Source: Actinomycetospora lemnae (GTDB lineage Bacteria; Actinomycetota; Actinomycetes; Mycobacteriales; Pseudonocardiaceae). From it: 64,000 bases of DNA. Below are positions 1 to 64,000 of the stretch, piece by piece. The notes beneath the pieces were generated by a model that made no database searches, was not told the DNA's origin, and saw nothing but the letters and a program-made list of their open reading frames with translations. Position 1 is the first letter of the stretch, and every line of letters begins with the position of its first letter. Position numbers and translations under genes: made by a program. The stretch is from assembly GCF_028737315.1 (NCBI RefSeq), contig NZ_JAQZAO010000018.1:1-64000 (forward strand), in the 5' to 3' direction.

Positions 1-274
1 CCAGCCAGCGGCAGGCCATCGCCCGCGACCAGCCCAGGGCGGCGGCGGCCTCGTCGCCGGAGAACTCGTCGAGCAGCGCCCGGCGACCCTTCTGCCCTTC
101 CTCGGTGCGGCCGGCCTCGTGCAGCGCGGTCAGCAAGCGGGCGGTGGCGCGGTTGCGGGCCCGGAAGCAGTCGCGGGCGAAGTCCACGACCTCGGCGCCG
201 GCCAGCCCGGCCGGGTCGATCGCGTCGAGGACCTCGACCGGCAACCCACCGGTGTCGAGGTCCGCGATGCCCAT
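1..274 (-). CDS. DUF222/HNH endonuclease family protein, N-terminal part (runs off window)
   Basis: The minus strand from an ATG at 274 reads MGIADLDTGGLPVEVLDAID and continues as helical, Ala/Arg-rich sequence with the element EAAAALGWSRAMACRWL. This matches the start of DUF222 proteins, which in actinobacteria usually end in an HNH nuclease domain. Only about 91 residues are inside the window, so the nuclease motif cannot be checked. These genes are often multicopy in actinobacteria and their function is poorly known. No strong ribosome binding site precedes the ATG, so the start is uncertain. The reading frame stays open to the window edge. Confidence 0.75.
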   Translation of the reverse strand, partial: MGIADLDTGGLPVEVLDAIDPAGLAGAEVVDFARDCFRARNRATARLLTALHEAGRTEEGQKGRRALLDEFSGDEAAAALGWSRAMACRWL

Positions 275-460
275 GACCAGGACGCTAGCCCCGACCCCCG
301 ACACTCCCCGACGATCTTGCCGCTGGTTACGGGCCCGCGAATGCGACCGCGTCCCGTCGCCAGAGCGCTGCCGGCGGCTCCCGGCGTGTAGCGCCGACGA
401 GGATGTGGCGATCCTGGCGTCGAACGCCAGCGAGGACGCACCGCTGACACACACAGCCCA

Positions 461-904
461 CTACCGGGAGGCGCTGCTCCCGGAGTCGTGACAACGCTCG
501 CCGACGGGCCCGAGGACGGGCTTGATGTCGACGACGGGGGTGCCGTCGATGGCCTCGAGGTCCGACACCCGCAGCACCGTGCCGTCGACGGCCAGCACGC
601 GCACGGGGTGCAGGCCGAGCGGGTTCGGGCGGTCGGGGGAGCGGGTGGCGAAGATGCCGGTCTCGGGCTGCTGCGGGTCGTTGCGCGGGTGGACGCGCAG
701 CACCGAGCGGTCGGCGCGGTCGAGCCACGTGATCAGCAGGATCTCCTGCCCGACGGCGAGGTCGCGCACCGCCGGGGCGAGGTCCGGCTCGAGCGTGACG
801 ACGGCCTCGGGCCCGCCCTCGTCGCCCTGGCACGGCGCCTGCGACCGGTCGACGAGCGGCGAGGACACGCGGCCGAGCACGCGCAGCACGGGTTCGTCGG
901 ACAC
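461..904 (-). CDS. trmO: tRNA (N6-threonylcarbamoyladenosine(37)-N6)-methyltransferase TrmO-like
   Basis: A 147-residue protein of the TsaA/TrmO family. TrmO uses S-adenosylmethionine to methylate N6-threonylcarbamoyladenosine at position 37 of certain tRNAs. The sequence shows the family signature FATRSPDRPNPLGLHPV near residues 85-100, followed by the DLEAIDGTPVVDIKPVL strand characteristic of the single-domain beta-barrel. Length is as expected for a minimal TrmO. The GTG start at 904 (VSDEPVLRVLGRV) is chosen because the family's first beta strand follows directly. A perfect 7-bp inverted repeat at 464-483 lies within the last codons and could aid termination. A TetR regulator starts 45 bases away on the other strand. 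Confidence 0.85.
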   Translation of the reverse strand: MSDEPVLRVLGRVSSPLVDRSQAPCQGDEGGPEAVVTLEPDLAPAVRDLAVGQEILLITWLDRADRSVLRVHPRNDPQQPETGIFATRSPDRPNPLGLHPVRVLAVDGTVLRVSDLEAIDGTPVVDIKPVLGPVGERCHDSGSSASR

Positions 905-949
905 CCCTGCACCGTAGGCCCGGGACGCCTCCGTCCGTACCCTTCGGTC

Positions 950-1558
950 GTGCCCCGCCTGACCTCCCCCCGCGCCGAGGCCACGGCCGCGACCCGGGCC
1001 GGGCTGGTCGAGGCGGCGACCGCGCTGTTCGCCGAGCGCGGGTTCGCCGAGACCTCCATCGACGACGTCGCCGCGGTCGCCGGCATGACCAAGGGCGCGG
1101 TGTACCACCACTTCGCCGGCAAGGCGGCGCTGTTCGAGGCCGTGTTCTCCGCTCGCGAGGCCGAGGTGCACGAGCGCCTGCGCACCGCCCTCGACGCCGC
1201 GCCGGACCACCTCGTCGGCGCCCGGGCCGCGCTGACCACGTTCCTCGAGGCCTGCAGCGAGCCGACCTACGGGCGCATCGTCTTCCGCGACGGCCCCCTG
1301 GCGCTGGGCTGGGAGCGCTGGCGGGAGTGCGAGGTCGACTACGCCCTCGCCTTCATCGCCCGGGTCCTCGACGGGCTGGCGCGCGAGGGCAACCTCGTCA
1401 CCCGGCCCGGCGCGTCCTACCCGACCCTCGTGCTCGGGATGCTGTCGAGCGCCGGGCAGCTGCTCGGCCAGGCGCCCCCCGAGCAGCACCCGGCCCTGCG
1501 GGCGGAGCTGCTCGGCTTCTTCGACCAGGTGCTGGCCGGCCTCACCGGCGGGCGCTGA
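950..1558 (+). CDS. TetR/AcrR family transcriptional regulator
   Basis: A 202-residue regulator. The N-terminal helix-turn-helix is clear: TRAGLVEAATALFAERGF followed by ETSIDDVAAVAGMTKGAVYHHF at about residues 14-55, matching the TetR consensus. The C-terminal half is a helical ligand/dimerisation domain. GTG at 950 (VPRLTSPRAEATA) puts the first helix at the usual distance from the N-terminus. The gene diverges from trmO across only 45 bases, so it may repress itself or trmO, but no convincing palindrome is visible in that gap. The ligand is unknown. Confidence 0.85.
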   Translation: MPRLTSPRAEATAATRAGLVEAATALFAERGFAETSIDDVAAVAGMTKGAVYHHFAGKAALFEAVFSAREAEVHERLRTALDAAPDHLVGARAALTTFLEACSEPTYGRIVFRDGPLALGWERWRECEVDYALAFIARVLDGLAREGNLVTRPGASYPTLVLGMLSSAGQLLGQAPPEQHPALRAELLGFFDQVLAGLTGGR

Positions 1559-1588
1559 GGCGCCCGCCGCCCCGACCCGCACCGGCGG

Positions 1589-2014
1589 TCAGTCCGCCGC
1601 CGGCGCCCCGCCCCGCTGCTGGCGCAGGGCGACGGTCGTGCCCCGCGAGGTGTGCCGGACCGCGACGCTGTCCACGCTGCGCTGCATCAGCACGAACCCG
1701 CGCCCGCGCGTCGCGTGCGACCCCGGCGTGGCCGGCGCCGCGGCGTCGGCCCACCGTCCGTTGTCCGTGACGCGGACGTTCACCGAGTCCGCCTCGCACC
1801 ACAGGGTGAGCTCCACCGTGCCGTCGGCGTCGCCGGGATAGGCGTGCTCGACGGCGTTCTCGACGGCCTCCGACACCGCGATCAGCACCCGCTCGCGCGC
1901 GTCCTGGTCGATGTCGAGGCCGGCCAGCCAGTCCCGCGCCTCGTGTCGCATCCGCTGTGACTCGTCGGCCCGCGCCGGGTGCACCGCCCGCGCGAACTCC
2001 ACCGCATCCGTCAT
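1589..2014 (-). CDS. ATP-binding anti-sigma regulatory (RsbW/SpoIIAB-like) protein
   Basis: A 141-residue HATPase_c protein of the RsbW/SpoIIAB type. Visible signatures are the N-box region AVSEAVENAVEHAY, the G1 element VTDNGRW and the G2 element GRGFVLMQRSVDSV. Proteins of this type bind sigma factors or STAS antagonists and can phosphorylate the antagonist in partner-switching stress control. The ATG at 2014 is preceded by GGGGAG, which decides the start over upstream in-frame codons. No STAS or sigma gene is adjacent. The STAS and RsbU-like genes near 52 kb could be functional partners, which is inference only. Confidence 0.82.
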   Translation of the reverse strand: MTDAVEFARAVHPARADESQRMRHEARDWLAGLDIDQDARERVLIAVSEAVENAVEHAYPGDADGTVELTLWCEADSVNVRVTDNGRWADAAAPATPGSHATRGRGFVLMQRSVDSVAVRHTSRGTTVALRQQRGGAPAAD

Positions 2015-2263
2015 GACTCCCCGCCCCCCGGTTCGACCCGTGCTCCTGAGACCGTCGGCGACCGCGCGGTCACCTCCCGTCACCGGGCCTGGCTTGCCCA
2101 CCGTGGCGTCCCTTCCACCGTGAGGTCGACCGCCAACATCGCGAGCGGTTTGTTTCGCACGATCGACGGGTGAACGGCGGGGGACACCCCTCGATGGGGG
2201 GCGACGACCGGGCGAACCTGCTGGTCCGCGTCCGGGTGAACGGATCTCCCCCGGACGGCCGGG
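2015..2263. other. Intergenic region downstream of the acyl-CoA dehydrogenase gene
   Basis: Both flanking genes are on the minus strand. A short GC hairpin (CCCGG-ACGG-CCGGG, 2250-2263) lies directly after the dehydrogenase stop codon and may act as a terminator, though no T-tract follows. The rest should hold the promoter of the RsbW-like gene. No confident promoter boxes were seen. Confidence 0.35.
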
Positions 2264-3487
2264 TCACGCGAGCAGGGCGTCGGAGATGATCTTCCTCTGG
2301 ATCTCCGAGGTGCCCTCGAAGATCGTCGTCAGGCGGGCGTCGCGCCAGTAGCGCTCCACCGAGTGCTCCGTCGTGTAGCCGTTGCCGCCGAAGATCTGCA
2401 GCGCGTCGCTGGTGACCTGCTCCGCCGTCTCGGAGGCGAAGAGCTTGGCCGACGACGCGGCGACGTCCCCGCCGGGCGCACCCTCGTCGAGCAGCCAGGC
2501 CGCGTGCCACCACAGCGTGCGGGCGGCGTCGACGGCGGCGGCCATGTCGGCGAGCTTGTGGCGCAGGGCCTGCTGGTCGGCGATCGGGTGGCCGAACTGC
2601 TCGCGGCGGCGGCTGTAGGCCACCGCGTCCTCCAGCGCCCCGCGCGCGAGCCCCACCGCCCGCGCCGCCGTCTGCACCCGCGCGGTGCCGAGCCAGCGCA
2701 GGCTGTCCTTGAAGCCCTGGCCCTCGGACTGCCCCGTGTCCTGCAACGCGTCCGCGGGCAGGCGCAGGCCGTCGAACTCCAGCTGCCAGGTCGTCAGGCC
2801 GAAGTAGCCGATCTTGTCGATGGGCGTGCCGACGACCCCGTCGGGGAAGCTCCCGCGCTCCTTGGGCACGAGGAACAGCTCGAGGCCGTCCGAGCGGCTC
2901 TCGCCCTCGCGGGGCGGGCGGGTTCGGGCCAGGAGGTGCAGGAAGTCCGCCGAGAGCGCGTGCCCCACCCAGCGCTTCGTCCCCTCCACGACCCATTCGG
3001 AGCCGTCCCGCCGCGCCGTGCACTCCACGCCGGCGAGGTCGGACCCGGCGTGCGGCTCGGAGAACGCGATGGCTCCCACCCAACGGCCCGCGGCACTCGC
3101 CCGCAGCAGCTCGGCGCGCCGTGACGGGTCGGGCGAGGCGCAGCCGGTCCCGTTGCCGCGGGCGATGATGCTGCCGACGCTCATCCAGGCGCGGGCGAGC
3201 TCCTCGGAGACCAGGCAGTACTCGACCACCCCGAGCCCCAGCCCGCCGTGCTCGGCGTCGACGAGGATGCCGAAGTGCCCGAGCTCGGCCATGCGGTCGA
3301 GCAGGGACGACGGGATGTCCTCGCGGCGCGGGTCGAGCTCGTCGGCGACGGGCAGGACCTCCTCCATCGCGAACGCCCGCGTCGTCGCCTGGAGCTCCCG
3401 ACGGGCGGGGGTCAGGAGGGCGGCATCGGCCGGGGCCGCCGTGTGGACCTCGTCGAGACCGCGCCGCGGCCAGGTCGACCGGCTCAC
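2264..3487 (-). CDS. Acyl-CoA dehydrogenase
   Basis: A 407-residue FAD-dependent acyl-CoA dehydrogenase that should oxidise an acyl-CoA to the 2-enoyl-CoA. The three family regions are present in order: N-terminal helices (ELQATTRAFAMEEVLPVADEL), the beta-domain FAD motif FSEPHAGSDLAG at about residues 155-165, and the C-terminal helical domain with YSRRREQFGHPIADQQ and LQIFGGNGYTTEHSVERYWRDAR. The C-terminus IFEGTSEIQRKIISDALL is classical. The GTG start at 3487 overlaps the stop of the upstream SDR gene as GTGA, so the two are probably translationally coupled. Substrate chain length cannot be judged. Confidence 0.92.
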   Translation of the reverse strand: MSRSTWPRRGLDEVHTAAPADAALLTPARRELQATTRAFAMEEVLPVADELDPRREDIPSSLLDRMAELGHFGILVDAEHGGLGLGVVEYCLVSEELARAWMSVGSIIARGNGTGCASPDPSRRAELLRASAAGRWVGAIAFSEPHAGSDLAGVECTARRDGSEWVVEGTKRWVGHALSADFLHLLARTRPPREGESRSDGLELFLVPKERGSFPDGVVGTPIDKIGYFGLTTWQLEFDGLRLPADALQDTGQSEGQGFKDSLRWLGTARVQTAARAVGLARGALEDAVAYSRRREQFGHPIADQQALRHKLADMAAAVDAARTLWWHAAWLLDEGAPGGDVAASSAKLFASETAEQVTSDALQIFGGNGYTTEHSVERYWRDARLTTIFEGTSEIQRKIISDALLA

Positions 3488-4458
3488 CGTGCCGACCCGG
3501 CCGTCGCGTCGACGCACAGCGTCCACAGGGCCGCGCGGGCCTGCGGCGTCTCGGCGCCCCGCGGCAGGTAGTGGGTGGGTCGGGGGGCCCGGTCGTGCCA
3601 GAACACCCCGGTGCTGTGCCCCGGCTCGGCCGCGGCCTGCAGCCAGACGGCGGTGTCGGCGCCCTGGTCGTCGGTGCGCAGCAGGGGTCCCGTGACGCGG
3701 CGGAAGCCCGGCATCGAGCCGGCGACACCGGGGGTGTCGGCCCAGCCCGGGTGCATGCTGTGGACGACGACGCCGTCGCCCGCGAGGTCGTCGGCGAGCA
3801 GCTCGGCGAGCACCACCTGCATCCGCTTGGTGCGCGCGTAGGCCGCGCCGCCGGAGTAGGTGCCGACGCGGAACTCGGGGTCGTCGGTGGGCAGCGACGC
3901 CGTGTACATGCCGCCGGAGGAGACGAACACGACGCGCGCGGGCGCCGTCGGGCTCGCCCCCGCCCGCAGCGCCGGGCGCAGCTCGCGGGTCAGGAGGAAC
4001 GGGCCCAGGACGTGCGTCGCGAGCGCGAGCTCGTGGCCCTCCGCGGTCTCGGTGCGCTCCGGGGGCATGACGCCCGCGTTGTGCACCAGGCCGTGGACCG
4101 CGGCCTCCCGGTCGCGGACCTCGGCGGCGTAGCGGCGCACGTCGGCCAGCGAGGACACGTCGCACTCGGCGACCTCGACCGCCGCGCCCGGGTGCGCCTC
4201 ACGCAGTGCCGCGGCCGTGCGCTCGCCGCGGGCCTGGTCACGCACGACGAGCTCGACCCGCGCGCCGAGACCCACGAGCCCGCGGGCGGTGGCGGCACCC
4301 AGGCCGCCGGCCGCGCCGGTCACGAGGATGGTCCGCCCGGCCAGGCACCCGGACGGCAGCGTGCGCCAGCCCGCACGCCGAGCGGCGTACCCCAGACGGG
4401 AGTAACCGGGCACGACCAGGCGGTCCAGCGCGGCGTCGACGAGGCGGGGGAGCTGCAC
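3484..4458 (-). CDS. Short-chain dehydrogenase/reductase (DHRS12-like)
   Basis: A 324-residue SDR family oxidoreductase. After an N-terminal extension of about 43 residues the Rossmann motif TGAAGGLGAATARGL appears, then the adenine-ring acidic region (CDVSSLADV), the NAG motif as HNAGVM, the catalytic serine region VVFVSSGGMY, and the catalytic YARTK. The N-terminal extension and the HPGWADTPGV segment resemble the DHRS12-type subgroup. The stop overlaps the acyl-CoA dehydrogenase start by four bases, implying one transcript and linked roles in lipid or acyl metabolism. Substrate is unknown. The ATG at 4458 is the only good start before the extension. Confidence 0.88.
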   Translation of the reverse strand: MQLPRLVDAALDRLVVPGYSRLGYAARRAGWRTLPSGCLAGRTILVTGAAGGLGAATARGLVGLGARVELVVRDQARGERTAAALREAHPGAAVEVAECDVSSLADVRRYAAEVRDREAAVHGLVHNAGVMPPERTETAEGHELALATHVLGPFLLTRELRPALRAGASPTAPARVVFVSSGGMYTASLPTDDPEFRVGTYSGGAAYARTKRMQVVLAELLADDLAGDGVVVHSMHPGWADTPGVAGSMPGFRRVTGPLLRTDDQGADTAVWLQAAAEPGHSTGVFWHDRAPRPTHYLPRGAETPQARAALWTLCVDATAGSAR

Positions 4459-4526
4459 GGGGGCAGGCTAACCAGCCCGGCGTCGCGGGGCGCTCCGGAC
4501 GCACCGGGCACCGGGCGCGGCGGAGA

Positions 4527-6107
4527 TCACGGCGGGCAGACCGTCCCCTGCTGGGGCAGCACACCGTCGCGCAGGTAGCCGCCGACGGCGCTCCGGATGC
4601 ACGGCGTGGCGGGGTAGGCGCCGTGGCCCGCGCCGAGCCAGGTGACGAGGCTCGCCGACCCCAGCTGGGTCGCGACGCGCTCGCTGCCGGCGAGCGGGGT
4701 GAACGGGTCACCGCGCGTCCCGACGACCAGTGACGGCGGGCCGGCGGCGCCGCCCGGCTCGGGCACGTCGACCGGCACCGGCCACGAGCTGCACAGCAGC
4801 GCGTCGTGCGCGAAGTACGCACCGAACAGCGGCTCGGCCGCCCGGGCCCGGGCCGTGTCGGCGGCGACCTGGTCGAGCGTGGGCCGCTCGACGGTGTCGT
4901 TGCAGGTCAGCAGTACCGACGCGTCGAAGCCGCCGCCGTCGGCCTCGGCGGGGGCGAGCAGGCCGAGGACGCCGTTGGGATCGCCCTCGCCCGCGGCCGC
5001 GATCGCCGTGGCGAGCTCGGGCCAGAGCGCCGGCTCGGCGAGGCCGGTGACGAGCGCGCGGGTGGCGGTGCCGTCGGTGACCTGCCGGCCGCCGGACGCG
5101 GCCAGGGGCGCCGCGCGCAGGTTGGTGAGGATGCCGGTGACCGTGCTCGTCGGGTCCGGGCCGAGCGGGCAGTCGGGGCGCGCCGTGCAGTTGGCCGCGA
5201 ACCCGGTGAGCGCGTCGCGGGCCGCCGCCGCGCGTTCGCGGGCGCGCTGGGAGAACGTGGTGGTGGGGTCGGCGACCCCGTCGAGCACCGTGCGCCCCAC
5301 CGACGACGGGTGCCGGCGTGCCCAGGCCGCGAGCACGCCCGCGCCCTCACCGACGCCCACCACGTGCATCCGCTCCACGCCGAGGGCCGCGCGGACCTCC
5401 TCGAGGTCCTCGGCCTCGACGCCGGTGCGGAAGTCGGTGAGCGCGTTCTCGAGCACCTGGGTGCAGGTGCTGGCCGCGGAGGCGGCGGCGTCGCGCAGCG
5501 GGCCGAGGGCGACCGGGTCGGCGGCCAGCGGATCGGCGTCGACGAGCGCCTCGCGCACCGAGGGGGTGATGCAGTCCACCGGCTCGGAGTTGCCGGTGCC
5601 GCGCAGGTCGACGCCGTAGAGCGCGGCGCCGGCGAGCAGGGTCTCGGGCGCGGTCGCGGCGAGGCGCACGGCGCGGTCGCTGCCCGACGGGCCGCCCGCC
5701 TCGCCGACCACGACGATCGGGATCGGCCCGCCGGGCGGCACCGGCCCGACCGTCACCTGCAGGACCCCGATCTCCGCCCGCGACGAACCGCCGCCGCCGA
5801 CCGGCACGCTCTGGCAGCCGAAGCGCAGGTCGCGCCCGCCCAGGTCGGCGGGGGCGAGCGTCCCGCGGATCTCCGCGGTGCAGTCGGAGAACCCGGCGGG
5901 CGCGGTGGGGGAGGGCAGCAGCGGCGGCAGCAGCGACGGCGCGGGCCCGGGCACTCCGGTCTCGGGTGCGGGCTCCGGGGTGGCCGGCTCGTCGACCAGC
6001 GTCGCGACCGGCGGCCGCTGCGAGGGCCCGACCGCGCAGGCCCCGAGACCCAGGACCAGGACGACGCCCAGCACGAGGACGGCGGCCCTGCTGACGGGTC
6101 GCGGCAC
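4527..6107 (-). CDS. TAP-like alpha/beta-hydrolase lipoprotein with degenerate nucleophile
   Basis: A 526-residue secreted lipoprotein. GTG at 6107, with AGAGG upstream, gives a signal peptide VSRAAVLVLGVVLVLGLGAC ending in a lipobox cysteine. The fold is that of tripeptidyl-aminopeptidase-like (S33) hydrolases: GVDLRGTGNSEPVDC, then AALGVERMHVVGVGEGAG, and a TAP-like C-terminal domain with VVGTRGDPFTPL (Asp) and LGAGHGAYP (His). At the nucleophile elbow, where the family has GVSYG, this protein has GVGEG: residue 253 is Gly (codon GGT at 5349-5351) instead of Ser. It may therefore be a non-catalytic binding protein or use different chemistry. It diverges from the ligase gene across 80 bases. 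Confidence 0.87.
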   Translation of the reverse strand: MPRPVSRAAVLVLGVVLVLGLGACAVGPSQRPPVATLVDEPATPEPAPETGVPGPAPSLLPPLLPSPTAPAGFSDCTAEIRGTLAPADLGGRDLRFGCQSVPVGGGGSSRAEIGVLQVTVGPVPPGGPIPIVVVGEAGGPSGSDRAVRLAATAPETLLAGAALYGVDLRGTGNSEPVDCITPSVREALVDADPLAADPVALGPLRDAAASAASTCTQVLENALTDFRTGVEAEDLEEVRAALGVERMHVVGVGEGAGVLAAWARRHPSSVGRTVLDGVADPTTTFSQRARERAAAARDALTGFAANCTARPDCPLGPDPTSTVTGILTNLRAAPLAASGGRQVTDGTATRALVTGLAEPALWPELATAIAAAGEGDPNGVLGLLAPAEADGGGFDASVLLTCNDTVERPTLDQVAADTARARAAEPLFGAYFAHDALLCSSWPVPVDVPEPGGAAGPPSLVVGTRGDPFTPLAGSERVATQLGSASLVTWLGAGHGAYPATPCIRSAVGGYLRDGVLPQQGTVCPP

Positions 6108-6187
6108 GCAGCACCTCTCATCGCGCGGGGATCGTGTGTCCCGGAGTCTGACGGGCACGGGTGGCGTGGGCGTGAGGGGGCGGAACA

Positions 6188-7267
6188 ATGCTGCCCGTGC
6201 ACCTGCCCGTCATGCCGCCCGTCGCCCCCATGCTGGCCAAGGCCGTCGCGGAGATCCCCGCGGGCCAGCGGTACGAACCCAAGTGGGACGGCTTCCGGTC
6301 GGTCGTGTTCCGCGACGGCGACGAGGTCGAGATCGGCAGCCGCAACGAGAAGCCGATGACCCGCTACTTCCCTGAGCTGGTCGAGGCCGTGCAGGCGGCG
6401 CTGCCGCCGCGCTGCGTCATCGACGGCGAGATCGTCGTGGTCGACGCCGAGGGGACCGGCCTGGACTTCGAGGCGCTGCTCCAGCGGGTGCACCCCGCGG
6501 CCTCGCGGGTGAAGAAGCTCTCGGTCGAGACCCCGGCGCACTTCGTCGCGTTCGACCTGCTGGCCCTCGGCGACGACGACCTCACCGGCCGGCCCTTCAC
6601 CGAGCGCCGCGAGCGCCTCGCCGAGGTCGTCGGTGGTCTCGAGCGCCCCGACCTGCACCTCACGCCGATGACCGAGGACGTGGAGACCGCCCGCGACTGG
6701 TTCGACCGCTTCGAGGGCGCGGGGCTCGACGGGCTGATCGCGAAGAAGGCGGACCTGACCTATCAGCCCGACAAGCGGGTCATGAGCAAGATCAAGCACG
6801 AGCGCACCGCCGACTGCGTCGTCGCCGGCTACCGGGTGCACAAGTCGGGGCCGGACGCGCTGGGCTCGCTGCTGCTCGGCCTCTACACCGAGGACGGCAC
6901 GCTGCAGAGCGTCGGCGTCATCGGCGCGTTCCCGATGGCGAGGCGCAAGGAGCTCTTCGCCGAGCTCCAGCCGCTGGTCACGTCGTTCGAGGGCCACCCG
7001 TGGGCGTGGGCGGCCCAGGAGGAGGGCACGCGCACGCCCCGCGACGCCGAGCACAGCCGGTGGAACGCGCAGAAGGACCTTTCGTTCGTGCCGCTGCGCC
7101 CGGAGCTCGTCGTGGAGGTCAAGTACGACCACATGGAGGGCGTGCGCTTCCGGCACACCGCGCAGTTCAAGCGCTGGCGCCCGGACCGCGATCCGGCGTC
7201 GTGCACCTTCGAGCAGCTCGACCGGCCGGTGCGGTTCGACCTGGCCGAGGTGCTCATCGCTCGGTGA
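6188..7267 (+). CDS. ligC: ATP-dependent DNA ligase (LigC-like)
   Basis: A 359-residue stand-alone ATP-dependent DNA ligase of the LigC type, which seals nicks and in actinobacteria is linked to non-homologous or base-excision repair. The adenylation motif EPKWDGFR places the nucleophile lysine at residue 32. Further motifs are IGSRNEKPMTRYFPE (III region), VIDGEIVV, FVAFDLLA, GLDGLIAKKADLTY (IV) and MSKIKHERTADCVV (V). The C-terminal half, from about residue 210, is the OB-fold with VEVKYDHMEGVRFRH. Length agrees with LigC and shows no polymerase or nuclease domain. Start codons at 6188, 6197 (GTG) or 6212 are possible. No Ku or LigD gene is in the window. Confidence 0.88.
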   Translation: MLPVHLPVMPPVAPMLAKAVAEIPAGQRYEPKWDGFRSVVFRDGDEVEIGSRNEKPMTRYFPELVEAVQAALPPRCVIDGEIVVVDAEGTGLDFEALLQRVHPAASRVKKLSVETPAHFVAFDLLALGDDDLTGRPFTERRERLAEVVGGLERPDLHLTPMTEDVETARDWFDRFEGAGLDGLIAKKADLTYQPDKRVMSKIKHERTADCVVAGYRVHKSGPDALGSLLLGLYTEDGTLQSVGVIGAFPMARRKELFAELQPLVTSFEGHPWAWAAQEEGTRTPRDAEHSRWNAQKDLSFVPLRPELVVEVKYDHMEGVRFRHTAQFKRWRPDRDPASCTFEQLDRPVRFDLAEVLIAR

Positions 7268-7271
7268 CCCC

Positions 7272-7877
7272 CTACTCCACCCGCGCCGGCGTCGGCGCCG
7301 AGGTGGCGTCGAGCTCCAGGCGCACGGCCGTCGGCAGGGCCGAGACGGCGAAGGCCTCGCGGGCGCGGGCGAGCACTCGCCCGTCGAGGTCGGCCCAGAC
7401 GTCGCGGACGTCGGTGCCCTCGACCAGGGTCAGCGCGATCCGCAGCGCGGGCTTGAGCGAGGTGCCGACGAGGCGCACGCGGGCGCGGCTCACGCCCTCG
7501 ATGGTCTCGGCGTCCTGGCGCACGGCGTCGGCGACGGCCGCGTGCTCGACGACGAGCCGCTCGCCCGGCAGCTCCGAGAGCGACACGTCGGGCCGCGGCT
7601 CGGGGCGCAGCGAGCGCACCACCCACGCGATGCCGACGAAGAAGAGCACCACGCCGATCCCGATCGCGATCCAGCGCGTGGCGGCGACGTGCGTCCCGAT
7701 CCAGGTCACGAGCAGCGGGTCGATGATCGGGCGCTGGGCACGGAAGGTCCCGAACACCCCGTAGCTGACCAGCAGCGCGAGCACCGAGGCGGCGACGAGG
7801 ACGAGACCCAGCAGCGTGGTGAGGACGCGGTCGCGCCCGGCGGAGCGGGCGACGGCGCGCCGCGAGCGGCGGCTCAC
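7272..7877 (-). CDS. amaP: AmaP-like alkaline-shock membrane anchor protein
   Basis: A 201-residue protein with two transmembrane segments (about residues 17-40, LTTLLGLVLVAASVLALLVSY, and 66-85, IAIGIGVVLFFVGIAWVV), followed by a soluble Asp23-like domain rich in alternating beta/helix sequence (VSRARVRLVGTSLKPALRIALTLVEG). It resembles AmaP, which anchors the Asp23 alkaline shock protein to the membrane. It is the last gene of the Asp23/Gls24 operon, and its GTG overlaps the preceding stop as GTGA (7874-7877). It is convergent with the ligase gene with only four bases between, so no separate terminator is visible. Confidence 0.75.
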   Translation of the reverse strand: MSRRSRRAVARSAGRDRVLTTLLGLVLVAASVLALLVSYGVFGTFRAQRPIIDPLLVTWIGTHVAATRWIAIGIGVVLFFVGIAWVVRSLRPEPRPDVSLSELPGERLVVEHAAVADAVRQDAETIEGVSRARVRLVGTSLKPALRIALTLVEGTDVRDVWADLDGRVLARAREAFAVSALPTAVRLELDATSAPTPARVE

Positions 7878-8407
7878 TTGACCCCCTTCGTGGTGGTGAC
7901 CGACACCGCGACCCGCGGGCGCTGCGCGAGCGGGAGGCGCAGGAGCGTCTGGTCGACGCGCTCGCGCAGCGACGCGCGGACGTCCTCGGCGGGGTCGAGC
8001 GTCGCGGCCTTGACCGTGATCTTCTTCGCGGACGCGACCACCGACGCGGAGATGACGTCGTCGTGCGAGCGGACCTCGTGGCCCACCGCGCGGGCGAGCG
8101 AGCGGGGCGACGTCGTCACGGTGACCTCGGGGACCGGGTCGGCGAGGTAGACGTCGTGGCGGCGGGCGACGAGCCCGGTGAGCAGCACGAACAGCCCGCC
8201 GACGCCGACGATGACCGCCACCGCCCGCACCGACCCGGACTGCCAGGTCAGGCCCTCGACGGCCGCCTGCCACGAGGGCCACGGCACCACGAGCGGGCTG
8301 GAGCCCGGCGCCACCCACAGCGTCACCGTCTCGACGACGATGCCGAGGCCGACGACGGCCAGCAGGAGCGCGAGCAGCGGTGCGAGCACGCGCAGGAGCA
8401 GGCGCAC
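7874..8407 (-). CDS. DUF6286 family membrane protein
   Basis: A 177-residue protein with two hydrophobic segments (residues about 4-32, LLLRVLAPLLALLLAVVGLG, and 60-82, VRAVAVIVGVGGLFVLLTGL) and a C-terminal domain with the Asp23-like pattern SLARAVGHEVRSHDDVISASV. This is the DUF6286 architecture found in actinobacterial Asp23 clusters. The function is unknown. A role at the membrane next to Asp23/Gls24 proteins is inferred from context. The GTG start lies three bases after the upstream stop, and the stop is coupled to the AmaP-like gene by a 4-base overlap. Confidence 0.78.
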   Translation of the reverse strand: MRLLLRVLAPLLALLLAVVGLGIVVETVTLWVAPGSSPLVVPWPSWQAAVEGLTWQSGSVRAVAVIVGVGGLFVLLTGLVARRHDVYLADPVPEVTVTTSPRSLARAVGHEVRSHDDVISASVVASAKKITVKAATLDPAEDVRASLRERVDQTLLRLPLAQRPRVAVSVTTTKGVK

Positions 8408-8410
8408 TTG

Positions 8411-8869
8411 TCACTCCGTCCGGGAGGCAGGGGTCCGGGGCGTGGCCCGGAGGGCGGGGTCGGTCAGCGCGGACACGCCGATGTCGAGCGAGCGCACGCG
8501 GTAGGGCGTGAGCGCCTGCACGCGCTCGCGGACGTGGTCGCGCACCGCGGCGGCGCTGTCGGCGATCCGCGCCGGGTAGGCCAGCGGGACCTCCAGACGC
8601 AGGTCGACCTGCTCGCCGTAGCCCGAGACCTTGGCGCTGGTCCCGGCCTCGCCGAGGTCCAGCCCGGCCAGGCGGCGCTGGGTGCGCACCGTGCCCGCGG
8701 TGTGGTCCGCGGCGTACTCCGCGATCTTGCGGACCACCGACAGCGCCACGTCGAGACGCCCGCGCTCGGCGGCGTCCTCCCGCCCGGGGTCGGTGCGCGG
8801 GGTGAGGGTGACCATCGACGGAGCCGGCGTGGGCGCGGTCTCGTCGGTGGCGTCGGTCGAGGAGCTCAT
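8411..8869 (-). CDS. Asp23/Gls24 family envelope stress response protein
   Basis: A 152-residue Asp23/Gls24 protein. After a low-complexity N-terminus of about 30 residues the family core follows: GRLDVALSVVRKIAEYAADH, the R-rich GTVRTQRRLAGLD, then KVSGYGEQVDLRLEVPLAYPARI and AAAVRDHVRERVQALTPYRV. Family members assemble at the membrane and respond to alkaline or envelope stress. Its ATG overlaps the stop of the DUF2273 gene (ATGA, 8866-8869). The second Asp23 protein of the operon is at 9749-10258. Confidence 0.85.
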   Translation of the reverse strand: MSSSTDATDETAPTPAPSMVTLTPRTDPGREDAAERGRLDVALSVVRKIAEYAADHTAGTVRTQRRLAGLDLGEAGTSAKVSGYGEQVDLRLEVPLAYPARIADSAAAVRDHVRERVQALTPYRVRSLDIGVSALTDPALRATPRTPASRTE

Positions 8870-9045
8870 CGGTCGCGGCCGCGCCCGACGAACTGGTTGA
8901 CGTCGAGCTCGCCGTCGAGCACGCGGCCCACGACGAAGCCCAGGACACCGAGCACCAGGGCGATGAAGAAGCCCTGCAGACCGCCGGCGGCGGCCGCCAC
9001 GCCCAGGATGAGGCCGACGAACATGCCGGCACGGGTGGCGCTCAT
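8866..9045 (-). CDS. DUF2273 small membrane protein
   Basis: A 59-residue protein that is almost entirely one hydrophobic hairpin (MFVGLILGVAAAAGGLQGFF then IALVLGVLGFVVGRVLDGEL), the DUF2273 pattern that accompanies Asp23 and AmaP genes. The ATG at 9045 is preferred because GGAGG lies eight bases upstream. An ATG at 9060 would overlap that site. It probably helps build the membrane platform for Asp23-family proteins, by analogy with Gram-positive Asp23 clusters. It is coupled to the next gene by an ATGA overlap. Confidence 0.82.
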   Translation of the reverse strand: MSATRAGMFVGLILGVAAAAGGLQGFFIALVLGVLGFVVGRVLDGELDVNQFVGRGRDR

Positions 9046-9096
9046 GACCACTACCTCCACGATGGATGTCGCCCCGCGGTGGGCGGGACGGAAGAG

Positions 9097-9387
9097 CTAG
9101 AGCACGCGGGCGGACCCGCGGCGGGGGTCGTACCGGCGGGCCAGGCGGCGTCCGAGCCGCCCGAGCCGGGCGAGGTGGCCGTCGCTGACGGCGACCACCG
9201 GCGCGTCGAGCCGGGGGTCGTCCGCGGCCGGCCACGGGCCGGGCGCGCCGGCCGTGGGCCCGGTCGCCCGGAGGGCCGCCAGGCCCTCGCGGAACGCGTC
9301 CGGGTCGCCGCCGACGTCGGGGTGGTGCGTGCGGACGAACGCGCGCAGCGCCGCACGCCACTCCGCCTCCGTCGCCGGCCCGGTCAC
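9097..9387 (-). CDS. Small J-domain-like protein in the Asp23 operon
   Basis: A 96-residue protein. The N-terminal third has a J-domain-like core: a basic helix (EAEWRAALRAFVRTH) followed by HPD at residues 22-24 and a further helix (PDAFREGLAALRA). HPD is the motif by which DnaJ proteins stimulate Hsp70. Helix I and most of the rest of a full J domain are missing, and the remaining sequence is Pro/Arg-rich with RRLARRYDPRRGSARVL at the end. Function is unknown. Its GTG overlaps the upstream stop as GTGA (9384-9387), so it is a firm member of the operon. A chaperone role is inference from HPD and context. Confidence 0.65.
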   Translation of the reverse strand: MTGPATEAEWRAALRAFVRTHHPDVGGDPDAFREGLAALRATGPTAGAPGPWPAADDPRLDAPVVAVSDGHLARLGRLGRRLARRYDPRRGSARVL

Positions 9388-9752
9388 TCGGGGACCTCCA
9401 GGTCGGTGACGGTGACGTCGACGCGCCGGTTGCCCGACGCCGCGGCGACGATCCGGCGCAGCTCGGTGGCCGTGGGGCCGACCGGGGCGCCGAAGCGCAG
9501 GACCACCGCGATCCGGTCGGGCTCGCCCGCCTCCCCGAGGACGATCCCGGGCAGCCGGCGCCCGGGCAGGTACGTCGCGAGCGTGCCGAACGGGCCGCCC
9601 GAGAGCGCCGCCACCGCGGGGTGGGCGAGCAGCGCCTCGGCGATCCGTTCCGGCAGCGGGCCGAGGCCCGGGGCGTCCGGTGACCCCGGGCTCACGGCGG
9701 TCCCCGCCGGCCGGGCCCGGGCCGCCGCGGACGACGGGTCGGACGTGCTCAC
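9384..9752 (-). CDS. Short Gls24-like protein
   Basis: A 122-residue protein with a variable N-terminus of about 30 residues and then ERIAEALLAHPAVAALSGG, FGTLATYLPGRRLPGIVLG, AVVLRFGAPVGPTATELRR and VDVTVTDLEVPE. The pattern of a leading helix, a PGRR turn and alternating strands resembles the minimal Gls24/Asp23-like proteins in actinobacterial clusters, although similarity is weaker than for its two neighbours. It is coupled on both sides by GTGA overlaps (9749-9752 and 9384-9387). The precise role is unknown. Confidence 0.65.
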   Translation of the reverse strand: MSTSDPSSAAARARPAGTAVSPGSPDAPGLGPLPERIAEALLAHPAVAALSGGPFGTLATYLPGRRLPGIVLGEAGEPDRIAVVLRFGAPVGPTATELRRIVAAASGNRRVDVTVTDLEVPE

Positions 9753-10258
9753 TCGACGCGCGTCGTCGGCTGGGTCGCCGGCTGCTCGTCGTCGGTGTCG
9801 TCACCCGGCATGTGGATGTCGTTGACGGCGATGTTGACCTCGATGACCTCGAGGCCGGTCATCTGTTCGACGGCGGCGATGACGTTGCGGCGGACCGCGC
9901 GGGCCAGCTCGACGATCCCGGCGCCGTACTCCACGACGATGTCGAGGTCGATGGCGGCCTGCTTCTCGCCCACCTCGACCTGCACGCCGGCGGCCTGCGA
10001 GGTGCCGCTGCCGCCGGGGATGCGCTCGCGGATCGCGCCGAAGGCGCGCGAGACCCCGCCGCCCATCGAGTACACGCCCGAGACGTCGCGGGCGGCGATG
10101 CCGGCGATCTTCTGCACCACGCCGGAGGCGATGGTGGTCTTGCCCTGCCCCGTGTCGTCGGCGAGACGGGCCGGAGTGCTGTTGCCACCGGTCCGCCCGC
10201 TCGTCGACTGGGTCCCTCCGGTCGAGGCCTCGGTGCCGGTGCTGGGGCTCTGCGTCAT
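9749..10258 (-). CDS. Asp23/Gls24 family envelope stress response protein (first gene of operon)
   Basis: A 169-residue Asp23/Gls24 protein. The Ser/Thr-rich N-terminus (about 45 residues) precedes the core: IASGVVQKIAGIAARDVSGV, VSRAFGAIRERIPGG, VQVEVGEKQAAIDLDIVVEY and ARAVRRNVIAAVEQMTGLEV. The last part, EVNIAVNDIHMPGDD, is typical of the family. ATG at 10258 is preceded by GGGAG. It begins a seven-gene operon that runs to 7272, in which four junctions are 4-base overlaps. A GGGTAT element 72 bases upstream is a candidate stress-sigma -10 box. Confidence 0.87.
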   Translation of the reverse strand: MTQSPSTGTEASTGGTQSTSGRTGGNSTPARLADDTGQGKTTIASGVVQKIAGIAARDVSGVYSMGGGVSRAFGAIRERIPGGSGTSQAAGVQVEVGEKQAAIDLDIVVEYGAGIVELARAVRRNVIAAVEQMTGLEVIEVNIAVNDIHMPGDDTDDEQPATQPTTRVE

Positions 10259-10329
10259 GGTGGGGCGCTCCCTGTGCGCTCGCGGATGTCAGCGATGCTT
10301 CTGCCCGGGTCGGCCCGGTTGCCGATCCG

Positions 10330-10335
10330 ATACCC
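10330..10335 (-). promoter_or_regulatory. Possible SigB/SigF-type -10 element before the Asp23 operon
   Basis: On the minus strand GGGTAT lies 72 bases upstream of the first Asp23 start codon. GGGTA(T) is the -10 box of actinobacterial general-stress sigma factors. The matching -35 (GTTT) is not seen at the usual spacing, so the call is weak. Confidence 0.25.
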
Positions 10336-10419
10336 GTGGGACACGCGGGGCGCCGACTCGTCATGCGGCGTCACCCGAAAAGACCACGTTCGTGACGTGG
10401 ATCTCGCCTGCGGGGGCCG

Positions 10420-11178
10420 TCAGGCCGTGCGGTAGCGCAGGAGCAGCCCGTCGTCGTGGGCGACGACGCCGGCGAGGTGCAGCGGTCGGGGGGCGTCGAG
10501 GGCGGGACCGGTGACGATCCGGTCGGCGCCGCCGCCGCCGGCGAGCTGCGGGGCGAGGGAGAGGCAGAGCTCGTCGACCCGCTCCGCGGCCAGGAGCGAG
10601 CCGAACAGCGCCGGGCCCCCCTCGCAGAGCACGCGGGTCAGGCCGCGCGCGGCGAGGGCGTCGACGACGGCGCCCGGGTCGGTGCTGCCCGGGTCGTCGC
10701 CGCTGACCGGGACGACCTCGGCGGCGACCCCGCCCAGGTCGTCCCGGACCCGCGGCGCGTGCACCGCGGCGGTCAGCACCAGCGGCGCCACCGTCGTGTC
10801 CGTGAACAGTGCCGACGAGGGGTCGAGGTCGCCGCGGGTGCTGACGACGGCGACCGGGGGCACCGCGGCCTGACCCCGGCCGCGCCGCCGCGCCCGCAGG
10901 TCGGGGTTCGTCCGCGCGCCCCGGTAGCCCTCGGCGCGCACCGTCCCCGACCCCACCAGCACGACGTCGGCGAGCTCGCGCAGCAGCCCGAAGACCTCCT
11001 TGTCCCCGGGGGCCTGCAGACCCCCGGAGACCCCGCCGACCGCGACGGCCCCGTCGGCGCTCGCCACGAAGTTGACGCGCACCCACGGCCGGTCGCGGTC
11101 CGCGGGATAGGCGTAGACCTCCGCGAGGGCTGCGCGGTCCAGCTCGCCCTCCCGGTCGGGAGGCCAGACCAGCCTCAC
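10420..11178 (-). CDS. Pyrimidine reductase family protein (RibD C-terminal domain)
   Basis: A 252-residue protein with the RibD-C/dihydrofolate-reductase-like fold. Visible elements are RPWVRVNFVASADGAVAVGG (substrate/NADPH region), LRELADVVLVGSGTVRAEGY, NPDLRARR, VLCEGGPALFGSLLAAERVD and ELCLSLAPQLAGG. RibD-C domains reduce the ribosylamino-pyrimidine in riboflavin synthesis, but this protein has no deaminase domain and no rib genes are near, so the true substrate is open. The GTG start at 11178 overlaps the stop of the DUF3072 gene as GTGA. The C-terminus LLLRYRTA is the expected last strand. Confidence 0.82.
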   Translation of the reverse strand: MRLVWPPDREGELDRAALAEVYAYPADRDRPWVRVNFVASADGAVAVGGVSGGLQAPGDKEVFGLLRELADVVLVGSGTVRAEGYRGARTNPDLRARRRGRGQAAVPPVAVVSTRGDLDPSSALFTDTTVAPLVLTAAVHAPRVRDDLGGVAAEVVPVSGDDPGSTDPGAVVDALAARGLTRVLCEGGPALFGSLLAAERVDELCLSLAPQLAGGGGADRIVTGPALDAPRPLHLAGVVAHDDGLLLRYRTA

Positions 11179-11642
11179 CGGCTGGTCTTCTGCCGCAGCT
11201 CGTCGATCGCCCGCGACGCCTGCGACTTGTTCAGCCCGGTCGGCGGCTCCTCGCCCGCCTGCTGGGCGAGCGTCTCGAGGTAGCTGGCCTGCGGCCCGGT
11301 CATCGGCTCGTCGCCGGTGACCCACTGGTCGGTCGGGCGCTCCTGGCGGGACAGGTCGGGGGTGCCGCCCCCGTCCCCGTCCCCGTCCCCGTCTCCGGAG
11401 GAGCCGCCCGGCGTCACCGCGCCCTGGAGACGCTCGATCTCGTCCGAGGCCTGGGCCTTCGTCAGGTCGGTCGGGGGTTCCTCGCCGGCCTGGTGGGCGA
11501 GGGTCTCGAGGTAGCTGGCCTGCGGGCCGGTCATCGGCTCGTCGCCGGTGACCCAGTTGCTGTTGTCCTTCTCCGCCGACGAGCCGGCGGGGGAGTCGCC
11601 GGTGGTCTCGACGGCGTGCGGGTCGGGGGTCGGGTCGCTCAC
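11175..11642 (-). CDS. Tandem DUF3072 domain protein
   Basis: A 155-residue acidic protein made of two near-identical DUF3072 units. Each begins WVTGDEPMTGPQASYLETLA, followed by QAGEEPPT and a helix with L-x-K-x-QAS and I-x-x-L. Unit one starts at residue 30 and unit two ends close to the C-terminus. They are joined by a Gly-Asp linker encoded by repeated GACGGG-type units near 11368-11395. DUF3072 proteins are usually single-domain and of unknown function. GAGGAG precedes the GTG at 11642. The duplication is also visible as a DNA direct repeat. It is coupled to the downstream RibD-C gene by GTGA. Confidence 0.85.
   Translation of the reverse strand: MSDPTPDPHAVETTGDSPAGSSAEKDNSNWVTGDEPMTGPQASYLETLAHQAGEEPPTDLTKAQASDEIERLQGAVTPGGSSGDGDGDGDGGGTPDLSRQERPTDQWVTGDEPMTGPQASYLETLAQQAGEEPPTGLNKSQASRAIDELRQKTSR
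11272..11566. repeat. Intragenic direct repeat of the DUF3072 unit
   Basis: About 60 bases near 11272-11328 recur with few differences near 11508-11565, both containing CTCGAGGTAGCTGGCCTGCG. They encode the two domain copies. Between them lies a short GTCCCC tandem run. The high DNA identity suggests recent duplication or gene conversion. Confidence 0.8.
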
Positions 11643-12178
11643 GGGAGCACTCCTCGGGGAACGATGGATCGAACAGGCGTTCGAGGGCGCGGGTACCCCG
11701 TGCCGGCCGGCGGACACCTCCGCGCGCCCCGGAGGGTGGCTACCCCGCGGTACGGCCTGGGGTCTGCACTCTGGTCACACGGTGTGTCGTCGGTCAGACT
11801 GTCGGCGTGTCGGGATCGGTCATGAGCACTCCTCGCTCGTCGGGCGACGTCGCCGCGGCCGGGCTGCCCGGCCGCGACCCCTACGGCGAACCCCGGGGGT
11901 CGCGCAGACACACGCGCCGCTGAACCGGCCCCGACGACCCCGTCGAGGGGTTGCCGGGCTATGGCGATCAGCACTCTTTCGGACGTGTCGGGGCGGTGCG
12001 CGGCGACGGCCGCGGAGGTTAACGTCGCATTGCCCCTCCGGTCGTCCACCACGGACACCACGACCGGTGCGCCGGGGCCTGCCCCGGGACGAGCGCCACC
12101 GCGCTCCCCGGTCCCCACGACCACCACCGCCGGGCCCCCGGCGACCACCACCTGCACGGACGACGATCGGAGGCGCAC
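11643..12178. other. Divergent intergenic region between the DUF3072 gene and gltB
   Basis: This 536-base stretch carries no convincing gene: the open frames across it have no family similarity and poor starts. It must hold the divergent promoters of the DUF3072/RibD-C pair and of gltBD. An 11-bp inverted repeat, CACAC-G-GTGTG (11776-11786), is the clearest dyad. The gltB ribosome binding site GGAGG is at 12169-12173. No confident GlnR-type box was recognised. Confidence 0.5.
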
Positions 12179-16775
<4,597 letters not shown>

Positions 16776-16783
<8 letters not shown>

Positions 16784-18239
16784 CCCCCGGGGATTCATGA
16801 CCACCGGCCGGGAGCTCCCGCGGCGCCGGCCCGTCGACATCCGCATCAAGGACTGGCACGAGGTCTACGAGGAGCTCAACCCGGCCACCCTGCGCAAGCA
16901 GGCCGGGCGCTGCATGGACTGCGGCATCCCGTTCTGCCACCAGGGCTGCCCGCTCGGGAACATGATCCCCGAGTGGAACGACCTGGTCTGGCGCGACGAC
17001 TGGGCCGAGGCCATCGAGCGCCTGCACGCCACCAACAACTTCCCGGAGTTCACCGGGACGCTGTGCCCCGCCCCGTGCGAGGCCGCGTGCGTGCTCGGGA
17101 TCAACTCCGACCCGGTGACGATCAAGCAGGTCGAGATCGAGATCATCGACCGGGCGTGGGACGAGGGCTTCGTGCGCCCCGTGCTGCCCGAGTCGAAGAC
17201 CGGCAAGTCGGTCGCCGTCATCGGGTCGGGGCCCGCGGGGCTCGCCGCGGCCCAGCAGCTCACGCGCGCCGGGCACGACGTCACCGTCTACGAGCGCGCC
17301 GACCGCATCGGTGGGCTCCTGCGCTACGGCATCCCCGAGTTCAAGATGGAGAAGAAGCGCCTCGACCGCCGTCTGGAGCAGATGGTGGCCGAGGGGACGC
17401 GCTTCTTCGCGGGCGTCGAGGTCGGCGGCCCGGCCGACACCGACCTCACGGTCGAGAAGCTGCGCGCCGACCACGACGCGGTCGTGCTCTCGGTCGGCGC
17501 CACGGCGTGGCGGGACCTGCCCATCACCGGCCGTGAGCTGCGCGGGATCCACCAGGCGATGGAGTACCTGCCGCCGTCGAACAAGGTCCAGCAGGGCGAC
17601 TACGAGCGCTCGTTCATCGACGCCGAGGGCAAGGACGTCGTCGTCATCGGCGGCGGCGACACCGGCGCGGACTGCGTCGGCACCGCCCACCGGCAGGGCG
17701 CGCGCTCGGTCACCCAGCTCGAGATCATGCCGGTCCCGCCGTCGGAGCGGCCCGCCACCAACCCGTGGCCGACCTACCCGATGATCTTCCGCGTCTCCTC
17801 GGCGCACGAGGAGGGCGGCGAGCGCCTGTTCTCGGTGAACACCGAGGAGTTCCTGGGCGACGAGGACGGCGAGCTGCGCGCGCTGCGCCTCGTCGACGTC
17901 GAGCGCGTCGACGGGAAGTTCGTGCCGGTGGAGGGCAGCGAGCGGGAGCTCCCCGCCCAGCTCGTCTTCCTCGCCATGGGTTTCCTCGGCCCGCAAAAGG
18001 AGGGGCTGCTCGACAGCCTCGGCGTCGACTACGACGAGCGCGGCAACGTCCGCCGCGACCGCGATTACCAGACCTCGGTGCCCGGCGTCTTCGCCGCGGG
18101 CGACGCCGGGCGCGGGCAGTCGCTCATCGTCTGGGCCATCGCGGAGGGCCGCTCCGCCGCCGCCGGAGTGGACAAGCACCTCACCGGCCGCGATGTCCTC
18201 CCGCGCCCGATCAACCCCACCGACCGCGCGATGGCCTGA
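16776..18239 (+). CDS. gltD: Glutamate synthase small subunit
   Basis: A 487-residue GltD, the electron-input subunit that takes electrons from NADPH through FAD and 4Fe-4S centres to GltB. Cysteine clusters [17 protein letters not shown] (about residues 47-61) and [12 protein letters not shown] (about 94-105) bind the Fe-S centres. The FAD motif is [15 protein letters not shown], and the NADPH motif is [13 protein letters not shown], with the closing FAD element [19 protein letters not shown]. Length is normal. The GTG start overlaps the gltB stop by eight bases, so expression is coupled. A hairpin and repeat follow the stop codon. Confidence 0.97.
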
Positions 18240-18244
18240 GCGGC

Positions 18245-18293
18245 CCCGGCGAGTCGTAGCGGCCGGCGAGTCGTAGCGAACGCGCTGTTCGCT
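18245..18293. repeat. Short direct repeats and hairpin after gltD
   Basis: CCGGCGAGTCGTAGCG occurs twice in a row just after the gltD stop, and the second copy runs into a perfect dyad AGCGAAC-GCGCT-GTTCGCT (18275-18293). It may be the gltBD transcription terminator or a copy of a small interspersed palindrome. No T-tract follows. Confidence 0.45.
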
Positions 18294-18340
18294 GCTTCTA
18301 GGCGCACGAACTCCCCGTTCGCGGCGGCGGGGTCGTCCCG

Positions 18341-19126
18341 TCAGGCGGCCAGCGCGAGGGCCGGGCGCGCCGCGACGGGGCGGTCGGGGAGGACGACGGC
18401 CCGGGTCCGGGCCCGACCCGAGCGGCCGTGACGGGCGAGGGCCGCGAGGCGGGCGATGACGTCCGCGTCGCGCAGGAGCCCGCAGTGCCCGACGCCGTCG
18501 ACGACGACCGCCCGGGCGGCCCGGGGCGTCGCGCTGTCGACCGCCACGACGACGTCGGCGCGCGAGGCCACCGCGGTCCAGGACGCGGGTCGGCGGGGCG
18601 CGTCGGCGATCGTCCGCAGGGCGGGGGAGCCGGGGCGCAGGTCGCGCACCGCGCCGACCGGGAAGAGGCGCGCCCACCGCGTGCCACCCAGCGGGGCGGC
18701 GACGGTGACGACGCGGGTCACGACCCCGTCCAGCCGCGGCAGGCTCGCGGCCACGATCACCCCGCCCAGGCTGTGCCCGACGAGCGTCACCGACCGCGCC
18801 CCGCTGCGGCGGACCAGGTCGGTGACCTCGTCGGCGAGCTGCTCACCCAGCGTCCCGACCCGCCCGGTCCAGGAGTAGCGGTGGGCCACGACGGCGACGC
18901 CCGGCCCGCCCAGCGCCGGGACCACCGCGTCGAAGCAGCCTGGGCCCGCGCCGAAGCCGTGCACGAGGACGACCAGGGAGCGGGCGCGGGCGACGGGCGT
19001 CGCCGGTCCTCCCCGCGGTCGCCCGGCGCGGACCGCGACCAGCAGCAACGTGGCGACCACGCTGACCACGACCCGCAACGCCGCGCGCAGCTCGCGGAGG
19101 TGGCGGCGCACCGACGTCGTGACCAT
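18341..19126 (-). CDS. Alpha/beta-hydrolase (lipase/PGAP1-like) with N-terminal membrane segment
   Basis: A 261-residue hydrolase. An N-terminal hydrophobic stretch (ALRVVVSVVATLLLVAVRAG, about residues 16-35) suggests a membrane anchor or signal sequence. The fold is marked by LVVLVHGFGAGPGCF (oxyanion hole), the nucleophile elbow VTLVGHSLGGVIVAAS, and a final VDGVGHCGLLRD carrying the likely catalytic His. It resembles triacylglycerol lipase or esterase EstA/PGAP1-like proteins. ATG at 19126 is preceded by GGAGG. It is convergent with gltD and diverges from the acetyltransferase gene. The substrate is probably an acyl ester, but this is not shown by the sequence. Confidence 0.83.
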   Translation of the reverse strand: MVTTSVRRHLRELRAALRVVVSVVATLLLVAVRAGRPRGGPATPVARARSLVVLVHGFGAGPGCFDAVVPALGGPGVAVVAHRYSWTGRVGTLGEQLADEVTDLVRRSGARSVTLVGHSLGGVIVAASLPRLDGVVTRVVTVAAPLGGTRWARLFPVGAVRDLRPGSPALRTIADAPRRPASWTAVASRADVVVAVDSATPRAARAVVVDGVGHCGLLRDADVIARLAALARHGRSGRARTRAVVLPDRPVAARPALALAA

Positions 19127-19275
19127 GACCCACCTCCGTCGTCCGAGGTCCGGGGTCCGTCACCCGGTGTGTGCCTCGCGCACGAGCCTGCTCGACGTGA
19201 CGCACCGTGTCGGGTGGGCAGGCACCTCGACCGGGTAGGGTCCGCCCCCGCCACTCACCGGGAGGAGCCAGGGAC

Positions 19276-19989
19276 ATGGACGTCCAGGGAATCGGTGCCG
19301 CGGCGGCGCGCTACGCCCGGGCCGCGCGGTACACCGTCGCGTCGGGCACCTACCGGGACACCGCGAGGCGGCTCGCGCGGCGGGCGTCGTCGACGACGCA
19401 CGCCTACGGGCTCGCGCGGGACCTGACGGCGCCCCACGAGACGCCGCTCGCCAAGATCCCGATCTCCGTCCGTCGGCTCACGGACGCCGACGTCCCCCGG
19501 ATCCTCGACGAGCACGCCGAGGTCGACGAGGCGGAGCGCTGGGAGCGCCACACGCGCGTCCGGCTGCTCGAGCGCGGGATCGGGACGCCGTACGTGGCGG
19601 TCGACCCCGACGACGACCCGTGCTACGTGCAGTGGCTGTTCGGGTCGGGCGAGAACGACGCGATCCGCGACTTCTTCCACGGGATCTTCCCCGAGCTCCG
19701 CGCGGACGAGGCGCTGCTCGAGGGCGCGTTCACGCCGACGCGCCACCAGGGCCGTCGGATCATGAGCGCCGGCATGTCGATGATCGCGGAGAAGGCGGCC
19801 GACCTCGGCGCCCGCCGCGTCCTCACGTTCGTCGGGGTCGACAACATCGCGAGTCTCAAAGGCTGCGAGCGGGCGGGCTTCCTGCCCGCGATCCACCGGT
19901 GCGAGACGCGGCGGCTCGGTCGGCTGCGCGTCGACTTCCGCACGATGAGCGCCGCCGAGGTCGAGCAGGCCCGGGTCCTGAAGCCCTGA
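19276..19989 (+). CDS. GNAT family N-acetyltransferase
   Basis: A 237-residue protein. The N-terminal 60 residues are basic and unassigned. The GNAT core begins near ISVRRLTDADVPRILDEHAE and contains the acetyl-CoA binding region FTPTRHQGRRIMSAGMSMI (in place of the usual Q-x-x-G-x-G/A loop) and VLTFVGVDNIASLKGCERAGF, the classical last helix/strand of the domain. ATG at 19276 follows GGAGGAG and GGGAC, while an upstream ATG-like start at 19207 lacks such a site. The acceptor substrate is unknown. It stands alone between a divergent hydrolase gene and a convergent small gene. Confidence 0.8.
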   Translation: MDVQGIGAAAARYARAARYTVASGTYRDTARRLARRASSTTHAYGLARDLTAPHETPLAKIPISVRRLTDADVPRILDEHAEVDEAERWERHTRVRLLERGIGTPYVAVDPDDDPCYVQWLFGSGENDAIRDFFHGIFPELRADEALLEGAFTPTRHQGRRIMSAGMSMIAEKAADLGARRVLTFVGVDNIASLKGCERAGFLPAIHRCETRRLGRLRVDFRTMSAAEVEQARVLKP

Positions 19990-19992
19990 CCC

Positions 19993-20289
19993 CTACGCGG
20001 GGCGGGGCACGCGGCGGGCGGCGATGGCCGGCACGGTGACACGGAGGCGGTGGGGGGCGACCTGCCAGTAGCGGCGGTCGGGGTCGGCCCGGCGCCAGCG
20101 CTCGGCGAGCTCGGTCACGCGGTCCTCGTCGACCGCGACCGCCCGGGCCCGCCAGCGCCGGGACCGGCCGCGGACGAGCACGTCGAGGGCGCTCCAGGCC
20201 TCCTCGGCCGAGCCGTGCACGCTGACGGTCGCCGGGGACTCGCCGTCCCCGAACAGCACCGTGTAGGCACTGACCGCGTCGTAGGTCAC
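19993..20289 (-). CDS. Hypothetical protein, 98 residues
   Basis: The gene reads VTYDAVSAYTVLFGDGESPA, then a helix-rich middle (SAEEAWSALDVLVRG) and ends DRRYWQVAPHRLRVTVPAIA followed by a short basic tail. GGGAGGAG precedes the GTG at 20289, and codon use looks genuine, so it is probably expressed. No family is recognised. It overlaps nothing and is convergent with the acetyltransferase gene. Confidence 0.65.
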   Translation of the reverse strand: MTYDAVSAYTVLFGDGESPATVSVHGSAEEAWSALDVLVRGRSRRWRARAVAVDEDRVTELAERWRRADPDRRYWQVAPHRLRVTVPAIAARRVPRPA

Positions 20290-20545
20290 CTGTTCTCCTC
20301 CCGCCGGTCGTGGCGCCACGGGTGCGGCGCCCGGACCGGGTCGCTCGGGCACCAGTAGAGCGTCGGGGCGTCGCCCCGACGAGCGCCACGCGCCGGTCCG
20401 CGCCGAGCTGAACCGATTCCGCGACGGATGGTCCGCCCACGCGTGTGTCGCCCGACCGGGCGTGCCGCCTGCCGCAGCGGGACCACGGGTGGCCCGCCCG
20501 CCGGGACCACCCGGCGCGTCGCGTCCCGACGCGCCGGGCCCCGGC

Positions 20546-21367
20546 TCACACCGCCGTCGTGCGCAGCAGCGTGGTGACGACGTGGCGCTCGCGCAGCAAC
20601 CGGCCCATGACCTGCTCCTGCTCCTGGGCCTGGCGCCACGCCGGGTGGTCGCCGTGGTGACGGCGCAGGTGCTCCTCGACGCGGTCGGCGCGCTCGGTCC
20701 ACGACGGCGGCGCGCCGGGCAGGCGGTCGGCCTCGACCTCGTCGTCGACGCGGAAGCCGGTGCGGGCGAGCTGGTCGTGGAGCTCGGCGTGGGTGGGGAA
20801 GTCGTTGCCCTCCGGCTGCTCGGGCAGGGGCGCACCGCCGTGGACCAGGACGAGCAGCCCGAGCCGCCCGCCGGTCACGAGGACCCGGCGGAGCTCGCCG
20901 AGCATGTCCGCCCGCGACGGCGTGACGCAGAGGACCCCGAGCGACCAGGCGGCGTCGACGCCGTCGGTCGGCAGCGGCAGCGCCTCCGAGACGGCGGCGG
21001 CGGTCGGGAACCCGAACAGCCGCCGCGCCGAGGCGGCGGCGTGGACCATCGGCTCGGTGAGCACCGGCCGGCCGTGCCAGGCGTCGCCGCGGTCGTCGGC
21101 GAGCCACGCGGCGGGTCCGCCGAGCCCGGCGCCGGCGTCGAGGAAGCGCTGGTCACCGCGCACGTCGAGCCCCTGGGCCAGCCACGCGAGGTCGGCGGGG
21201 GAGCCGCTGCCGCGGCACGCGGCGGGGATCGCGTGGTCGCGGCCGAGGACCCGCACGGCGCCCTCGGTCCAGGCGGCGACCGTGTCGAACTCGGCCTCCA
21301 TGGGCGTGTCGGGATCGGTGTCGGGGTTGCTCTCGGGGGCTGGTCCGGGTCTGGTCTCGGAGGTCAC
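20546..21367 (-). CDS. Class I SAM-dependent methyltransferase
   Basis: A 273-residue methyltransferase. Motif I is FLDAGAGLGGPAAWLA at about residues 76-91, followed by the acidic strand-2 region, ALPLPTDGVDAAWSLGVL (motif II region) and the strand RRVLVTGGRLGLLVLVHGG (motif III). The C-terminal half is charged and helical. This is the ubiquinone/menaquinone or small-molecule methyltransferase type. GTG at 21367 overlaps the stop of the MTHFR-like gene (GTGA), so it is the third gene of the ppc operon. Its substrate is unknown, and a one-carbon link with the upstream gene is only suggested by context. Confidence 0.82.
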   Translation of the reverse strand: MTSETRPGPAPESNPDTDPDTPMEAEFDTVAAWTEGAVRVLGRDHAIPAACRGSGSPADLAWLAQGLDVRGDQRFLDAGAGLGGPAAWLADDRGDAWHGRPVLTEPMVHAAASARRLFGFPTAAAVSEALPLPTDGVDAAWSLGVLCVTPSRADMLGELRRVLVTGGRLGLLVLVHGGAPLPEQPEGNDFPTHAELHDQLARTGFRVDDEVEADRLPGAPPSWTERADRVEEHLRRHHGDHPAWRQAQEQEQVMGRLLRERHVVTTLLRTTAV

Positions 21368-22416
21368 GCCGGGGTGTTCCCGATCCGCGCGGCGACCTCC
21401 GCCTTGACCTCCGCGCCTGCGCGCCAGCCGTCGGCGGACGCCAGGCCGGACAGGTTGACGCCGACGACGCCCGGCACCGCCAGCAGCGCCTCGGCCTCCG
21501 CCACCGCGGCGGCGATCCCCGCCTCGCGCGGGTCGGGGGCGGCGAGCACGGCGGCCACGGCGTCGGTGTCGAGCGCGAGGCCGGGGAAGGCGGCGAGGAC
21601 CGCGGCGGAGCGCTCGTCGGTGTAGACGGCGACGCCGGCGATCACCGGCAGGTCGGCGCCGGCGTCCCGCGCGGCGTCGAGGAAGGCGGCCAGCGCGGCG
21701 GGGGAGCCGACGTGGTTGGCGACGGCCATCGACGCCCCGGCGCGCTGCTTCTCCGCGAGCGCGGCCGGTCGCAGGTCCGCGGGCGGGGCGGCCGGGGCGA
21801 CGGCGACGGCGGCCGGCACGCCCGCGGCGGCGGCGAGGTGGGCGAGGCGCGTGCTGTCGAGGTCGAAGACCTGCGTCACCTCGGGCCGCACGTCCTGCCC
21901 GCGCCCGTCCCCCGTGACGCAGAGGACGCCGCCGACGCCGAGCGCGGCGAGCCCCGCCAGCTCCTGCTCGAGCACGACGCGGTTGCGGTCGCGGCAGGTC
22001 AGGGTGATCCACGGGCTCCCGCCGACGGCGAGGATCTCCGCGGCGAGCATCGTCGGCGGGAAGTCGGGGCGGTGGTGGTGCTCGCCGACGAGCAGGGCGT
22101 CGGACACCGGGACGAGCAGCCCGAGGATGTCGCGCAGCGCGGCGAGGTCGTAGGGCGGGACGCTGAGGTCGGTCAGGACCCGCGGCGGGCGGACCGGGAC
22201 CGGGCCGGTGGGCGGGCGGGTCGGCCACGGCCGCACCGCCGCGTCGGGCCCGCACCACGGGCACGGCAGCGCGGCGTCGAGCTCGCACGACCCGTCGCTG
22301 CGCACGCCCCCGCACGGCCCGAAGACCATCCGCTTCGGACATCCGGGCGTCGGGTCGAGCGTGCGGGCGGTCACGCCGGCTCGTTCCCGCGCCCGACCCG
22401 CGACCAAACCGTTCAC
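21364..22416 (-). CDS. Methylenetetrahydrofolate reductase-like protein with N-terminal Cys-rich MTHFR_C-type domain
   Basis: A 350-residue protein. Residues about 25-57 form a cysteine-rich segment, CPKRMVFGPCGGV followed by CEL and CPWC, which matches the zinc/Fe-S binding MTHFR C-terminal domain (PF12225 type). The rest resembles an MTHFR TIM barrel: DALLVGEHHHRPDFPPTMLA, ITLTCRDRNRVVLEQELAGL, GVLCVTGDGRG (flavin/folate region), VANHVGSPAALAAFL and PGVVGVNLSGL. In this protein the Cys-rich unit precedes the barrel. The GTG at 22416 overlaps the ppc stop (GTGA). A GTG at V15 is an alternative start. A folate-linked one-carbon function is likely but unproven. Confidence 0.72.
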   Translation of the reverse strand: MNGLVAGRARERAGVTARTLDPTPGCPKRMVFGPCGGVRSDGSCELDAALPCPWCGPDAAVRPWPTRPPTGPVPVRPPRVLTDLSVPPYDLAALRDILGLLVPVSDALLVGEHHHRPDFPPTMLAAEILAVGGSPWITLTCRDRNRVVLEQELAGLAALGVGGVLCVTGDGRGQDVRPEVTQVFDLDSTRLAHLAAAAGVPAAVAVAPAAPPADLRPAALAEKQRAGASMAVANHVGSPAALAAFLDAARDAGADLPVIAGVAVYTDERSAAVLAAFPGLALDTDAVAAVLAAPDPREAGIAAAVAEAEALLAVPGVVGVNLSGLASADGWRAGAEVKAEVAARIGNTPA

Positions 22417-25190
22417 CCGGTGTTGCGCATGCCCGCCGAGATGCCGTTGACGGTCAGCAGGAGCGCCCGCTGCAGGTCCGGGTCCGGGTCGTCGACCTGG
22501 CGCCGCTGGGCGAGCGTGTGGACCTGCAGGTGGTGCAGCGGCTCGAGGTAGCCCTCGCGGATGTCGAGGGTGCGACGCAGCAGCGGGTTGCCGCCGAGCA
22601 GCTCGTGGCCGGGCGAGAACTTGAGGACCTCGCGCTCGGTCAGCCGGTGCTCGTCCTTGATGATCTCGAAGATCTGCTGCAGCTCCGGGTCGACGAGCTC
22701 GGCGACGTAGAACCCGGCGATGCGCATGTCGGTCTTCGCGAGCGTCATCTCGACGTTCGACAGGAGGTTCGCGAAGAACGCCCAGTCGCGCATCTCGTCA
22801 AGCACGTCGGAGTAGCCGGCCTCGTGCGCGGCCTTGAGCCCGCTGCCCAGGCCGAACCACCCCGGCACGATCATGCGCGTCTGGGTCCAGCCGAAGACCC
22901 ACGGGATCGCGCGCAGGTCGTCCAGCGACGCCTTCCCGCCGGCCCCCGGGCGCTTGCCGGGCCGCGAGCCGACGTTGAGCATCGACAGCTCGTCGACGGG
23001 CGTGGCCTGGGTGAAGAAGTCCGGCAGGCCCTCGTGGGAGATCAGCCGGTCGTAGGCGGCCTGCGCGGCGTCGGAGACGACGTCCATCGCCTCGTCCCAG
23101 CGCTTGAGCGTCGCCGCCTCCACCCGCGAGGTCTGGTGGAGCAGCGTCGCGTCGAGCACCGCCGCGAGCATGATCTCGAGGTTGTCCTTGGCGAGGGCGG
23201 GCAGCGAGTACTTGTCGGAGATGACCTCGCCCTGCTCGGTGACCTTCATGACCGCGTCGACGACGCCGTGCGGCTGCGCCGCGATCGCCTCGCCGGCCGG
23301 CCCGCCGCCGCGCCCGACCGAGCCGCCGCGGCCGTGGAACAGGCGCAGGCGCACCCCGTGCTTGGCGGCGACGTCGCGCAGCTGGCGCTGGGCCTGGTGG
23401 ATCGACCACTGCGAGGTGGTGAGCCCGGCGCCCTTGTTGGAGTCCGAGTAGCCCAGCATCATCTCCTGCACGTCGCCGCGGGCCGCCACGAGCGCCCGGT
23501 ACGACGGGTCGGAGAGCATGCCGTCGAGCAGGTCCCCGGAGATCTTCAGCTCGGTCGCGGTCTCGAACAGCGGCACGACGTCGAGCGAGGACACCGCCCC
23601 GTCGGCGGTCAGCTCGACCAGCCCCGCCTCCCGGGCCAGCACGGCGACGGCGAGGATGTCGTCGACGTTCTGCGCCATCGAGATGACGTAGGTGTGCAGG
23701 GCCTCCTCGCCGTACGTCTCCTGGACGGTGCGGATGGTGTCGAAGACCTCGAGGGTCTCGGTCACCGAGTCGTCGAGCTGCCGGTCGCGGCGCGGGGTCA
23801 GCGCCCGGCGCCCCGCGAGCTCCTTCGAGAGCACCTCGCGGCGCCCGTCGTGGTCGAGCTCGCCGTACGGGGTGTCGAGCTCGCCGAGGCGGTCGAAGAG
23901 GGCCGCCAGCGCCGTGTGGTGGAAGGTCGTGTGCTCGCGGACGTCGACGCTCGCGAGGTGCAGCCCGACGGCGTTGGCCGTGCGCATGACGTCGCGCAGC
24001 CCCCCGTCGGCGATGCGCTCGCCCTGGTGGGAGCGCAGCGAGGCGTCCATGACCTCGAGGTCGCGCAGGTACTCCGCGGACCCGAGGTAGTCGCGGCCCG
24101 GCACGTGCGGGGTGCCCTCGGCGTAGCGGCGGGCGGTGTTCTGCAGGCGCGCGTGGATGTACGAGCACTTGAGCCGGTAGGGCTCCTCGGCGTTGAGCCG
24201 CACGAACCGGTCGTAGACCTCGGGCAGCGCGCGGCGGTCGCGGGCGAGGCTGCGGCGCAGGTCCTCCGAGACCCCGACCAGCCGCGTCGACACCGACAGC
24301 TCCTGGACCAGGTCCTCGAGCAGGTCGGTCTGGATGCGCACGCCGCGCTCGCCGTAGATCCGCATGGTCTCGAGCGTCAGGTCGGCGGTGACGTTCGGGT
24401 TGCCGTCGCGATCGCCGCCGACCCAGCAGCCGAGGACCAGCGGCCGCGAGCCCTCGGGCAGATGCAGGCCGACCCGGCCGAGCTCGTCGTCGAGCTCGGT
24501 GAGCACCTCGGGCACCGTGCGCCGCCCCAGCTGCTCGAGGTAGTAGGCCACCGACCGCGCCTCGTCGAGCACCGTCGGGCGCTCGGGCCGGATCTCGTCG
24601 GTCTGCCAGATGAGGTCCACCAGCCGGTGCAGCCGGGTCTCCTCGACCTCCTCGGGCAGGTCGTCGGCCAGGACGCTCGCGACCGCGCGGAGCTTGCCCA
24701 GCACCGACTGCCGCTGGGCCTCGGTCGGGTGCGCGGTGAACACCGGCTCGAGCTCGAGGCGCGAGAGGGCCGTCGAGAGCTCGTCGGGGTCGGCGTCGGC
24801 GGCGAGCCGGTCGACCAGCGTGTGCAGCGGCCCACGCCCCGCGGCGTGCTCGGCGGCGCGCTCCTGCGACCGGTGCAGCTGCTCGGCGAGGTTCGCCAGG
24901 TGGAAGTAGGTCGCGAACGCCCGGCCGAGGACCACGGCCGTGCCCGGGTCGAGGTCGCCGAACAGGTCGCGGATCGCGGTGTCGCCACGCTCAGGGACCT
25001 CCCGCACCAGCCGGCGCACCTTCTCGATCAGCTCGAGCATGTCGTCGCCGTGCTGCGCGGCCACCGTGCGCCCGAGCAGGGTGGACAGCCGGCGGATGTC
25101 GGCGCGCAGCGCGGAGTGCTCCGACTCCGACGCGACGCTGCCCTCGGTGGAGACGCGGTCGGCCCGCGCGGGGCCGTTGCTCTCGCTCAT
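22413..25190 (-). CDS. ppc: Phosphoenolpyruvate carboxylase
   Basis: A 925-residue PEP carboxylase, which forms oxaloacetate from PEP and bicarbonate to refill the TCA cycle. Key signatures are present: VFTAHPTEAQRQSVL with the catalytic His (about residue 155), the GGDRDGNPNVTADLT segment, GYSDSNKGAGLTTSQW, the glycine loop FHGRGGSVGRGGGPAGEAI and the C-terminal MRNTG, where the terminal residues belong to the inhibitor-binding site. Length is full. ATG at 25190 is preceded by GGAGGGCG. The stop is coupled to the MTHFR-like gene. gltBD lies 4 kb away, so anaplerotic and nitrogen assimilation genes are loosely near each other. Confidence 0.97.
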   Translation of the reverse strand: MSESNGPARADRVSTEGSVASESEHSALRADIRRLSTLLGRTVAAQHGDDMLELIEKVRRLVREVPERGDTAIRDLFGDLDPGTAVVLGRAFATYFHLANLAEQLHRSQERAAEHAAGRGPLHTLVDRLAADADPDELSTALSRLELEPVFTAHPTEAQRQSVLGKLRAVASVLADDLPEEVEETRLHRLVDLIWQTDEIRPERPTVLDEARSVAYYLEQLGRRTVPEVLTELDDELGRVGLHLPEGSRPLVLGCWVGGDRDGNPNVTADLTLETMRIYGERGVRIQTDLLEDLVQELSVSTRLVGVSEDLRRSLARDRRALPEVYDRFVRLNAEEPYRLKCSYIHARLQNTARRYAEGTPHVPGRDYLGSAEYLRDLEVMDASLRSHQGERIADGGLRDVMRTANAVGLHLASVDVREHTTFHHTALAALFDRLGELDTPYGELDHDGRREVLSKELAGRRALTPRRDRQLDDSVTETLEVFDTIRTVQETYGEEALHTYVISMAQNVDDILAVAVLAREAGLVELTADGAVSSLDVVPLFETATELKISGDLLDGMLSDPSYRALVAARGDVQEMMLGYSDSNKGAGLTTSQWSIHQAQRQLRDVAAKHGVRLRLFHGRGGSVGRGGGPAGEAIAAQPHGVVDAVMKVTEQGEVISDKYSLPALAKDNLEIMLAAVLDATLLHQTSRVEAATLKRWDEAMDVVSDAAQAAYDRLISHEGLPDFFTQATPVDELSMLNVGSRPGKRPGAGGKASLDDLRAIPWVFGWTQTRMIVPGWFGLGSGLKAAHEAGYSDVLDEMRDWAFFANLLSNVEMTLAKTDMRIAGFYVAELVDPELQQIFEIIKDEHRLTEREVLKFSPGHELLGGNPLLRRTLDIREGYLEPLHHLQVHTLAQRRQVDDPDPDLQRALLLTVNGISAGMRNTG

Positions 25191-25218
25191 GGGAACGCCC
25201 TCCTGGTCGGCGGAGACG

Positions 25219-25232
25219 AGCGGAGCTCGACC
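25219..25232 (+). repeat. Dispersed 14-base repeat, copy 1 (upstream of ppc)
   Basis: AGCGGAGCTCGACC, preceded by GAGACG, in the ppc upstream region. The same 14-mer occurs inside the helicase gene at 57611-57624 (inverted) and 59128-59141, each with a GAGAC-type flank. Confidence 0.5.
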
Positions 25233-25315
25233 GTCGAGACCGCCCTCGTGGGTCCGCGACGGTGGGGACGCCGTGGGATTGTGCCCCCGATCGGCCTCGA
25301 CGACACCCGGGTGTG

Positions 25316-25762
25316 TCAGGACAGGCCGAGACCGGTCAGCAACCCCTGGTGGTCCCAGAGGGTGCGGTGCTCGGCGATCCGCTGCTTGCGCACGGCCACG
25401 ACCGTGATCGCCAGCACCTCGACGTGCCGGCCCGTGGGCGCGACGCCGGGCAGCAGCCAGGGCAGCTCGCGGTCGTGGGTGAACGCGACGCGCTCCTCGT
25501 CGACCACCCGCCAGCGGTCACCCGTGCGCGAGATCCGGGTCGTCGTGAGGTCGGCGGGACGGTGGGGGAGCACGTCCTGCGCGAGGTGGCGGCGCAGCGC
25601 CTCGGTCCCGCGGGCACCGGTGCCGGCCGGGAGCGTCGACAGCGCGACGTCGTCGGTGACGAGCGCGAGGGCGGCGTCGACGTCGCCCTCACGCACCGCC
25701 GCGGCGAAGGCGTCCCGGGTGCGCTCGACCGCGACCATCATGTCCTGGACGGCCTTGGTCAC
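25316..25762 (-). CDS. NTF2-like (DUF4440/SnoaL-type) protein
   Basis: A 148-residue cone-shaped NTF2-like protein. VERTRDAFAAAVREGDVDAALALVTDDVALSTLPAG is the typical first helix pair and strand, followed by GTEALRRHLAQDV, a long antiparallel sheet segment with DRWRVVDEERVAFTHDRELP, and a final strand with LAITVVAVRKQRIAEHRTLWD. Such proteins act as small enzymes, polyketide cyclases or binding proteins. No catalytic residue can be assigned. GTG at 25762 or ATG at 25741/25738 are possible starts. It sits just after the ECF42 gene on the same strand (90-base gap). Several ECF groups carry SnoaL-like domains, so a link is plausible. Confidence 0.72.
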   Translation of the reverse strand: MTKAVQDMMVAVERTRDAFAAAVREGDVDAALALVTDDVALSTLPAGTGARGTEALRRHLAQDVLPHRPADLTTTRISRTGDRWRVVDEERVAFTHDRELPWLLPGVAPTGRHVEVLAITVVAVRKQRIAEHRTLWDHQGLLTGLGLS

Positions 25763-25852
25763 ACCCCGATGCTCGCACCCGAGGGCACCGGGACGCGACG
25801 GCTCGACCGGTCGTCGCCCCGCGCGTGCGGTTCGTCGTGACGGGCTGACCGG

Positions 25853-27076
25853 TCAGCCCTCGAGCGCGGCCAGCCGGTCGGTGAGGAGCTCCCGCTCGAC
25901 GTCGTTGGCCGTGAGCAGCGCGGCCTCCTCGAGCGCCGTCCGCGCCTCGGCGTCCCGGCCCGCCCGGCGCAGGAGCTCCCCGCGCGCCGCGGCCAGGTAG
26001 CCGTAGGTCGCGAGGCGGGGGTCGTCGCCCAGGGCGTCGAGCGCCGCGAGCCCCGCCTCGGGCCCGTCGGCGAACCCCACCGCGACCGCCCGGTTGAGCG
26101 CGACGACCGGGGACGGCCACCGCGCGGCGAGGACGTCGTAGAGCCCGACGATCTCCGGCCAGTCGGTGTCGGCGAACGTGGGGGCGTCGGCGTGGACGGC
26201 GGCGATCGCGGCGAGCACCGCGTACCGGCTCACCGGGCGGGCGGGCAGCGCCTCCAGCACCAGCGCACGCCCCTCGGCGATCATCCCGGGGTCCCAGAGC
26301 GCGCGGTCCTGGTCGGCGAGCAGGACGAGCCCGCCCGCGGGGTCGGTGCGCGCCGCCCGCCGGGCGTCGGTGAGCAGGACGAGGGCGAGCAGGCCGGCGA
26401 CGTCGGCGTCGTCGGGGAAGCGCGAGCGCAGCAGACGCGCGAGGTCGTGGGCGCGGTCGAGGAGGTCGTGGCGGACGAGCGCGGCGCCGGTGGGGGCGGT
26501 GTGCCCGGTGGTGAGCACGAGGTGGACCACCGTGAGCACGCCGGCCAGCCGCCGGGGCAGCTCGTCGGGCCCCGGCACGCGGAACGGCACGCCGGCCGCC
26601 GCGATCTTCTTCTTGGCGCGGGTGAGGCGGGCGGCCATCGTCGGCTCGGTGACGAGGAAGGCCCGCGCGATCTCCGGCGTGGTCAGGCCGCCGAGCAGCC
26701 GCAGCGTCAGGGCGACCCGCGCCTCGGCGGTCAGCGCCGGGTGGCAACAGGTGAACAGGAGCGCGAGCAGGTCGTCCGGCGGTGCGCCCCACGGCTCCGG
26801 GGCGACCTCGTCGACCACCAGCAGCGGGAGCGCCCGCTGGGCCACCGCGGCCCGGCGGTGCGCGTCGAGCGCGCGCCGCCGTGCCGCGGTGGTCAGCCAC
26901 GCCCCGGGCCGGGCCGGCACGCCGTCGCGCCACGCGGTGAGCGCCTGGGCGTAGGCCTCCTGCACGCACTCCTCGGCGAGGTCGAGGTCGCGCGTGACGC
27001 GCACCGTCGCGGCGAGCACCCCGGCCCACTCGCGACGGTGCGCGTCGGCGACGGCCCCGGCGGGGTCGGGGCTCAT
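25853..27076 (-). CDS. ECF42-type RNA polymerase sigma factor with C-terminal TPR-like extension
   Basis: A 407-residue sigma factor. Region 2 lies at about residues 10-75 (REWAGVLAATVRVTRDLDLAEECVQEAYAQAL) and region 4 at about 115-165 (ARVALTLRLLGGLTTPEIARAFLVTEPTMAARLTRAKKKI). The remaining 230 residues are the helical DUF6596/TPR-like extension of ECF42 proteins (LFTCCHPALTAEARV, NRAVAVGFADGPEAGLAALD, ARGELLRRAGRDAEARTALEEA). ECF42 genes are typically linked to DGPF/YCII proteins instead of an anti-sigma factor, and exactly such a gene starts upstream, with seven bases between. The sigma factor probably recognises promoters in front of the DGPF gene, by analogy. Confidence 0.9.
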   Translation of the reverse strand: MSPDPAGAVADAHRREWAGVLAATVRVTRDLDLAEECVQEAYAQALTAWRDGVPARPGAWLTTAARRRALDAHRRAAVAQRALPLLVVDEVAPEPWGAPPDDLLALLFTCCHPALTAEARVALTLRLLGGLTTPEIARAFLVTEPTMAARLTRAKKKIAAAGVPFRVPGPDELPRRLAGVLTVVHLVLTTGHTAPTGAALVRHDLLDRAHDLARLLRSRFPDDADVAGLLALVLLTDARRAARTDPAGGLVLLADQDRALWDPGMIAEGRALVLEALPARPVSRYAVLAAIAAVHADAPTFADTDWPEIVGLYDVLAARWPSPVVALNRAVAVGFADGPEAGLAALDALGDDPRLATYGYLAAARGELLRRAGRDAEARTALEEAALLTANDVERELLTDRLAALEG

Positions 27077-27083
27077 CGCGGCG

Positions 27084-27464
27084 TCACGTCTCCCGCAGCG
27101 GCCGCACCTCGACGCCGCCGAACGGCGCGGGGACCTCCCGGGCCAGCGCCAGCGCGCTGTCCAGGTCGGGCACCTCGACCAGGTAGAACCCGCCGAGCGC
27201 CTCCTTGGTCTCCACGTACGGCCCGTCGGTGACCAGCGCGTCCTCGCCGGCCGCGAAGCCCGGGGCGTCGGCGTTGCCGCCGCCGCCGGGCCCGCGGACC
27301 GCCGTCGCCGTGGCCGTCGGGTGCAGCCAGCCCCCGCCGCGCAGCACGTCGCCGTGCGCCTCGCCGAAGCGGCGGTGCGCGGCGAGGATCGCCGCGGTCT
27401 CCTCCTGGCCGACCGCGGCCCAGGACGCCTCGTCCTCGTAGAGCAGGATCAGGTAACGGCCCAT
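27084..27464 (-). CDS. DGPF-domain (YCII-related) protein, partner of ECF42
   Basis: A 126-residue YCII-related protein. It begins MGRYLILLYEDEASWAAVGQ, has a helix EETAAILAAHRRFGEAHG, and carries the hallmark DGPYVETKEALGGFYLVEV, a variant of the DGPF/K-E motif that names the family, ending VEVRPLRET. Family members are linked to ECF42 sigma factors and some may have dehalogenase- or dioxygenase-like activity, but function is unproven. It lies directly upstream of the ECF42 gene in the same direction and very likely belongs to one operon with it. Confidence 0.87.
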   Translation of the reverse strand: MGRYLILLYEDEASWAAVGQEETAAILAAHRRFGEAHGDVLRGGGWLHPTATATAVRGPGGGGNADAPGFAAGEDALVTDGPYVETKEALGGFYLVEVPDLDSALALAREVPAPFGGVEVRPLRET

Positions 27465-27504
27465 CGTCGTCTCCTCGGACTCCCGGGGCCCCGCGGTGGG
27501 GCCC

Positions 27505-28125
27505 TCATCTTGTCGTCGCGGACGGGACGGGGAAATCGACAGCCCGGCGGACCCGGTAGCGCAGGTGCGTCACCCGGTGCGCGCGGGACGTGGTGGGCGT
27601 GCCCTCGAGACGGCGGACCAGCTCCAGCTCGACGTGCCGCGCCGGGAGGTGGTCGAACAGCCGCCGGCCCCGGCCGAGCAGGACGGGCACGAGGTGCAGC
27701 TCGATCTCGTCGATCTCCCCGGCGCGCAGCAGCGCCTGGGCGGCGCCCGCCCCGTGGACCAGCACGTCGCCGTCCCCGGCCGCCGCGCGGGCCCGGGCGG
27801 CGGCCTCGGCGACGTCGGTGGCGTGGACGACGCTGCCGGGCGGCGGGTCGTCGGGCACGGCGTGGGTGAGCACGACGATCGGCACGCCGTCGTGGTGGTC
27901 GCCGCCCCAGCGACCCGCGAGCTCGTAGGTGCGCCGGCCCGACAGCACGGCGCGGGTGGCCATCGCCTCCGCGTACACCGCGCCCGAGGGTCCCGGGTCG
28001 TGCCGGTGGTCGAGCCAGTTGAACAGGCGGAAGCCCCCGTCGCCCAGCGGCTGGTCGGGCCGGTCGTCGGGTCCGGCGACGAACCCGTCCAGCGAGACGC
28101 TCATGTCGAGGCGGATCGCCATCAC
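27505..28125 (-). CDS. RibD C-terminal/dihydrofolate-reductase-like protein (second of a tandem pair)
   Basis: A 206-residue reductase-like protein: LDMSVSLDGFVAGPDDRPDQPLG at the N-terminus, RAVLSGRRTYELAGRWGGDH in the middle, VVLTHAVPDD, then DVLVHGAGAAQALLRAGEIDEIELHLVPVLLGRGRRLFD. This is the DHFR/RibD-C-like pattern of actinobacterial YyaP/YwjB-type proteins. GTG at 28125 overlaps the upstream paralogue's stop (GTGA), and an ATG lies one codon later at 28122. It shares GGWGGDHHDGVPI-type sequence with that paralogue, so the pair arose by duplication. The substrate is unknown. Confidence 0.82.
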   Translation of the reverse strand: MMAIRLDMSVSLDGFVAGPDDRPDQPLGDGGFRLFNWLDHRHDPGPSGAVYAEAMATRAVLSGRRTYELAGRWGGDHHDGVPIVVLTHAVPDDPPPGSVVHATDVAEAAARARAAAGDGDVLVHGAGAAQALLRAGEIDEIELHLVPVLLGRGRRLFDHLPARHVELELVRRLEGTPTTSRAHRVTHLRYRVRRAVDFPVPSATTR

Positions 28126-28733
28126 GACCCACCCCCCAGCACGCGGTAGCGCAGGTGCACCATCCCGGGCCCGTCGAGCGTGCGCAGCAGCTCGAGCTCG
28201 ACGTGTCCTGGCAGCTCGTCCGGACCGTCACCGAAGAGCCGCCGCCCCTGCCCGAGCAGCACCGGCACCACCTGCAGCGCCATCTCGTCGAGCACCCCGG
28301 CCGCCAGGCAGGCCCGGGCGGCCGACGCGCCGTGGAGCAGCACGTCCCGGTCGCCGGCGGCCTCCCTCGCGAGCGCCGCCGCCTCGCGCACGTCGGTGAC
28401 GTAGCGGGCGTGCCCGGTCGCGGGTGCGGCGGGCGCCGAGCGGGTCAGCACGAAGATCGGGACCCCGTCGTGGTGGTCGCCGCCCCACCCGCCCGCGAAG
28501 TCGAAGGTGCGCCGGCCGGTGAGCACCGCGCCGGAGCCCATCAGCTCGGCCATGACCGTCGCCCCGACCTCGTCGCGTGTCCGCGCGGACGTCGGGTGGT
28601 CGCCCCCGTCGTCGAAGGCGAGGAAGTCGTGCAGCCGCTCACCGCCGACCCCGAGGCCCTGCTCGGGCCCGTCGTCCGGGCCTGCGATGAACCCGTCGAC
28701 GGACATCCACATGCACAGCACGATCCTGCTCAT
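28122..28733 (-). CDS. RibD C-terminal/dihydrofolate-reductase-like protein (first of a tandem pair)
   Basis: A 203-residue paralogue of the next gene: CMWMSVDGFIAGPDDGPEQG, VLTGRRTFDFAGGWGGDHHD, VFVLTRSAPAAP, DVLLHGASAARACLAAGVLD and MALQVVPVLLGQGRRLFGDG. The NADPH-binding and active-site loops of the RibD-C fold are recognisable. ATG at 28733 follows a strong GGAGGAGGG. Its stop is coupled to the second copy by GTGA. It lies just downstream of a truncated member of the same family, making three in a row. Function is likely an NADPH-dependent reductase of unknown substrate. Confidence 0.82.
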   Translation of the reverse strand: MSRIVLCMWMSVDGFIAGPDDGPEQGLGVGGERLHDFLAFDDGGDHPTSARTRDEVGATVMAELMGSGAVLTGRRTFDFAGGWGGDHHDGVPIFVLTRSAPAAPATGHARYVTDVREAAALAREAAGDRDVLLHGASAARACLAAGVLDEMALQVVPVLLGQGRRLFGDGPDELPGHVELELLRTLDGPGMVHLRYRVLGGGS

Positions 28734-28764
28734 CGTTCTCTGCTCCCTCCTCCGGTCGTCGTGG

Positions 28765-29112
28765 TCAGTGCCGGCGCAGCACGGACACGACCGCGCCGGT
28801 GGTCGCCTCGTCGAGCGTGCGGGACACGACGACCTTCTCGACGGCGTCGAACCAGCGGGAGAACGCGCGGCTGCGGGGGTCGGCGGCGGGGTCGTCGGCG
28901 GGGTCGTCGGCCACGGCGGGCCAGAAGCCGTGGAAGCCCTCGTCGTTGGTGCGGCCGAGCAGGACGGTGTCGACGCCGCGGTACCAGCCGGCGAAGCCCG
29001 ACGCGCACTGCTCGTGCAGGGCGGTCTCGACGAGCCAGGACATGTCCCCGCCCGGGCCGGCGGCGAAGCCGTCGAGGGAGAGGGTGATGGTGGCGCTGAC
29101 GGTGCGGCCCAT
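28765..29112 (-). CDS. Short (C-terminally truncated) dihydrofolate-reductase-like protein
   Basis: A 115-residue protein. MGRTVSATITLSLDGFAAGPGGDMSWLV and GVDTVLLGRTNDEGFHGFWP match the N-terminal half of RibD-C/DHFR-like proteins, and AVEKVVVSRTLDEATTGAVV corresponds to the central strand. The usual last 70-90 residues, including the HG-S/A nucleotide-binding loop and PVLLG-R-LF strand seen in its two neighbours, are absent: the frame stops at 28765, 31 bases before the next start. It may be a decaying paralogue or a short single-lobe form. ATG at 29112 is chosen because family similarity starts there. Confidence 0.65.
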   Translation of the reverse strand: MGRTVSATITLSLDGFAAGPGGDMSWLVETALHEQCASGFAGWYRGVDTVLLGRTNDEGFHGFWPAVADDPADDPAADPRSRAFSRWFDAVEKVVVSRTLDEATTGAVVSVLRRH

Positions 29113-29202
29113 GACGTTCCTCCGGGGTGGCGGGCCCCGTGCGGGCCCGGTCACCCCCGCGTCGACCAGCGCACACCGCGTCGATCAGGCGGCGACGACC
29201 CC

Positions 29203-29247
29203 GGACGATCAGGCAGGAGATCGGCGTTGTCCGTGCCGATCGTCCGA
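29203..29247. promoter_or_regulatory. Inverted repeat GGACGATC ... GATCGTCC upstream of the short DHFR-like gene
   Basis: GGACGATCAGGCA (29203-29215) and CGATCGTCCGA (29237-29247) lie about 90-135 bases upstream of the ATG at 29112. Both sequences also occur in the NmrA/AraC divergent region near 55.5 kb (55489-55519). They may be half-sites for a regulator of AraC or similar type. Confidence 0.45.
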
Positions 29248-29251
29248 CGGA

Positions 29252-29923
29252 TCAGCGCGTGAGCGCGTCCCGGTGTCGCTCGACGCCGTCGAGGATGCGG
29301 GCGAGGCCGTCGTCGAACATCCGCGCCGCCGCGTCCGGGGGCTCGTCGACCGTGGCCTCGAGCAGGCTCAGGAACAGGGGGAACTCGCCGGCGCGACCGG
29401 AGGCGTGCAGATCGGACACGGAGGGCGCCCGGTCGTCGAGGGGGACGGACGCCCCGCGCACGTAGCTGTTGACCAGGTGCACCACGGCGATGGCCTCGGT
29501 CAGCGGGAACCCGGCGTCCACACCGATGCGCAGGGCCGCCTCGCCCCACGCGCACTCGGCCGGGCCCATCCGCCGCGGGCCGCTCACCAGCGGCAGCGTC
29601 CACGGGTGGTCACGGAAGACCGCCCGGTTGCCCCGCGCCCAGGCGGTCAGGGCGTCCCGCCACGGGCCGGCGCTCGGCGGCGGGTCACCGATCGCCGCGT
29701 CGAGCATGAGGTCGACCAGCGCGTCCTTGTGCGGCACGTGCCGGTAGAGCGACATCGGCGCCGCGTCCAGCGTGCGGGCCAGGCGCGGCATGGACACCGC
29801 CTCGAGCCCCTCGGCGTCGGCCAGGGCCACGGCGGCGTCGACGATCGCGGCGCGGGTCAACGGCCGGCGGGCCGTCGGGGGCGGCGGCGGGGCCCAGCGG
29901 GGGTCGGTGACGGGCTCGGGCAC
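29252..29923 (-). CDS. TetR family transcriptional regulator (TetR_C type)
   Basis: A 223-residue regulator. The helix-turn-helix is PLTRAAIVDAAVALADAEGLEAVSMPRLARTL followed by APMSLYRHVPHKDALVDLML at about residues 20-75, typical of the TetR class with the long TetR_C ligand domain (ALTAWARGNRAVFRDHPW and so on). GTG at 29923 follows GGGAGGGATC on the coding strand. It is divergent from the DUF2306 operon with 65 bases between, and that gap contains overlapping palindromes next to the DUF2306 start codon, so this protein is the likely repressor of that operon. Confidence 0.87.
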   Translation of the reverse strand: MPEPVTDPRWAPPPPPTARRPLTRAAIVDAAVALADAEGLEAVSMPRLARTLDAAPMSLYRHVPHKDALVDLMLDAAIGDPPPSAGPWRDALTAWARGNRAVFRDHPWTLPLVSGPRRMGPAECAWGEAALRIGVDAGFPLTEAIAVVHLVNSYVRGASVPLDDRAPSVSDLHASGRAGEFPLFLSLLEATVDEPPDAAARMFDDGLARILDGVERHRDALTR

Positions 29924-29961
29924 GGGAGGGATCGTCGCACGAGGAGGAGGGTAGACACGAA

Positions 29962-29987
29962 TACGCGAGCTGCGTAAGGCTTACGCA
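29962..29987. promoter_or_regulatory. Probable TetR operator: nested palindromes at the DUF2306 start
   Basis: A perfect 17-bp palindrome TGCGTAAGGCTTACGCA (29971-29987) ends two bases before the ATG at 29989. A second one, TACGC-GAGCT-GCGTA (29962-29976), overlaps it. Together they give three half-sites TACGC/GCGTA/TACGC starting at 29962, 29972 and 29982, exactly 10 bases apart. Confidence 0.7.
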
Positions 29988-29988
29988 C

Positions 29989-30741
29989 ATGACGACCGTC
30001 CACGACGCCGACCCACCCCCCGACGCCGGCGCGCGCCGCCGCCCGCGCACCACCACCGACCCGCGCCGCGTCCGGATCGGGCTCGTGGTGGCCGCGCTCG
30101 TGGTCGCGGTGTTCCTCGTGCTCGAGCTGCCGGCCTACCTGGGCCTCGATCCCGCGCAGTCCCGCGTCCCGATCCGTCCGGACGACGCGCTGCACTACCC
30201 CCTGCTGTGGACGCACATCGTCTGCGGCTCGGTCGCGCTGGTGACGGCCTGCCTGCAGATGTGGCCGTGGCTGCGGCGTCGCCACCCGCGGGTCCACCGG
30301 ATCTCGGGACGCGTCTACCTGCTCGGCGGCGTGCTGCCCGGCGGGATCGCGGTGCTGGGCGTCGCGCCGATGAGCACCACGGGGTTCGCGTCCTCGGTGG
30401 GGAACACCTTCCTGGCGGTGCTCTGGCTCGGGACCTCGATCGCCGGCTGGCGTGCCGCGCGGCAGCGCCGGTACGCCGACCACCGGGCCTGGATGATCCG
30501 CAGCGTCGCGCTGACCTTCTCGATCATCGTCAACCGGTTCTGGATCGCGGTCTACGTCGTCGTGCTCTGGCTGATCGATCCCGGCAACCCGGAGCTGATC
30601 ATGGATGCGGGACCGGCGTCGGTGTGGACGAGCTGGATCGTCAACCTGCTCATCGCGGAGTGGTGGTTGCTGCGGCGGCGTCACCCGCAGCGCGCCCGGA
30701 CGTTGCCGCCGGGCCGCGCCGGGGCACCCGAGGGCTCGTGA
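29989..30741 (+). CDS. DUF2306 family membrane protein
   Basis: A 250-residue integral membrane protein. Predicted segments include RIGLVVAALVVAVFLVLELP (about 28-47), LLWTHIVCGSVALVTACLQM (70-89), VYLLGGVLPGGIAVLGVAPM, TFLAVLWLGTSIAGWRAARQ and WMIRSVALTFSIIVNRFWIA. The HIVCGSVAL/HPRVHRISGRVYL and YADHRAWMIRS motifs mark DUF2306. Conserved His residues may bind haem or metal, but this is speculation. ATG at 29989 is only two bases past the operator palindrome, so repressor binding would block transcription or the transcript start. The stop is coupled to the next gene by GTGA. Confidence 0.8.
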   Translation: MTTVHDADPPPDAGARRRPRTTTDPRRVRIGLVVAALVVAVFLVLELPAYLGLDPAQSRVPIRPDDALHYPLLWTHIVCGSVALVTACLQMWPWLRRRHPRVHRISGRVYLLGGVLPGGIAVLGVAPMSTTGFASSVGNTFLAVLWLGTSIAGWRAARQRRYADHRAWMIRSVALTFSIIVNRFWIAVYVVVLWLIDPGNPELIMDAGPASVWTSWIVNLLIAEWWLLRRRHPQRARTLPPGRAGAPEGS

Positions 30742-31787
30742 GCACCCCCACCGACGCCCCCGTGGGCAACAGCCCCTACGCCGACAGCAGCGGCTCGTTC
30801 CGCCGGCAGGGTCCCCGGTTCGCCGACCGGATCGTCGCCGAGCCCTCCGGCGACGATCAGTGGCCCGCCGAGCCCGATCGCTACCGGCTCGTGGTCTCGC
30901 TCGCCTGCCCGTGGGCGCACCGCTCGCTCATCGTCCGGCGCCTCATGGGCCTCGAGGACGCGATCTCGCTGGCGATCGTCGACCCGCTGCAGGACGACCG
31001 GTCGTGGCGCTTCACCCTCGACGAGGACGGCGCCGACCCCGTGCTGGGCTACCGGTACCTCGAGGAGGCCTACCTGGCCCGCGACCCGGACCACGGCACG
31101 GAGAACGGCGTCAGCGTCCCGGCGCTGGTCGAGGAGTCGACGGGGCTGCTCGTCACCAACGACTACCCGCAGATCACCATCGACCTCGGGATCGAGTGGG
31201 CGAAGTACCAGCGGCCCGGCGCGCCGACGCTCTACCCCGAGGGGCTGCGCGAGGAGATCGACGCGGTCAACGAGGGCGTCTTCCACGACGTCAACAACGG
31301 CGTCTACAAGGCGGGGTTCGCGACGAAGCAGGCGCGCTACGAGGAGGCCTACGCGGCGCTCTTCGCCCGCCTCGACGAGCTCGACGAGCGGCTGGAGGAC
31401 CAGCGCTACCTGGTCGGCGACCACATCACCGAGGCCGACATCCGCCTGTTCACGACGCTGGTGCGCTTCGACGCCGTCTACCACGGCCACTTCAAGTGCA
31501 ACCGGCAGAAGCTCGCGGAGTTCGCCAACCTCTGGCCCTACGCCCGCGACCTCTACCAGACCCCGGGGTTCGGGGACACGGTCGACTTCGACCACATCAA
31601 GCGGCACTACCACCAGGTGCACACCAGCATCAATCCCACGCAGATCGTCCCGCTCGGCCCCGAGCCGTCGGTCTGGCTGGAGCCCCACCACCGTGAGGAG
31701 CTCGGCGGTTCGCCCTTCGGCGCCGACGGCACGCCGCCCGAGCCCCTCGACGGCCCGCTGCGCCCGCTGCCGCCGCTGGACATGTGA
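30738..31787 (+). CDS. Glutathionyl-hydroquinone reductase-like (Xi-class GST, ECM4/YqjG family)
   Basis: A 349-residue protein. The family active-site motif appears as SLACPWAHRSLIVRRLMG (CPWA, Cys near residue 57), followed by the thioredoxin-like domain with VPALVEESTGLLVTNDYPQI and a helical GST C-terminal domain containing NNGVYKAGFATKQARYEEAY, YLVGDHITEADIRLFTTLVRFD and YHGHFKCN. These enzymes reduce thiol-hydroquinone conjugates. Since actinobacteria use mycothiol, a mycothiol-dependent role is likely. GTG at 30738 overlaps the DUF2306 stop, and the next gene starts one base after its stop. Confidence 0.9.
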   Translation: MSTPTDAPVGNSPYADSSGSFRRQGPRFADRIVAEPSGDDQWPAEPDRYRLVVSLACPWAHRSLIVRRLMGLEDAISLAIVDPLQDDRSWRFTLDEDGADPVLGYRYLEEAYLARDPDHGTENGVSVPALVEESTGLLVTNDYPQITIDLGIEWAKYQRPGAPTLYPEGLREEIDAVNEGVFHDVNNGVYKAGFATKQARYEEAYAALFARLDELDERLEDQRYLVGDHITEADIRLFTTLVRFDAVYHGHFKCNRQKLAEFANLWPYARDLYQTPGFGDTVDFDHIKRHYHQVHTSINPTQIVPLGPEPSVWLEPHHREELGGSPFGADGTPPEPLDGPLRPLPPLDM

Positions 31788-31788
31788 C

Positions 31789-32688
31789 GTGGCGGGTCCC
31801 GACGAGCTCGTCGACGCCGGCCACGTCCGGCCCGCCGGCGACGGCCGGCTCGAGCTCGGCGAGGGGCTGCGGCTGCTCGCCGACGGCACGGTCGTCCTCG
31901 TCGACCTGCTCGCCGGCCGGCTCCTGCGTGTCGGCGACGACGCGTCCTCGCTGGTCGAGGTGCTGCGCGTCGACGGCCCGCTGGGGGCCGTGGCGCCCCT
32001 CGCGGACCGCCCCGGCACCTGGCTCGCCGCCACCGGCACCGGCGTCGCCGTCCTCGACGCCGACGGGCGACCCGCGTGGCTCGCCCACCCCGGCACGGCA
32101 CCCGGCCCGCCGCGGCGCGTCAACGACGCCGTGTGCGACCCCGCCGGCGCGTTCTGGGTCGGGATCATGGCGTGGGACCAGACCGAGGCCGCCGGCTCGC
32201 TGCACCGCGTCGGCCCCGACGGCGCGGTGACCACGGCCGTCGACGGGCTCACGGTGCCCAACGGCCCGGCGTTCGCCGACGGCGGGCGGACGATGTTCCT
32301 CGCGGACACCCCGCACGACGCCATCGACGCGTTCGACCTCGACCCGGCCACCGGGGCGCTGTCCGGCCGCCGGCCCTTCGCCCGCACCCACGAGCTGCCG
32401 GGCAACCCCGACGGGCTGGTCGTCGACCGCGACGGGCGGCTGTGGGCGGCGATGCACGGCGGCGGCTGCGTCGCCGCCTTCGCCCCCGACGGCGGTCTGC
32501 TCGGCACGGTGCCGCTCCCGGCCCGCCAGCCGACCAGCGTCACCTTCACCGGCGAGCTGATGCTCGTGACCACCAAGACCGAGGGGCTCGACGAGGTCGG
32601 CCCGCTCGACGGCGCCGTGCTCGCGCTGCCGAGCCGCGTGCGGGTCGACCCGACCCCGGCGGCACGGCTGCCCTCGACGCCCACATGA
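31789..32688 (+). CDS. SMP-30/gluconolactonase family protein
   Basis: A 299-residue six-bladed beta-propeller of the SMP-30/gluconolactonase/LRE family, which hydrolyses sugar or similar lactones using a divalent metal. Metal-ligand regions are visible: LELGEGLRLLADG (Glu), RRVNDAVCDPAGAFWVG (Asn/Asp), TVPNGPAFADGGRTMFLADT (Asn) and NPDGLVVDRDGRLWAAMHGG (Asp). The GTG at 31789 is one base past the upstream stop, and the ATGA overlap with the next gene at 32685-32688 shows tight coupling. Context suggests a role in a sugar-acid or aromatic catabolic route. Confidence 0.86.
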   Translation: MAGPDELVDAGHVRPAGDGRLELGEGLRLLADGTVVLVDLLAGRLLRVGDDASSLVEVLRVDGPLGAVAPLADRPGTWLAATGTGVAVLDADGRPAWLAHPGTAPGPPRRVNDAVCDPAGAFWVGIMAWDQTEAAGSLHRVGPDGAVTTAVDGLTVPNGPAFADGGRTMFLADTPHDAIDAFDLDPATGALSGRRPFARTHELPGNPDGLVVDRDGRLWAAMHGGGCVAAFAPDGGLLGTVPLPARQPTSVTFTGELMLVTTKTEGLDEVGPLDGAVLALPSRVRVDPTPAARLPSTPT

Positions 32689-34529
32689 CCGGCGGCCGTC
32701 CCGGGGAGCCCTGCGGGGTGAGTGCACCGAAGAACGTCGCCGCGCACGTGCTCGACCGCCTCGCCGCCTGGGGTGTCCACCGCTTCTACGGCTACCCGGG
32801 GGACGGGATCGGCGGGATCTTCACGGCCCTGCCCGCCCGGGACGACGCGGAGTTCGTCCAGGTCCGCCACGAGGAGACCGCCGCCTTCGCCGCCTGCGCG
32901 GACGTCAAGTACGGCGGCTCGCCCATCGGCTGCTGCGCGGTCACCAGCGGGCCCGGCGCCGTCCACGCCCTCAACGGCCTCTACGACGCGAAGCTCGACC
33001 ACCAGCCCGTCGTCGCGCTCGTCGGGCACACCGCGCAGACCGCCCAGGGCGGCGGCTACTACCAGGAGATCGACCTGGGCGCGCTGCTCTCGGACGTCGC
33101 GGGCTACCTCGCCGAGGTCAAGGACCCGAGCCAGGTCCGGCACGTGGTCGACCGCGCGTGCCGCACGGCCCTCGCCGACCGCACGGTGTCGGCGATCGTC
33201 CTGCCCTCGGACGTCCTCGAGCAGGACGCCGTCGTCGAGCCGCCGGACGCCCACGGCTACTACCACACCTCCGCCGTGCCCTCCTCGACGATCGCGGCGC
33301 CGCCGGAGGCCGCCCTCGACGCCGCTGCCGAGGTGCTCAACGCCGGGGAGAAGGTCGCGATCCTCGCGGGCGCCGGCGCGCTGGGCGCGTCCGCGGAGCT
33401 CACCGAGGTCGCCAACGCCCTCGGCGCGGGGATGGCGACGGCGCTGCTCGGCAAGGGCGTCGTCGACGAGCGCTCGCCGTGGGTCACCGGGGCGATCGGG
33501 CTGCTCGGGACGACCGCGTCGTGGCACCTCATGCGCGAGTGCGACACGCTGCTCATCGTCGGCTCGACCATGCCCTACACCGAGTACTACCCGGCGCCCG
33601 GGCAGGCGCGGGCGGTGCAGATCGACGTCGACGGCGCCCGCTGCGGCATCCGCTACGAGACCGAGGTCAACCTCACCGGTGACGCCGCCGCGACCCTGAC
33701 CGCGCTCCGCGCGCGCCTGCGCGGGCGCACCGACGGCTCCTGGCGCGGCCAGGTGGAGCGCTGGACCCGCGCCTGGGACGACTACTCGGTCCAGCGCGCC
33801 CACGCCCACACCAGCGCGCTCAACCCCGAGCTCGTCGTGCGCGAGCTGTCCGACCGCCTGCCCGACGACGCCCTGCTCGCCGTCGACTGCGGCACCGCCA
33901 CGTCCTGGTACGCCCGCGACATCACCCTGCACGGCAGCCAGTACGGGTCGCTGTCGGGGACGCTGCTGTCGATGGGCGGCGGGATGCCCTACGCGATCGC
34001 GGCGAAGAACGCGCACCCCGACCGGCCGGTGATCGCGCTGATCGGGGACGGCGCGATGCAGATGAACGGGATCAACGAGCTGGTCACCGTGCAGCGGTAC
34101 TGGCGGGACTGGAGCGACCCGCGGTTCGTCGTGCTCGTCCTGTCCAACGACGACCTGTCCTACGTGTCGTGGGAGACGCGCGGGATGCTCGGCGAGGCCC
34201 CCGACCCGCAGTCCCAGGCGATCCCCGACGTGCCCTACGCGCAGTGGGCGATGCTGCTCGGGCTCGACGGGATGGAGCTGCGCGAGCGCGGGCACATCGG
34301 CCCGGTGTGGGACCGCGCGCTCGCGGCCGACCGGCCGTTCGTCGTCGACGCGAAGGTCGACAAGGACATCCCGCTCGTGCCGCCGCGCGTGACGATCCAG
34401 CAGGCGCTCAACACCGCCCGCTCCCAGCTGTCCGGGGACAGCGACGTGCTCGACATCATCGCCAACGGGATCAAGGAGACCGTCGGGGCCAAGGCGCGGT
34501 CGGTGCTGGGGCTGCGGCCGAAGGACTGA
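32685..34529 (+). CDS. Thiamine-diphosphate-dependent enzyme (pyruvate oxidase/PoxB-like)
   Basis: A 614-residue ThDP enzyme. The N-terminal PYR domain has GYPGDGIGGIFTAL and RHEETAAFAACADVKYGG with the cofactor-activating Glu. The central domain has AILAGAGALGASAELTEVAN, and the PP domain has GGMPYAIAAKNAHPDRPVIA followed by GDGAMQMNGINEL ending in SNDD, the GDG-N metal/ThDP motif. Overall it resembles pyruvate:quinone oxidase/pyruvate oxidase proteins. ATG at 32685 overlaps the preceding stop as ATGA. A GTG at 32718 with GGGGAG upstream would give a 603-residue protein more like family length. The reaction is most likely oxidative decarboxylation of a 2-oxo acid. Confidence 0.85.
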   Translation: MTGGRPGEPCGVSAPKNVAAHVLDRLAAWGVHRFYGYPGDGIGGIFTALPARDDAEFVQVRHEETAAFAACADVKYGGSPIGCCAVTSGPGAVHALNGLYDAKLDHQPVVALVGHTAQTAQGGGYYQEIDLGALLSDVAGYLAEVKDPSQVRHVVDRACRTALADRTVSAIVLPSDVLEQDAVVEPPDAHGYYHTSAVPSSTIAAPPEAALDAAAEVLNAGEKVAILAGAGALGASAELTEVANALGAGMATALLGKGVVDERSPWVTGAIGLLGTTASWHLMRECDTLLIVGSTMPYTEYYPAPGQARAVQIDVDGARCGIRYETEVNLTGDAAATLTALRARLRGRTDGSWRGQVERWTRAWDDYSVQRAHAHTSALNPELVVRELSDRLPDDALLAVDCGTATSWYARDITLHGSQYGSLSGTLLSMGGGMPYAIAAKNAHPDRPVIALIGDGAMQMNGINELVTVQRYWRDWSDPRFVVLVLSNDDLSYVSWETRGMLGEAPDPQSQAIPDVPYAQWAMLLGLDGMELRERGHIGPVWDRALAADRPFVVDAKVDKDIPLVPPRVTIQQALNTARSQLSGDSDVLDIIANGIKETVGAKARSVLGLRPKD

Positions 34530-34559
34530 TCTGCCCCCGGACGGGGGAAACGGTAGGGC

Positions 34560-35870
34560 ATGGCCGCCAGGCGCAAGGCGTTCGTCGCGTCGCTGTCCGG
34601 GACGTCGCTGGAGTACTACGACTTCGCCGTCTACGGCACGGCGTCGGCGCTGGTCTTCCCGCAGCTGTTCTTCCCCGGCAACGACCCGCTGACCGGGGTG
34701 CTGCTCGCGTTCACCACCTTCGCGGTGGGCTACGTGTCACGCCCGGTCGGCGGGTTCGTGTTCGGGCGGCTCGGCGACACGCTCGGGCGCAAGCGCGTGC
34801 TCGTGACGACGTTGCTGCTCATCGGCGTCGCGACCGTCCTCATCGGCCTGCTCCCGACCTACGCCACGATCGGCGTCACCGCGCCGATCGTGCTGGTGAT
34901 CCTGCGGTTCGCCCAGGGCGTCGGGGTCGGCGGCGAGTGGGGGAGCGCCGTGCTGCTCTCCGGCGAGTTCGGCGATCCGCGCCGGCGCGGCTTCTGGTCG
35001 TCGGCGGCGCAGATCGGCCCGCCGGCGGGCAACCTCCTGGCCAACGGCGTGTTCGCCGTCCTCGCCGCGACGCTGACCAGCGAGCAGCTGCTGTCCTGGG
35101 GCTGGCGGGTCGCGTTCCTGCTCTCGGCGGTGCTCGTCGCGTTCGGGCTGTGGATCCGGATCACGCTGGAGGACACCCCGGTGTTCCGGGCGCTCCAGGA
35201 CTCGGGGGAGACCTCGGCCAGCCCGATCGGCGAGGTGCTGCGCACCCAGCCCCGCGGGCTGATCGCGGCGATCCTCTCCCGCCTCGGGCCCGACGTCGCC
35301 TACTCGCTGCTCACGGTCTACGTCCTGACCTACGCCACCCGCACCGCCGGCTTCGAGCGCGCCGCGGTGCTCTCGGCGGTCCTCGTCGGGTCGGCGCTGC
35401 AGCTGGGGCTGGTGCCGGCGTTCGGGGCCCTGTCCGACCGGTGGAACCGGCGGGCGGTGTCGGCGGCCGCGGTCATCGGCATCGGCGTCTGGGTGTTCGT
35501 GCTGTTCCCGCTGGTCGGCGCCGGGTCGTTCGTGCTGCTCGTGCTCGGGGTCGTCGTCGGCCTCGCCCTGCACGCCGCGGCGTACGGGCCGCAGGCCGCG
35601 TTCATCACCGAGCAGTTCAGCCCGCGGCTGCGCTCCACCGGCTCGTCGCTGGGCTACACCGTCGCCGGCGTGCTGGGCGGCGCGCTGGCCCCGCTGCTGC
35701 TCACCTCGCTGCAGGCCGAGCTGGGGTGGGCGGCCGCGGCGGCGTACGTCGCGTTCGCCTGCGTGCTGTCCGCGATCGGCCTCGCGCTCGGCCGCGACCA
35801 CGACCCGCGCGAGGACGAGGAGCTGGCGGCCGCGACGGCCCCCACCGACGCCGGACCCGGCCGTCCGTAG
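34560..35870 (+). CDS. MFS transporter, metabolite:H+ symporter (MHS) type
   Basis: A 436-residue, 12-segment permease. LSGTSLEYYDFAVYGTASAL and FGRLGDTLGRKRVLVTTLLL (the conserved cytoplasmic loop 2-3 motif) mark the MHS family, with ILRFAQGVGVGGEWGSAVLL in segment four. MHS transporters bring in organic acids such as alpha-ketoglutarate, citrate, shikimate or osmolytes. It starts 30 bases after the ThDP enzyme and may be co-transcribed, which would fit uptake of an acid used by the operon. ATG at 34560 is preceded by GGGGGAAA. Confidence 0.88.
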   Translation: MAARRKAFVASLSGTSLEYYDFAVYGTASALVFPQLFFPGNDPLTGVLLAFTTFAVGYVSRPVGGFVFGRLGDTLGRKRVLVTTLLLIGVATVLIGLLPTYATIGVTAPIVLVILRFAQGVGVGGEWGSAVLLSGEFGDPRRRGFWSSAAQIGPPAGNLLANGVFAVLAATLTSEQLLSWGWRVAFLLSAVLVAFGLWIRITLEDTPVFRALQDSGETSASPIGEVLRTQPRGLIAAILSRLGPDVAYSLLTVYVLTYATRTAGFERAAVLSAVLVGSALQLGLVPAFGALSDRWNRRAVSAAAVIGIGVWVFVLFPLVGAGSFVLLVLGVVVGLALHAAAYGPQAAFITEQFSPRLRSTGSSLGYTVAGVLGGALAPLLLTSLQAELGWAAAAAYVAFACVLSAIGLALGRDHDPREDEELAAATAPTDAGPGRP

Positions 35871-35880
35871 GGTCTCGGGC

Positions 35881-36279
35881 ATGGCGGTCACCGTGGACAA
35901 CACCGACGACCTGACCCGCGCGCCCGGCGCGTCGGTCACCCCCGACACCCTGCCGAACGACCTCGACATCACCGACCTCGTCGTCGGCGGCGGCGCCGAG
36001 GCCGGGCCGCGCGACACCGTGCAGGTCCAGTACCAGGGCATCCGCGTGTCGGACGGCGGCGAGTTCGACTCGTCGTGGACCCGCGGCGGCGCCCCCGTCG
36101 AGTTCCCGCTCTCGGGCGTCATCGACGGCTTCAAGCTCGGCATCTCCGGCATGCGCGAGGGCGGCCGGCGCATCCTCGTCGTCCCGCCGCACCAGGGCTA
36201 CGGCGCCCGCGGCGTGCCGCCGGTGATCCCGGCGAACGCCCACCTCGTGTTCGTCGTGGACCTCGTCAAGGTCAACTAG
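35881..36279 (+). CDS. FKBP-type peptidyl-prolyl cis-trans isomerase
   Basis: A 132-residue single FKBP domain that isomerises X-Pro bonds. It shows DTVQVQYQGIRVSDGGEFDSS, VEFPLSGVIDGFKLGISGM, EGGRRILVVPPHQGYGARGV and PPVIPANAHLVFVVDLVKV, the full family series. There is no signal peptide, so it is cytoplasmic. It begins 10 bases after the transporter gene. Its stop codon and that of the convergent fusion gene share the same CTAG (36276-36279). Confidence 0.92.
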   Translation: MAVTVDNTDDLTRAPGASVTPDTLPNDLDITDLVVGGGAEAGPRDTVQVQYQGIRVSDGGEFDSSWTRGGAPVEFPLSGVIDGFKLGISGMREGGRRILVVPPHQGYGARGVPPVIPANAHLVFVVDLVKVN

Positions 36280-38384
36280 GCCCGAGGTCGACGAGGCAGG
36301 AGCTCGCCGAGCAGGTCCGCCGCCCGCCGCGCGCCGCCCGGGTCCACCGGGACCGGGCGGACCGGCCGGGCGAGGAGCGCGGCGACGGTCGCGGCCACCG
36401 TCTCCGGGGTGGCGTCGGCGTAGTCGAGCCGGACCCCGGCGCCGAGCCGCGCGAGCCGGTGCGGCACGTGGATCTGTTGCTCGAAGTGGTGCTCGAGCGG
36501 GACGTAGACGAACGGCCGACCGGCGATCGCGAGCTCCATCGTCGTCGTCAGCCCGCCCTGGACGACCGCGACGTCGCCGGCCGTGAGCTCGCGCTCGAGG
36601 TCGGGGACGTGCCCGCGCACCTCGACGCCCGCCGGCACCCGCAGCGACGCCGGGTCGATGCGGGGCCCGGCGACCGCGACCAGGCGCAGGCCGGGGACCT
36701 GCTCGCGCAGCAGCGGGTACGCGGCCGCCACCCGCTCGAGCAGCGGCCGGCCGACGCCCGAGCCGCCGACGCTGACGACGCAGACGCGCTCGTCGGGCGC
36801 CCAGCCCAGGGCGGCCCGCAGCTCGTCGCGGTCGCCGACCGGACCGGCGGTGGACACCCAGCCGCTGAACGCGAAGTGCGCGCAGGTCCAGTCCCGCACG
36901 GTCGGCAGGCCGGGGCCGAGGGGCTCGGTGACCAGGTCGCCGGGCTCGCCGACGAACACCGACCGGTCGCGCAGCCGCGGGTAGCGGGCCACGTGCTCGA
37001 CCATCTCGGCGTTCTGGTCGGCGGTCAACGCCGCCTCGACCGTGCCGCCGTCGGGCATCGGCAGCCAGCCCACGACGTCGGTGAGCCACGCGAACGGCGC
37101 GCGCTTGAGCTCGGGGTTCTCGTGCAGGAAGTGGTCGATCTCCCAGCTCTCGTCGGCGACGACGAGGTCGTAGTGACCCTCGTCGACGACATCGGCGAAC
37201 ACGTGGAAGTTGGCGACGAGGATCTCGTCCATCGACCGGATCGCCCGGAACGCGTGCAGGTCGTGCTCGCCCGCCTCGTCCTCGATGTGCGCGCTCTCCG
37301 ACGCCAGCAGCGCGCTCGCGGGGTGGCGGCGCAGGCCGTGCCGGTCGAGCAGCGCGGTCACCGGGTGCTGGGCCAGCCAGTCGATCTCCAGCTCGGGGTG
37401 GGCGACGGCGAGCTCCCGGGCGATCGCGACGTCACGGCGCGCGTGGCCGAGCCCGATCGGTGAGCTCACGACCAGCACCCGCGGCCGGCGGGCCCGGGCG
37501 GGCGTCCAGGTCGTCGTCCGGGGCGGCGGGGGCGCGACCGAGCGCGCGAAGTCGCGGACGGCGAGGTTGACCCGCACCGGGTCGCGCAGCGGGGGCGCGT
37601 GCCCGCCGTCGGGCAGCGTGAGCAGCGTGCCCCGGGCCCACCGCGCGAGCGCCGCGCCGAACGCCCACGGCACCACGGCGTCGGCGTCCCCGTGCACGAC
37701 CAGCACCGGGCAGCGCACCGCCCGCCCGACCACCTCGGCGTCCGCGGACGTCGCCGCGGCGACCGCGGGCACGGTCGCCGCGAGGGTCGGGCCGTCGGTG
37801 TCCAGCGCCCACGCCACGAAGTCCTCGAGCGGCTTCGTGGCGTGCGGGTCGGTGAAGACCTGGGAGGCGAAGAACTCGACGAAGTCCCGGTAGTCGGTCT
37901 CCCAGTGCTCGCGGTTGAACTTCTCCCAGCCCTCGTACCGGTCGCGGGGGGCGTCGAAGTCGAACGTGACCGCGAGCGAGGGCAGGGTCGGGGCGATCGC
38001 GACGACACCCAGGGCCCGCTCGGGGTGCCAGGCGGCGAGCTGCAGGGCGCGCCGGCCGCCGAGGGACAGCCCCACGACGACCGCGCGCCCCACCCCGACG
38101 GCGTCCAGGACGTCGAGCGCGTCCTGCACGGCCTCGACGTCCCGGTACGCCGCCGGGTCGAGCGACCGGTCCGCGTCGCCGTTGCCGCGGCCCTCCACGG
38201 TGATCACCCGGAACTCGCGGGCGAGGAACGGCACCTGGTGCTTCCACTGGCGCATGTGCACGATCGCCCACGACGTGAGCAGGACGATCGCCGGCGCGCC
38301 GGTGGGCCCCTCGAACACCTCGTAGCCGACCCGGAACCCGTCGCGCACGATCGCGCCGACGGTGTCCGGCTCCCTCGCCCGCAC
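36276..38384 (-). CDS. Alpha/beta-hydrolase - glycosyltransferase (GT-B, MGT/MurG-like) fusion protein
   Basis: A 702-residue two-domain protein. Residues about 10-285 are an alpha/beta-hydrolase: nucleophile GLSLGG with Ser107, LVVHGDADAVVPWAFGAAL (Asp), and LLTLPDGGHAPPLRDP (His). From about 295 on is a GT-B glycosyltransferase: RVLVVSSPIGLGHARRDVAI at the start, VFVGEPGDLV, VCVVSVGGSGVGRPLLERVA and the donor-site region VVQGGLTTTMELAIAGRPFV. The pairing is unusual and suggests acyl/ester chemistry joined to sugar transfer. GTG at 38384 follows AGGGAGCGG. It starts eight bases after a methyltransferase gene in the same direction. Confidence 0.85.
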   Translation of the reverse strand: MRAREPDTVGAIVRDGFRVGYEVFEGPTGAPAIVLLTSWAIVHMRQWKHQVPFLAREFRVITVEGRGNGDADRSLDPAAYRDVEAVQDALDVLDAVGVGRAVVVGLSLGGRRALQLAAWHPERALGVVAIAPTLPSLAVTFDFDAPRDRYEGWEKFNREHWETDYRDFVEFFASQVFTDPHATKPLEDFVAWALDTDGPTLAATVPAVAAATSADAEVVGRAVRCPVLVVHGDADAVVPWAFGAALARWARGTLLTLPDGGHAPPLRDPVRVNLAVRDFARSVAPPPPRTTTWTPARARRPRVLVVSSPIGLGHARRDVAIARELAVAHPELEIDWLAQHPVTALLDRHGLRRHPASALLASESAHIEDEAGEHDLHAFRAIRSMDEILVANFHVFADVVDEGHYDLVVADESWEIDHFLHENPELKRAPFAWLTDVVGWLPMPDGGTVEAALTADQNAEMVEHVARYPRLRDRSVFVGEPGDLVTEPLGPGLPTVRDWTCAHFAFSGWVSTAGPVGDRDELRAALGWAPDERVCVVSVGGSGVGRPLLERVAAAYPLLREQVPGLRLVAVAGPRIDPASLRVPAGVEVRGHVPDLERELTAGDVAVVQGGLTTTMELAIAGRPFVYVPLEHHFEQQIHVPHRLARLGAGVRLDYADATPETVAATVAALLARPVRPVPVDPGGARRAADLLGELLPRRPRA

Positions 38385-38392
38385 CCCGCTCC

Positions 38393-39442
38393 CTAGGGCC
38401 GGATCTCGTAGACGTCGTTGAGCGGCGAGCCGGTGACACGCCGGAAGCGGGTGAACCCGGCGTCCGTCGCGACCTGGCGCAGCGCCGCCGGCCCGGCTTG
38501 CGCGCCGAGGCTGTACCCGCCCTCCTGCGACCGGGCCGCGGGGGTGCAGCACAGCGTCGAGGCGCCGTAGTAGAGCCGGCCGACCGGGGTGAGGTTGTCG
38601 GCGACGGTGTCGCCGGCCGCGGGCTCGACGAGCAACCACGTCCCGTCGGCGTCGAGCGCGGTGCGGATGCGGCGGGCCGCGCCGAGCGGGTCGCCCATGT
38701 CGTGGAGGCAGTCGAAGGTGGTGACGAGGTCGTACCCGGCGCCCGAGAAGCGCTGGGCGCCGGCCACCTCGAACCCGGTGCGCTCGGCCACCCCGGCGTC
38801 GGCCGCGCGCTTGCGGGCCATCTCGATCGAGGCGTCGTGGTAGTCCGAGCCCATGACGGTCGTCGCGGGGAAGGCCTGGGCCATCAGCACGGTCGTGGCG
38901 CCGTGTCCGCAGCCGACGTCGGCGACGCGGGCGCCGCGCTGCAGCTTCTCGACGACGCCGTCGAGCGCCGGGAGCCACTCGTCGACGAGGTGGGCGATGT
39001 AGCCGGCGCGGAAGAACGCCTCGCAGCCGATGAACACGTCCTCGTGGTGCTCGTGCCACCCGACGCCCGCGCCGGTGCGGAAGGCGTCGGTGATGCGGGG
39101 CTCGCTGCGGATGATGCCCGTGGCCAGCACGAACGCGCCGGGCACGTAGAGCGGCCCGTCGGGGTTGGTCAGGGCGAAGGCCTGCTCCTCGGAGAGCGAG
39201 TACGTCCCGTCGTCGTGCTGCACGTAGCCGCCCGCGGCCTGGCCCGCGAGCCACTCGGCCACGTAGCGGGGGGTGGTGTCGGTCCGCGCGGCCAGCTCCT
39301 CCGGCGTCGCCGGGCCCTCGGCGAGTGCCTTGTACAGGCCCAGCCGGTGCCCGAGCACGACGTTGCCCGCCGCGAGTGTCGCCCCGACGTCGCCGACCGC
39401 ACGGCCGACGAGCTCCATCACCTTGTCCATGTCCACGGCCAT
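38393..39442 (-). CDS. Class I SAM-dependent methyltransferase with N-terminal winged-helix-like domain
   Basis: A 349-residue methyltransferase. The first 90 residues form a helical/winged segment (NVVLGHRLGLYKALAEGPAT, EELAARTDTTPRYVAEWLAG) as in O-methyltransferases that dimerise through this domain. The catalytic Rossmann fold has RVADVGCGHGATTVLMAQAF (motif I), VMGSDYHDASIEMARKRAAD, YDLVTTFDCLHDMGDPLGAA (motif post II) and WLLVEPAAGD. ATG at 39442 has GGAGGG upstream. The hydrolase-glycosyltransferase fusion follows after eight bases, and a SARP-like regulator lies 128 bases upstream, all on one strand. Confidence 0.85.
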   Translation of the reverse strand: MAVDMDKVMELVGRAVGDVGATLAAGNVVLGHRLGLYKALAEGPATPEELAARTDTTPRYVAEWLAGQAAGGYVQHDDGTYSLSEEQAFALTNPDGPLYVPGAFVLATGIIRSEPRITDAFRTGAGVGWHEHHEDVFIGCEAFFRAGYIAHLVDEWLPALDGVVEKLQRGARVADVGCGHGATTVLMAQAFPATTVMGSDYHDASIEMARKRAADAGVAERTGFEVAGAQRFSGAGYDLVTTFDCLHDMGDPLGAARRIRTALDADGTWLLVEPAAGDTVADNLTPVGRLYYGASTLCCTPAARSQEGGYSLGAQAGPAALRQVATDAGFTRFRRVTGSPLNDVYEIRP

Positions 39443-39570
39443 CGCGCGGCCCTCCGGGGTGTCGGTGCCCGGGGCCGACCCCCGGGCCCGGACACCGTCG
39501 CGCCGGCCGTTGCGGGATCGTTGCGCCGGTCGTTGCGCCCGATGTCGCGGCCGGTGGTGCGCGGGGCCGG

Positions 39571-42500
39571 TCACGGCTCGGCCCCGTCCAGGACGCCCGC
39601 GAGGTGCGGCCACCCGTGGGCGCGCACCGCCGCCCGCAGCGGGGCGAGCGTCGCCTCGGCGCGGGCGACGCGGCCGCGGGCGAGCCACGCCCGGGTGACC
39701 GCCACGTAGGCGTCGACGCCGAGCACCCACGCCGTCGCCGGCGGGGCGGTGACACCGGCGAGCAGGCGGTCGGCCTCGAGGAGCGCGGTGTCGGCGGGCG
39801 GCCGGTCGGCGCCGTCCCCGAGCTCGGCGAGCACGGCCAGGCAGCGCAGCCGGCAGGCCGCCGCCCCGTCCCGCCCGGCGAGCTCCAGGCCCCGGGCGGC
39901 GACGGCGTACGCCTCGGCGTCGTCCCCGCGCGCCCGCAGCGTCGTGGCCAGCAGCGCGCAGGCGGTCGACGTCCACCACCGGTGCCCGCCCGCGCCGCTG
40001 CGCACGACGGCGCGCCGCCCGACCTCGAGCGCCTCGTCGAGATCGCCCTCCAGGCGCGCGACCCAGCCCAGGTGTGCGAGGAACCACGCGTCGTGCCCGC
40101 CGTACCCGGAGTGCCGCGCCACCGCGAACGCCTCCGCGATCCGCGCCCGCGCCTCGGCGAAGCGGCCCACGGCGAGCGCCGGGAACGCCCCCTCGAACAC
40201 CGTCCACTGCAGGACGCCGGCATCGAGGCGCCGGGCCAGCGGCTCGAGCTCGTCGAGCACCCCGGCGAGCTCGTCGACCATGCCGGCGTAGGCGTACGCG
40301 GTCTTGAGCCCGTCGAGCCCGGCGAGCAGCGCCCGCTCGCCGCCGGCGGCGCGCCCGGCCGCGAGGGCCCGGCGTCCCTGCTCGAGGGCCTCGCCGAAGC
40401 GCAGGTCGTTGGTCGCGAGGATCGCGAGGCGGCCGCGCAGGTCGGCCTCGGCGCCGCGGTCCCCGAGGCTGACGGCGCGCCGCAGGCCCGTGCGCAGGTG
40501 CGTCACGCACTCCGCCGTCGGCACCCCGAGCGCGACGGGGACGTCGCCGCCGAGCTGGCGCAGGACCGCCATCTCCAGGCGCCGGTCGCCCGCCTCCCGC
40601 GCGGCGTCGGCGGCGGTACGCAGGTCGCTCCACGCCTCCTCGTGGCGCTCGAGGCCCTCGCGGGCGCGGGCCCGGGCGAGCAGCACGCGGCCGGTGATCT
40701 CGGGGTCGGCGACCTGCTCGGCCGCGGCGAGCGCCCGCAGGTGCAGCGACTCCGCGTCGCCCATGGCGCCCCGGCGCGCGGCGGTCTCGCCGGCGAGCAG
40801 CAGGGCGCGGGCCGCACGGGGCCAGTCGCCGGCGGCCGCGGCGTGCGCGCCGGCGGCCTCCGGGGTCGCGGCGAGGAGGTCGGCCGCGCGGCGGTGGTGG
40901 ACGCGGCGCACGGGCGCGGGCGTGGTCGCGTGCAGCACCTCGTGGAGGAGGTCGTTGGCGAACTCGTAGGCGGTCGGGGTCGCGACGAGCAGGCGGGCGC
41001 CCGCGGCGCGCTCGCAGCGCCGGACGATCTCGGGGACGCCGAGCTCGAGCAGGCCGGCCGCCACCTCCGGGTCGACGGTGGCGCCGAGGACCGCGCCGGC
41101 GCGCAGCAGCTCCTCGACCTCGGGTCCCAGGCGCCGGACGCGCGCGAGCACCGCCGCCTGCAGGGACTCGGGGACCTCGCCCGCCCCGGCGACGAGACCG
41201 CGCAGGGCCTCCACGACGAACAGGGGGTGCCCGCGGGTGCGGCGGTGGATCGCCGGCCCGAGGTCGGCGCGCCCGACCCGGTCGGCCAGCGCGGCGACCG
41301 CACCGGGGTCGAGCGGCCCGAGGTCGAGGCGGTCGGCGACGTCGTCGAGGTGCGCGAGCGCGGCCGCGCCCTCCTCGGCCCGCACGGTCGCCAGCACGAG
41401 GACCCGCGCCCCGCCCGCCCGCAGCGCGAGGAAGTGGAGCAGCTCGACGGTGGCGAGACCGGCGTTGTGCAGGTCGTCGAGCACGAGCAGCAGGGGCGCG
41501 GTGGCCGTGGCCTCGGTGAGCAGGCCCGCGAGCGCGGCGAAGACCCGGCGCGGGTCGGGGGGTCCGTCGGGCACCGGGGTGACGGGGTCGGGGAAGAGGG
41601 TCGCGAGGACCGGGGGGAGGGGCAGGCCCGCCACCAGGGGCGTCAGCGCGTCGACCAGGGGCTGGAGGAAGAGCGAGTGCTCGGCGCCGTGGCAGCGCGC
41701 CGAGGCGACGCGGCCCCCGGTCGCCGCGGCGAGCGCGGTGAGCTCGTCGGCCAGGCGCGTCTTGCCGATCCCCGCCTCGCCCGCGAGCAGCACCAGACCC
41801 GGCCGGCCCCGCGTCGCCGCGTCCCACCGCTGCGTGAGCCGGGCGATCTCCGCCGCGCGCCCGACGCACCCGGAGGCGGTGGTCGCGGCGTCCGGGGCGG
41901 CCCGCGGGCTCGGGACGTCGGCCGGCGGCCGGTCCTGGAGCAGCGCGAGGTGCTCGGCCTGCGTCGCCGCCGCCGGCTCGGTGCCGAGCTCCTCCGCGAG
42001 CTCGGCGCGCAGCCGGTGGTAGTGCTCGACGGCGCGGGACGGCTCGCCGGCGTCCCGGTGCGCGCGCATGAGCAGGCGGTGGGCCGCCTCGTCGAACCGG
42101 TCGGCGGCGACGGCCTCGCCGGCGGCCTGGCGGGCGCGCTCCGCGTCGCCGAGGGCGAGCGCCGCGCGGGCGTCGGCGTGCCGGGCGCGCCGCACCAGCT
42201 CCCGCCACTCGTCGCGGGCCATCGCGACCCACGGCTCGTCGGCCTCCTCGGGCAGCGGCTCGCCGGCGCCCAGCAGCTCCCGTGCGCGAGCGGTGGCGCC
42301 GGCGGCGACCCCGGGGACCCCGGCCGCGAGCCGGCGGTCGGCCTCGTCGAGCAGGCGGCGCGCCTCGTCGAGGTCCACGACGACGGCCGGCGGGGCGCCG
42401 AGGCGGTAGCCGCCGCGGTCGCCGAGCAGGACGTCGGGGGCGAGGCGGCTGCGCAGGCGGCTGACGAGCGTCGCCACCCCGGCGGTCGGCCGGCGCGGTC

Positions 42501-42672
42501 CGGTGCCGTCCCACAGCTCCTCGGCGAGCTGGTCGCCGGTGAGCACGGCGGGGCGCCGCGCGGCCAGCAGCGCGAGCAGGCGCCGCTCCTTCGGGCTGCC
42601 GATGCGCAGCGGCTCGGGCGGGGAGCCCCGCTCCACGCGCAACGGACCGGCGAGCCGGACCGTGACGCACAT
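39571..42672 (-). CDS. SARP/AfsR-like transcriptional regulator with AAA ATPase and TPR-like region
   Basis: A 1033-residue regulator. Residues about 1-95 are an OmpR/PhoB-type winged helix (VRLAGPLRVERG, SPKERRLLALLAARRPAVLT, TLVSRLRSRLAPDVL). Residues about 100-245 are the bacterial transcriptional activator domain (FDEAAHRLLMRAHRDAGEPS, AVEHYHRLRAELAEELGTEP). Next comes an AAA ATPase with Walker A LLAGEAGIGKTRLADEL and Walker B LLLVLDDLHNAG, then about 550 residues of TPR-like helices. Such large SARPs activate specialised-metabolism genes, so it may switch on the downstream methyltransferase and fusion genes. The start is uncertain: ATG at 42672 lacks a good ribosome site and ATGs at 42720/42717 are alternatives. 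Confidence 0.88.
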   Translation of the reverse strand: MCVTVRLAGPLRVERGSPPEPLRIGSPKERRLLALLAARRPAVLTGDQLAEELWDGTGPRRPTAGVATLVSRLRSRLAPDVLLGDRGGYRLGAPPAVVVDLDEARRLLDEADRRLAAGVPGVAAGATARARELLGAGEPLPEEADEPWVAMARDEWRELVRRARHADARAALALGDAERARQAAGEAVAADRFDEAAHRLLMRAHRDAGEPSRAVEHYHRLRAELAEELGTEPAAATQAEHLALLQDRPPADVPSPRAAPDAATTASGCVGRAAEIARLTQRWDAATRGRPGLVLLAGEAGIGKTRLADELTALAAATGGRVASARCHGAEHSLFLQPLVDALTPLVAGLPLPPVLATLFPDPVTPVPDGPPDPRRVFAALAGLLTEATATAPLLLVLDDLHNAGLATVELLHFLALRAGGARVLVLATVRAEEGAAALAHLDDVADRLDLGPLDPGAVAALADRVGRADLGPAIHRRTRGHPLFVVEALRGLVAGAGEVPESLQAAVLARVRRLGPEVEELLRAGAVLGATVDPEVAAGLLELGVPEIVRRCERAAGARLLVATPTAYEFANDLLHEVLHATTPAPVRRVHHRRAADLLAATPEAAGAHAAAAGDWPRAARALLLAGETAARRGAMGDAESLHLRALAAAEQVADPEITGRVLLARARAREGLERHEEAWSDLRTAADAAREAGDRRLEMAVLRQLGGDVPVALGVPTAECVTHLRTGLRRAVSLGDRGAEADLRGRLAILATNDLRFGEALEQGRRALAAGRAAGGERALLAGLDGLKTAYAYAGMVDELAGVLDELEPLARRLDAGVLQWTVFEGAFPALAVGRFAEARARIAEAFAVARHSGYGGHDAWFLAHLGWVARLEGDLDEALEVGRRAVVRSGAGGHRWWTSTACALLATTLRARGDDAEAYAVAARGLELAGRDGAAACRLRCLAVLAELGDGADRPPADTALLEADRLLAGVTAPPATAWVLGVDAYVAVTRAWLARGRVARAEATLAPLRAAVRAHGWPHLAGVLDGAEP

Positions 42673-42759
42673 CACCACAGTGTGCGACGGCGACGCGGCC
42701 CGAGGCAATGCGGGCATCACCCACAGGAACCAACGCGACGACGCCCCGTGACCGGTGGA

Positions 42760-44088
42760 TCAGCCCCCGAACGTCGCGGGCTGCCCCGTGGCCTCGAGGA
42801 CCGACATCCACAGGTCGCCGTCGGGGTCGACCTGGTTGCGGTGCGAGGTGATCAGCTCCATGGGGACGTGAACGAAGCGGCGCCGCCAGCGCACCACGAC
42901 GGTCTCGGTGCGCCCGGCCATCCCGGCGTGCACGGCGGCGTGGGCCAGGCGCACGCAGTAGACGCTGTCGTAGGCGTTGGCCGCGACGCTGCGGATCGCG
43001 TAGCTCGGGTCGAGGTAGCGCACCGTCGGCGGGAGGTCGACCGCGGTGAGGTGCTCGGTGATCTTCTGCTTGAGGAACAGCCCGATGTCGCCGAGCTTGG
43101 TGTTGCCCGAGGCGTCGGTGGTGCGGCCCTCCTGCTCGAGCAGCTCCTGGCCCGCGCCCTCGGCGACCACGACGACGACCTGCCCGTGCCGGCGCACGTG
43201 GTCCTCGACGCGGCGCAGCACGCCGTCGGGACCGTCGAGCACGAACGGCACCTCGGGGATCAGCACGAAGTCGGCGTCGTTGTTGGACAGCGCGGCGTAG
43301 CAGGCGATGAAGCCGGAGTGCCGGCCCATGAGCTTGACGATGCCGACGCCGTTCTCGGCGGCCTGCGACTCGATGAACACCGACGCGATGAACTTGGTGG
43401 CCTGCGCGAACGCGGTCTGGAAGCCGAAGCTCTGGTCGGTGAAGGGCAGGTCGTTGTCGATCGTCTTCGGGACGCCGATGACGGAGATGTCCAGGCCGCG
43501 GGCCTCGATCTCCCGCGTCAGCTTCATCGCGCCGCGCATGCTGCCGTCGCCACCGATGACGAACAGGACGCTGATGCCCATGTCGACGAGGGTGTCGACC
43601 ATGTCCTCGGGGTCCTGGTCGCCGCGCGAGCTGCCGAGGATCGTGCCGCCGTCGTTGTTGATGTCGCGCACGGCGCGCAGGTCGAGCTCGACCACCCGGT
43701 CACGCTGGTGGCGGGTCAGGCCTGCGTAGCCGTTGCGGAAGCCGTAGATGTGCGCGACGTGGTAGTGCTCGGTGAGCTCCTGGACGATGCCGCGGATGAC
43801 GTCGTTGAGGCCGGGGCACAGCCCGCCGCACGTCACGATGCCGACGCTCGTGGCGGCCGGGTCGAAGTAGATCTTGCGGCGTGGGCCGGCCGTCTCCAGG
43901 CTCGGCAGCTGGTCGATCGACACGCCGCGGGAGAGCAGGATCGAGACGGTGTCGTCGACGAGGACCCGATCGTCCTCGTGCACGTAGTGCGGCGACGTAC
44001 GCTTGGTCGCCAGCATCTCGGCGAACGGGGAGTCGTAGCGGCACTCACCCAGGCTGCGGACGCGCAGGTCGTCGAGTTCGAGCGTCAC
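42760..44088 (-). CDS. ATP-dependent 6-phosphofructokinase (long, plant/trypanosome-like clade)
   Basis: A 442-residue phosphofructokinase that phosphorylates fructose 6-phosphate. Signatures are VTCGGLCPGLNDVIRGIVQE, YGFRNGYAGL, FVIGGDGSMRGAMKL, VIGVPKTIDNDLPFTDQSFG and KLMGRHSGFIACYAAL. GGDGS (Gly rather than Asp after GGD) is the ATP-using form, not the pyrophosphate-using one, while the length and N-terminal extension fit the group III/long clade. GTG at 44088 has GGGAGG upstream and overlaps the LuxR regulator's stop as GTGA, so the kinase may be translated with the regulator. Confidence 0.9.
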   Translation of the reverse strand: MTLELDDLRVRSLGECRYDSPFAEMLATKRTSPHYVHEDDRVLVDDTVSILLSRGVSIDQLPSLETAGPRRKIYFDPAATSVGIVTCGGLCPGLNDVIRGIVQELTEHYHVAHIYGFRNGYAGLTRHQRDRVVELDLRAVRDINNDGGTILGSSRGDQDPEDMVDTLVDMGISVLFVIGGDGSMRGAMKLTREIEARGLDISVIGVPKTIDNDLPFTDQSFGFQTAFAQATKFIASVFIESQAAENGVGIVKLMGRHSGFIACYAALSNNDADFVLIPEVPFVLDGPDGVLRRVEDHVRRHGQVVVVVAEGAGQELLEQEGRTTDASGNTKLGDIGLFLKQKITEHLTAVDLPPTVRYLDPSYAIRSVAANAYDSVYCVRLAHAAVHAGMAGRTETVVVRWRRRFVHVPMELITSHRNQVDPDGDLWMSVLEATGQPATFGG

Positions 44089-46928
44089 GGCGGACCTCCC
44101 GTGGGTCGGGATCGACCGGCACGCCTCGTCGCGCCGGGCGACACCGCCGCCCGGGTACCACCGGTTTCTGCATCGGTCACGATAACGGAGCGGGACGGTT
44201 CGGTGCGGACCCCGCGACCACACCCACCATCGGGGAACCGGCGGACGAGCTCACTGCGCGAGCGCAGCCCGAGCTTGCGGTAGACGCGGGTCAGGTGGTT
44301 CTCGACGGTCTTGCGGGAGACGAACAGCGCGGCCGCGGCCTCGTCGTTCGAGCGACCCTCGGCGACGACCCGGGCCACCTGGTACTCCTGCGGCGTCAGC
44401 ACGGCCCACGCGGTCTCGGTCGTCGAGGGGCGGGAGAGCGACACCCCGGCGGCGGCCAGCTCGGCCTCGGCGCGGTCCGCCCAGGGTCGGGCGCCGAGGG
44501 CGACGAAGGTCGCGTGCGCCTCGCGCGCGGCCGACCGGGCGACCGACGGGCGGCGCAGGCGGCGCAGGCACTCGGCCTCGGCGAGCAGCGTGCGCGCCTT
44601 CTCGAACGGCTGGTCGCAGCGGGCGTGCGCCGCCCGCGCCCGCGCGAAGCAGGTGGCCGCGTCGTCCGGGTCGTCGGCGAGGAGCCCGCGGCAGCGCGCG
44701 GCGGTCGCGTCCGGGAAGGCGAGCCCCGACGCGGCCCGCTCCTCCCACCACGCGAGGACCTCGCGCGCCCGGTCGGTGTCGCCGTGCCGGACCAGTGCCT
44801 CGACGAGGTCCGGACCGTAGGGGACGACGTTGCTCGCGCCGAGCCCGTCGGCGCACGCCCGCCGGTGCGCGCGCTCGAGGTGGGCGACGGCCTCCTCGGT
44901 GTCACCCACCGCGAGCGCGGCGAGGCCCTCCACCGCCGGCACGTAGACCTGCAGGCAGTCGATCCCGTGGGCGCCGACCTCGGCGAGGACCCGTCGAGCG
45001 CCCTCGCGGCTGCGCGCGATGTCGCCGGTCAGCGCGTCCAGGCGGGCGAGGACCAGCGTCGCGAACGCCGCGGTGCCGGACTCGCCCTGCTCCTCGGCCC
45101 ACGCCACGGCCTCGACGGCGTCCGCGCGGGCTGCCGGCCAGCGCCCGCGCCACACGTCGAGCTCGGCGCGCACCGCGTGCGCGAACGCGAGCATCGCCGA
45201 GGTGCCGTGGCGCCGGGCCAGGGCGAGGAGGTCGTCGACGCGGCGATCGGCGTCGGCGTAGCGCTCGGTCACGACGGCGACCTGGGCCAGCTGGGCGCGG
45301 TCCTGCAGGTCCCAGGCGGTGCCGTCGGTGTGCTCGAGGGTGTCGAGGATGGCGAGCGCGGCGGGCACGTCGCCGGTCAGGACGAGCGCCTGCACCTCGG
45401 GTGCGCGGCGGTGGGTCCCCTTCCGCGCGAGGACGAGCATGTCCCGCACCCGCCCGGCCATCGCCGCCGGCGTCGTCGCCTCCGCGTAGAGGGCGGCCGC
45501 GGCGTCGGTGTGCTCGGCGTCCTCGGCGGCGAGGCGCTCGGCGGCACGGACGAGGTCGGCGAGGGCGCGCCGGGGATCGCCGAGCCAGGCGGTGGCACGG
45601 CCCCGGACGATCTCCGCCCTGGTCCGCGACGTCGCGTCGTCGGCCAGGGCGAGTGCCGCCTCGGCGTGCCCGGCGGCGAGGTCGAGCGCCCCGGCGAGCA
45701 GGAACTCCTCGGCGGCGGCGAGGAAGCGGCCGGCCCGGTGGCCGCGGTCCGCGGTCAGCTGCGCCGCGCGGGCCCACGCCTCGCCGGCGCTGCGGTGCCC
45801 GCCACGCTCACCCGCCGACCGTGCGGCGGTCGCGAGCTGGTCGCCGACGACCTCGTCGGTGCCCTCGACCCGCGCGGCCAGGTGCCACGCGCGCCGGAGG
45901 CCGGCGGTGCGCCCGGCGAGGGCGCGGCGGACGTGCCGCGTGACCTCCGGCTCGTGGGCGAGGGCGACCGGACGCAGGAGCGGGTGGCGCAGGACCGGGC
46001 GGCCGTCGTCGTCGCGGCGCAGCAGGCCGGCGTGCTCGGCCGGGGCGAGGTCGTGCTGGTGGAGGCCGAGGTCGCCGAGGACGAGGTCGACCTCCTCCCG
46101 CTCGGCCGTGCCCGCGGCCGCGAGGACGGTCAGCGCCGTCCGCGAGCCGGCGGGCAGGGCGGTCAGCGCGCAGCTCCAGAGCTCCTCGAGCGCCGGGCCG
46201 ACCCGGGGGGCGCGCGGGCGGGCGTCGGCGTCGAGGTGCGCGGCGTTCTCCACCAGCGCGAGCGGGTGACCCGCGAGGTCCGCGACCAGGCGGTCCACGA
46301 CGAGGGAGGAGCGGTCGTCCGCGACGGGGCACAGCAGCTCGCGGCTCTCCGCCGGGGTCAGCCGGCCGAGGTCGACCTCGACGGCGCCGGACAGCGTGCG
46401 GCGCTCGTCGCGTGTGGCGAGCAGCAGCGTGACCCGGGTCGACCGCAGCCGCCGGGCGACGAACGCCAGGACCTCCTCCGATGCCGGGTCCACCCACTGC
46501 AGGTCGTCGACCACCACGAGCAGCGGCCCGTCGTCCGCGTCGCCGGCGACCTCGAGCAGACCGAGCGCGGCGGCGCGGACGGCCAGCGGCCCGGGGGTCG
46601 GTCCGGCGCGCAGCGCGACGCTCACCTCGAGGGCCTCCCGCTGGACCTCGGGGAGGGCCGCCAGCCACGGGCGCAGGGGGGCGACGAGGTCGGCGAGGAC
46701 CGCGAAGGGCAGGTGGGACTCGGCCTCGGTGCCGGCGATGCGCACGGTGCGGGCCCTCGTCCGCGCGCACATCCTGGCGAGCAGCGCGGTCTTCCCGATG
46801 CCGGGCTCGCCGCGCACGACGGCGACCCGCTCCGCCCGGTGCCCCGTCGTGATCTCACCCAGCGTGTCGATCTCCGCCGCACGGCCGACGAAGGGCGGTC
46901 TCGGCGGGTCATCGCCGGCTGTGGTCAT
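44085..46928 (-). CDS. LuxR family ATP-binding (LAL-type) transcriptional regulator
   Basis: A 947-residue large LuxR-family regulator. It begins FVGRAAEIDTLGEITTGHRA, then Walker A VVRGEPGIGKTALLARMC and Walker B LLVVVDDLQWVDPASEEVLA. A long TPR-like middle leads to the C-terminal helix-turn-helix LTPQEYQVARVVAEGRSNDEAAAALFVSRKTVENHLTRVY written here in parts: LTPQEYQVARVVAEGRSNDE then AAAALFVSRKTVENHL. About 45 disordered residues follow the HTH, and their codons contain the pfk ribosome site. ATG at 46928 with GGGGGATC upstream is the start. It is divergent from the peroxidase operon. Confidence 0.9.
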   Translation of the reverse strand: MTTAGDDPPRPPFVGRAAEIDTLGEITTGHRAERVAVVRGEPGIGKTALLARMCARTRARTVRIAGTEAESHLPFAVLADLVAPLRPWLAALPEVQREALEVSVALRAGPTPGPLAVRAAALGLLEVAGDADDGPLLVVVDDLQWVDPASEEVLAFVARRLRSTRVTLLLATRDERRTLSGAVEVDLGRLTPAESRELLCPVADDRSSLVVDRLVADLAGHPLALVENAAHLDADARPRAPRVGPALEELWSCALTALPAGSRTALTVLAAAGTAEREEVDLVLGDLGLHQHDLAPAEHAGLLRRDDDGRPVLRHPLLRPVALAHEPEVTRHVRRALAGRTAGLRRAWHLAARVEGTDEVVGDQLATAARSAGERGGHRSAGEAWARAAQLTADRGHRAGRFLAAAEEFLLAGALDLAAGHAEAALALADDATSRTRAEIVRGRATAWLGDPRRALADLVRAAERLAAEDAEHTDAAAALYAEATTPAAMAGRVRDMLVLARKGTHRRAPEVQALVLTGDVPAALAILDTLEHTDGTAWDLQDRAQLAQVAVVTERYADADRRVDDLLALARRHGTSAMLAFAHAVRAELDVWRGRWPAARADAVEAVAWAEEQGESGTAAFATLVLARLDALTGDIARSREGARRVLAEVGAHGIDCLQVYVPAVEGLAALAVGDTEEAVAHLERAHRRACADGLGASNVVPYGPDLVEALVRHGDTDRAREVLAWWEERAASGLAFPDATAARCRGLLADDPDDAATCFARARAAHARCDQPFEKARTLLAEAECLRRLRRPSVARSAAREAHATFVALGARPWADRAEAELAAAGVSLSRPSTTETAWAVLTPQEYQVARVVAEGRSNDEAAAALFVSRKTVENHLTRVYRKLGLRSRSELVRRFPDGGCGRGVRTEPSRSVIVTDAETGGTRAAVSPGATRRAGRSRPTGGPP

Positions 46929-47277
46929 CGGATCCCCCGTGGCGGTGTCACCGGGGCGGGCGTGGTGGGTGTGGCACAGGATGCCGCCTCTCCGTGACGG
47001 GCAGTGCCGCCTTTCGGGTCGAAGCAGGGGATTTCCCTGGTGCCTGGACACCGTCCTCTACGCCGCTGGTGTGACGCACCGTGCCTGGGGCGACGCCGCG
47101 CGACCGGCCGGTCACGCGCCGCGGGAACCGGTCGATCGGTCCGGACGGACGCGCCTGCGCACGGTGCTCGGGCTGTCACGTCGCGCGTTCCCGGTCGTGC
47201 GGACGCGGGAGATCTCCCCGCTGCCGACTCCGTGCACGGAGCGGAATCGTCGACCACACACCGGAAGGGGGGCCACC
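46929..47277. promoter_or_regulatory. Divergent control region between the LuxR regulator and the peroxidase operon
   Basis: This 349-base gap has no gene. It carries two perfect palindromes just before the peroxidase gene: GGGAGATCTCCC (47207-47218) and CTCCGTGCACGGAG (47228-47241). Their centres are 22 bases apart, about two helical turns, and the second ends 36 bases before the ATG. They may be operators for the LuxR regulator or form a transcript hairpin. A purine-rich ribosome site (GGAAGGGGGG) precedes the ATG. Confidence 0.55.
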
Positions 47278-49029
47278 ATGGCCGACAAGCAGGGCGTGGC
47301 GCGGGTCGTGCGGAACCTGCGGCACGGGGGGCACGCACTGCCCAAAGAGGTCTTCGACAAGGTCGTCAACGGGGATCAGCGCGTCGACGTGAGCCTGCTC
47401 GAGGACGTCGCGGCCGCGGACACGGAGGGAACGCCGTTCGGCTACCTGTTCGCGGACCTGGCCGCGACGTTCCCGTCGGGTCACCTGCCTCCGGAGGACC
47501 CGGAGCCCGTGGTCTCGGCCCTCAAGGCGCTCGGCGCCGCGATGATCGACGGTGACCCGGGGGACGGCCCGGACGTCAACTCGACGATCCGCCCCGTCTA
47601 CACCTACTGGGGCCAGTTCATCGACCACGACCTCACGGCGAACACCGACCGGGACGACGTCCTCGCCATCACGCGAGGGGACATGGGTGGGTCGCAGAAG
47701 TTCGTCGCGCTGCACCCGACCGACGTCGTGCAGAAACTGAGGAATCTTCGTCAGCCGGCGCTGAACCTCGACTCGCTCTACGGCGACGGCCCGGGCTCGA
47801 CCGAGCCCGACGCGGTCCCGTACCAGGACGGGAAGCGCTTCGTCCTCGGGCTCACCACGCCGCTCAACGGGGCCCCGCCCTTCGCCCCCGTGCCGCCGGT
47901 CGGCGACACCGCCCGGGACCTGCCGCGCGACAACCACAAGGTGGCCCGGATCGGCGACGGCCGGAACGACGAGAACCTCATCGTCGCCCAGCTGCACGTC
48001 GCGTTCCTGCGCTTCCACAACGAGGTCGTGTCCCTCGTCGAGGCCGCTGACCCGACCGCGACGGACGAGGACGTCTTCACCGAGGCCCGCCGACTGGTCC
48101 GCTGGACCTACCAGTGGCTCGTCGTCCACGACTTCCTCGAGACGATCACGAAGACGGGCACCGTCGCCGCGGTGCTCTCCAACCCGGTGCCCCTGTTCGA
48201 TCCGCAGGACGCCGACGTCTTCATGCCGCTGGAGTTCTCCGTCGCGGCCTTCCGCTTCGGGCACAGCATGGTCCGGGGTGCCTACGACTGGAACCGCAAC
48301 TTCGGCGTCGCGGCGCCCGGGCAGCCCGCGGGAGCGCCCCGAGCGACGTTCGAGCAGCTCTTCCAGTTCACGGGCAAGCCGAAGGACCCGGGATTCTCCA
48401 TGGCCGGAGCACCGACCCTGCCGGCCAACTGGCCCGCCGAGTGGGACCGGCTCGTCGACGTCCCGTCCTCCCCGCCGGGAGGGGTCCGGTTCGCGCGCAA
48501 GATCGACACCCGTCTGGTCCCCGCCCTGTTCTCGATGATCAACGAGGGACAGGAGCCGGCCGACTCGTTCGCCGTCCGCGCCATCCTCAAGAACCTGGCG
48601 ATGCGCAACCTCCTGCGCGGCTACAAGCTCGCGATCCCCTCCGGCCAGGCCGTCGTCGGCGAGCTGCGGAAGAAGCTCAACGTCACCGGGCAGCCCGACG
48701 TGATCCCGGAACCGCTGTCGACCGCGCAGCTCCTCAGCGGCCCCAACCAGGCCGCCTCCGCGGCGCTCGCGAACGGTGGCTTCCTCACCGACACGCCGCT
48801 GTGGTTCTACCTCCTCAAGGAGGCGGAGGTGGAGGGCGGCAACGCCCTCGGGACCGCCGGCAGCCGGATCGTCGCCGAGACGATCATCGGCCAGATCCGG
48901 AAGGACCCGGAGTCCTACCTGCGCGTGGACCCGGCCTGGACACCGGTCCTGCCGAACGGGCGCACGCTGTCCACCATCAAGGACCTCCTCGAGATCGCCG
49001 GGGTCCTCTTCCCGGGCGGCGCGCCGTGA
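47278..49029 (+). CDS. Animal-type haem peroxidase
   Basis: A 583-residue peroxidase of the cyclooxygenase/myeloperoxidase-like superfamily. TYWGQFIDHDLTANTDRDD holds the distal His (residue 117), NLDSLYGDGPGSTEPDAVPY is the conserved substrate-pocket region, and GDGRNDENLIVAQLHVAFLR with FHNEVV contains the distal Arg/Glu segment. The proximal haem ligand lies in AAFRFGHSMVRGAYDWN (His329). No signal peptide is seen, so it probably acts in the cytoplasm or is exported another way. ATG at 47278 follows GGAAGGGGGG. Its stop overlaps the protease-hydrolase start (GTGA), making the two an obligate operon. Confidence 0.9.
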   Translation: MADKQGVARVVRNLRHGGHALPKEVFDKVVNGDQRVDVSLLEDVAAADTEGTPFGYLFADLAATFPSGHLPPEDPEPVVSALKALGAAMIDGDPGDGPDVNSTIRPVYTYWGQFIDHDLTANTDRDDVLAITRGDMGGSQKFVALHPTDVVQKLRNLRQPALNLDSLYGDGPGSTEPDAVPYQDGKRFVLGLTTPLNGAPPFAPVPPVGDTARDLPRDNHKVARIGDGRNDENLIVAQLHVAFLRFHNEVVSLVEAADPTATDEDVFTEARRLVRWTYQWLVVHDFLETITKTGTVAAVLSNPVPLFDPQDADVFMPLEFSVAAFRFGHSMVRGAYDWNRNFGVAAPGQPAGAPRATFEQLFQFTGKPKDPGFSMAGAPTLPANWPAEWDRLVDVPSSPPGGVRFARKIDTRLVPALFSMINEGQEPADSFAVRAILKNLAMRNLLRGYKLAIPSGQAVVGELRKKLNVTGQPDVIPEPLSTAQLLSGPNQAASAALANGGFLTDTPLWFYLLKEAEVEGGNALGTAGSRIVAETIIGQIRKDPESYLRVDPAWTPVLPNGRTLSTIKDLLEIAGVLFPGGAP

Positions 49030-50939
49030 GCCCCACCCTCCGCGAGCAGCAGGACCTCGCCGCCGCGCGCTACAGGAACCGCGCGCCGGACCGCGCGGAG
49101 ACGGAGCGCAAGCAGGAGGAGACCGGGACGCTGGTCGCCGACCAGCCCGACCAGATCGAGGCCCGGGCCGAGCGGCTCATCGGCGACGTCGTCGGGAGCC
49201 GGGCGGTCCGGCAGGCCGCGCGCACGGAGGGCGCCCTCGAGCGGATCATCGCCGAGAACGACCTGCAGCCGAGCCTCTTCCTCGGACGCGGCACGGCGAC
49301 CGCCGAGTCGGTCGGCCGCATCTCGCTGGCGGACGGCGGAGCCGGGACCGGCTTCCTCGTCGGCCGGCGCCTGCTCCTGACGAACAACCACGTCCTGCCC
49401 GACGTCGCGACCGCAGCGGGCGCGTTCGTGGAGTTCGACTTCGAGCTCGGGGCCGACGGTCGTCCCGAGACGCCGTCCGCGTTCGACCTCGACCCGGGCA
49501 CGCTCTTCCTCACCGACGCCGGGATCGACGCGAGCCTCGTGGCCGTCGCGCCCGCGAGGGGCGTCGTCGCGGGAGACAGGTACGGGTGGAACAGGCTGCT
49601 CCGGCAGCAGGGCAAGATCGTCATCGGCGAGGCCGCGAACGTCATCGGTCACCCCTCGGGGCGCCGGAAGGAGATCGCGGTCCGCAACAACCGGCTCCTC
49701 GACCAGCTCCCGGACTTCCTGCACTACGAGGCCGACACCGAGCCGGGCAACTCCGGGTCGCCGGTGTTCAACGACCAGTGGGAGGTCGTCGCGCTCCACC
49801 ACTCCGGCGTGCCGCGGACGAACGACGCGGGCCAGTGGCTGACGGTCGACGGCACCGTGTGGACCCGGTCGATGGGCGACGCCGCCGTCGACTGGGTGGC
49901 CAACGAGGGCGCCCGCATCTCGGTGGTCCTCACGCGACTCCGGGCCCTGGCGCGCACGCCGGCGCAGACGGCGGTGCTCGCCGAGCTGGGCAGCGAGGCG
50001 ATGGTCGGCGCACCGCCGGTGGAGGTCGCGTCGACGGCCCGCGAGGACACCGGACGCCGGGGAGTGCGCGGGACACCGGACACGCCGCCGCACCTCGTGT
50101 TCCTGCACGGTCGAGCCCAGCAGGGCCGGGACCCGGCGGCGCTGCGGGCCGACTGGGCGGGAGGCCTCACGCGGGGGTTGGGCTCGGTCGGTCGCCCACC
50201 CCTGGACCCCGCGCGCGCCTGGTTCCCGTACTACGGCGACCGGCTCGCGCACCTCGCCGGCCCCTCGGCGGTCGAGCTGGCCGGGGCCAACGAGGACGGA
50301 GCGGTGACCGCGGCCGAGCAGGCCGCGCCGCCCGGCTCGTCGGCGCAGGCCACCTACGCCGCGCTGATCGAGGACGCGGCGTCGCGCGCAGGGTTCCAGC
50401 CGGACGCGAGCGAGGGGTTCGGGGACCTGCTCGGCACCGTCCAGTCCGCGCTCACGCACCTCGCGAGCCGGAGCCGGCTCGACGACCTGTTCATCGCCCT
50501 GCGGTTCCGCGACGTCGCGCTCTACCTGGACGACGAGCAGGTCCGCGGCGAGGTCCTCGACACCGTGCTCGAGACCTTCCCGACGTCCGGGCCGGTGACG
50601 CTGGTGTCCCACAGCCTCGGGACGGTGGTCGCCCTCGACCTCCTGACCCGCACGCCACCGGACGTCGAGGTCCGGCTGCTCGTCACCGCCGGCAGCCCGC
50701 TCGGCCTGGACTCCGTGAACAAGCGGCTCCTGGCCGGAGGGCCACGTCAGCCGGACGTGGGGCGGTGGGTCAACGCCTGGTGCGTGGCGGACGCGGTCGC
50801 GATCGGCTGCCCACTGGGTCCGAGCTGGGGCCGGGGCGTCGAGGACATCCGCACCGACAACCCGCTCACCGCGGCGCACTCGATCGCCGAGTACCTCGCC
50901 GACGTCCGGGTGGCCTCGGCGATCGGCGAGCAGGTGTAG
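49026..50939 (+). CDS. Trypsin-like serine protease fused to alpha/beta-hydrolase
   Basis: A 637-residue two-domain protein. After a charged helical N-terminus (about 1-90, with ALERIIAENDLQPSLFLGRG) comes a trypsin-like domain: LLLTNNHVLPD with His122, DAGIDASLVAV with Asp168, and TEPGNSGSPVFND with Ser243, a complete triad, with no signal peptide. From about 350 on is an alpha/beta-hydrolase: HLVFLHGRAQQGRD (oxyanion hole), LVSHSLGTVVALD with Ser530, and a likely His618 in TAAHSIAEYLAD. Similar intracellular trypsin modules occur in bacterial conflict systems. It is coupled to the peroxidase gene by GTGA (49026-49029). The actual substrates are unknown. Confidence 0.85.
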   Translation: MSPTLREQQDLAAARYRNRAPDRAETERKQEETGTLVADQPDQIEARAERLIGDVVGSRAVRQAARTEGALERIIAENDLQPSLFLGRGTATAESVGRISLADGGAGTGFLVGRRLLLTNNHVLPDVATAAGAFVEFDFELGADGRPETPSAFDLDPGTLFLTDAGIDASLVAVAPARGVVAGDRYGWNRLLRQQGKIVIGEAANVIGHPSGRRKEIAVRNNRLLDQLPDFLHYEADTEPGNSGSPVFNDQWEVVALHHSGVPRTNDAGQWLTVDGTVWTRSMGDAAVDWVANEGARISVVLTRLRALARTPAQTAVLAELGSEAMVGAPPVEVASTAREDTGRRGVRGTPDTPPHLVFLHGRAQQGRDPAALRADWAGGLTRGLGSVGRPPLDPARAWFPYYGDRLAHLAGPSAVELAGANEDGAVTAAEQAAPPGSSAQATYAALIEDAASRAGFQPDASEGFGDLLGTVQSALTHLASRSRLDDLFIALRFRDVALYLDDEQVRGEVLDTVLETFPTSGPVTLVSHSLGTVVALDLLTRTPPDVEVRLLVTAGSPLGLDSVNKRLLAGGPRQPDVGRWVNAWCVADAVAIGCPLGPSWGRGVEDIRTDNPLTAAHSIAEYLADVRVASAIGEQV

Positions 50940-51093
50940 CGCACACGGTCACCGGGCCCGTGACGCTCGCCCGCGGGCGGCCCGTCCTCTCGGTGCGGGA
51001 GTTCCACACCGACTCCTGAGGACGCCGCGCGGCGGGCGCGAGATCGCCCCACTACGGTGCCACCGTCCCGCCGCTCGTCCGTCCGGAGGAACC

Positions 51094-51549
51094 ATGGCCG
51101 ACGACATCGTCGTCACGCGCACCGTCGACGCCCCGCCCGAGCGGGTGTGGGACCTCGTCGGTGACCCGGCGCGGATCGGGGCCATCTCCCCGGAGTGCCA
51201 CCGCGTCGACTGGCTCGGCGGCGCCTCCGGCCCGGCGCCCGGCGCGCGGTTCAAGGGGCACAACCGCAAGGGGCTGATGCGCTGGTCGACCGTCGGCGAG
51301 GTCGTCGAGTACGAGCCGCAGCGCGCGATCAGCTGGGACGTCTCGCTCCTGGGCCAGTCGGTGGCGCGCTGGGGCTTCCGCCTGACGCCGCAGGACGGCG
51401 GCACCCGCGTCGAGCAGTTCTGGCAGGACCGGCGCAGCCCGATCGCCAACGTCGTCGGCCGGGCGCGGGCGTGGGACGTGCCCGCGGCCAACCGGCGCGG
51501 CATGGAGCAGACGCTCGACACGGTCCGGCGGAAGGCCGAGCAGGGCTGA
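51094..51549 (+). CDS. SRPBCC (START-like) family protein
   Basis: A 151-residue polyketide-cyclase/START-like protein. IVVTRTVDAPPERVWDLVGD is the classical N-terminal strand and helix, followed by RFKGHNRKGLMRWSTVGEVV, RAISWDVSLLGQSVARWGFR and the long C-terminal helix ANRRGMEQTLDTVRRK. The fold binds a hydrophobic ligand in a cavity. No ligand can be inferred. ATG at 51094 follows GGAGGAACC. It is convergent with the STAS gene. Confidence 0.85.
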   Translation: MADDIVVTRTVDAPPERVWDLVGDPARIGAISPECHRVDWLGGASGPAPGARFKGHNRKGLMRWSTVGEVVEYEPQRAISWDVSLLGQSVARWGFRLTPQDGGTRVEQFWQDRRSPIANVVGRARAWDVPAANRRGMEQTLDTVRRKAEQG

Positions 51550-51588
51550 GCAGGGCTGAGCAGGGTTGAGCGAGGGGCTCAGCCCTCG
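51539..51588. terminator. Possible bidirectional terminator with short direct repeats
   Basis: Three copies of an AGCAGGGCTG-type decamer (51539-51568, the last one AGCAGGGTTG) run over the SRPBCC stop and are followed by the hairpin CGAGGG-GCTCAG-CCCTCG (51571-51588), which overlaps the end of the convergent STAS gene. No T-tract is seen, so the terminator role is inferred. Confidence 0.4.
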
Positions 51589-51896
51589 AGGGAGGCCAGA
51601 CCCTCGAAGCCCGAGAGCTGGAGCACGCGGCGGGTGTGCGAGCCGGGCGGCACGTCCACGCGCAGGGCGATCTGGAGCACCTCGAGGCGCGCGGCCAGCG
51701 CGAACAGCACCCGCAGGCCCGCGCTGTCGAGGTACTCGAGCTCCGCGAGCTCGAGGGTCACCGCGTTCGTCTCGTTCGGGATGGCCGCGGCGAGCTGCTC
51801 CTCGACGGTGGTCGCGTTCTCGAGGTCGACCTCGCCACCGATGGCGATGCGCACGTCGGAGCCCTCGGGCCGGACGACGACGGTGGCGGTGGTCAT
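51579..51896 (-). CDS. STAS-domain anti-sigma factor antagonist
   Basis: A 105-residue STAS protein. VRIAIGGEVDLENATTVEEQ and VTLELAELEYLDSAGLRVLF are the family signature, the Ser in YLDSAGLR being the residue phosphorylated by RsbW-type kinases. It frees a sigma factor when dephosphorylated. Its ATG overlaps the stop of the RsbU-like phosphatase (ATGA, 51893-51896), and the phosphatase should reactivate it. The RsbW-like protein at 1589-2014 is a candidate third partner. Confidence 0.92.
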   Translation of the reverse strand: MTTATVVVRPEGSDVRIAIGGEVDLENATTVEEQLAAAIPNETNAVTLELAELEYLDSAGLRVLFALAARLEVLQIALRVDVPPGSHTRRVLQLSGFEGLASLEG

Positions 51897-53497
51897 GGTG
51901 CGTCTCCCGCGATGCGGCGTCGGAAGGTGACGGTGGTGCCGCCGGCACCGGCGATCACGTCCATCTCGTCGGTGCACTGCCGGATCAGCGCCGTGCCGCG
52001 GCCACGGTCGTGGCCCCGCGCCGAGCGCCACCGGCCGTTGTCGCGCACGCTCGCGACCACCGTGGCACCCTGACGCTCCATCTGCAGCGTCAGCGTGCCG
52101 CCGGCCGGCCCGTAGGCGTGCTCGACGACGTTGGAGCAGGCCTCACCGGCGGCGACGAGGAGGTCGACCACGTCGTCGCCCGACGCCCCGGCCGAGGAGA
52201 GCCAGCGGCGCACCGAGGCGCGCAGGTCGGCGAGCACCCGCGGCACCGCCGGCACCGTGATGTTGAGCGGCACCACCGCCGGCGTCGCGCCGCGGCGCGC
52301 GACGAGCATCGCGACGTCGTCGCCCACCGAGTCGCTGCCGATCATGCGGTGCAGCACGGCGGTGCACACGGCGTCCGGGTCCTGGCCGGCGTCGACCACC
52401 TCGCACAGCGCCTCGAGACCCTGGTCCAGCGACCGTCCGCGGCGCTCGACGAGCCCGTCGGTGTAGAGGAAGAACAGCGAGTCCGGCGGCAGCTCGATGG
52501 TCGTGGTGCGCCGCGGGGGACCGACCGACACCCCGACCGGGAGGTCCACCGGCACGTTGACCAGCGTCGCGGTCTCGCCGGCGCGGGCCACCACCGGCGG
52601 CAGGTGCCCCGCGGTCGACAGCGACACCCGTTCGAGGGACGGCTCGAGCACCGCGTAGAGGACGGTGGCCATCACGTTGTCCTCGAAGTGCTGGACGTTG
52701 CCGTCGAGCCGCTCGAGGACCTCCGCCGGGTCGTCCTCCTCCAGCGCGAACGCCCGCAGCGCGCTGCGCAGACGCCCCATGACCACCGCCGCCTGCAGGC
52801 CCCGTCCCACGACGTCACCGATGACGATGCCGAGCCGGCCCGAGGGCAGCGAGAAGACGTCGTACCAGTCGCCCCCGAGCCCGCCCGCCTCGCCGGGGAC
52901 GTAGCGCGCGGCGAAGTCGATGCCCGTGACGTGGGGGAGCGCGCCGGGCATGAGGCTGCGCTGCAGGGCCGACGCCGCGGCGCGGTCGAGGTCGGTGAGG
53001 TGGGTGCGGGTGACCAGCGCGATCCGGTCCGCCGCGGTCTGCAGCAGGTCCGCGTCGTCGCGGGTGAACAGCCGCGGGCGCAGCGTGCCGACGTGCAGGA
53101 CGCCGAGCGTCCGGCCCTCGGCGATCAGGGGCACGCCCAGCAGCGAGCGGATGTCCTTCTCCCGCAGGATCGGGTTGAGGACGTTCGAGTGGTCGACCTC
53201 GTCGATGACGACCGGCCTGCCCTCCGCGGCGATCCGCCCCGCGAACCCCTTCCCGACGGGGATCCGCACCCCCTGGCGCACCTCCTCCTCGATGCCGCGC
53301 GCGGCCGTCGCCACGAGGTGCTTGCCGGAGGGGTCGAGCAGCAGGACCGCCGCGGTGTCCGCCTCGAGGAGGGCCCGCACCCGGTCGAGGAGCTCGGTGA
53401 GCAGCTCGCCGGTGTCGAGGTGCGCCAGCTCCGTGTCGGTGATCTGTTCGATGCGCCGCAGCCGGTCCTCGTCGGTCACGCTGCTCGACGCTGACAT
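51893..53497 (-). CDS. GAF - PP2C (SpoIIE/RsbU) - HATPase regulator
   Basis: A 534-residue three-part regulator. Residues about 20-170 are a GAF sensor (ALLEADTAAVLLLDPSGKHL, GFAGRIAAEGRPVVIDEVDH). Residues about 185-385 are a SpoIIE-type PP2C phosphatase (GGDWYDVFSLPSGRLGIVIG, DVVGRGLQAAVVMGRLRSAL, FFLYTDGLVERRGRSLDQGL). Residues about 400-534 are an RsbW-like ATPase (LVAAGEACSNVVEHAYG, RDNGRW, RGRGTALIRQ). Phosphatase and kinase in one chain, coupled to a STAS gene, suggests a self-contained switch controlling a stress sigma factor. ATG at 53497 is chosen because it best fits the domain start. Confidence 0.92.
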   Translation of the reverse strand: MSASSSVTDEDRLRRIEQITDTELAHLDTGELLTELLDRVRALLEADTAAVLLLDPSGKHLVATAARGIEEEVRQGVRIPVGKGFAGRIAAEGRPVVIDEVDHSNVLNPILREKDIRSLLGVPLIAEGRTLGVLHVGTLRPRLFTRDDADLLQTAADRIALVTRTHLTDLDRAAASALQRSLMPGALPHVTGIDFAARYVPGEAGGLGGDWYDVFSLPSGRLGIVIGDVVGRGLQAAVVMGRLRSALRAFALEEDDPAEVLERLDGNVQHFEDNVMATVLYAVLEPSLERVSLSTAGHLPPVVARAGETATLVNVPVDLPVGVSVGPPRRTTTIELPPDSLFFLYTDGLVERRGRSLDQGLEALCEVVDAGQDPDAVCTAVLHRMIGSDSVGDDVAMLVARRGATPAVVPLNITVPAVPRVLADLRASVRRWLSSAGASGDDVVDLLVAAGEACSNVVEHAYGPAGGTLTLQMERQGATVVASVRDNGRWRSARGHDRGRGTALIRQCTDEMDVIAGAGGTTVTFRRRIAGDAP

Positions 53498-53628
53498 GGT
53501 CGGAACGCTAATACGCGGGCCACACGTCACGGAACGCACGTGGCCGGGAAACGAGCCCGCAACGGGGTGACGGCGAAGCGGCCCTCCGGCCGGGGTCGGC
53601 GTCGGTGGTCCCGGCTAGCGTGGCGACC

Positions 53629-54483
53629 GTGCGACTGGCGACGTGGAACGTGAACTCGGCGAAGGCGCGCGAGCCGCGGCTGCTCGGCTGGCTGGACGAG
53701 CGCGCGCCCGACGTCGTCTGCCTGCAGGAGACCAAGCTCGGTGACGACGCGTTCGCCGAGTCGTTCGGCGCGCCCCTGGCCGAGCGCGGGTACGAGGTCG
53801 CCCACCACGGTGAGGGACGGTGGAACGGTGTCGCCCTGCTCTCCCGCGTCGGCCTCGCGGACGTGGAGGAGGGGCTGCCCGGCGGCCCCGGCTACCCCCA
53901 CCAGGAGGCGCGCGCCGTCACCGCGACGTGCGGGGGGATGCGCGTCACGTCGGTGTACGTGCCCAACGGGCGCGACCCCGCCGACCCCCACTACGCCTAC
54001 AAGCTCGAGTGGCTCGCCGCCCTGCGCGACCGGGTGGAGGCGGCCGGGCCGGACGTCTCGGTCGTCGCCGGCGACTTCAACATCGCCCCCGCCGACGCCG
54101 ACGTCTACTCGGTCGAGGCGTTCGCCGAGTCCACCCACGTCACGCCGCCGGAGCGCGAGGCGTTCGCCGCCCTGCTCAAGACCGGGCTGCACGACACGGT
54201 GCGCGACCGGTGGCCCGACCAGCGGGTCTTCACCTACTGGGACTACCGCGGCGGCGCCTTCCACCAGGACCGCGGCATGCGCATCGACCACGTCCTCGCG
54301 GGCGGGCCGATCGCCGAGCGCCGCGCCGCGGTGTGGGTCGACCGCCAGGCCCGCAAGGGCACCGGCCCGTCGGACCACGCGCCGGTGATCCTCGACCTCG
54401 ACGAGGCCCCCGACGGCGACCTCGGCCCCGTCGTCCCGCCGCCCTCCCTCGGGGCGAAGAAGGGCGGCGCCCGCCGGCGGTAG
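53629..54483 (+). CDS. xth: Exodeoxyribonuclease III
   Basis: A 284-residue ExoIII/AP endonuclease that cuts at abasic sites and trims 3' ends in base-excision repair. All motifs are visible: RLATWNVNSAKAREPRLLGW, VCLQETKLGDDAF (catalytic Glu), GVALLSRV, TSVYVPNGRDPADPHYAYKL, VVAGDFNIAPADADVY, and RGMRIDHVLAGGPIAERR with the final SDHAPVILDL (His). GTG at 53629 puts the catalytic strand at the usual first residue. Codons at 53605 and 53620 are alternative starts. A basic tail KKGGARRR ends the protein. Confidence 0.93.
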   Translation: MRLATWNVNSAKAREPRLLGWLDERAPDVVCLQETKLGDDAFAESFGAPLAERGYEVAHHGEGRWNGVALLSRVGLADVEEGLPGGPGYPHQEARAVTATCGGMRVTSVYVPNGRDPADPHYAYKLEWLAALRDRVEAAGPDVSVVAGDFNIAPADADVYSVEAFAESTHVTPPEREAFAALLKTGLHDTVRDRWPDQRVFTYWDYRGGAFHQDRGMRIDHVLAGGPIAERRAAVWVDRQARKGTGPSDHAPVILDLDEAPDGDLGPVVPPPSLGAKKGGARRR

Positions 54484-54496
54484 GTCACGCGGCGGG

Positions 54497-55396
54497 TCAC
54501 GCGGGCACGAGCGTGCGCGCCCAGGCCTCGATGGTCGTCGGGGTGGTCGTCGCCGGGCTCCGGCCGACGAGGCTGTGCACGGTGCCGTCGTTGAACGCCG
54601 CGTTCATCGCGAGGTTCTCGGCGACGACGTCCGCGGGCAGGCCGGCGTCGACCAGGGCCGCGCGCAGGACGTCCTCGGGCACGCGCTCGTAGCGCAGCGG
54701 CGTCCCCAGCACCGCGCCGAGGCGCGCGACGGCGTCGGCCATCGTCAGGTCCTCCGGGCCGAGCACCTCGCGCACGCCGACCGCCGCCGGGTCGAGCAGG
54801 GCCGCCGCCGCGGCGTCGCCGACGTCGACGGTCGCGACCATCGGCAGCGGGACGTCGGGGTCGATCGTGTCGTGGTGGACGCCCTCGGCCTGCATCGCGG
54901 CGAGCGAGGGCAGGAACGACTCGAAGAACAGCCCCGGGCGGATGACGGTGACCTGCGCGTCCAGCGCCCCGAGCCGCTGCTCCTGCTCGTGGAGGGTCTC
55001 GAGGAAGCCGGTGCCGCGGGAGACGGAGCGGGACGGAGGTCGACCGGTGGGCGGCGCGACGTCGGCCCCCACCGCGCTCAGCGCGACGACCCGCGGGACG
55101 CGGGCCTGCGCCAGCGCGGTGGCGATCGCGGTGCCCACCTGCTCCTGCTGGGTGCGGTAGCCGTCGGCGGTGGGGTCGAGGGGCATGAGGACGTAGGCCG
55201 CGTCGGCGCCGCGGAAGGCGTCGGCGAGGAACGCGGCGTCGGTGATGTCGCCGACGCGCGCCTCGGCGCTGAACCCCACGACGTCGGTGAGACGGGCGGC
55301 GTCGCGCCCGACGGCACGGACCGGCTGCCCGGCCTCGCGCAGGCGGCGGGCGACCCGTCCGCCGGTGTTCCCGCCGGCCCCCAGGACGGTGATCAT
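54497..55396 (-). CDS. NmrA-like NAD(P)-binding protein
   Basis: A 299-residue atypical SDR. MITVLGAGGNTGGRVARRLR is the dinucleotide motif GxGGxxG, followed by VRAVGRDAARL, GDITDAAFLADAFRGADAAY, VVALSAVGADVAPP and VTVIRPGLFFESFLPS. NmrA-like proteins bind NAD(P) and often act as redox sensors or reductases rather than classical SDR enzymes, since the YxxxK pair is absent. ATG at 55396 is preceded by GAGGAGGG. It diverges from the AraC regulator, which is the likely controller through the GATCGTCC palindrome between them. Confidence 0.85.
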   Translation of the reverse strand: MITVLGAGGNTGGRVARRLREAGQPVRAVGRDAARLTDVVGFSAEARVGDITDAAFLADAFRGADAAYVLMPLDPTADGYRTQQEQVGTAIATALAQARVPRVVALSAVGADVAPPTGRPPSRSVSRGTGFLETLHEQEQRLGALDAQVTVIRPGLFFESFLPSLAAMQAEGVHHDTIDPDVPLPMVATVDVGDAAAAALLDPAAVGVREVLGPEDLTMADAVARLGAVLGTPLRYERVPEDVLRAALVDAGLPADVVAENLAMNAAFNDGTVHSLVGRSPATTTPTTIEAWARTLVPA

Positions 55397-55488
55397 CGTG
55401 GTCCCTCCTCGTGCTCGGTGTTCCGGTGCGTCCGACTCTGGGCCGGTCGCGCCGGACGAACCATCGCCGCGACGCCGTTTCTCCTGCT

Positions 55489-55519
55489 CGATCGTCCGAG
55501 GGGCGTGGACGATCAGGCA
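55489..55519. promoter_or_regulatory. Operator-like inverted repeat between the NmrA-like and AraC genes
   Basis: GATCGTCC (55490-55497) and GGACGATC (55507-55514) form an exact 8-bp inverted repeat with a 9-base spacer. The flanks CGATCGTCCGA and GGACGATCAGGCA also occur upstream of the short DHFR-like gene near 29.2 kb. Confidence 0.6.
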
Positions 55520-55541
55520 CGCCGTGCCGGACGCTGGGGGC

Positions 55542-56522
55542 GTGACCGCGACCGTCGCCCCGCCCTGGACCCCCACCGACGCCGTCGGCGAGGCCCTGCA
55601 CGTCCTGCGGATGAACGGGACGTTCTACTGCGCCTCGGACCTGCGCGGGCCCTTCGGCCTCGTGCTGCCGCCGACGCCGGGCTGCCTGTGGTTCCACGTC
55701 GTGACCTCGGGGACCGCGACGCTCGTCGTGGGCGGCGAGGAGATCACGCTGACGCCGTCGGACGTCGTGCTCCTGCCCCGGGGCGAGGGCCACGAGCTGC
55801 GGTCGGTCGACCCGCCGCCCCGGACCTCGGTGCCGAACGTCATGGACCTGCCGCACACCTGGTACGGGGACCGCTACGCCACGATCACCCACGGCGGCGA
55901 CGGCGCGCCCACCACCATGATCTGCGGCGCGGTCCGCCTCGAGCACCCGATGGCCGAGCGGCTCGTGGAGCTGATGCCCGACGTCGTCCACGTGCCCGTC
56001 TCGCCGCTGACCGCGCGCCTGCACGACACCCTGCGCCTCATCGCGCTCGAGGTGGAGGAGACGCGGCCCGGCGGCGAGGCCGTGATCACCCGGCTCGCCG
56101 ACGTGCTCGTCGTCCAGATGCTGCGCGCGTGGCTCGCCCACGACCCGACCGCACGCAGCGGCTGGCTCGGCGCGCTCACCGACCCCGACATCGGCCGCGC
56201 GCTCGCCCTCGTCCACGCCGACCCGTCGCGCGACTGGACGGTCGCGGGCCTCGCGCGGGAGCTCGCCCTCTCGCGCTCGACCTTCGCCGCGCGCTTCACC
56301 GCGCTGGTCGGCGAGCCCGTCATGGCCTACGTGACCCGCTGGCGCATGCTCGTCGCCCACGACCGCCTGCGCGCCGGCGACACCACCGTCGCCGCCGTGG
56401 CGTCGGCGATGGGTTACCGGTCGGAGGCGGCGTTCAGCCGGGCCTTCCGCCGTGTCGTGGGGACGCCGCCCGGTGCCGTGCGGGCGCGGCCGAAGGTCGA
56501 GGAGCTGCTGCTCGGGGTGTGA
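55542..56522 (+). CDS. AraC family transcriptional regulator with cupin (AraC_binding_6-like) domain
   Basis: A 326-residue activator. The N-terminal cupin-like domain (about 20-195) shows CLWFHVVTSGTATLVVGGEE, DVVLLPRGEGHELRSVD and MICGAVRLEHPMAERLVELM. The C-terminal double helix-turn-helix is complete: WTVAGLARELALSRSTFAAR, FTALVGEPVMAYVTRWRMLV, and TTVAAVASAMGYRSEAAFSR followed by AFRRVVGTPPGAVR. GTG at 55542 has GGGGG upstream. It is divergent from the NmrA-like gene, and the palindrome at 55490-55514 is likely its binding site. Confidence 0.87.
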   Translation: MTATVAPPWTPTDAVGEALHVLRMNGTFYCASDLRGPFGLVLPPTPGCLWFHVVTSGTATLVVGGEEITLTPSDVVLLPRGEGHELRSVDPPPRTSVPNVMDLPHTWYGDRYATITHGGDGAPTTMICGAVRLEHPMAERLVELMPDVVHVPVSPLTARLHDTLRLIALEVEETRPGGEAVITRLADVLVVQMLRAWLAHDPTARSGWLGALTDPDIGRALALVHADPSRDWTVAGLARELALSRSTFAARFTALVGEPVMAYVTRWRMLVAHDRLRAGDTTVAAVASAMGYRSEAAFSRAFRRVVGTPPGAVRARPKVEELLLGV

Positions 56523-56549
56523 GGTGGTGGTCGCTGATCGCGCGGCTGC

Positions 56550-59165
56550 TCAGGTCGCGGTCATGGGGCCTGCGGCGGTGACGTGCACCGCGGCGGCGCC
56601 GAGCTCGTCGGAGGCGTCGAGGTCGACGTCGGCGGTGATGGCCCAGTCGTGGTCGCCCTCGGGGTCGTCGAGGACCTGGCGGACGTGCCAGGTCCGCCCG
56701 TCGACCGTGAGGCGGAAGAACGCCGGCCCGCGGGCGTCGGGGCCGGTGCCGAGCTCGTCGTACTCGGCGAAGTAGCCCTCGATCGCGTCGGTCCAGAAGG
56801 CCGCGTCCGGGCCGTCCTCCGACAGCGCGGCGAGGTCGGCGGGGGAGCGGCGAGCGAAGAGCTCGACGCGGCGGAACATCTCGTTGCGCACCAGCACGCG
56901 GAACGCGCGCTCGTTGCGGGTGACCGGCGGCGGGCCCTGGTCGACGGGGCGTGCGTCGTCGCCCGCGGCGTCGAGCGCCGTGCCGTCCCCGCCCGCCCCG
57001 GCGAGGTTCTCCCACTCGTCGAGCAGCGACGAGTCCGTCTGGCGCACGAGCTCGCCGAGCCAGGCGACGAGGTCGTCGAGGTCCTCGGTCCGGGCGGCCT
57101 CGGGGATCGTCTGGCGCAGGGCGCGGAAGGCGTCGGTGAGGTAGCGCAGGACGAGGCCCTCGGAGCGCGCGATCTTGTAGTACGAGACGTACTCGGTGAA
57201 GGTCATGGCGCGCTCGTAGAGGTCGCGGACCACCGACTTCGGCGACAGCTCGTGGTCGGCGACCCACGGGTGCCCGGCGCGGTAGGACTCGAACGCCGCG
57301 CCCAGGAGCTCCTCGAGGGGCTTCGGCCAGGTCACGTCCTCGAGCAGCTCCATGCGCTCGTCGTACTCGATGCCCTCGGCCTTCATGGCCTGCACGGCCT
57401 CGCCGCGGGCCTGGTTCTCCTGGGCCCGCAGGATCTGCTTGGGGTCGTCGAGCGTCGCCTCGACCACCGAGACCATGTCGAGCGCGTAGGTCGGCGACTC
57501 CTTGTCGAGCAGGTCGAAGGCGGCGAGCGCGAACGGCGAGAGCGGCTGGTTGAGGGCGAAGTCGACCTGCAGGTCGTCGACCAGGCGCACGTCGGGGCAC
57601 CTCTGGTCCGGGTCGAGCTCCGCTTCGCTTCGTCTCTCCGCGAATGTCTCGATCCGCTCGACGACGTCGGCCTCGAGGAGACCCCGGTACAGCGCGATCG
57701 CGCGCAGGATCAGGCGGCGCTGGGTGGGGCGGTCGGCGTGGTTGTCCTCGAGCAGGTGGCGCATGGCGGCGAAGAACGGCTGCTCGCGCTGCGCGACCTG
57801 CAGCAGCATGGCGGTCGACACCCGGAACTGGCTGGTCAGCGGCTCGGGCTGGGCCTCGATGAGGCGCTCGAGCGTCTTCTCCGACCACGACACGAAGCCC
57901 TCGGGCGGCTTCACCCGCACCACCCGGCGCTGCTTCTTGACGTCGTCGCCGGCCTTCGCGAGGCGCTTGGCGTTCTCCACCTCGTGCTCGGGTGCCTGCG
58001 CGACGACGTAGCCCGCGACGTCGTGGCCGGCGCGTCCGGCGCGGCCCGCGACCTGGTGGAACTCGCGGGCCCGCAGGTGGCGCACGCGCTGGCCGTCGAA
58101 CTTCGTCAGCGCGGTGAACAGCACCGTGCGGATGGGGACGTTGATCCCGACGCCGAGGGTGTCGGTGCCGCAGATGAGCTTGAGCAGCCCGGCCTGGGCG
58201 AGCGTCTCCACGAGGCGCCGGTACTTGGGCAGCATGCCGGCGTGGTGCACGCCGATGCCGTGGCGCACCAGGCGCGAGAGGGTGCGGCCGAAGCCGGCGG
58301 TGAAGCGGAACGCGCCGATGAGCTCGGCGATCTGCTCCTTCTCGGCCTTCGACGACACGTTGAGGCTCATCAGCGCCTGGGCCTGCTCGATCGCGGCGGC
58401 CTGCGTGGTGTGCACGACGTAGACGGGCGCCTGCTGGCCGGCGAGCAGCTCGGTGATCGTCTCGTGGAGCGGGGTGCGGGCGTACCGGAACGACAGCGGG
58501 ACCGGGCGCTCGGTGTGCGCGACGACGGCGGTCTCGCGGCCGGTGCGCCGGGTCAGGTCCTGCTGGAAGAAGGTGACGTCGCCGAGCGTCGCCGACATGA
58601 GCAGGAACTGCGCCTGCGGCAGCTCGAGCAGCGGCACCTGCCACGCCCAGCCGCGCTCGGGGTCGGCGTAGTAGTGGAACTCGTCGATGACGACCTGGCC
58701 GATGTCGGCGGCGCGCCCCTCGCGCAGCGCCCAGTTCGCCAGCACCTCGGCGGTGCAGCAGATGACCGGCGCCTCGGGGTTCACCGCGGCGTCGCCGGTG
58801 AGCATGCCGACCGACGCGTAGCCGAGCTGCGCCCCGAGCGCGAAGAACTTCTCCGAGACCAGCGCCTTGATCGGCGCGGTGTAGACCGTGCGCTCGCCCC
58901 GCGACAGCGCCGAGACGTGCGCACCGAGCGCGACCAGCGACTTCCCCGACCCGGTCGGCGTCGAGAGGATGACGTTCGAGCCCGAGACCAGCTCGATGAG
59001 CGCCTCGGACTGGGCCGGGTAGAGGTCCAGGCCCCGCTCGGCGGCCCACTCCGCGAACCCTTCGTAGATCTCGTCCGGGTCCGCGCCGGGTACGGGCAGG
59101 AGCGCCGTCGAGCCGGAGACCGAGCGCAGCGGAGCTCGACCAGGAGAGGTGGTCACGCCCTCCAT
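56550..59165 (-). CDS. DEAD/DEAH-type RNA helicase with DUF3516 C-terminal region
   Basis: An 871-residue Ski2-like helicase. Walker A is ILSTPTGSGKSLVALGAHVS (about 69-88) and motif II is IDEFHYYADPERGWAWQVPL, with DEFH in place of DEAD/DEAH. Motif III is LMSATLGDVTFF and the second RecA domain has VHHAGMLPKYRRLVETLAQA, GTDTLGVGINVPIRTVLF and FHQVAGRAGRAGHDVAGYVV. The last 400 residues match DUF3516. Actinobacteria often carry such a helicase, but its target RNA is unknown. ATG at 59165 is chosen, with GTG at 59156 possible. Two copies of the AGCGGAGCTCGACC repeat lie inside the gene. Confidence 0.88.
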   Translation of the reverse strand: MEGVTTSPGRAPLRSVSGSTALLPVPGADPDEIYEGFAEWAAERGLDLYPAQSEALIELVSGSNVILSTPTGSGKSLVALGAHVSALSRGERTVYTAPIKALVSEKFFALGAQLGYASVGMLTGDAAVNPEAPVICCTAEVLANWALREGRAADIGQVVIDEFHYYADPERGWAWQVPLLELPQAQFLLMSATLGDVTFFQQDLTRRTGRETAVVAHTERPVPLSFRYARTPLHETITELLAGQQAPVYVVHTTQAAAIEQAQALMSLNVSSKAEKEQIAELIGAFRFTAGFGRTLSRLVRHGIGVHHAGMLPKYRRLVETLAQAGLLKLICGTDTLGVGINVPIRTVLFTALTKFDGQRVRHLRAREFHQVAGRAGRAGHDVAGYVVAQAPEHEVENAKRLAKAGDDVKKQRRVVRVKPPEGFVSWSEKTLERLIEAQPEPLTSQFRVSTAMLLQVAQREQPFFAAMRHLLEDNHADRPTQRRLILRAIALYRGLLEADVVERIETFAERRSEAELDPDQRCPDVRLVDDLQVDFALNQPLSPFALAAFDLLDKESPTYALDMVSVVEATLDDPKQILRAQENQARGEAVQAMKAEGIEYDERMELLEDVTWPKPLEELLGAAFESYRAGHPWVADHELSPKSVVRDLYERAMTFTEYVSYYKIARSEGLVLRYLTDAFRALRQTIPEAARTEDLDDLVAWLGELVRQTDSSLLDEWENLAGAGGDGTALDAAGDDARPVDQGPPPVTRNERAFRVLVRNEMFRRVELFARRSPADLAALSEDGPDAAFWTDAIEGYFAEYDELGTGPDARGPAFFRLTVDGRTWHVRQVLDDPEGDHDWAITADVDLDASDELGAAAVHVTAAGPMTAT
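57611..57624 (-). repeat. Dispersed 14-base repeat, copy 2 (inside the helicase gene)
   Basis: AGCGGAGCTCGACC on the minus strand, preceded by GAAGCGA and GAGAC, in the helicase segment coding RRSEAELDPDQRCP. The local codon run looks unlike its neighbours. Confidence 0.5.
59128..59141 (+). repeat. Dispersed 14-base repeat, copy 3 (helicase N-terminus)
   Basis: AGCGGAGCTCGACC on the plus strand, preceded by GAGACCGAGCGC, within the first codons of the helicase gene. Confidence 0.5.
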
Positions 59166-59268
59166 TGTCGGCGATCGACGGCGCGGCCCGTCGCACCCGG
59201 CGGGTTACGATGCGTCACCACACCGCGGACCCGTCGTTGGGCCGACGGTGGCGAGGAGGGCGACAGCT

Positions 59269-59919
59269 GTGACCCAGGGTTGCGATCCGGCGGCGCCGAC
59301 GGCGAACCCGCCGCTGGGTCGGCGGGCGGCGACGAAGGCGCGCACCCGGGAGGCGCTGCTCGACGCCGCGCGCCGGGTGTTCGCCGAGCGCGGGTACGGG
59401 CCGGCGTCGGTGGAGGAGATCGCCCGCACCGCGGGGGTGTCGGTCGGCTCGGTCTATGTGCACTTCGCGAGCAAGGACGCGCTGTTCACCGCGCTCGTCG
59501 AGACCCAGACGTCGGCGGACGTCGACACCCGGGCCGCGCTCGTCCAGGACGACCCGAAGGCGACGTTCGACGCCCTCGACCGGCTGGTCGGCGAGGTGGC
59601 CGACTCCCGCGAGGACGCCCTGCTCGACGCCGAGATCTGGCTCTACGCCGTGCGCCACCCCGAGTTCGTCGGACGGCTCGCCGAGCACGAGGTGCGCCTG
59701 GCCCGGTTCGCGAGCGAGCAGCTCTCGCCCAACTGGGAGGGCGTCGACCCGGCCGTGCGCGCGACCGTGCGCGACGACGAGTTCATCGTCGCCGCCGCGG
59801 CGCTGTACCACGGCCTGATCCGCCTGCGCCGCGTCCTCGGCGAGGACGCGGTGCCGGCCGACCTGTTCAGCCGGGTCCTGCGGTTGATCCTGCGCCTGCC
59901 CGACCAGCCGGGGGAGTAG
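59269..59919 (+). CDS. TetR family transcriptional regulator
   Basis: A 216-residue regulator. KARTREALLDAARRVFAERG followed by YGPASVEEIARTAGVSVGSVYVHF (given in parts: PASVEEIARTAGVSV and GSVYVHF) is a strong TetR helix-turn-helix at about residues 20-65. The C-terminal domain resembles TetR_C proteins with DAEIWLYAVRHPEFVGRLAE. GAGGAGGG precedes the GTG at 59269 by eight bases. It diverges from the helicase gene across 103 bases and is followed 26 bases later by a small membrane protein that may be its target. Confidence 0.87.
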   Translation: MTQGCDPAAPTANPPLGRRAATKARTREALLDAARRVFAERGYGPASVEEIARTAGVSVGSVYVHFASKDALFTALVETQTSADVDTRAALVQDDPKATFDALDRLVGEVADSREDALLDAEIWLYAVRHPEFVGRLAEHEVRLARFASEQLSPNWEGVDPAVRATVRDDEFIVAAAALYHGLIRLRRVLGEDAVPADLFSRVLRLILRLPDQPGE

Positions 59920-59945
59920 CTCCGACGTCCGGGGTACAGGAGCCC

Positions 59946-60338
59946 GTGCGCTCCTCCTCGCGGTCCCGCGACCTGACCTGGATCCCCCGCCTGCTCGGCC
60001 TCGCCACGGCCGGCTACAGCGTGGCGATCATCGCCGACCCCTCGCTGTTCGCGAAGCCCACCGGGCTGCAGGCCGAGGGCGCGCCGCTGCCGACGGCCAC
60101 CGCGATCGGGGTGCGCGCGCTCGGCGGCCGGGACCTCGCTTCCGGGCTGGCCATGACGCTGGCGCCCGCGGGCAAGGCACTGCGGACGGCGATCGCCGTG
60201 CGGGTGGGCGCCGACCTCGCCGACCTCGCCGTGCTCGGCACCTCGCTGCCGGGCCCGCGGTACCGCGCGAAGGCCGCGGGCGTCGCCGCGACGTGGGGCA
60301 CCCTGTGCGCGCTGAGCTACCTCGCCGCCGGCGACTGA
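59946..60338 (+). CDS. Small membrane protein (DUF4267-like)
   Basis: A 130-residue hydrophobic protein. IPRLLGLATAGYSVAIIADP, VRALGGRDLASGLAMTLAPA, TAIAVRVGADLADLAVLGTS and AAGVAATWGTLCALSYLAAG suggest four membrane segments, and GRDLASG resembles the DUF4267 motif. Function is unknown. GTG at 59946 follows CAGGAG closely. It comes 26 bases after the TetR stop and is probably co-transcribed with it. Its last 22 bases overlap the end of the convergent 89-residue gene. Confidence 0.68.
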   Translation: MRSSSRSRDLTWIPRLLGLATAGYSVAIIADPSLFAKPTGLQAEGAPLPTATAIGVRALGGRDLASGLAMTLAPAGKALRTAIAVRVGADLADLAVLGTSLPGPRYRAKAAGVAATWGTLCALSYLAAGD

Positions 60339-60586
60339 TCGGCCGCCACCTCGGCCGGCCGCAGGTGGTAGACACCGGCGGCCGGGGTGAGCGCGTGCAG
60401 GTCGTAGACGTGGACGACCTTGGGGCCGTCGTGGAGGTGGGTGTGGGTGACCACCGGGAGCGGCGCGCCGTGCCGCGCCTCGCGGACCTCCACGCGCCCG
60501 TCGAGCGGGCCGCCCACGTAGAGCAGCACCGCGTCCTCGTCGGCGGGGACTCCGCCGAGCGGGGCCGGGCCGGACGGACTGGTCAT
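60317..60586 (-). CDS. Hypothetical protein, 89 residues
   Basis: The protein begins MTSPSGPAPLGGVPADEDAV, continues LLYVGGPLDGRVEVREARHG and ends VVHVYDLHALTPAAGVYHLR with a short tail. The YVGGPLDGR segment resembles small actinobacterial and phage-like proteins of unknown function. GAGGAGG lies before the ATG at 60586. It overlaps the convergent membrane protein gene by 22 bases at the 3' ends. No function is proposed. Confidence 0.65.
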   Translation of the reverse strand: MTSPSGPAPLGGVPADEDAVLLYVGGPLDGRVEVREARHGAPLPVVTHTHLHDGPKVVHVYDLHALTPAAGVYHLRPAEVAADQSPAAR

Positions 60587-60728
60587 GACGGCCTCCTCGG
60601 ACGGCTCGTGGGCGGGCTCCTCACACGTCGACGCATCCTGCGTCGGACCCAGCGTAGGGATCAACGCCGTCCGGCGCTGCGTCCCTTCGGAGCAGCTGTG
60701 CCTCTCCGGAGGCGGTCGGCGACGGGGG

Positions 60729-61373
60729 GTGACCGTGACGGACGGTGACACCGGTGACGAGGACGCCGTCCGCGACTGGACCGCGCCCGGCACCGCGCCG
60801 CTGGTCGGCGAGATCACGCTGCTGCTCGCCGACGACATCCACCGCACCTGGTCGGCGCTCGACGAGGAGGCGCCGCCCTTCTGGGCGTTCGCGTGGGTCG
60901 GCGGGCAGGCCCTCGCGCGCCACGTCCTCGACCACCCCGACCTCGTGCGCGGACGCCGCGTGCTCGACCTCGCCTCGGGCTCGGGGATCGTCGCGATCGC
61001 CGCGGCCCTCGCCGGCGCCGAGGCCGTGATCGCCTCCGACACCGATGCCCGGTCCCGTACGGCCGTCGGGCTCAACGCGGCCGCGAACGGCGTCGACGTG
61101 GCGGTGGTCGGCGACGTCCTCGACGGCGACCACGACCTCGACGTGGACGTCGTCCTCGCCGGCGACGTCTTCTACGAGCAGCCGATGGCACGGCACATGG
61201 AGCGCTTCTGCGACGAGGCGAGCGCGGCGGGCGTCGACGTGGTCGTCGGGGATCCGGGTCGCGAGTACCTGCCGCGGCGGCGCTGCACGGCCCTGGCCAG
61301 CTACGACGTCACCGGTACCGCCGACCTCGAGGGCGGGTCCACGACCCGGACGACGGTCTACCGGTTCACCTGA
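60729..61373 (+). CDS. Class I methyltransferase, METTL20/ETFB lysine methyltransferase-like
   Basis: A 214-residue methyltransferase of the MTF16/METTL20 type, members of which methylate protein lysines. EAPPFWAFAWVGGQALARHV is the typical first helix, then RVLDLASGSGIVAIAAALAG (motif I), VIASDTDARSRTAVGLNAAA (motif II) and VDVVLAGDVFYEQPMARHME, the D-x-F-Y post-motif characteristic of this group. GTG at 60729 or 60735 fits the domain. ETF genes are not in the window, so the substrate is open. It faces the oxidoreductase gene in the same direction 62 bases on. Confidence 0.8.
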   Translation: MTVTDGDTGDEDAVRDWTAPGTAPLVGEITLLLADDIHRTWSALDEEAPPFWAFAWVGGQALARHVLDHPDLVRGRRVLDLASGSGIVAIAAALAGAEAVIASDTDARSRTAVGLNAAANGVDVAVVGDVLDGDHDLDVDVVLAGDVFYEQPMARHMERFCDEASAAGVDVVVGDPGREYLPRRRCTALASYDVTGTADLEGGSTTRTTVYRFT

Positions 61374-61435
61374 TCCGCGCCTCTGCTGTAGAAACCGTCC
61401 CGACTGACGGTCACAGGTGCTCGGAAGGGGTCGCG

Positions 61436-62410
61436 GTGCGCGCGGTGCAGGTCGTCCGGCTCGACGGGCCGGAGGCGGTCGAGGTCAACGAGGTCGAGGA
61501 GCCGACAGCCGGCGCCGACCAGGTGCTCATCGACGTGGAGGCCGCCGGCGTCGTCTTCCCCGACCTGCTGCTGACCCGCGGGCAGTACCAGATGCGCCCC
61601 GAGCTGCCGTTCCTGCTCGGCAGCGAGGTGGCGGGCACCGTGCGCGAGGCCCCGGACGGCTCCGGCTTCCGCGCGGGCGACCGGGTGGCCGCGCTGCCGG
61701 TGCTCGGCGGCTTCGCCACCACCGTCGCGTGCTCCACCGAGACCGTCTTCCCCCTGCCCGACGGGGTCTCGTTCGACGTCGGCGCGGGGCTGCCGATGAA
61801 CTACCTGACCGCGCACTTCGTCCTCGACACGCGGGCCCACCTGCAGCCCGGCGAGACGGTGCTCGTCCACGGCGCGGCGGGCGGCGTGGGCGTCGCCTGC
61901 ATCCAGTTCGCCAAGGCCCGCGGGGCGACGGTGATCGCCGTCGTGTCCTCGGCGGGCAAGGGCGAGGTGGCGACGGCCGCGGGCGCCGACCACTGGGTGC
62001 CGGTCGAGGGCTTCAAGGACGCCGCGAAGGAGCTCACGGGCGGGCAGGGTGTCGACATCGTCGTCGACCCGGTCGGCGGCGACCGCTTCACCGACTCGCT
62101 GCGCAGCCTCGGCGACGACGGGCGCCTCGCGGTCGTCGGGTTCACCGCCGGCGACATCCCGACGGTCAAGGTCAACCGCCTGCTGCTGAACAACACCTCG
62201 GTGGTCGGCGCGGGCTGGGGCGCCTACGCGTCGAAGCGACCGGGGTTCATGCACCGGCAGTGGGACGCGATCCGCGACGACGTCGCGAACGGCCGGCTCG
62301 CCCCGCCGATCAGCGCGACCTACCCGCTGGCCGAGGCCGCGTCCGCGATCGGCGAGCTCGCCGAGCGCCGCGTCACGGGCAAGGTCGTCATCCACCCCAG
62401 GGAGCACTGA
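61436..62410 (+). CDS. NADPH:quinone oxidoreductase (MDR superfamily, zinc-free)
   Basis: A 324-residue quinone-oxidoreductase-like MDR protein that transfers hydride from NADPH. The catalytic domain has AAGVVFPDLLLTRGQYQMRP and FLLGSEVAGTVREAP, and the Rossmann part has VLVHGAAGGVGVACIQFAKA (GxGGVG variant), VVSSAGKGEVATAAGADHWV and VDIVVDPVGGDRFTDSLRSL. No structural zinc cysteines occur. GTG at 61436 has GGAAGGGG five bases upstream. The next gene starts three bases after the stop, so they are probably co-transcribed. Confidence 0.9.
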   Translation: MRAVQVVRLDGPEAVEVNEVEEPTAGADQVLIDVEAAGVVFPDLLLTRGQYQMRPELPFLLGSEVAGTVREAPDGSGFRAGDRVAALPVLGGFATTVACSTETVFPLPDGVSFDVGAGLPMNYLTAHFVLDTRAHLQPGETVLVHGAAGGVGVACIQFAKARGATVIAVVSSAGKGEVATAAGADHWVPVEGFKDAAKELTGGQGVDIVVDPVGGDRFTDSLRSLGDDGRLAVVGFTAGDIPTVKVNRLLLNNTSVVGAGWGAYASKRPGFMHRQWDAIRDDVANGRLAPPISATYPLAEAASAIGELAERRVTGKVVIHPREH

Positions 62411-62413
62411 CCC

Positions 62414-63205
62414 GTGGACCTCGCGCACACGCGCACCGGCACCGGCGAGCCCGTCCTGCTCCTGCACGGCATCACGCACCGGCGCCAGGGCTGGGACCGC
62501 GTCGTGCCGCTGCTCGCCGGCGAGCGCGAGCTGTGGGCCATCGACCTGCCCGACCACGGCGAGTCGCCCGACCTGCCCGGCGACTACCGCGGCGACATCG
62601 CCCCGCTCGCCGACGCCGTCGAGGCGTTCAGCCGCACCCAGGGCCTGGAGCGTCCCCACGTCGTCGGCAACTCGATGGGCGGGCTGGTCGCGCTCGAGCT
62701 CGCGGCGCGGGGATCGGTCCGGTCGGCGACGGCGCTCTCACCGGCGGGCTTCTGGTCGCCGCTGGAGCGCGGCTACGCCCGGGCGATCCTCGGCGGGGCG
62801 CACGCCGCGCTGGCGCTGATCCCGTCGGCGCGACTCGAGCGCATGCTCGGCACGCCCGTGCTGCGCACCGCGCTCGTCGGGCTGCTCCTGGCGCACCCGT
62901 CACGCATCGACCCCGCCGAGATCGGCGCGGACCTGCACGGCCTGAGCCACCCGCGCAGGTCGTTCGCGACGATGCTCTCCCACCTCGACACGTGGGTGCC
63001 GCCGGCTCGGTCGTCGGTGCCCACCACGGTCGGCTGGGGCTCGCGCGACTTCCTGCTGCCGCGCTGGCAGTCCGGGCGCCTGCGTCGCGCGCTGCCCGAC
63101 GCCTCGGTCTACATCCTGCCGGGCTGTGGGCACGTCCCGATGGGCGACGACCCGGCGCTCGTCGCCGACCTCGTCCTCGCCTCGACCCGCCCGCGGCCGG
63201 CCTGA
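62414..63205 (+). CDS. Alpha/beta-hydrolase
   Basis: A 263-residue hydrolase. LLLHGITHRRQGWDRVVPLL is the oxyanion region, AIDLPDHGESPDLPGDYRGD the strand-4 motif, HVVGNSMGGLVALELAARGS the nucleophile elbow, and VGWGSRDFLLPRWQ with ILPGCGHVPMGDDPAL the Asp and His regions. This is the general haloalkane-dehalogenase/esterase-like fold, and the substrate cannot be told. GTG at 62414 lies three bases after the oxidoreductase stop with GGGAG inside that gene's end. Its own stop is overlapped by a CTG start of the kinase. Confidence 0.87.
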   Translation: MDLAHTRTGTGEPVLLLHGITHRRQGWDRVVPLLAGERELWAIDLPDHGESPDLPGDYRGDIAPLADAVEAFSRTQGLERPHVVGNSMGGLVALELAARGSVRSATALSPAGFWSPLERGYARAILGGAHAALALIPSARLERMLGTPVLRTALVGLLLAHPSRIDPAEIGADLHGLSHPRRSFATMLSHLDTWVPPARSSVPTTVGWGSRDFLLPRWQSGRLRRALPDASVYILPGCGHVPMGDDPALVADLVLASTRPRPA

Positions 63206-64000
63206 CCCCCACCCTGTACCTGACCCGCGGCCTGCCGGCCTCGGGGAAGTCGACCTGGGCGCGGGCGCTCGTCGCGGCGCGGCGGCCGGGCTCGATCCTG
63301 CGGGTCAACCGCGACGACCTGCGCCGCAGCATGGTCGACCCCGCCTACGCGGCGCCGGTCGACGCCGTGGAGCGGCGCATCTCCGCGGCGGAGTGGCGCC
63401 TCGTCCGGGGGGCGCTGCTCGACGGCGTGGACGTCGTCGTCGACGCGACCAACCTGCGCGCCGGGCCGGCGCGGCGCTGGCTCGCGCTGGCCGCGGCGTG
63501 CGGCGCGGACGTGCACGTGGAGGACGTGGTCGCCGACCTCGAGGAGTGCGTGCGCCGCGACGCCGCCCGCCCCGCCGTCGAGCGCGTGGGGGAGGAGCAC
63601 CTGCGCGACCTCGCCGCCCGCTTCCTCGACCCCGCGACCGGCCGCCCGGCGCCGCTCGAGGAGCCGGCGCGCCTGTCCTCGGCCGGCGGCGCGCCGTACC
63701 GGCCGGTGCCCGGCACGCCGCCCGCGGTGCTCGTCGTGGTCGAGGGCATCACCGACCCCGACGGCGAGCCGGTCGACGCCGCCGTCGCGGTGGTGCGCGC
63801 GCTCGCGGAGGCCGGGCACCGCGTCATCGCCTGCTCTCCGCGCCCCGAGGAGGACCGCGCCGTCGTCGCGTCCTGGCTCGCCCGTCACGTCGCGGTGGCG
63901 GTCGAGGCGCTCCTGCTGCGGCCGGTGCGGGACCGGCGGGCCGACGGGACCGCGCTGCTCGCCCTGTTCGACGCCCACGTGCGCGACCGCTACACGGTGA
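63202..64000 (+). CDS. P-loop polynucleotide-kinase-like protein, partial (probable CTG start)
   Basis: At least 266 residues, running off the window. Walker A is YLTRGLPASGKSTWARALVA, close to the N-terminus. It continues RVNRDDLRRSMVDPAYAAPV, DGVDVVVDATNLRAGPARRW and VHVEDVVADLEECVRRDAAR, the pattern of bacterial T4-Pnk-like kinases. In this frame there is no ATG or GTG for at least 80 bases before the P-loop. CTG at 63202 forms a CTGA overlap with the hydrolase stop and would give MTPTLYLTRG, the right distance for the first strand. The C-terminal half (VEGITDPDGEPVDAAVAVVR) resembles a phosphatase-like (HAD) region. Confidence 0.8.
   Translation, partial: MTPTLYLTRGLPASGKSTWARALVAARRPGSILRVNRDDLRRSMVDPAYAAPVDAVERRISAAEWRLVRGALLDGVDVVVDATNLRAGPARRWLALAAACGADVHVEDVVADLEECVRRDAARPAVERVGEEHLRDLAARFLDPATGRPAPLEEPARLSSAGGAPYRPVPGTPPAVLVVVEGITDPDGEPVDAAVAVVRALAEAGHRVIACSPRPEEDRAVVASWLARHVAVAVEALLLRPVRDRRADGTALLALFDAHVRDRYTV

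Follow-up and report, generated by a model that had tools for sequence, protein, structure and literature searches.

What does a haem peroxidase do when its gene runs into that of a protease fused to a hydrolase? The question is raised by a locus of Actinomycetospora lemnae, a soil actinobacterium, within a window of 64,000 nucleotides (contig NZ_JAQZAO010000018.1, positions 1 to 64,000). A sequence-only reading of the window had proposed that the two genes form a two-part effector unit, in which the protease matures or releases the peroxidase. We combined domain searches, alignments, phylogenies, structure models and surveys of related genomes to follow up this proposal.

The gene pair and its two proteins

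The peroxidase ORF (47,278..49,029, + strand) starts with ATG and encodes 583 amino acids. The following ORF (49,026..50,939, + strand) starts with a GTG inside the peroxidase stop codon and encodes a trypsin and alpha/beta-hydrolase protein of 637 amino acids, the overlap being 4 bp as the sequence-only reading had described, and the two genes are presumably co-transcribed. Upstream, a LAL-type regulator (44,085..46,928, − strand), identified by Pfam as an AAA_16/STAND ATPase with a LuxR-type GerE helix-turn-helix, is transcribed divergently, and the intergenic region (46,929..47,277) is likely to contain both promoters. Rfam at gathering scores detected no RNA element between 43,000 and 54,000, and inspection of the flanking genes by eye recognised no defence gene. 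A crude hydropathy scan found no hydrophobic stretch at the N terminus of either protein, in agreement with the earlier statement that neither has a signal peptide.

The peroxidase matches An_peroxidase (PF03098, E 1.6e-22) and carries Gln113, Asp116 and His117 on the distal side, Arg229, Glu232 and the proximal His329. In an alignment of the window protein with 56 relatives, picked from 120 listed, His117, Arg229, Glu232 and His329 are invariant in 57/57 rows; with both the profile match and the catalytic residues present the protein belongs to the peroxidase-cyclooxygenase superfamily, and the two histidines stand where the sequence-only reading of a complete animal-type haem peroxidase had placed them. 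Asn444, within an N-x-x-R-G motif, is equally invariant (57/57), and from its motif shared with myeloperoxidase we take it to be the likely hydrogen-bond partner of the proximal His. Alpha-dioxygenases and cyclooxygenases carry a radical Tyr at position −3 from the proximal His. This position is occupied in the peroxidase by Arg326 of an FRFGH motif (57/57), so the enzyme should not be a dioxygenase. The first ~50 residues are modelled with low confidence and are mostly variable, with a conserved HGG at 16-18. The assembly holds one peroxidase copy at E 1e-3. Actinobacterial short peroxicins (Family 5) have been described, their role being given as completely unknown (PMC4420034). The window peroxidase is possibly one of these, as a bacterial-type PF03098 haem peroxidase with an R-x-x-E distal motif, although a coupling to a protease or lipase does not appear in the passages of that paper on which we draw.

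The 637-residue protein consists of an N-terminal helical segment (residues ~1-92; 49,029..49,304, + strand), defined by the secondary structure of the model and free of Pfam matches, a Trypsin_2 domain (49,344..49,796, + strand; E 2.4e-21) and an alpha/beta-hydrolase region (50,091..50,927, + strand). The trypsin triad His122, Asp168 and Ser243 is invariant in 60/60 rows of an alignment of the window protein with 59 relatives, picked from 120 listed, placing the domain among the trypsin-like serine peptidases (S1, Trypsin_2). The hydrolase elbow Ser530 is also invariant in 60/60 rows, as are Asp589 and His618, which by motif are likely to complete the hydrolase triad. All four positions for the protease triad and the elbow had been given correctly by the sequence-only reading. 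The hydrolase half scores below every Pfam gathering threshold (Hydrolase_4, 15.4 against 27 bits; PGAP1, 12.1 against 24.3 bits). The structure model has a pLDDT of 80.6 and a pTM of 0.53, a fold search with the protein covered residues 79-323, and at one locus (L189) trypsin and hydrolase are encoded by two abutting genes. Pfam found neither an effector-associated domain (EAD) nor an Endonuclease_NS domain (PF01223) in either window protein. Among the PADLOC models none covers the pair and none matches the peroxidase; the 637-residue protein gave a weak match (25.4 bits) to RT-Protease_XI at its trypsin end alone.

Recurrence of the pair and replacement of the peroxidase

The peroxidase and trypsin/hydrolase genes form a well-supported recurring module, and most copies have, upstream, a STAND-LuxR regulator akin to that of the window. 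The two genes adjoin at 9 of 80 other protease loci (L002-L005, L007, L054, L059, L064 and L069), which represent about three lineages. The paired genes overlap by 1-4 bp in Actinomycetospora and are separated by ~100-130 bp in Streptomyces, and at L007 their order is reversed. The remaining 71 loci lack such a peroxidase in the fetched stretch, and at 38 of 75 protease loci no co-directional gene was called ≤300 bp upstream, so the protease protein can probably act alone.

In a survey of the class, 24 of 394 genomes contained the broad peroxidase family (E 1e-20) and 19 the protease, eight of these 19 with the hydrolase half; the counts, like those for Streptomyces, are lower bounds since ~2-4 candidates were scored per genome. 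Two of the 394 genomes hold both families and in both they are adjacent, one being that of the window and the other having the trypsin only. Given how rarely either family occurs we rejected chance adjacency, and nine paired loci among 80 are likewise more than chance would give for a peroxidase of this frequency. Of five Streptomyces genomes that encode both broad families, four keep the genes at separate places. A narrow peroxidase subfamily (>600 bits) was present in nine genomes across three surveys, six of them Actinomycetospora, and its neighbour is the full trypsin/hydrolase protein in 6/9, trypsin alone in one (L154), a Tle1-like phospholipase (PF09994, E 6.7e-80) overlapping by 4 bp in one (L170) and neither in one (L155). 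It is thus the narrow subfamily alone that is usually paired, while the broad families are mostly apart. The sequence-only reading had called for a check of co-occurrence and had counted genes found mainly apart in relatives as evidence against a unit; this separation applies to the broad families and not to the narrow subfamily. The variable neighbours it had also suggested looking for were found, in the partners just named and in alpha-dioxygenase and endonuclease genes beside the protease. In 25 of 78 loci a haem peroxidase of this type or of the alpha-dioxygenase type is encoded ≤6 kb from the protease, although the latter type was detected in only 27 of 388 class genomes, a lower bound.

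DNA comparison with A. straminea gave identities of only 60-71% across the peroxidase against 89-96% from 49,200 on (protease and right flank) and 85% at the regulator end. The peroxidase tree groups the window with a C-140 type (support 100/99) and the protease tree groups it with A. straminea (100/99), a strongly supported conflict. The peroxidase alone has therefore been replaced at a fixed locus and, despite this, the short gene overlap has been kept; replacement by recombination may be neutral. A mobile or viral origin of the locus was rejected, as viral contigs screened for close relatives gave 8 pattern-matched stretches of which 0 were confirmed. Chromosomal flanks are conserved in the Actinomycetospora loci seen, so the locus is unlike a mobile island there.

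The eight paired loci of Actinomycetospora and Streptomyces each have, upstream and in divergent orientation, a STAND-LuxR regulator related to that of the window. The best match of the window regulator is at the peroxidase locus in 5/7 other genomes searched (477-511 bits versus 103-242 for the next match), and lies on other contigs in G356 (the genome of L154) and in the genome of L007. Regulators of peroxidase loci fall within one clade (12/16 rows, support 97/98), and the regulator is orthologous at the five other peroxidase loci. A paralog of 45% identity is encoded elsewhere in the assembly without an adjoining peroxidase.

Oxidase neighbours and relatives of the trypsin

Downstream of the pair the window retains a 3′ relic of a copper radical oxidase gene (50,942..51,019, + strand). 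Its translated tail aligned with that of the oxidase at L002 with a local score of 95, whereas 200 shuffles reached no more than 37; the 250 bp block 50,950-51,199 is 90.0% identical to L002. Intact copies occupy the same place in A. straminea, A. callitridis, A. succinea and A. lutea, so that 4/6 full-length Actinomycetospora protease loci have a galactose-oxidase-like gene. The five copper and radical positions of galactose oxidase, Cys228, Tyr272, Tyr495, His496 and His581, all align in the L002 oxidase, whose three counterparts show the same motifs; judged by these residues the oxidase of the relatives is likely to be a source of H2O2. At L002, L003 and L004 peroxidase, protease and oxidase genes form one co-directional run with the protease in the middle. 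The window and A. chibensis retain the gene pair and are missing the oxidase, and A. lutea has oxidase and protease and is missing the peroxidase. Within 6 kb of the protease the oxidase gene was found at four of 78 loci, all of them Actinomycetospora and none a Streptomyces peroxidase locus. The N-terminal stretch of the L002 oxidase is moderately hydrophobic (1.62), so this protein may be exported.

Tandem pairs of a peroxidase and a copper radical oxidase are established in fungi (PMC9770985, Bissaro et al. 2022), and the runs at L002, L003 and L004 resemble them in joining a haem peroxidase with such an oxidase. As described there, however, the fungal peroxidase is of another superfamily (class II, peroxidase-catalase), and the fungal genes are head-to-head with predicted secreted products, unlike the co-directional Actinomycetospora genes. 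The window differs further in having the relic alone beside its peroxidase.

The trypsin has relatives in predicted conflict systems. Residues 67-371 of the window protein (305 residues) share 41.7% identity with a Trypsin_2-Endonuclease_NS protein from Rhizobium, the trypsin of relatives is fused to Endonuclease_NS or Endonuclease_1, with Endonuclease_NS effectors for example at L006, and in A. lutea a trypsin-Endonuclease_NS gene lies 1 bp after the protease gene of the same locus. The trypsin-Endonuclease_NS arrangement has been predicted to be a conflict system, 'System 3', with proteolytic deployment proposed (PMC7159879; Kaur et al. 2020, eLife 9:e52696). The likeness consists of a related trypsin family fused to, or in an operon with, an effector enzyme, and proteolytic deployment would be the proposal for the window unit as well. 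The trypsin is kin to the peptidases of these systems, but the NucA (Endonuclease_NS) effector is absent from the window operon. There a haem peroxidase would take the effector role, an alpha/beta-hydrolase is joined to the trypsin and no effector-associated domain was detected in the two proteins; System 3 as reported is mostly alphaproteobacterial whereas the window unit is actinobacterial. A subset of the published NucA-trypsin systems has an EAD1 or STAND component; the window has a STAND-type LAL regulator divergently upstream, a layout unlike those published, and no EAD by Pfam. The unit also touches on Tle1-like effectors (PF09994), through the phospholipase gene that overlaps the L170 peroxidase gene, although the hydrolase of the window represents another kind of alpha/beta-hydrolase and is fused to the trypsin. 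A tree of the trypsin domain, from which 3/23 rows (L180, L223 and L077) were dropped because their motifs were not detected, left 9/17 inner forks open with unsettled bootstrap and is not used as proof.

One Streptomyces plasmid carries a trypsin-endonuclease gene near a DUF4157 gene. A first injection-system motif, which would miss the plasmid protein itself, gave no match among the genes called in 194 stretches, and a looser motif, itself a weak test, matched once (L178, four genes from the protease). A reading of the proteins as injection-system cargo is unsupported.

Possible functions and their meaning

The gene pair is likely to be an oxidative weapon or self-killing unit. More specifically, we tentatively favour an oxidative effector unit that is leaderless and under regulation, with the trypsin processing or releasing the peroxidase. 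The STAND-LuxR regulator would be triggered by a ligand and turn on both genes. Copper radical oxidase could supply H2O2; the window strain has its relic alone and would therefore need another source. The trypsin half is predicted to act on the peroxidase, perhaps at its first ~50 residues, the peroxidase would use H2O2 to generate toxic oxidants, and lipids may be the target of the hydrolase half, with killing of the own cell or of a competitor as the presumed outcome. The unit would work by analogy with the predicted NucA-trypsin conflict systems, with the peroxidase in the place of the effector. The two-part effector unit proposed by the sequence-only reading is partly supported: the effector role gains from pairing across genera, the upstream regulator, the varied and exchanged partners and the endonuclease fusions of the trypsin family, and the limitation to two parts is lost, since the unit extends to the regulator and some relatives add an oxidase.

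Lipid oxidation of an oxylipin-like kind, in which the hydrolase half frees fatty acids or alcohols, the haem enzyme oxidises them and the protease is housekeeping or regulatory, would account for the six of 75 protease loci, all Streptomyces, with an alpha-dioxygenase-type gene <10 bp upstream (E 1.2e-98 to Arabidopsis alpha-dioxygenase for the L008 gene, the other five by sequence clustering). It would also fit the phospholipase in the protease's place at L170, a nearby protein with catalase-like and An_peroxidase domains in Nonomuraea (L012) and the GMC oxidoreductase genes before the dioxygenase at L019 (by Pfam), L021 and L038 (by clustering). The FRFGH of the window peroxidase, lacking the radical Tyr, contrasts with YRMH in L008, the invariance of the trypsin triad is left unexplained and the L154 peroxidase is partnered by trypsin alone; we regard this explanation as unlikely.

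The oxidase genes of Actinomycetospora, together with the fungal precedent as reported in PMC9770985, could instead point to a redox pair, peroxidase and copper radical oxidase activating or feeding each other in the oxidation of biopolymers or small molecules, with the trypsin/hydrolase protein as a maturation factor only. This seems rather unlikely when the pair persists without the oxidase in the window and A. chibensis, oxidase and protease occur without the peroxidase in A. lutea, the oxidase is confined, among the 78 loci, to four of Actinomycetospora and the L002 oxidase may be exported. That the genes stand together merely by descent in a few lineages, with no joint function, agrees with the broad families being mostly apart, yet Actinomycetospora and Streptomyces share adjacency, gene order and regulator at protein identities of ~54-56%, and the short overlap outlasted the replacement of the peroxidase, making loose neighbourhood quite improbable.

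A wider version of the favoured oxidative effector unit, which we consider doubtful, would make it the bacterial equivalent of what a neutrophil deploys: an oxidative-burst unit, intracellular and regulated, of myeloperoxidase-like enzyme, H2O2-making copper radical oxidase, serine protease and lipase, acting as an immune or self-killing effector, whose peroxidase cassette diversifies by exchange under conflict.

As the sequence-only reading had surmised, no such operon was found described in the literature, searched by titles and beginnings of abstracts outside subscription journals and preprints. Published predictions of trypsin-centred bacterial conflict systems name several kinds of effector: nucleases, enzymes acting on NAD or nucleotides, proteases and pore formers. 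'Peroxidase' occurs 0 times in the main text of PMC7159879 and in that of a second paper on such systems, so that a haem peroxidase of an exchangeable kind would add a new class of effector. The set of species in which the peroxidase alone has been replaced is a natural experiment on what varies and why. Should the window peroxidase be a Family 5 short peroxicin as outlined in PMC4420034, the operon would give that family a direct, testable setting, made up of a protease partner, a regulator and the oxidase found in relatives.

Conservation of the peroxidase-protease pair

In a narrow sense, the coupling of a haem peroxidase (47278-49029, +) with a trypsin and alpha/beta-hydrolase protein, here the protease (49026-50939, +), which the sequence-only reading had proposed, is real. 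Among the best 80 of 262 confirmed protease loci in genome contigs, a window-family peroxidase adjoins the protease in nine, four from Actinomycetospora, four from Streptomyces and one from a metagenome bin (L007) in which the gene order is reversed, together representing approximately three lineages. The two genes overlap by 1-4 bp in Actinomycetospora and are separated by about 100-130 bp in Streptomyces. A survey of 18 genomes of the genus identified a full-length protease in six with the peroxidase adjacent in five; all six but the window's own correspond by coordinates to loci L002-L006 and provide no additional evidence. Surveys of 18, 394 and 343 genomes identified a narrow peroxidase subfamily (> 600 bits with the family profiles) in nine genomes, partnered by the trypsin/hydrolase in six, by a trypsin alone in one (L154), by a Tle1-like phospholipase (PF09994, E 6.7e-80) whose gene overlaps that of the peroxidase by 4 bp in one (L170), and by neither in one (L155). 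The operon and module very probably constitute a real conserved unit.

The broad families are distributed differently. The remaining 71 of these best 80 protease loci contained no such peroxidase in the fetched stretch (≤ 10 kb each side, often less). In the class survey (394 genomes) the peroxidase family was present in at least 24 and the protease in at least 19, eight of these with the hydrolase half, while both occurred in two genomes, one of them the window's own, and were adjacent in both. Across 343 Streptomyces genomes peroxidase profiles matched at least 15 and the protease query at least 37, including 18 that also have the hydrolase half, the counts of both surveys being lower bounds with few candidates scored per genome. 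Five of the Streptomyces genomes carried both families (G516, G530, G628, G654 and G667), side by side only in G530, the one with the narrow subfamily and apparently the genome of Streptomyces pair L054, as contig number and coordinates agree. Separation of the two families in relatives had been named beforehand as evidence against a coupled unit; the broad families show it, whereas the narrow subfamily does not.

A divergent regulator and exchange of the peroxidase

The peroxidase is preceded, in divergent orientation, by a STAND-LuxR regulator gene (LAL; 44085-46928, -), encoding an AAA_16/STAND ATPase and a LuxR-type helix-turn-helix; this arrangement is shared by the window, L002-L005, L170 and the four Streptomyces loci. 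Because LAL-type regulators are numerous, orthology was tested in seven other genomes. The top match of the window LAL lay at the peroxidase locus in five (four Streptomyces and G008; positions compared by hand), scoring 477-511 bits versus 103-242 bits for the next best, and on another contig in G356 (L154; 131 bits) and in the L007 genome (302 bits). In a tree built without L005, these LALs fall within one clade of 12 of the 16 rows (support 97/98). Also in the clade are a paralog encoded in the window's genome and the LAL of L049, where a Streptomyces protease stands without a peroxidase. The LAL-like gene nearest in L154 is not part of this clade, and the short contig of L007 has no LAL-like gene.

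Compared with A. straminea (L002) in 250-bp blocks, the window is 84.8 % identical in DNA at the LAL end and 76.0 % in the intergenic block. Identity drops to 59.6-70.7 % within the peroxidase gene, is 81.9 % in the block spanning the end of that gene, and lies at 88.8-96.0 % beyond it, starting at 49200. The corresponding protein identities are 53.6 % for the peroxidase, 92.0 % for the protease, 87.0 % for LAL and 94.7 % for the SRPBCC gene. The window peroxidase clusters with its counterparts in strain C-140 and on a metagenome contig (support 100/99) and the protease with that of A. straminea (100/99), a strongly supported conflict which, with the identity profile, indicates that three peroxidase lineages share one chromosomal slot. 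The exchanged part is the peroxidase. In A. lutea (L006) the slot is empty and a trypsin-Endonuclease_NS gene (11913-13871) starts 1 bp after the protease. Such exchange fits effector turnover, though it may be neutral replacement.

Likely H2O2 sources and the wider trypsin family

A copper radical oxidase is encoded downstream in A. straminea, A. callitridis, A. succinea and A. lutea (L002, L003, L004 and L006). The L002 protein can be aligned with galactose oxidase along 469 residues (best E 5.4e-56), a stretch that takes in all five copper/radical positions of that enzyme, and each of the other three copies has the motifs as well. Of this gene the window retains roughly the final 80 bases, and the A. 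chibensis locus has none. Three Streptomyces loci with an alpha-dioxygenase-type haem gene have a GMC oxidoreductase upstream of it (L019 by Pfam, L021 and L038 by clustering); enzymes likely to make H2O2 are therefore recurrent near the haem enzyme, not universal, and the four Streptomyces loci with the window-type peroxidase showed no such enzyme. A crude hydropathy scan covering 14 proteins gave moderate hydrophobic N-terminal stretches for the L002 oxidase (1.62) and the alpha-dioxygenase (1.92) and none for either window protein. Another Actinomycetospora (L172, 7847-11068) has a further galactose-oxidase-like gene, which shares 56 % identity with that of L002 and is followed by a gene that looks patatin-like by eye. 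In a different genus, a more distant peroxidase has beside it a gene with weak similarity to galactose oxidase (L118, ~1974; 71 bits, by BLAST label only).

Trypsin relatives carry C-terminal Endonuclease_NS (L180, L181, L188 and Rhizobium L223) or Endonuclease_1 (L024, L224) domains, and in L189 trypsin and hydrolase are separate abutting genes. Within 300 bp directly upstream of the protease, at the 75 loci with enough sequence, were the peroxidase (8), the alpha-dioxygenase type (6), astacin (6), Endonuclease_NS (2), other genes (15) or none (38). A haem peroxidase of either type lies within 6 kb of 25 of 78 proteases (window type 9, alpha-dioxygenase type 16); the latter type is uncommon in the class (at least 27 of 388 genomes, few candidates being scored in each). 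The astacin-type genes, ~100-230 bp upstream, are from Nocardia (L020, L022, L028, L034, L040, L075; E 9e-40 in L034, the other five by clustering). Caspase-domain genes lie within 6 kb of the protease at five of 78 loci (L008, 5592-6449, Peptidase_C14 E 8e-22; L013, L029, L034 and L040 by clustering). Nonomuraea loci L012 (16150-19065), L042 and L044 encode 971-aa An_peroxidase proteins three to four genes from the protease, with a catalase-like domain N-terminal to An_peroxidase (scanned in L012). A Streptomyces europaeiscabiei plasmid carries a gene annotated as DUF4157 (L224, 2357-3730) near its trypsin-Endonuclease_1 gene, and the window itself encodes a 702-aa protein (36276-38384, -) with alpha/beta-hydrolase-like and glycosyltransferase-like halves, read by eye from the translation.

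Possible roles of the operon

The proposed mechanism, a leaderless oxidative effector unit in which trypsin would process or free the peroxidase, the peroxidase would make oxidants and the hydrolase would attack lipids, is possible at somewhat below an even chance. The fungal tandem pair (PMC9770985) offers a parallel to no more than the oxidase-peroxidase step. That the pair instead serves lipid oxidation is suggested by the alpha-dioxygenase-type neighbours of the protease (E 1.2e-98 to a plant enzyme in L008), but the window peroxidase lacks the radical tyrosine and we consider this unlikely. The window peroxidase may be a Family 5 member, bacterial representatives of which have a role given as completely unknown in a passage of PMC4420034.

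The deployed-effector reading has a counterpart in the NucA-trypsin systems of Kaur et al. 2020, where trypsin is proposed to deploy an endonuclease (PMC7159879). Trypsin kin are common to both; however, the window operon has no endonuclease and is therefore not classed as a member. By analogy, we think that it would act like a NucA-trypsin system, with the peroxidase as the effector and a lipase-like half added.
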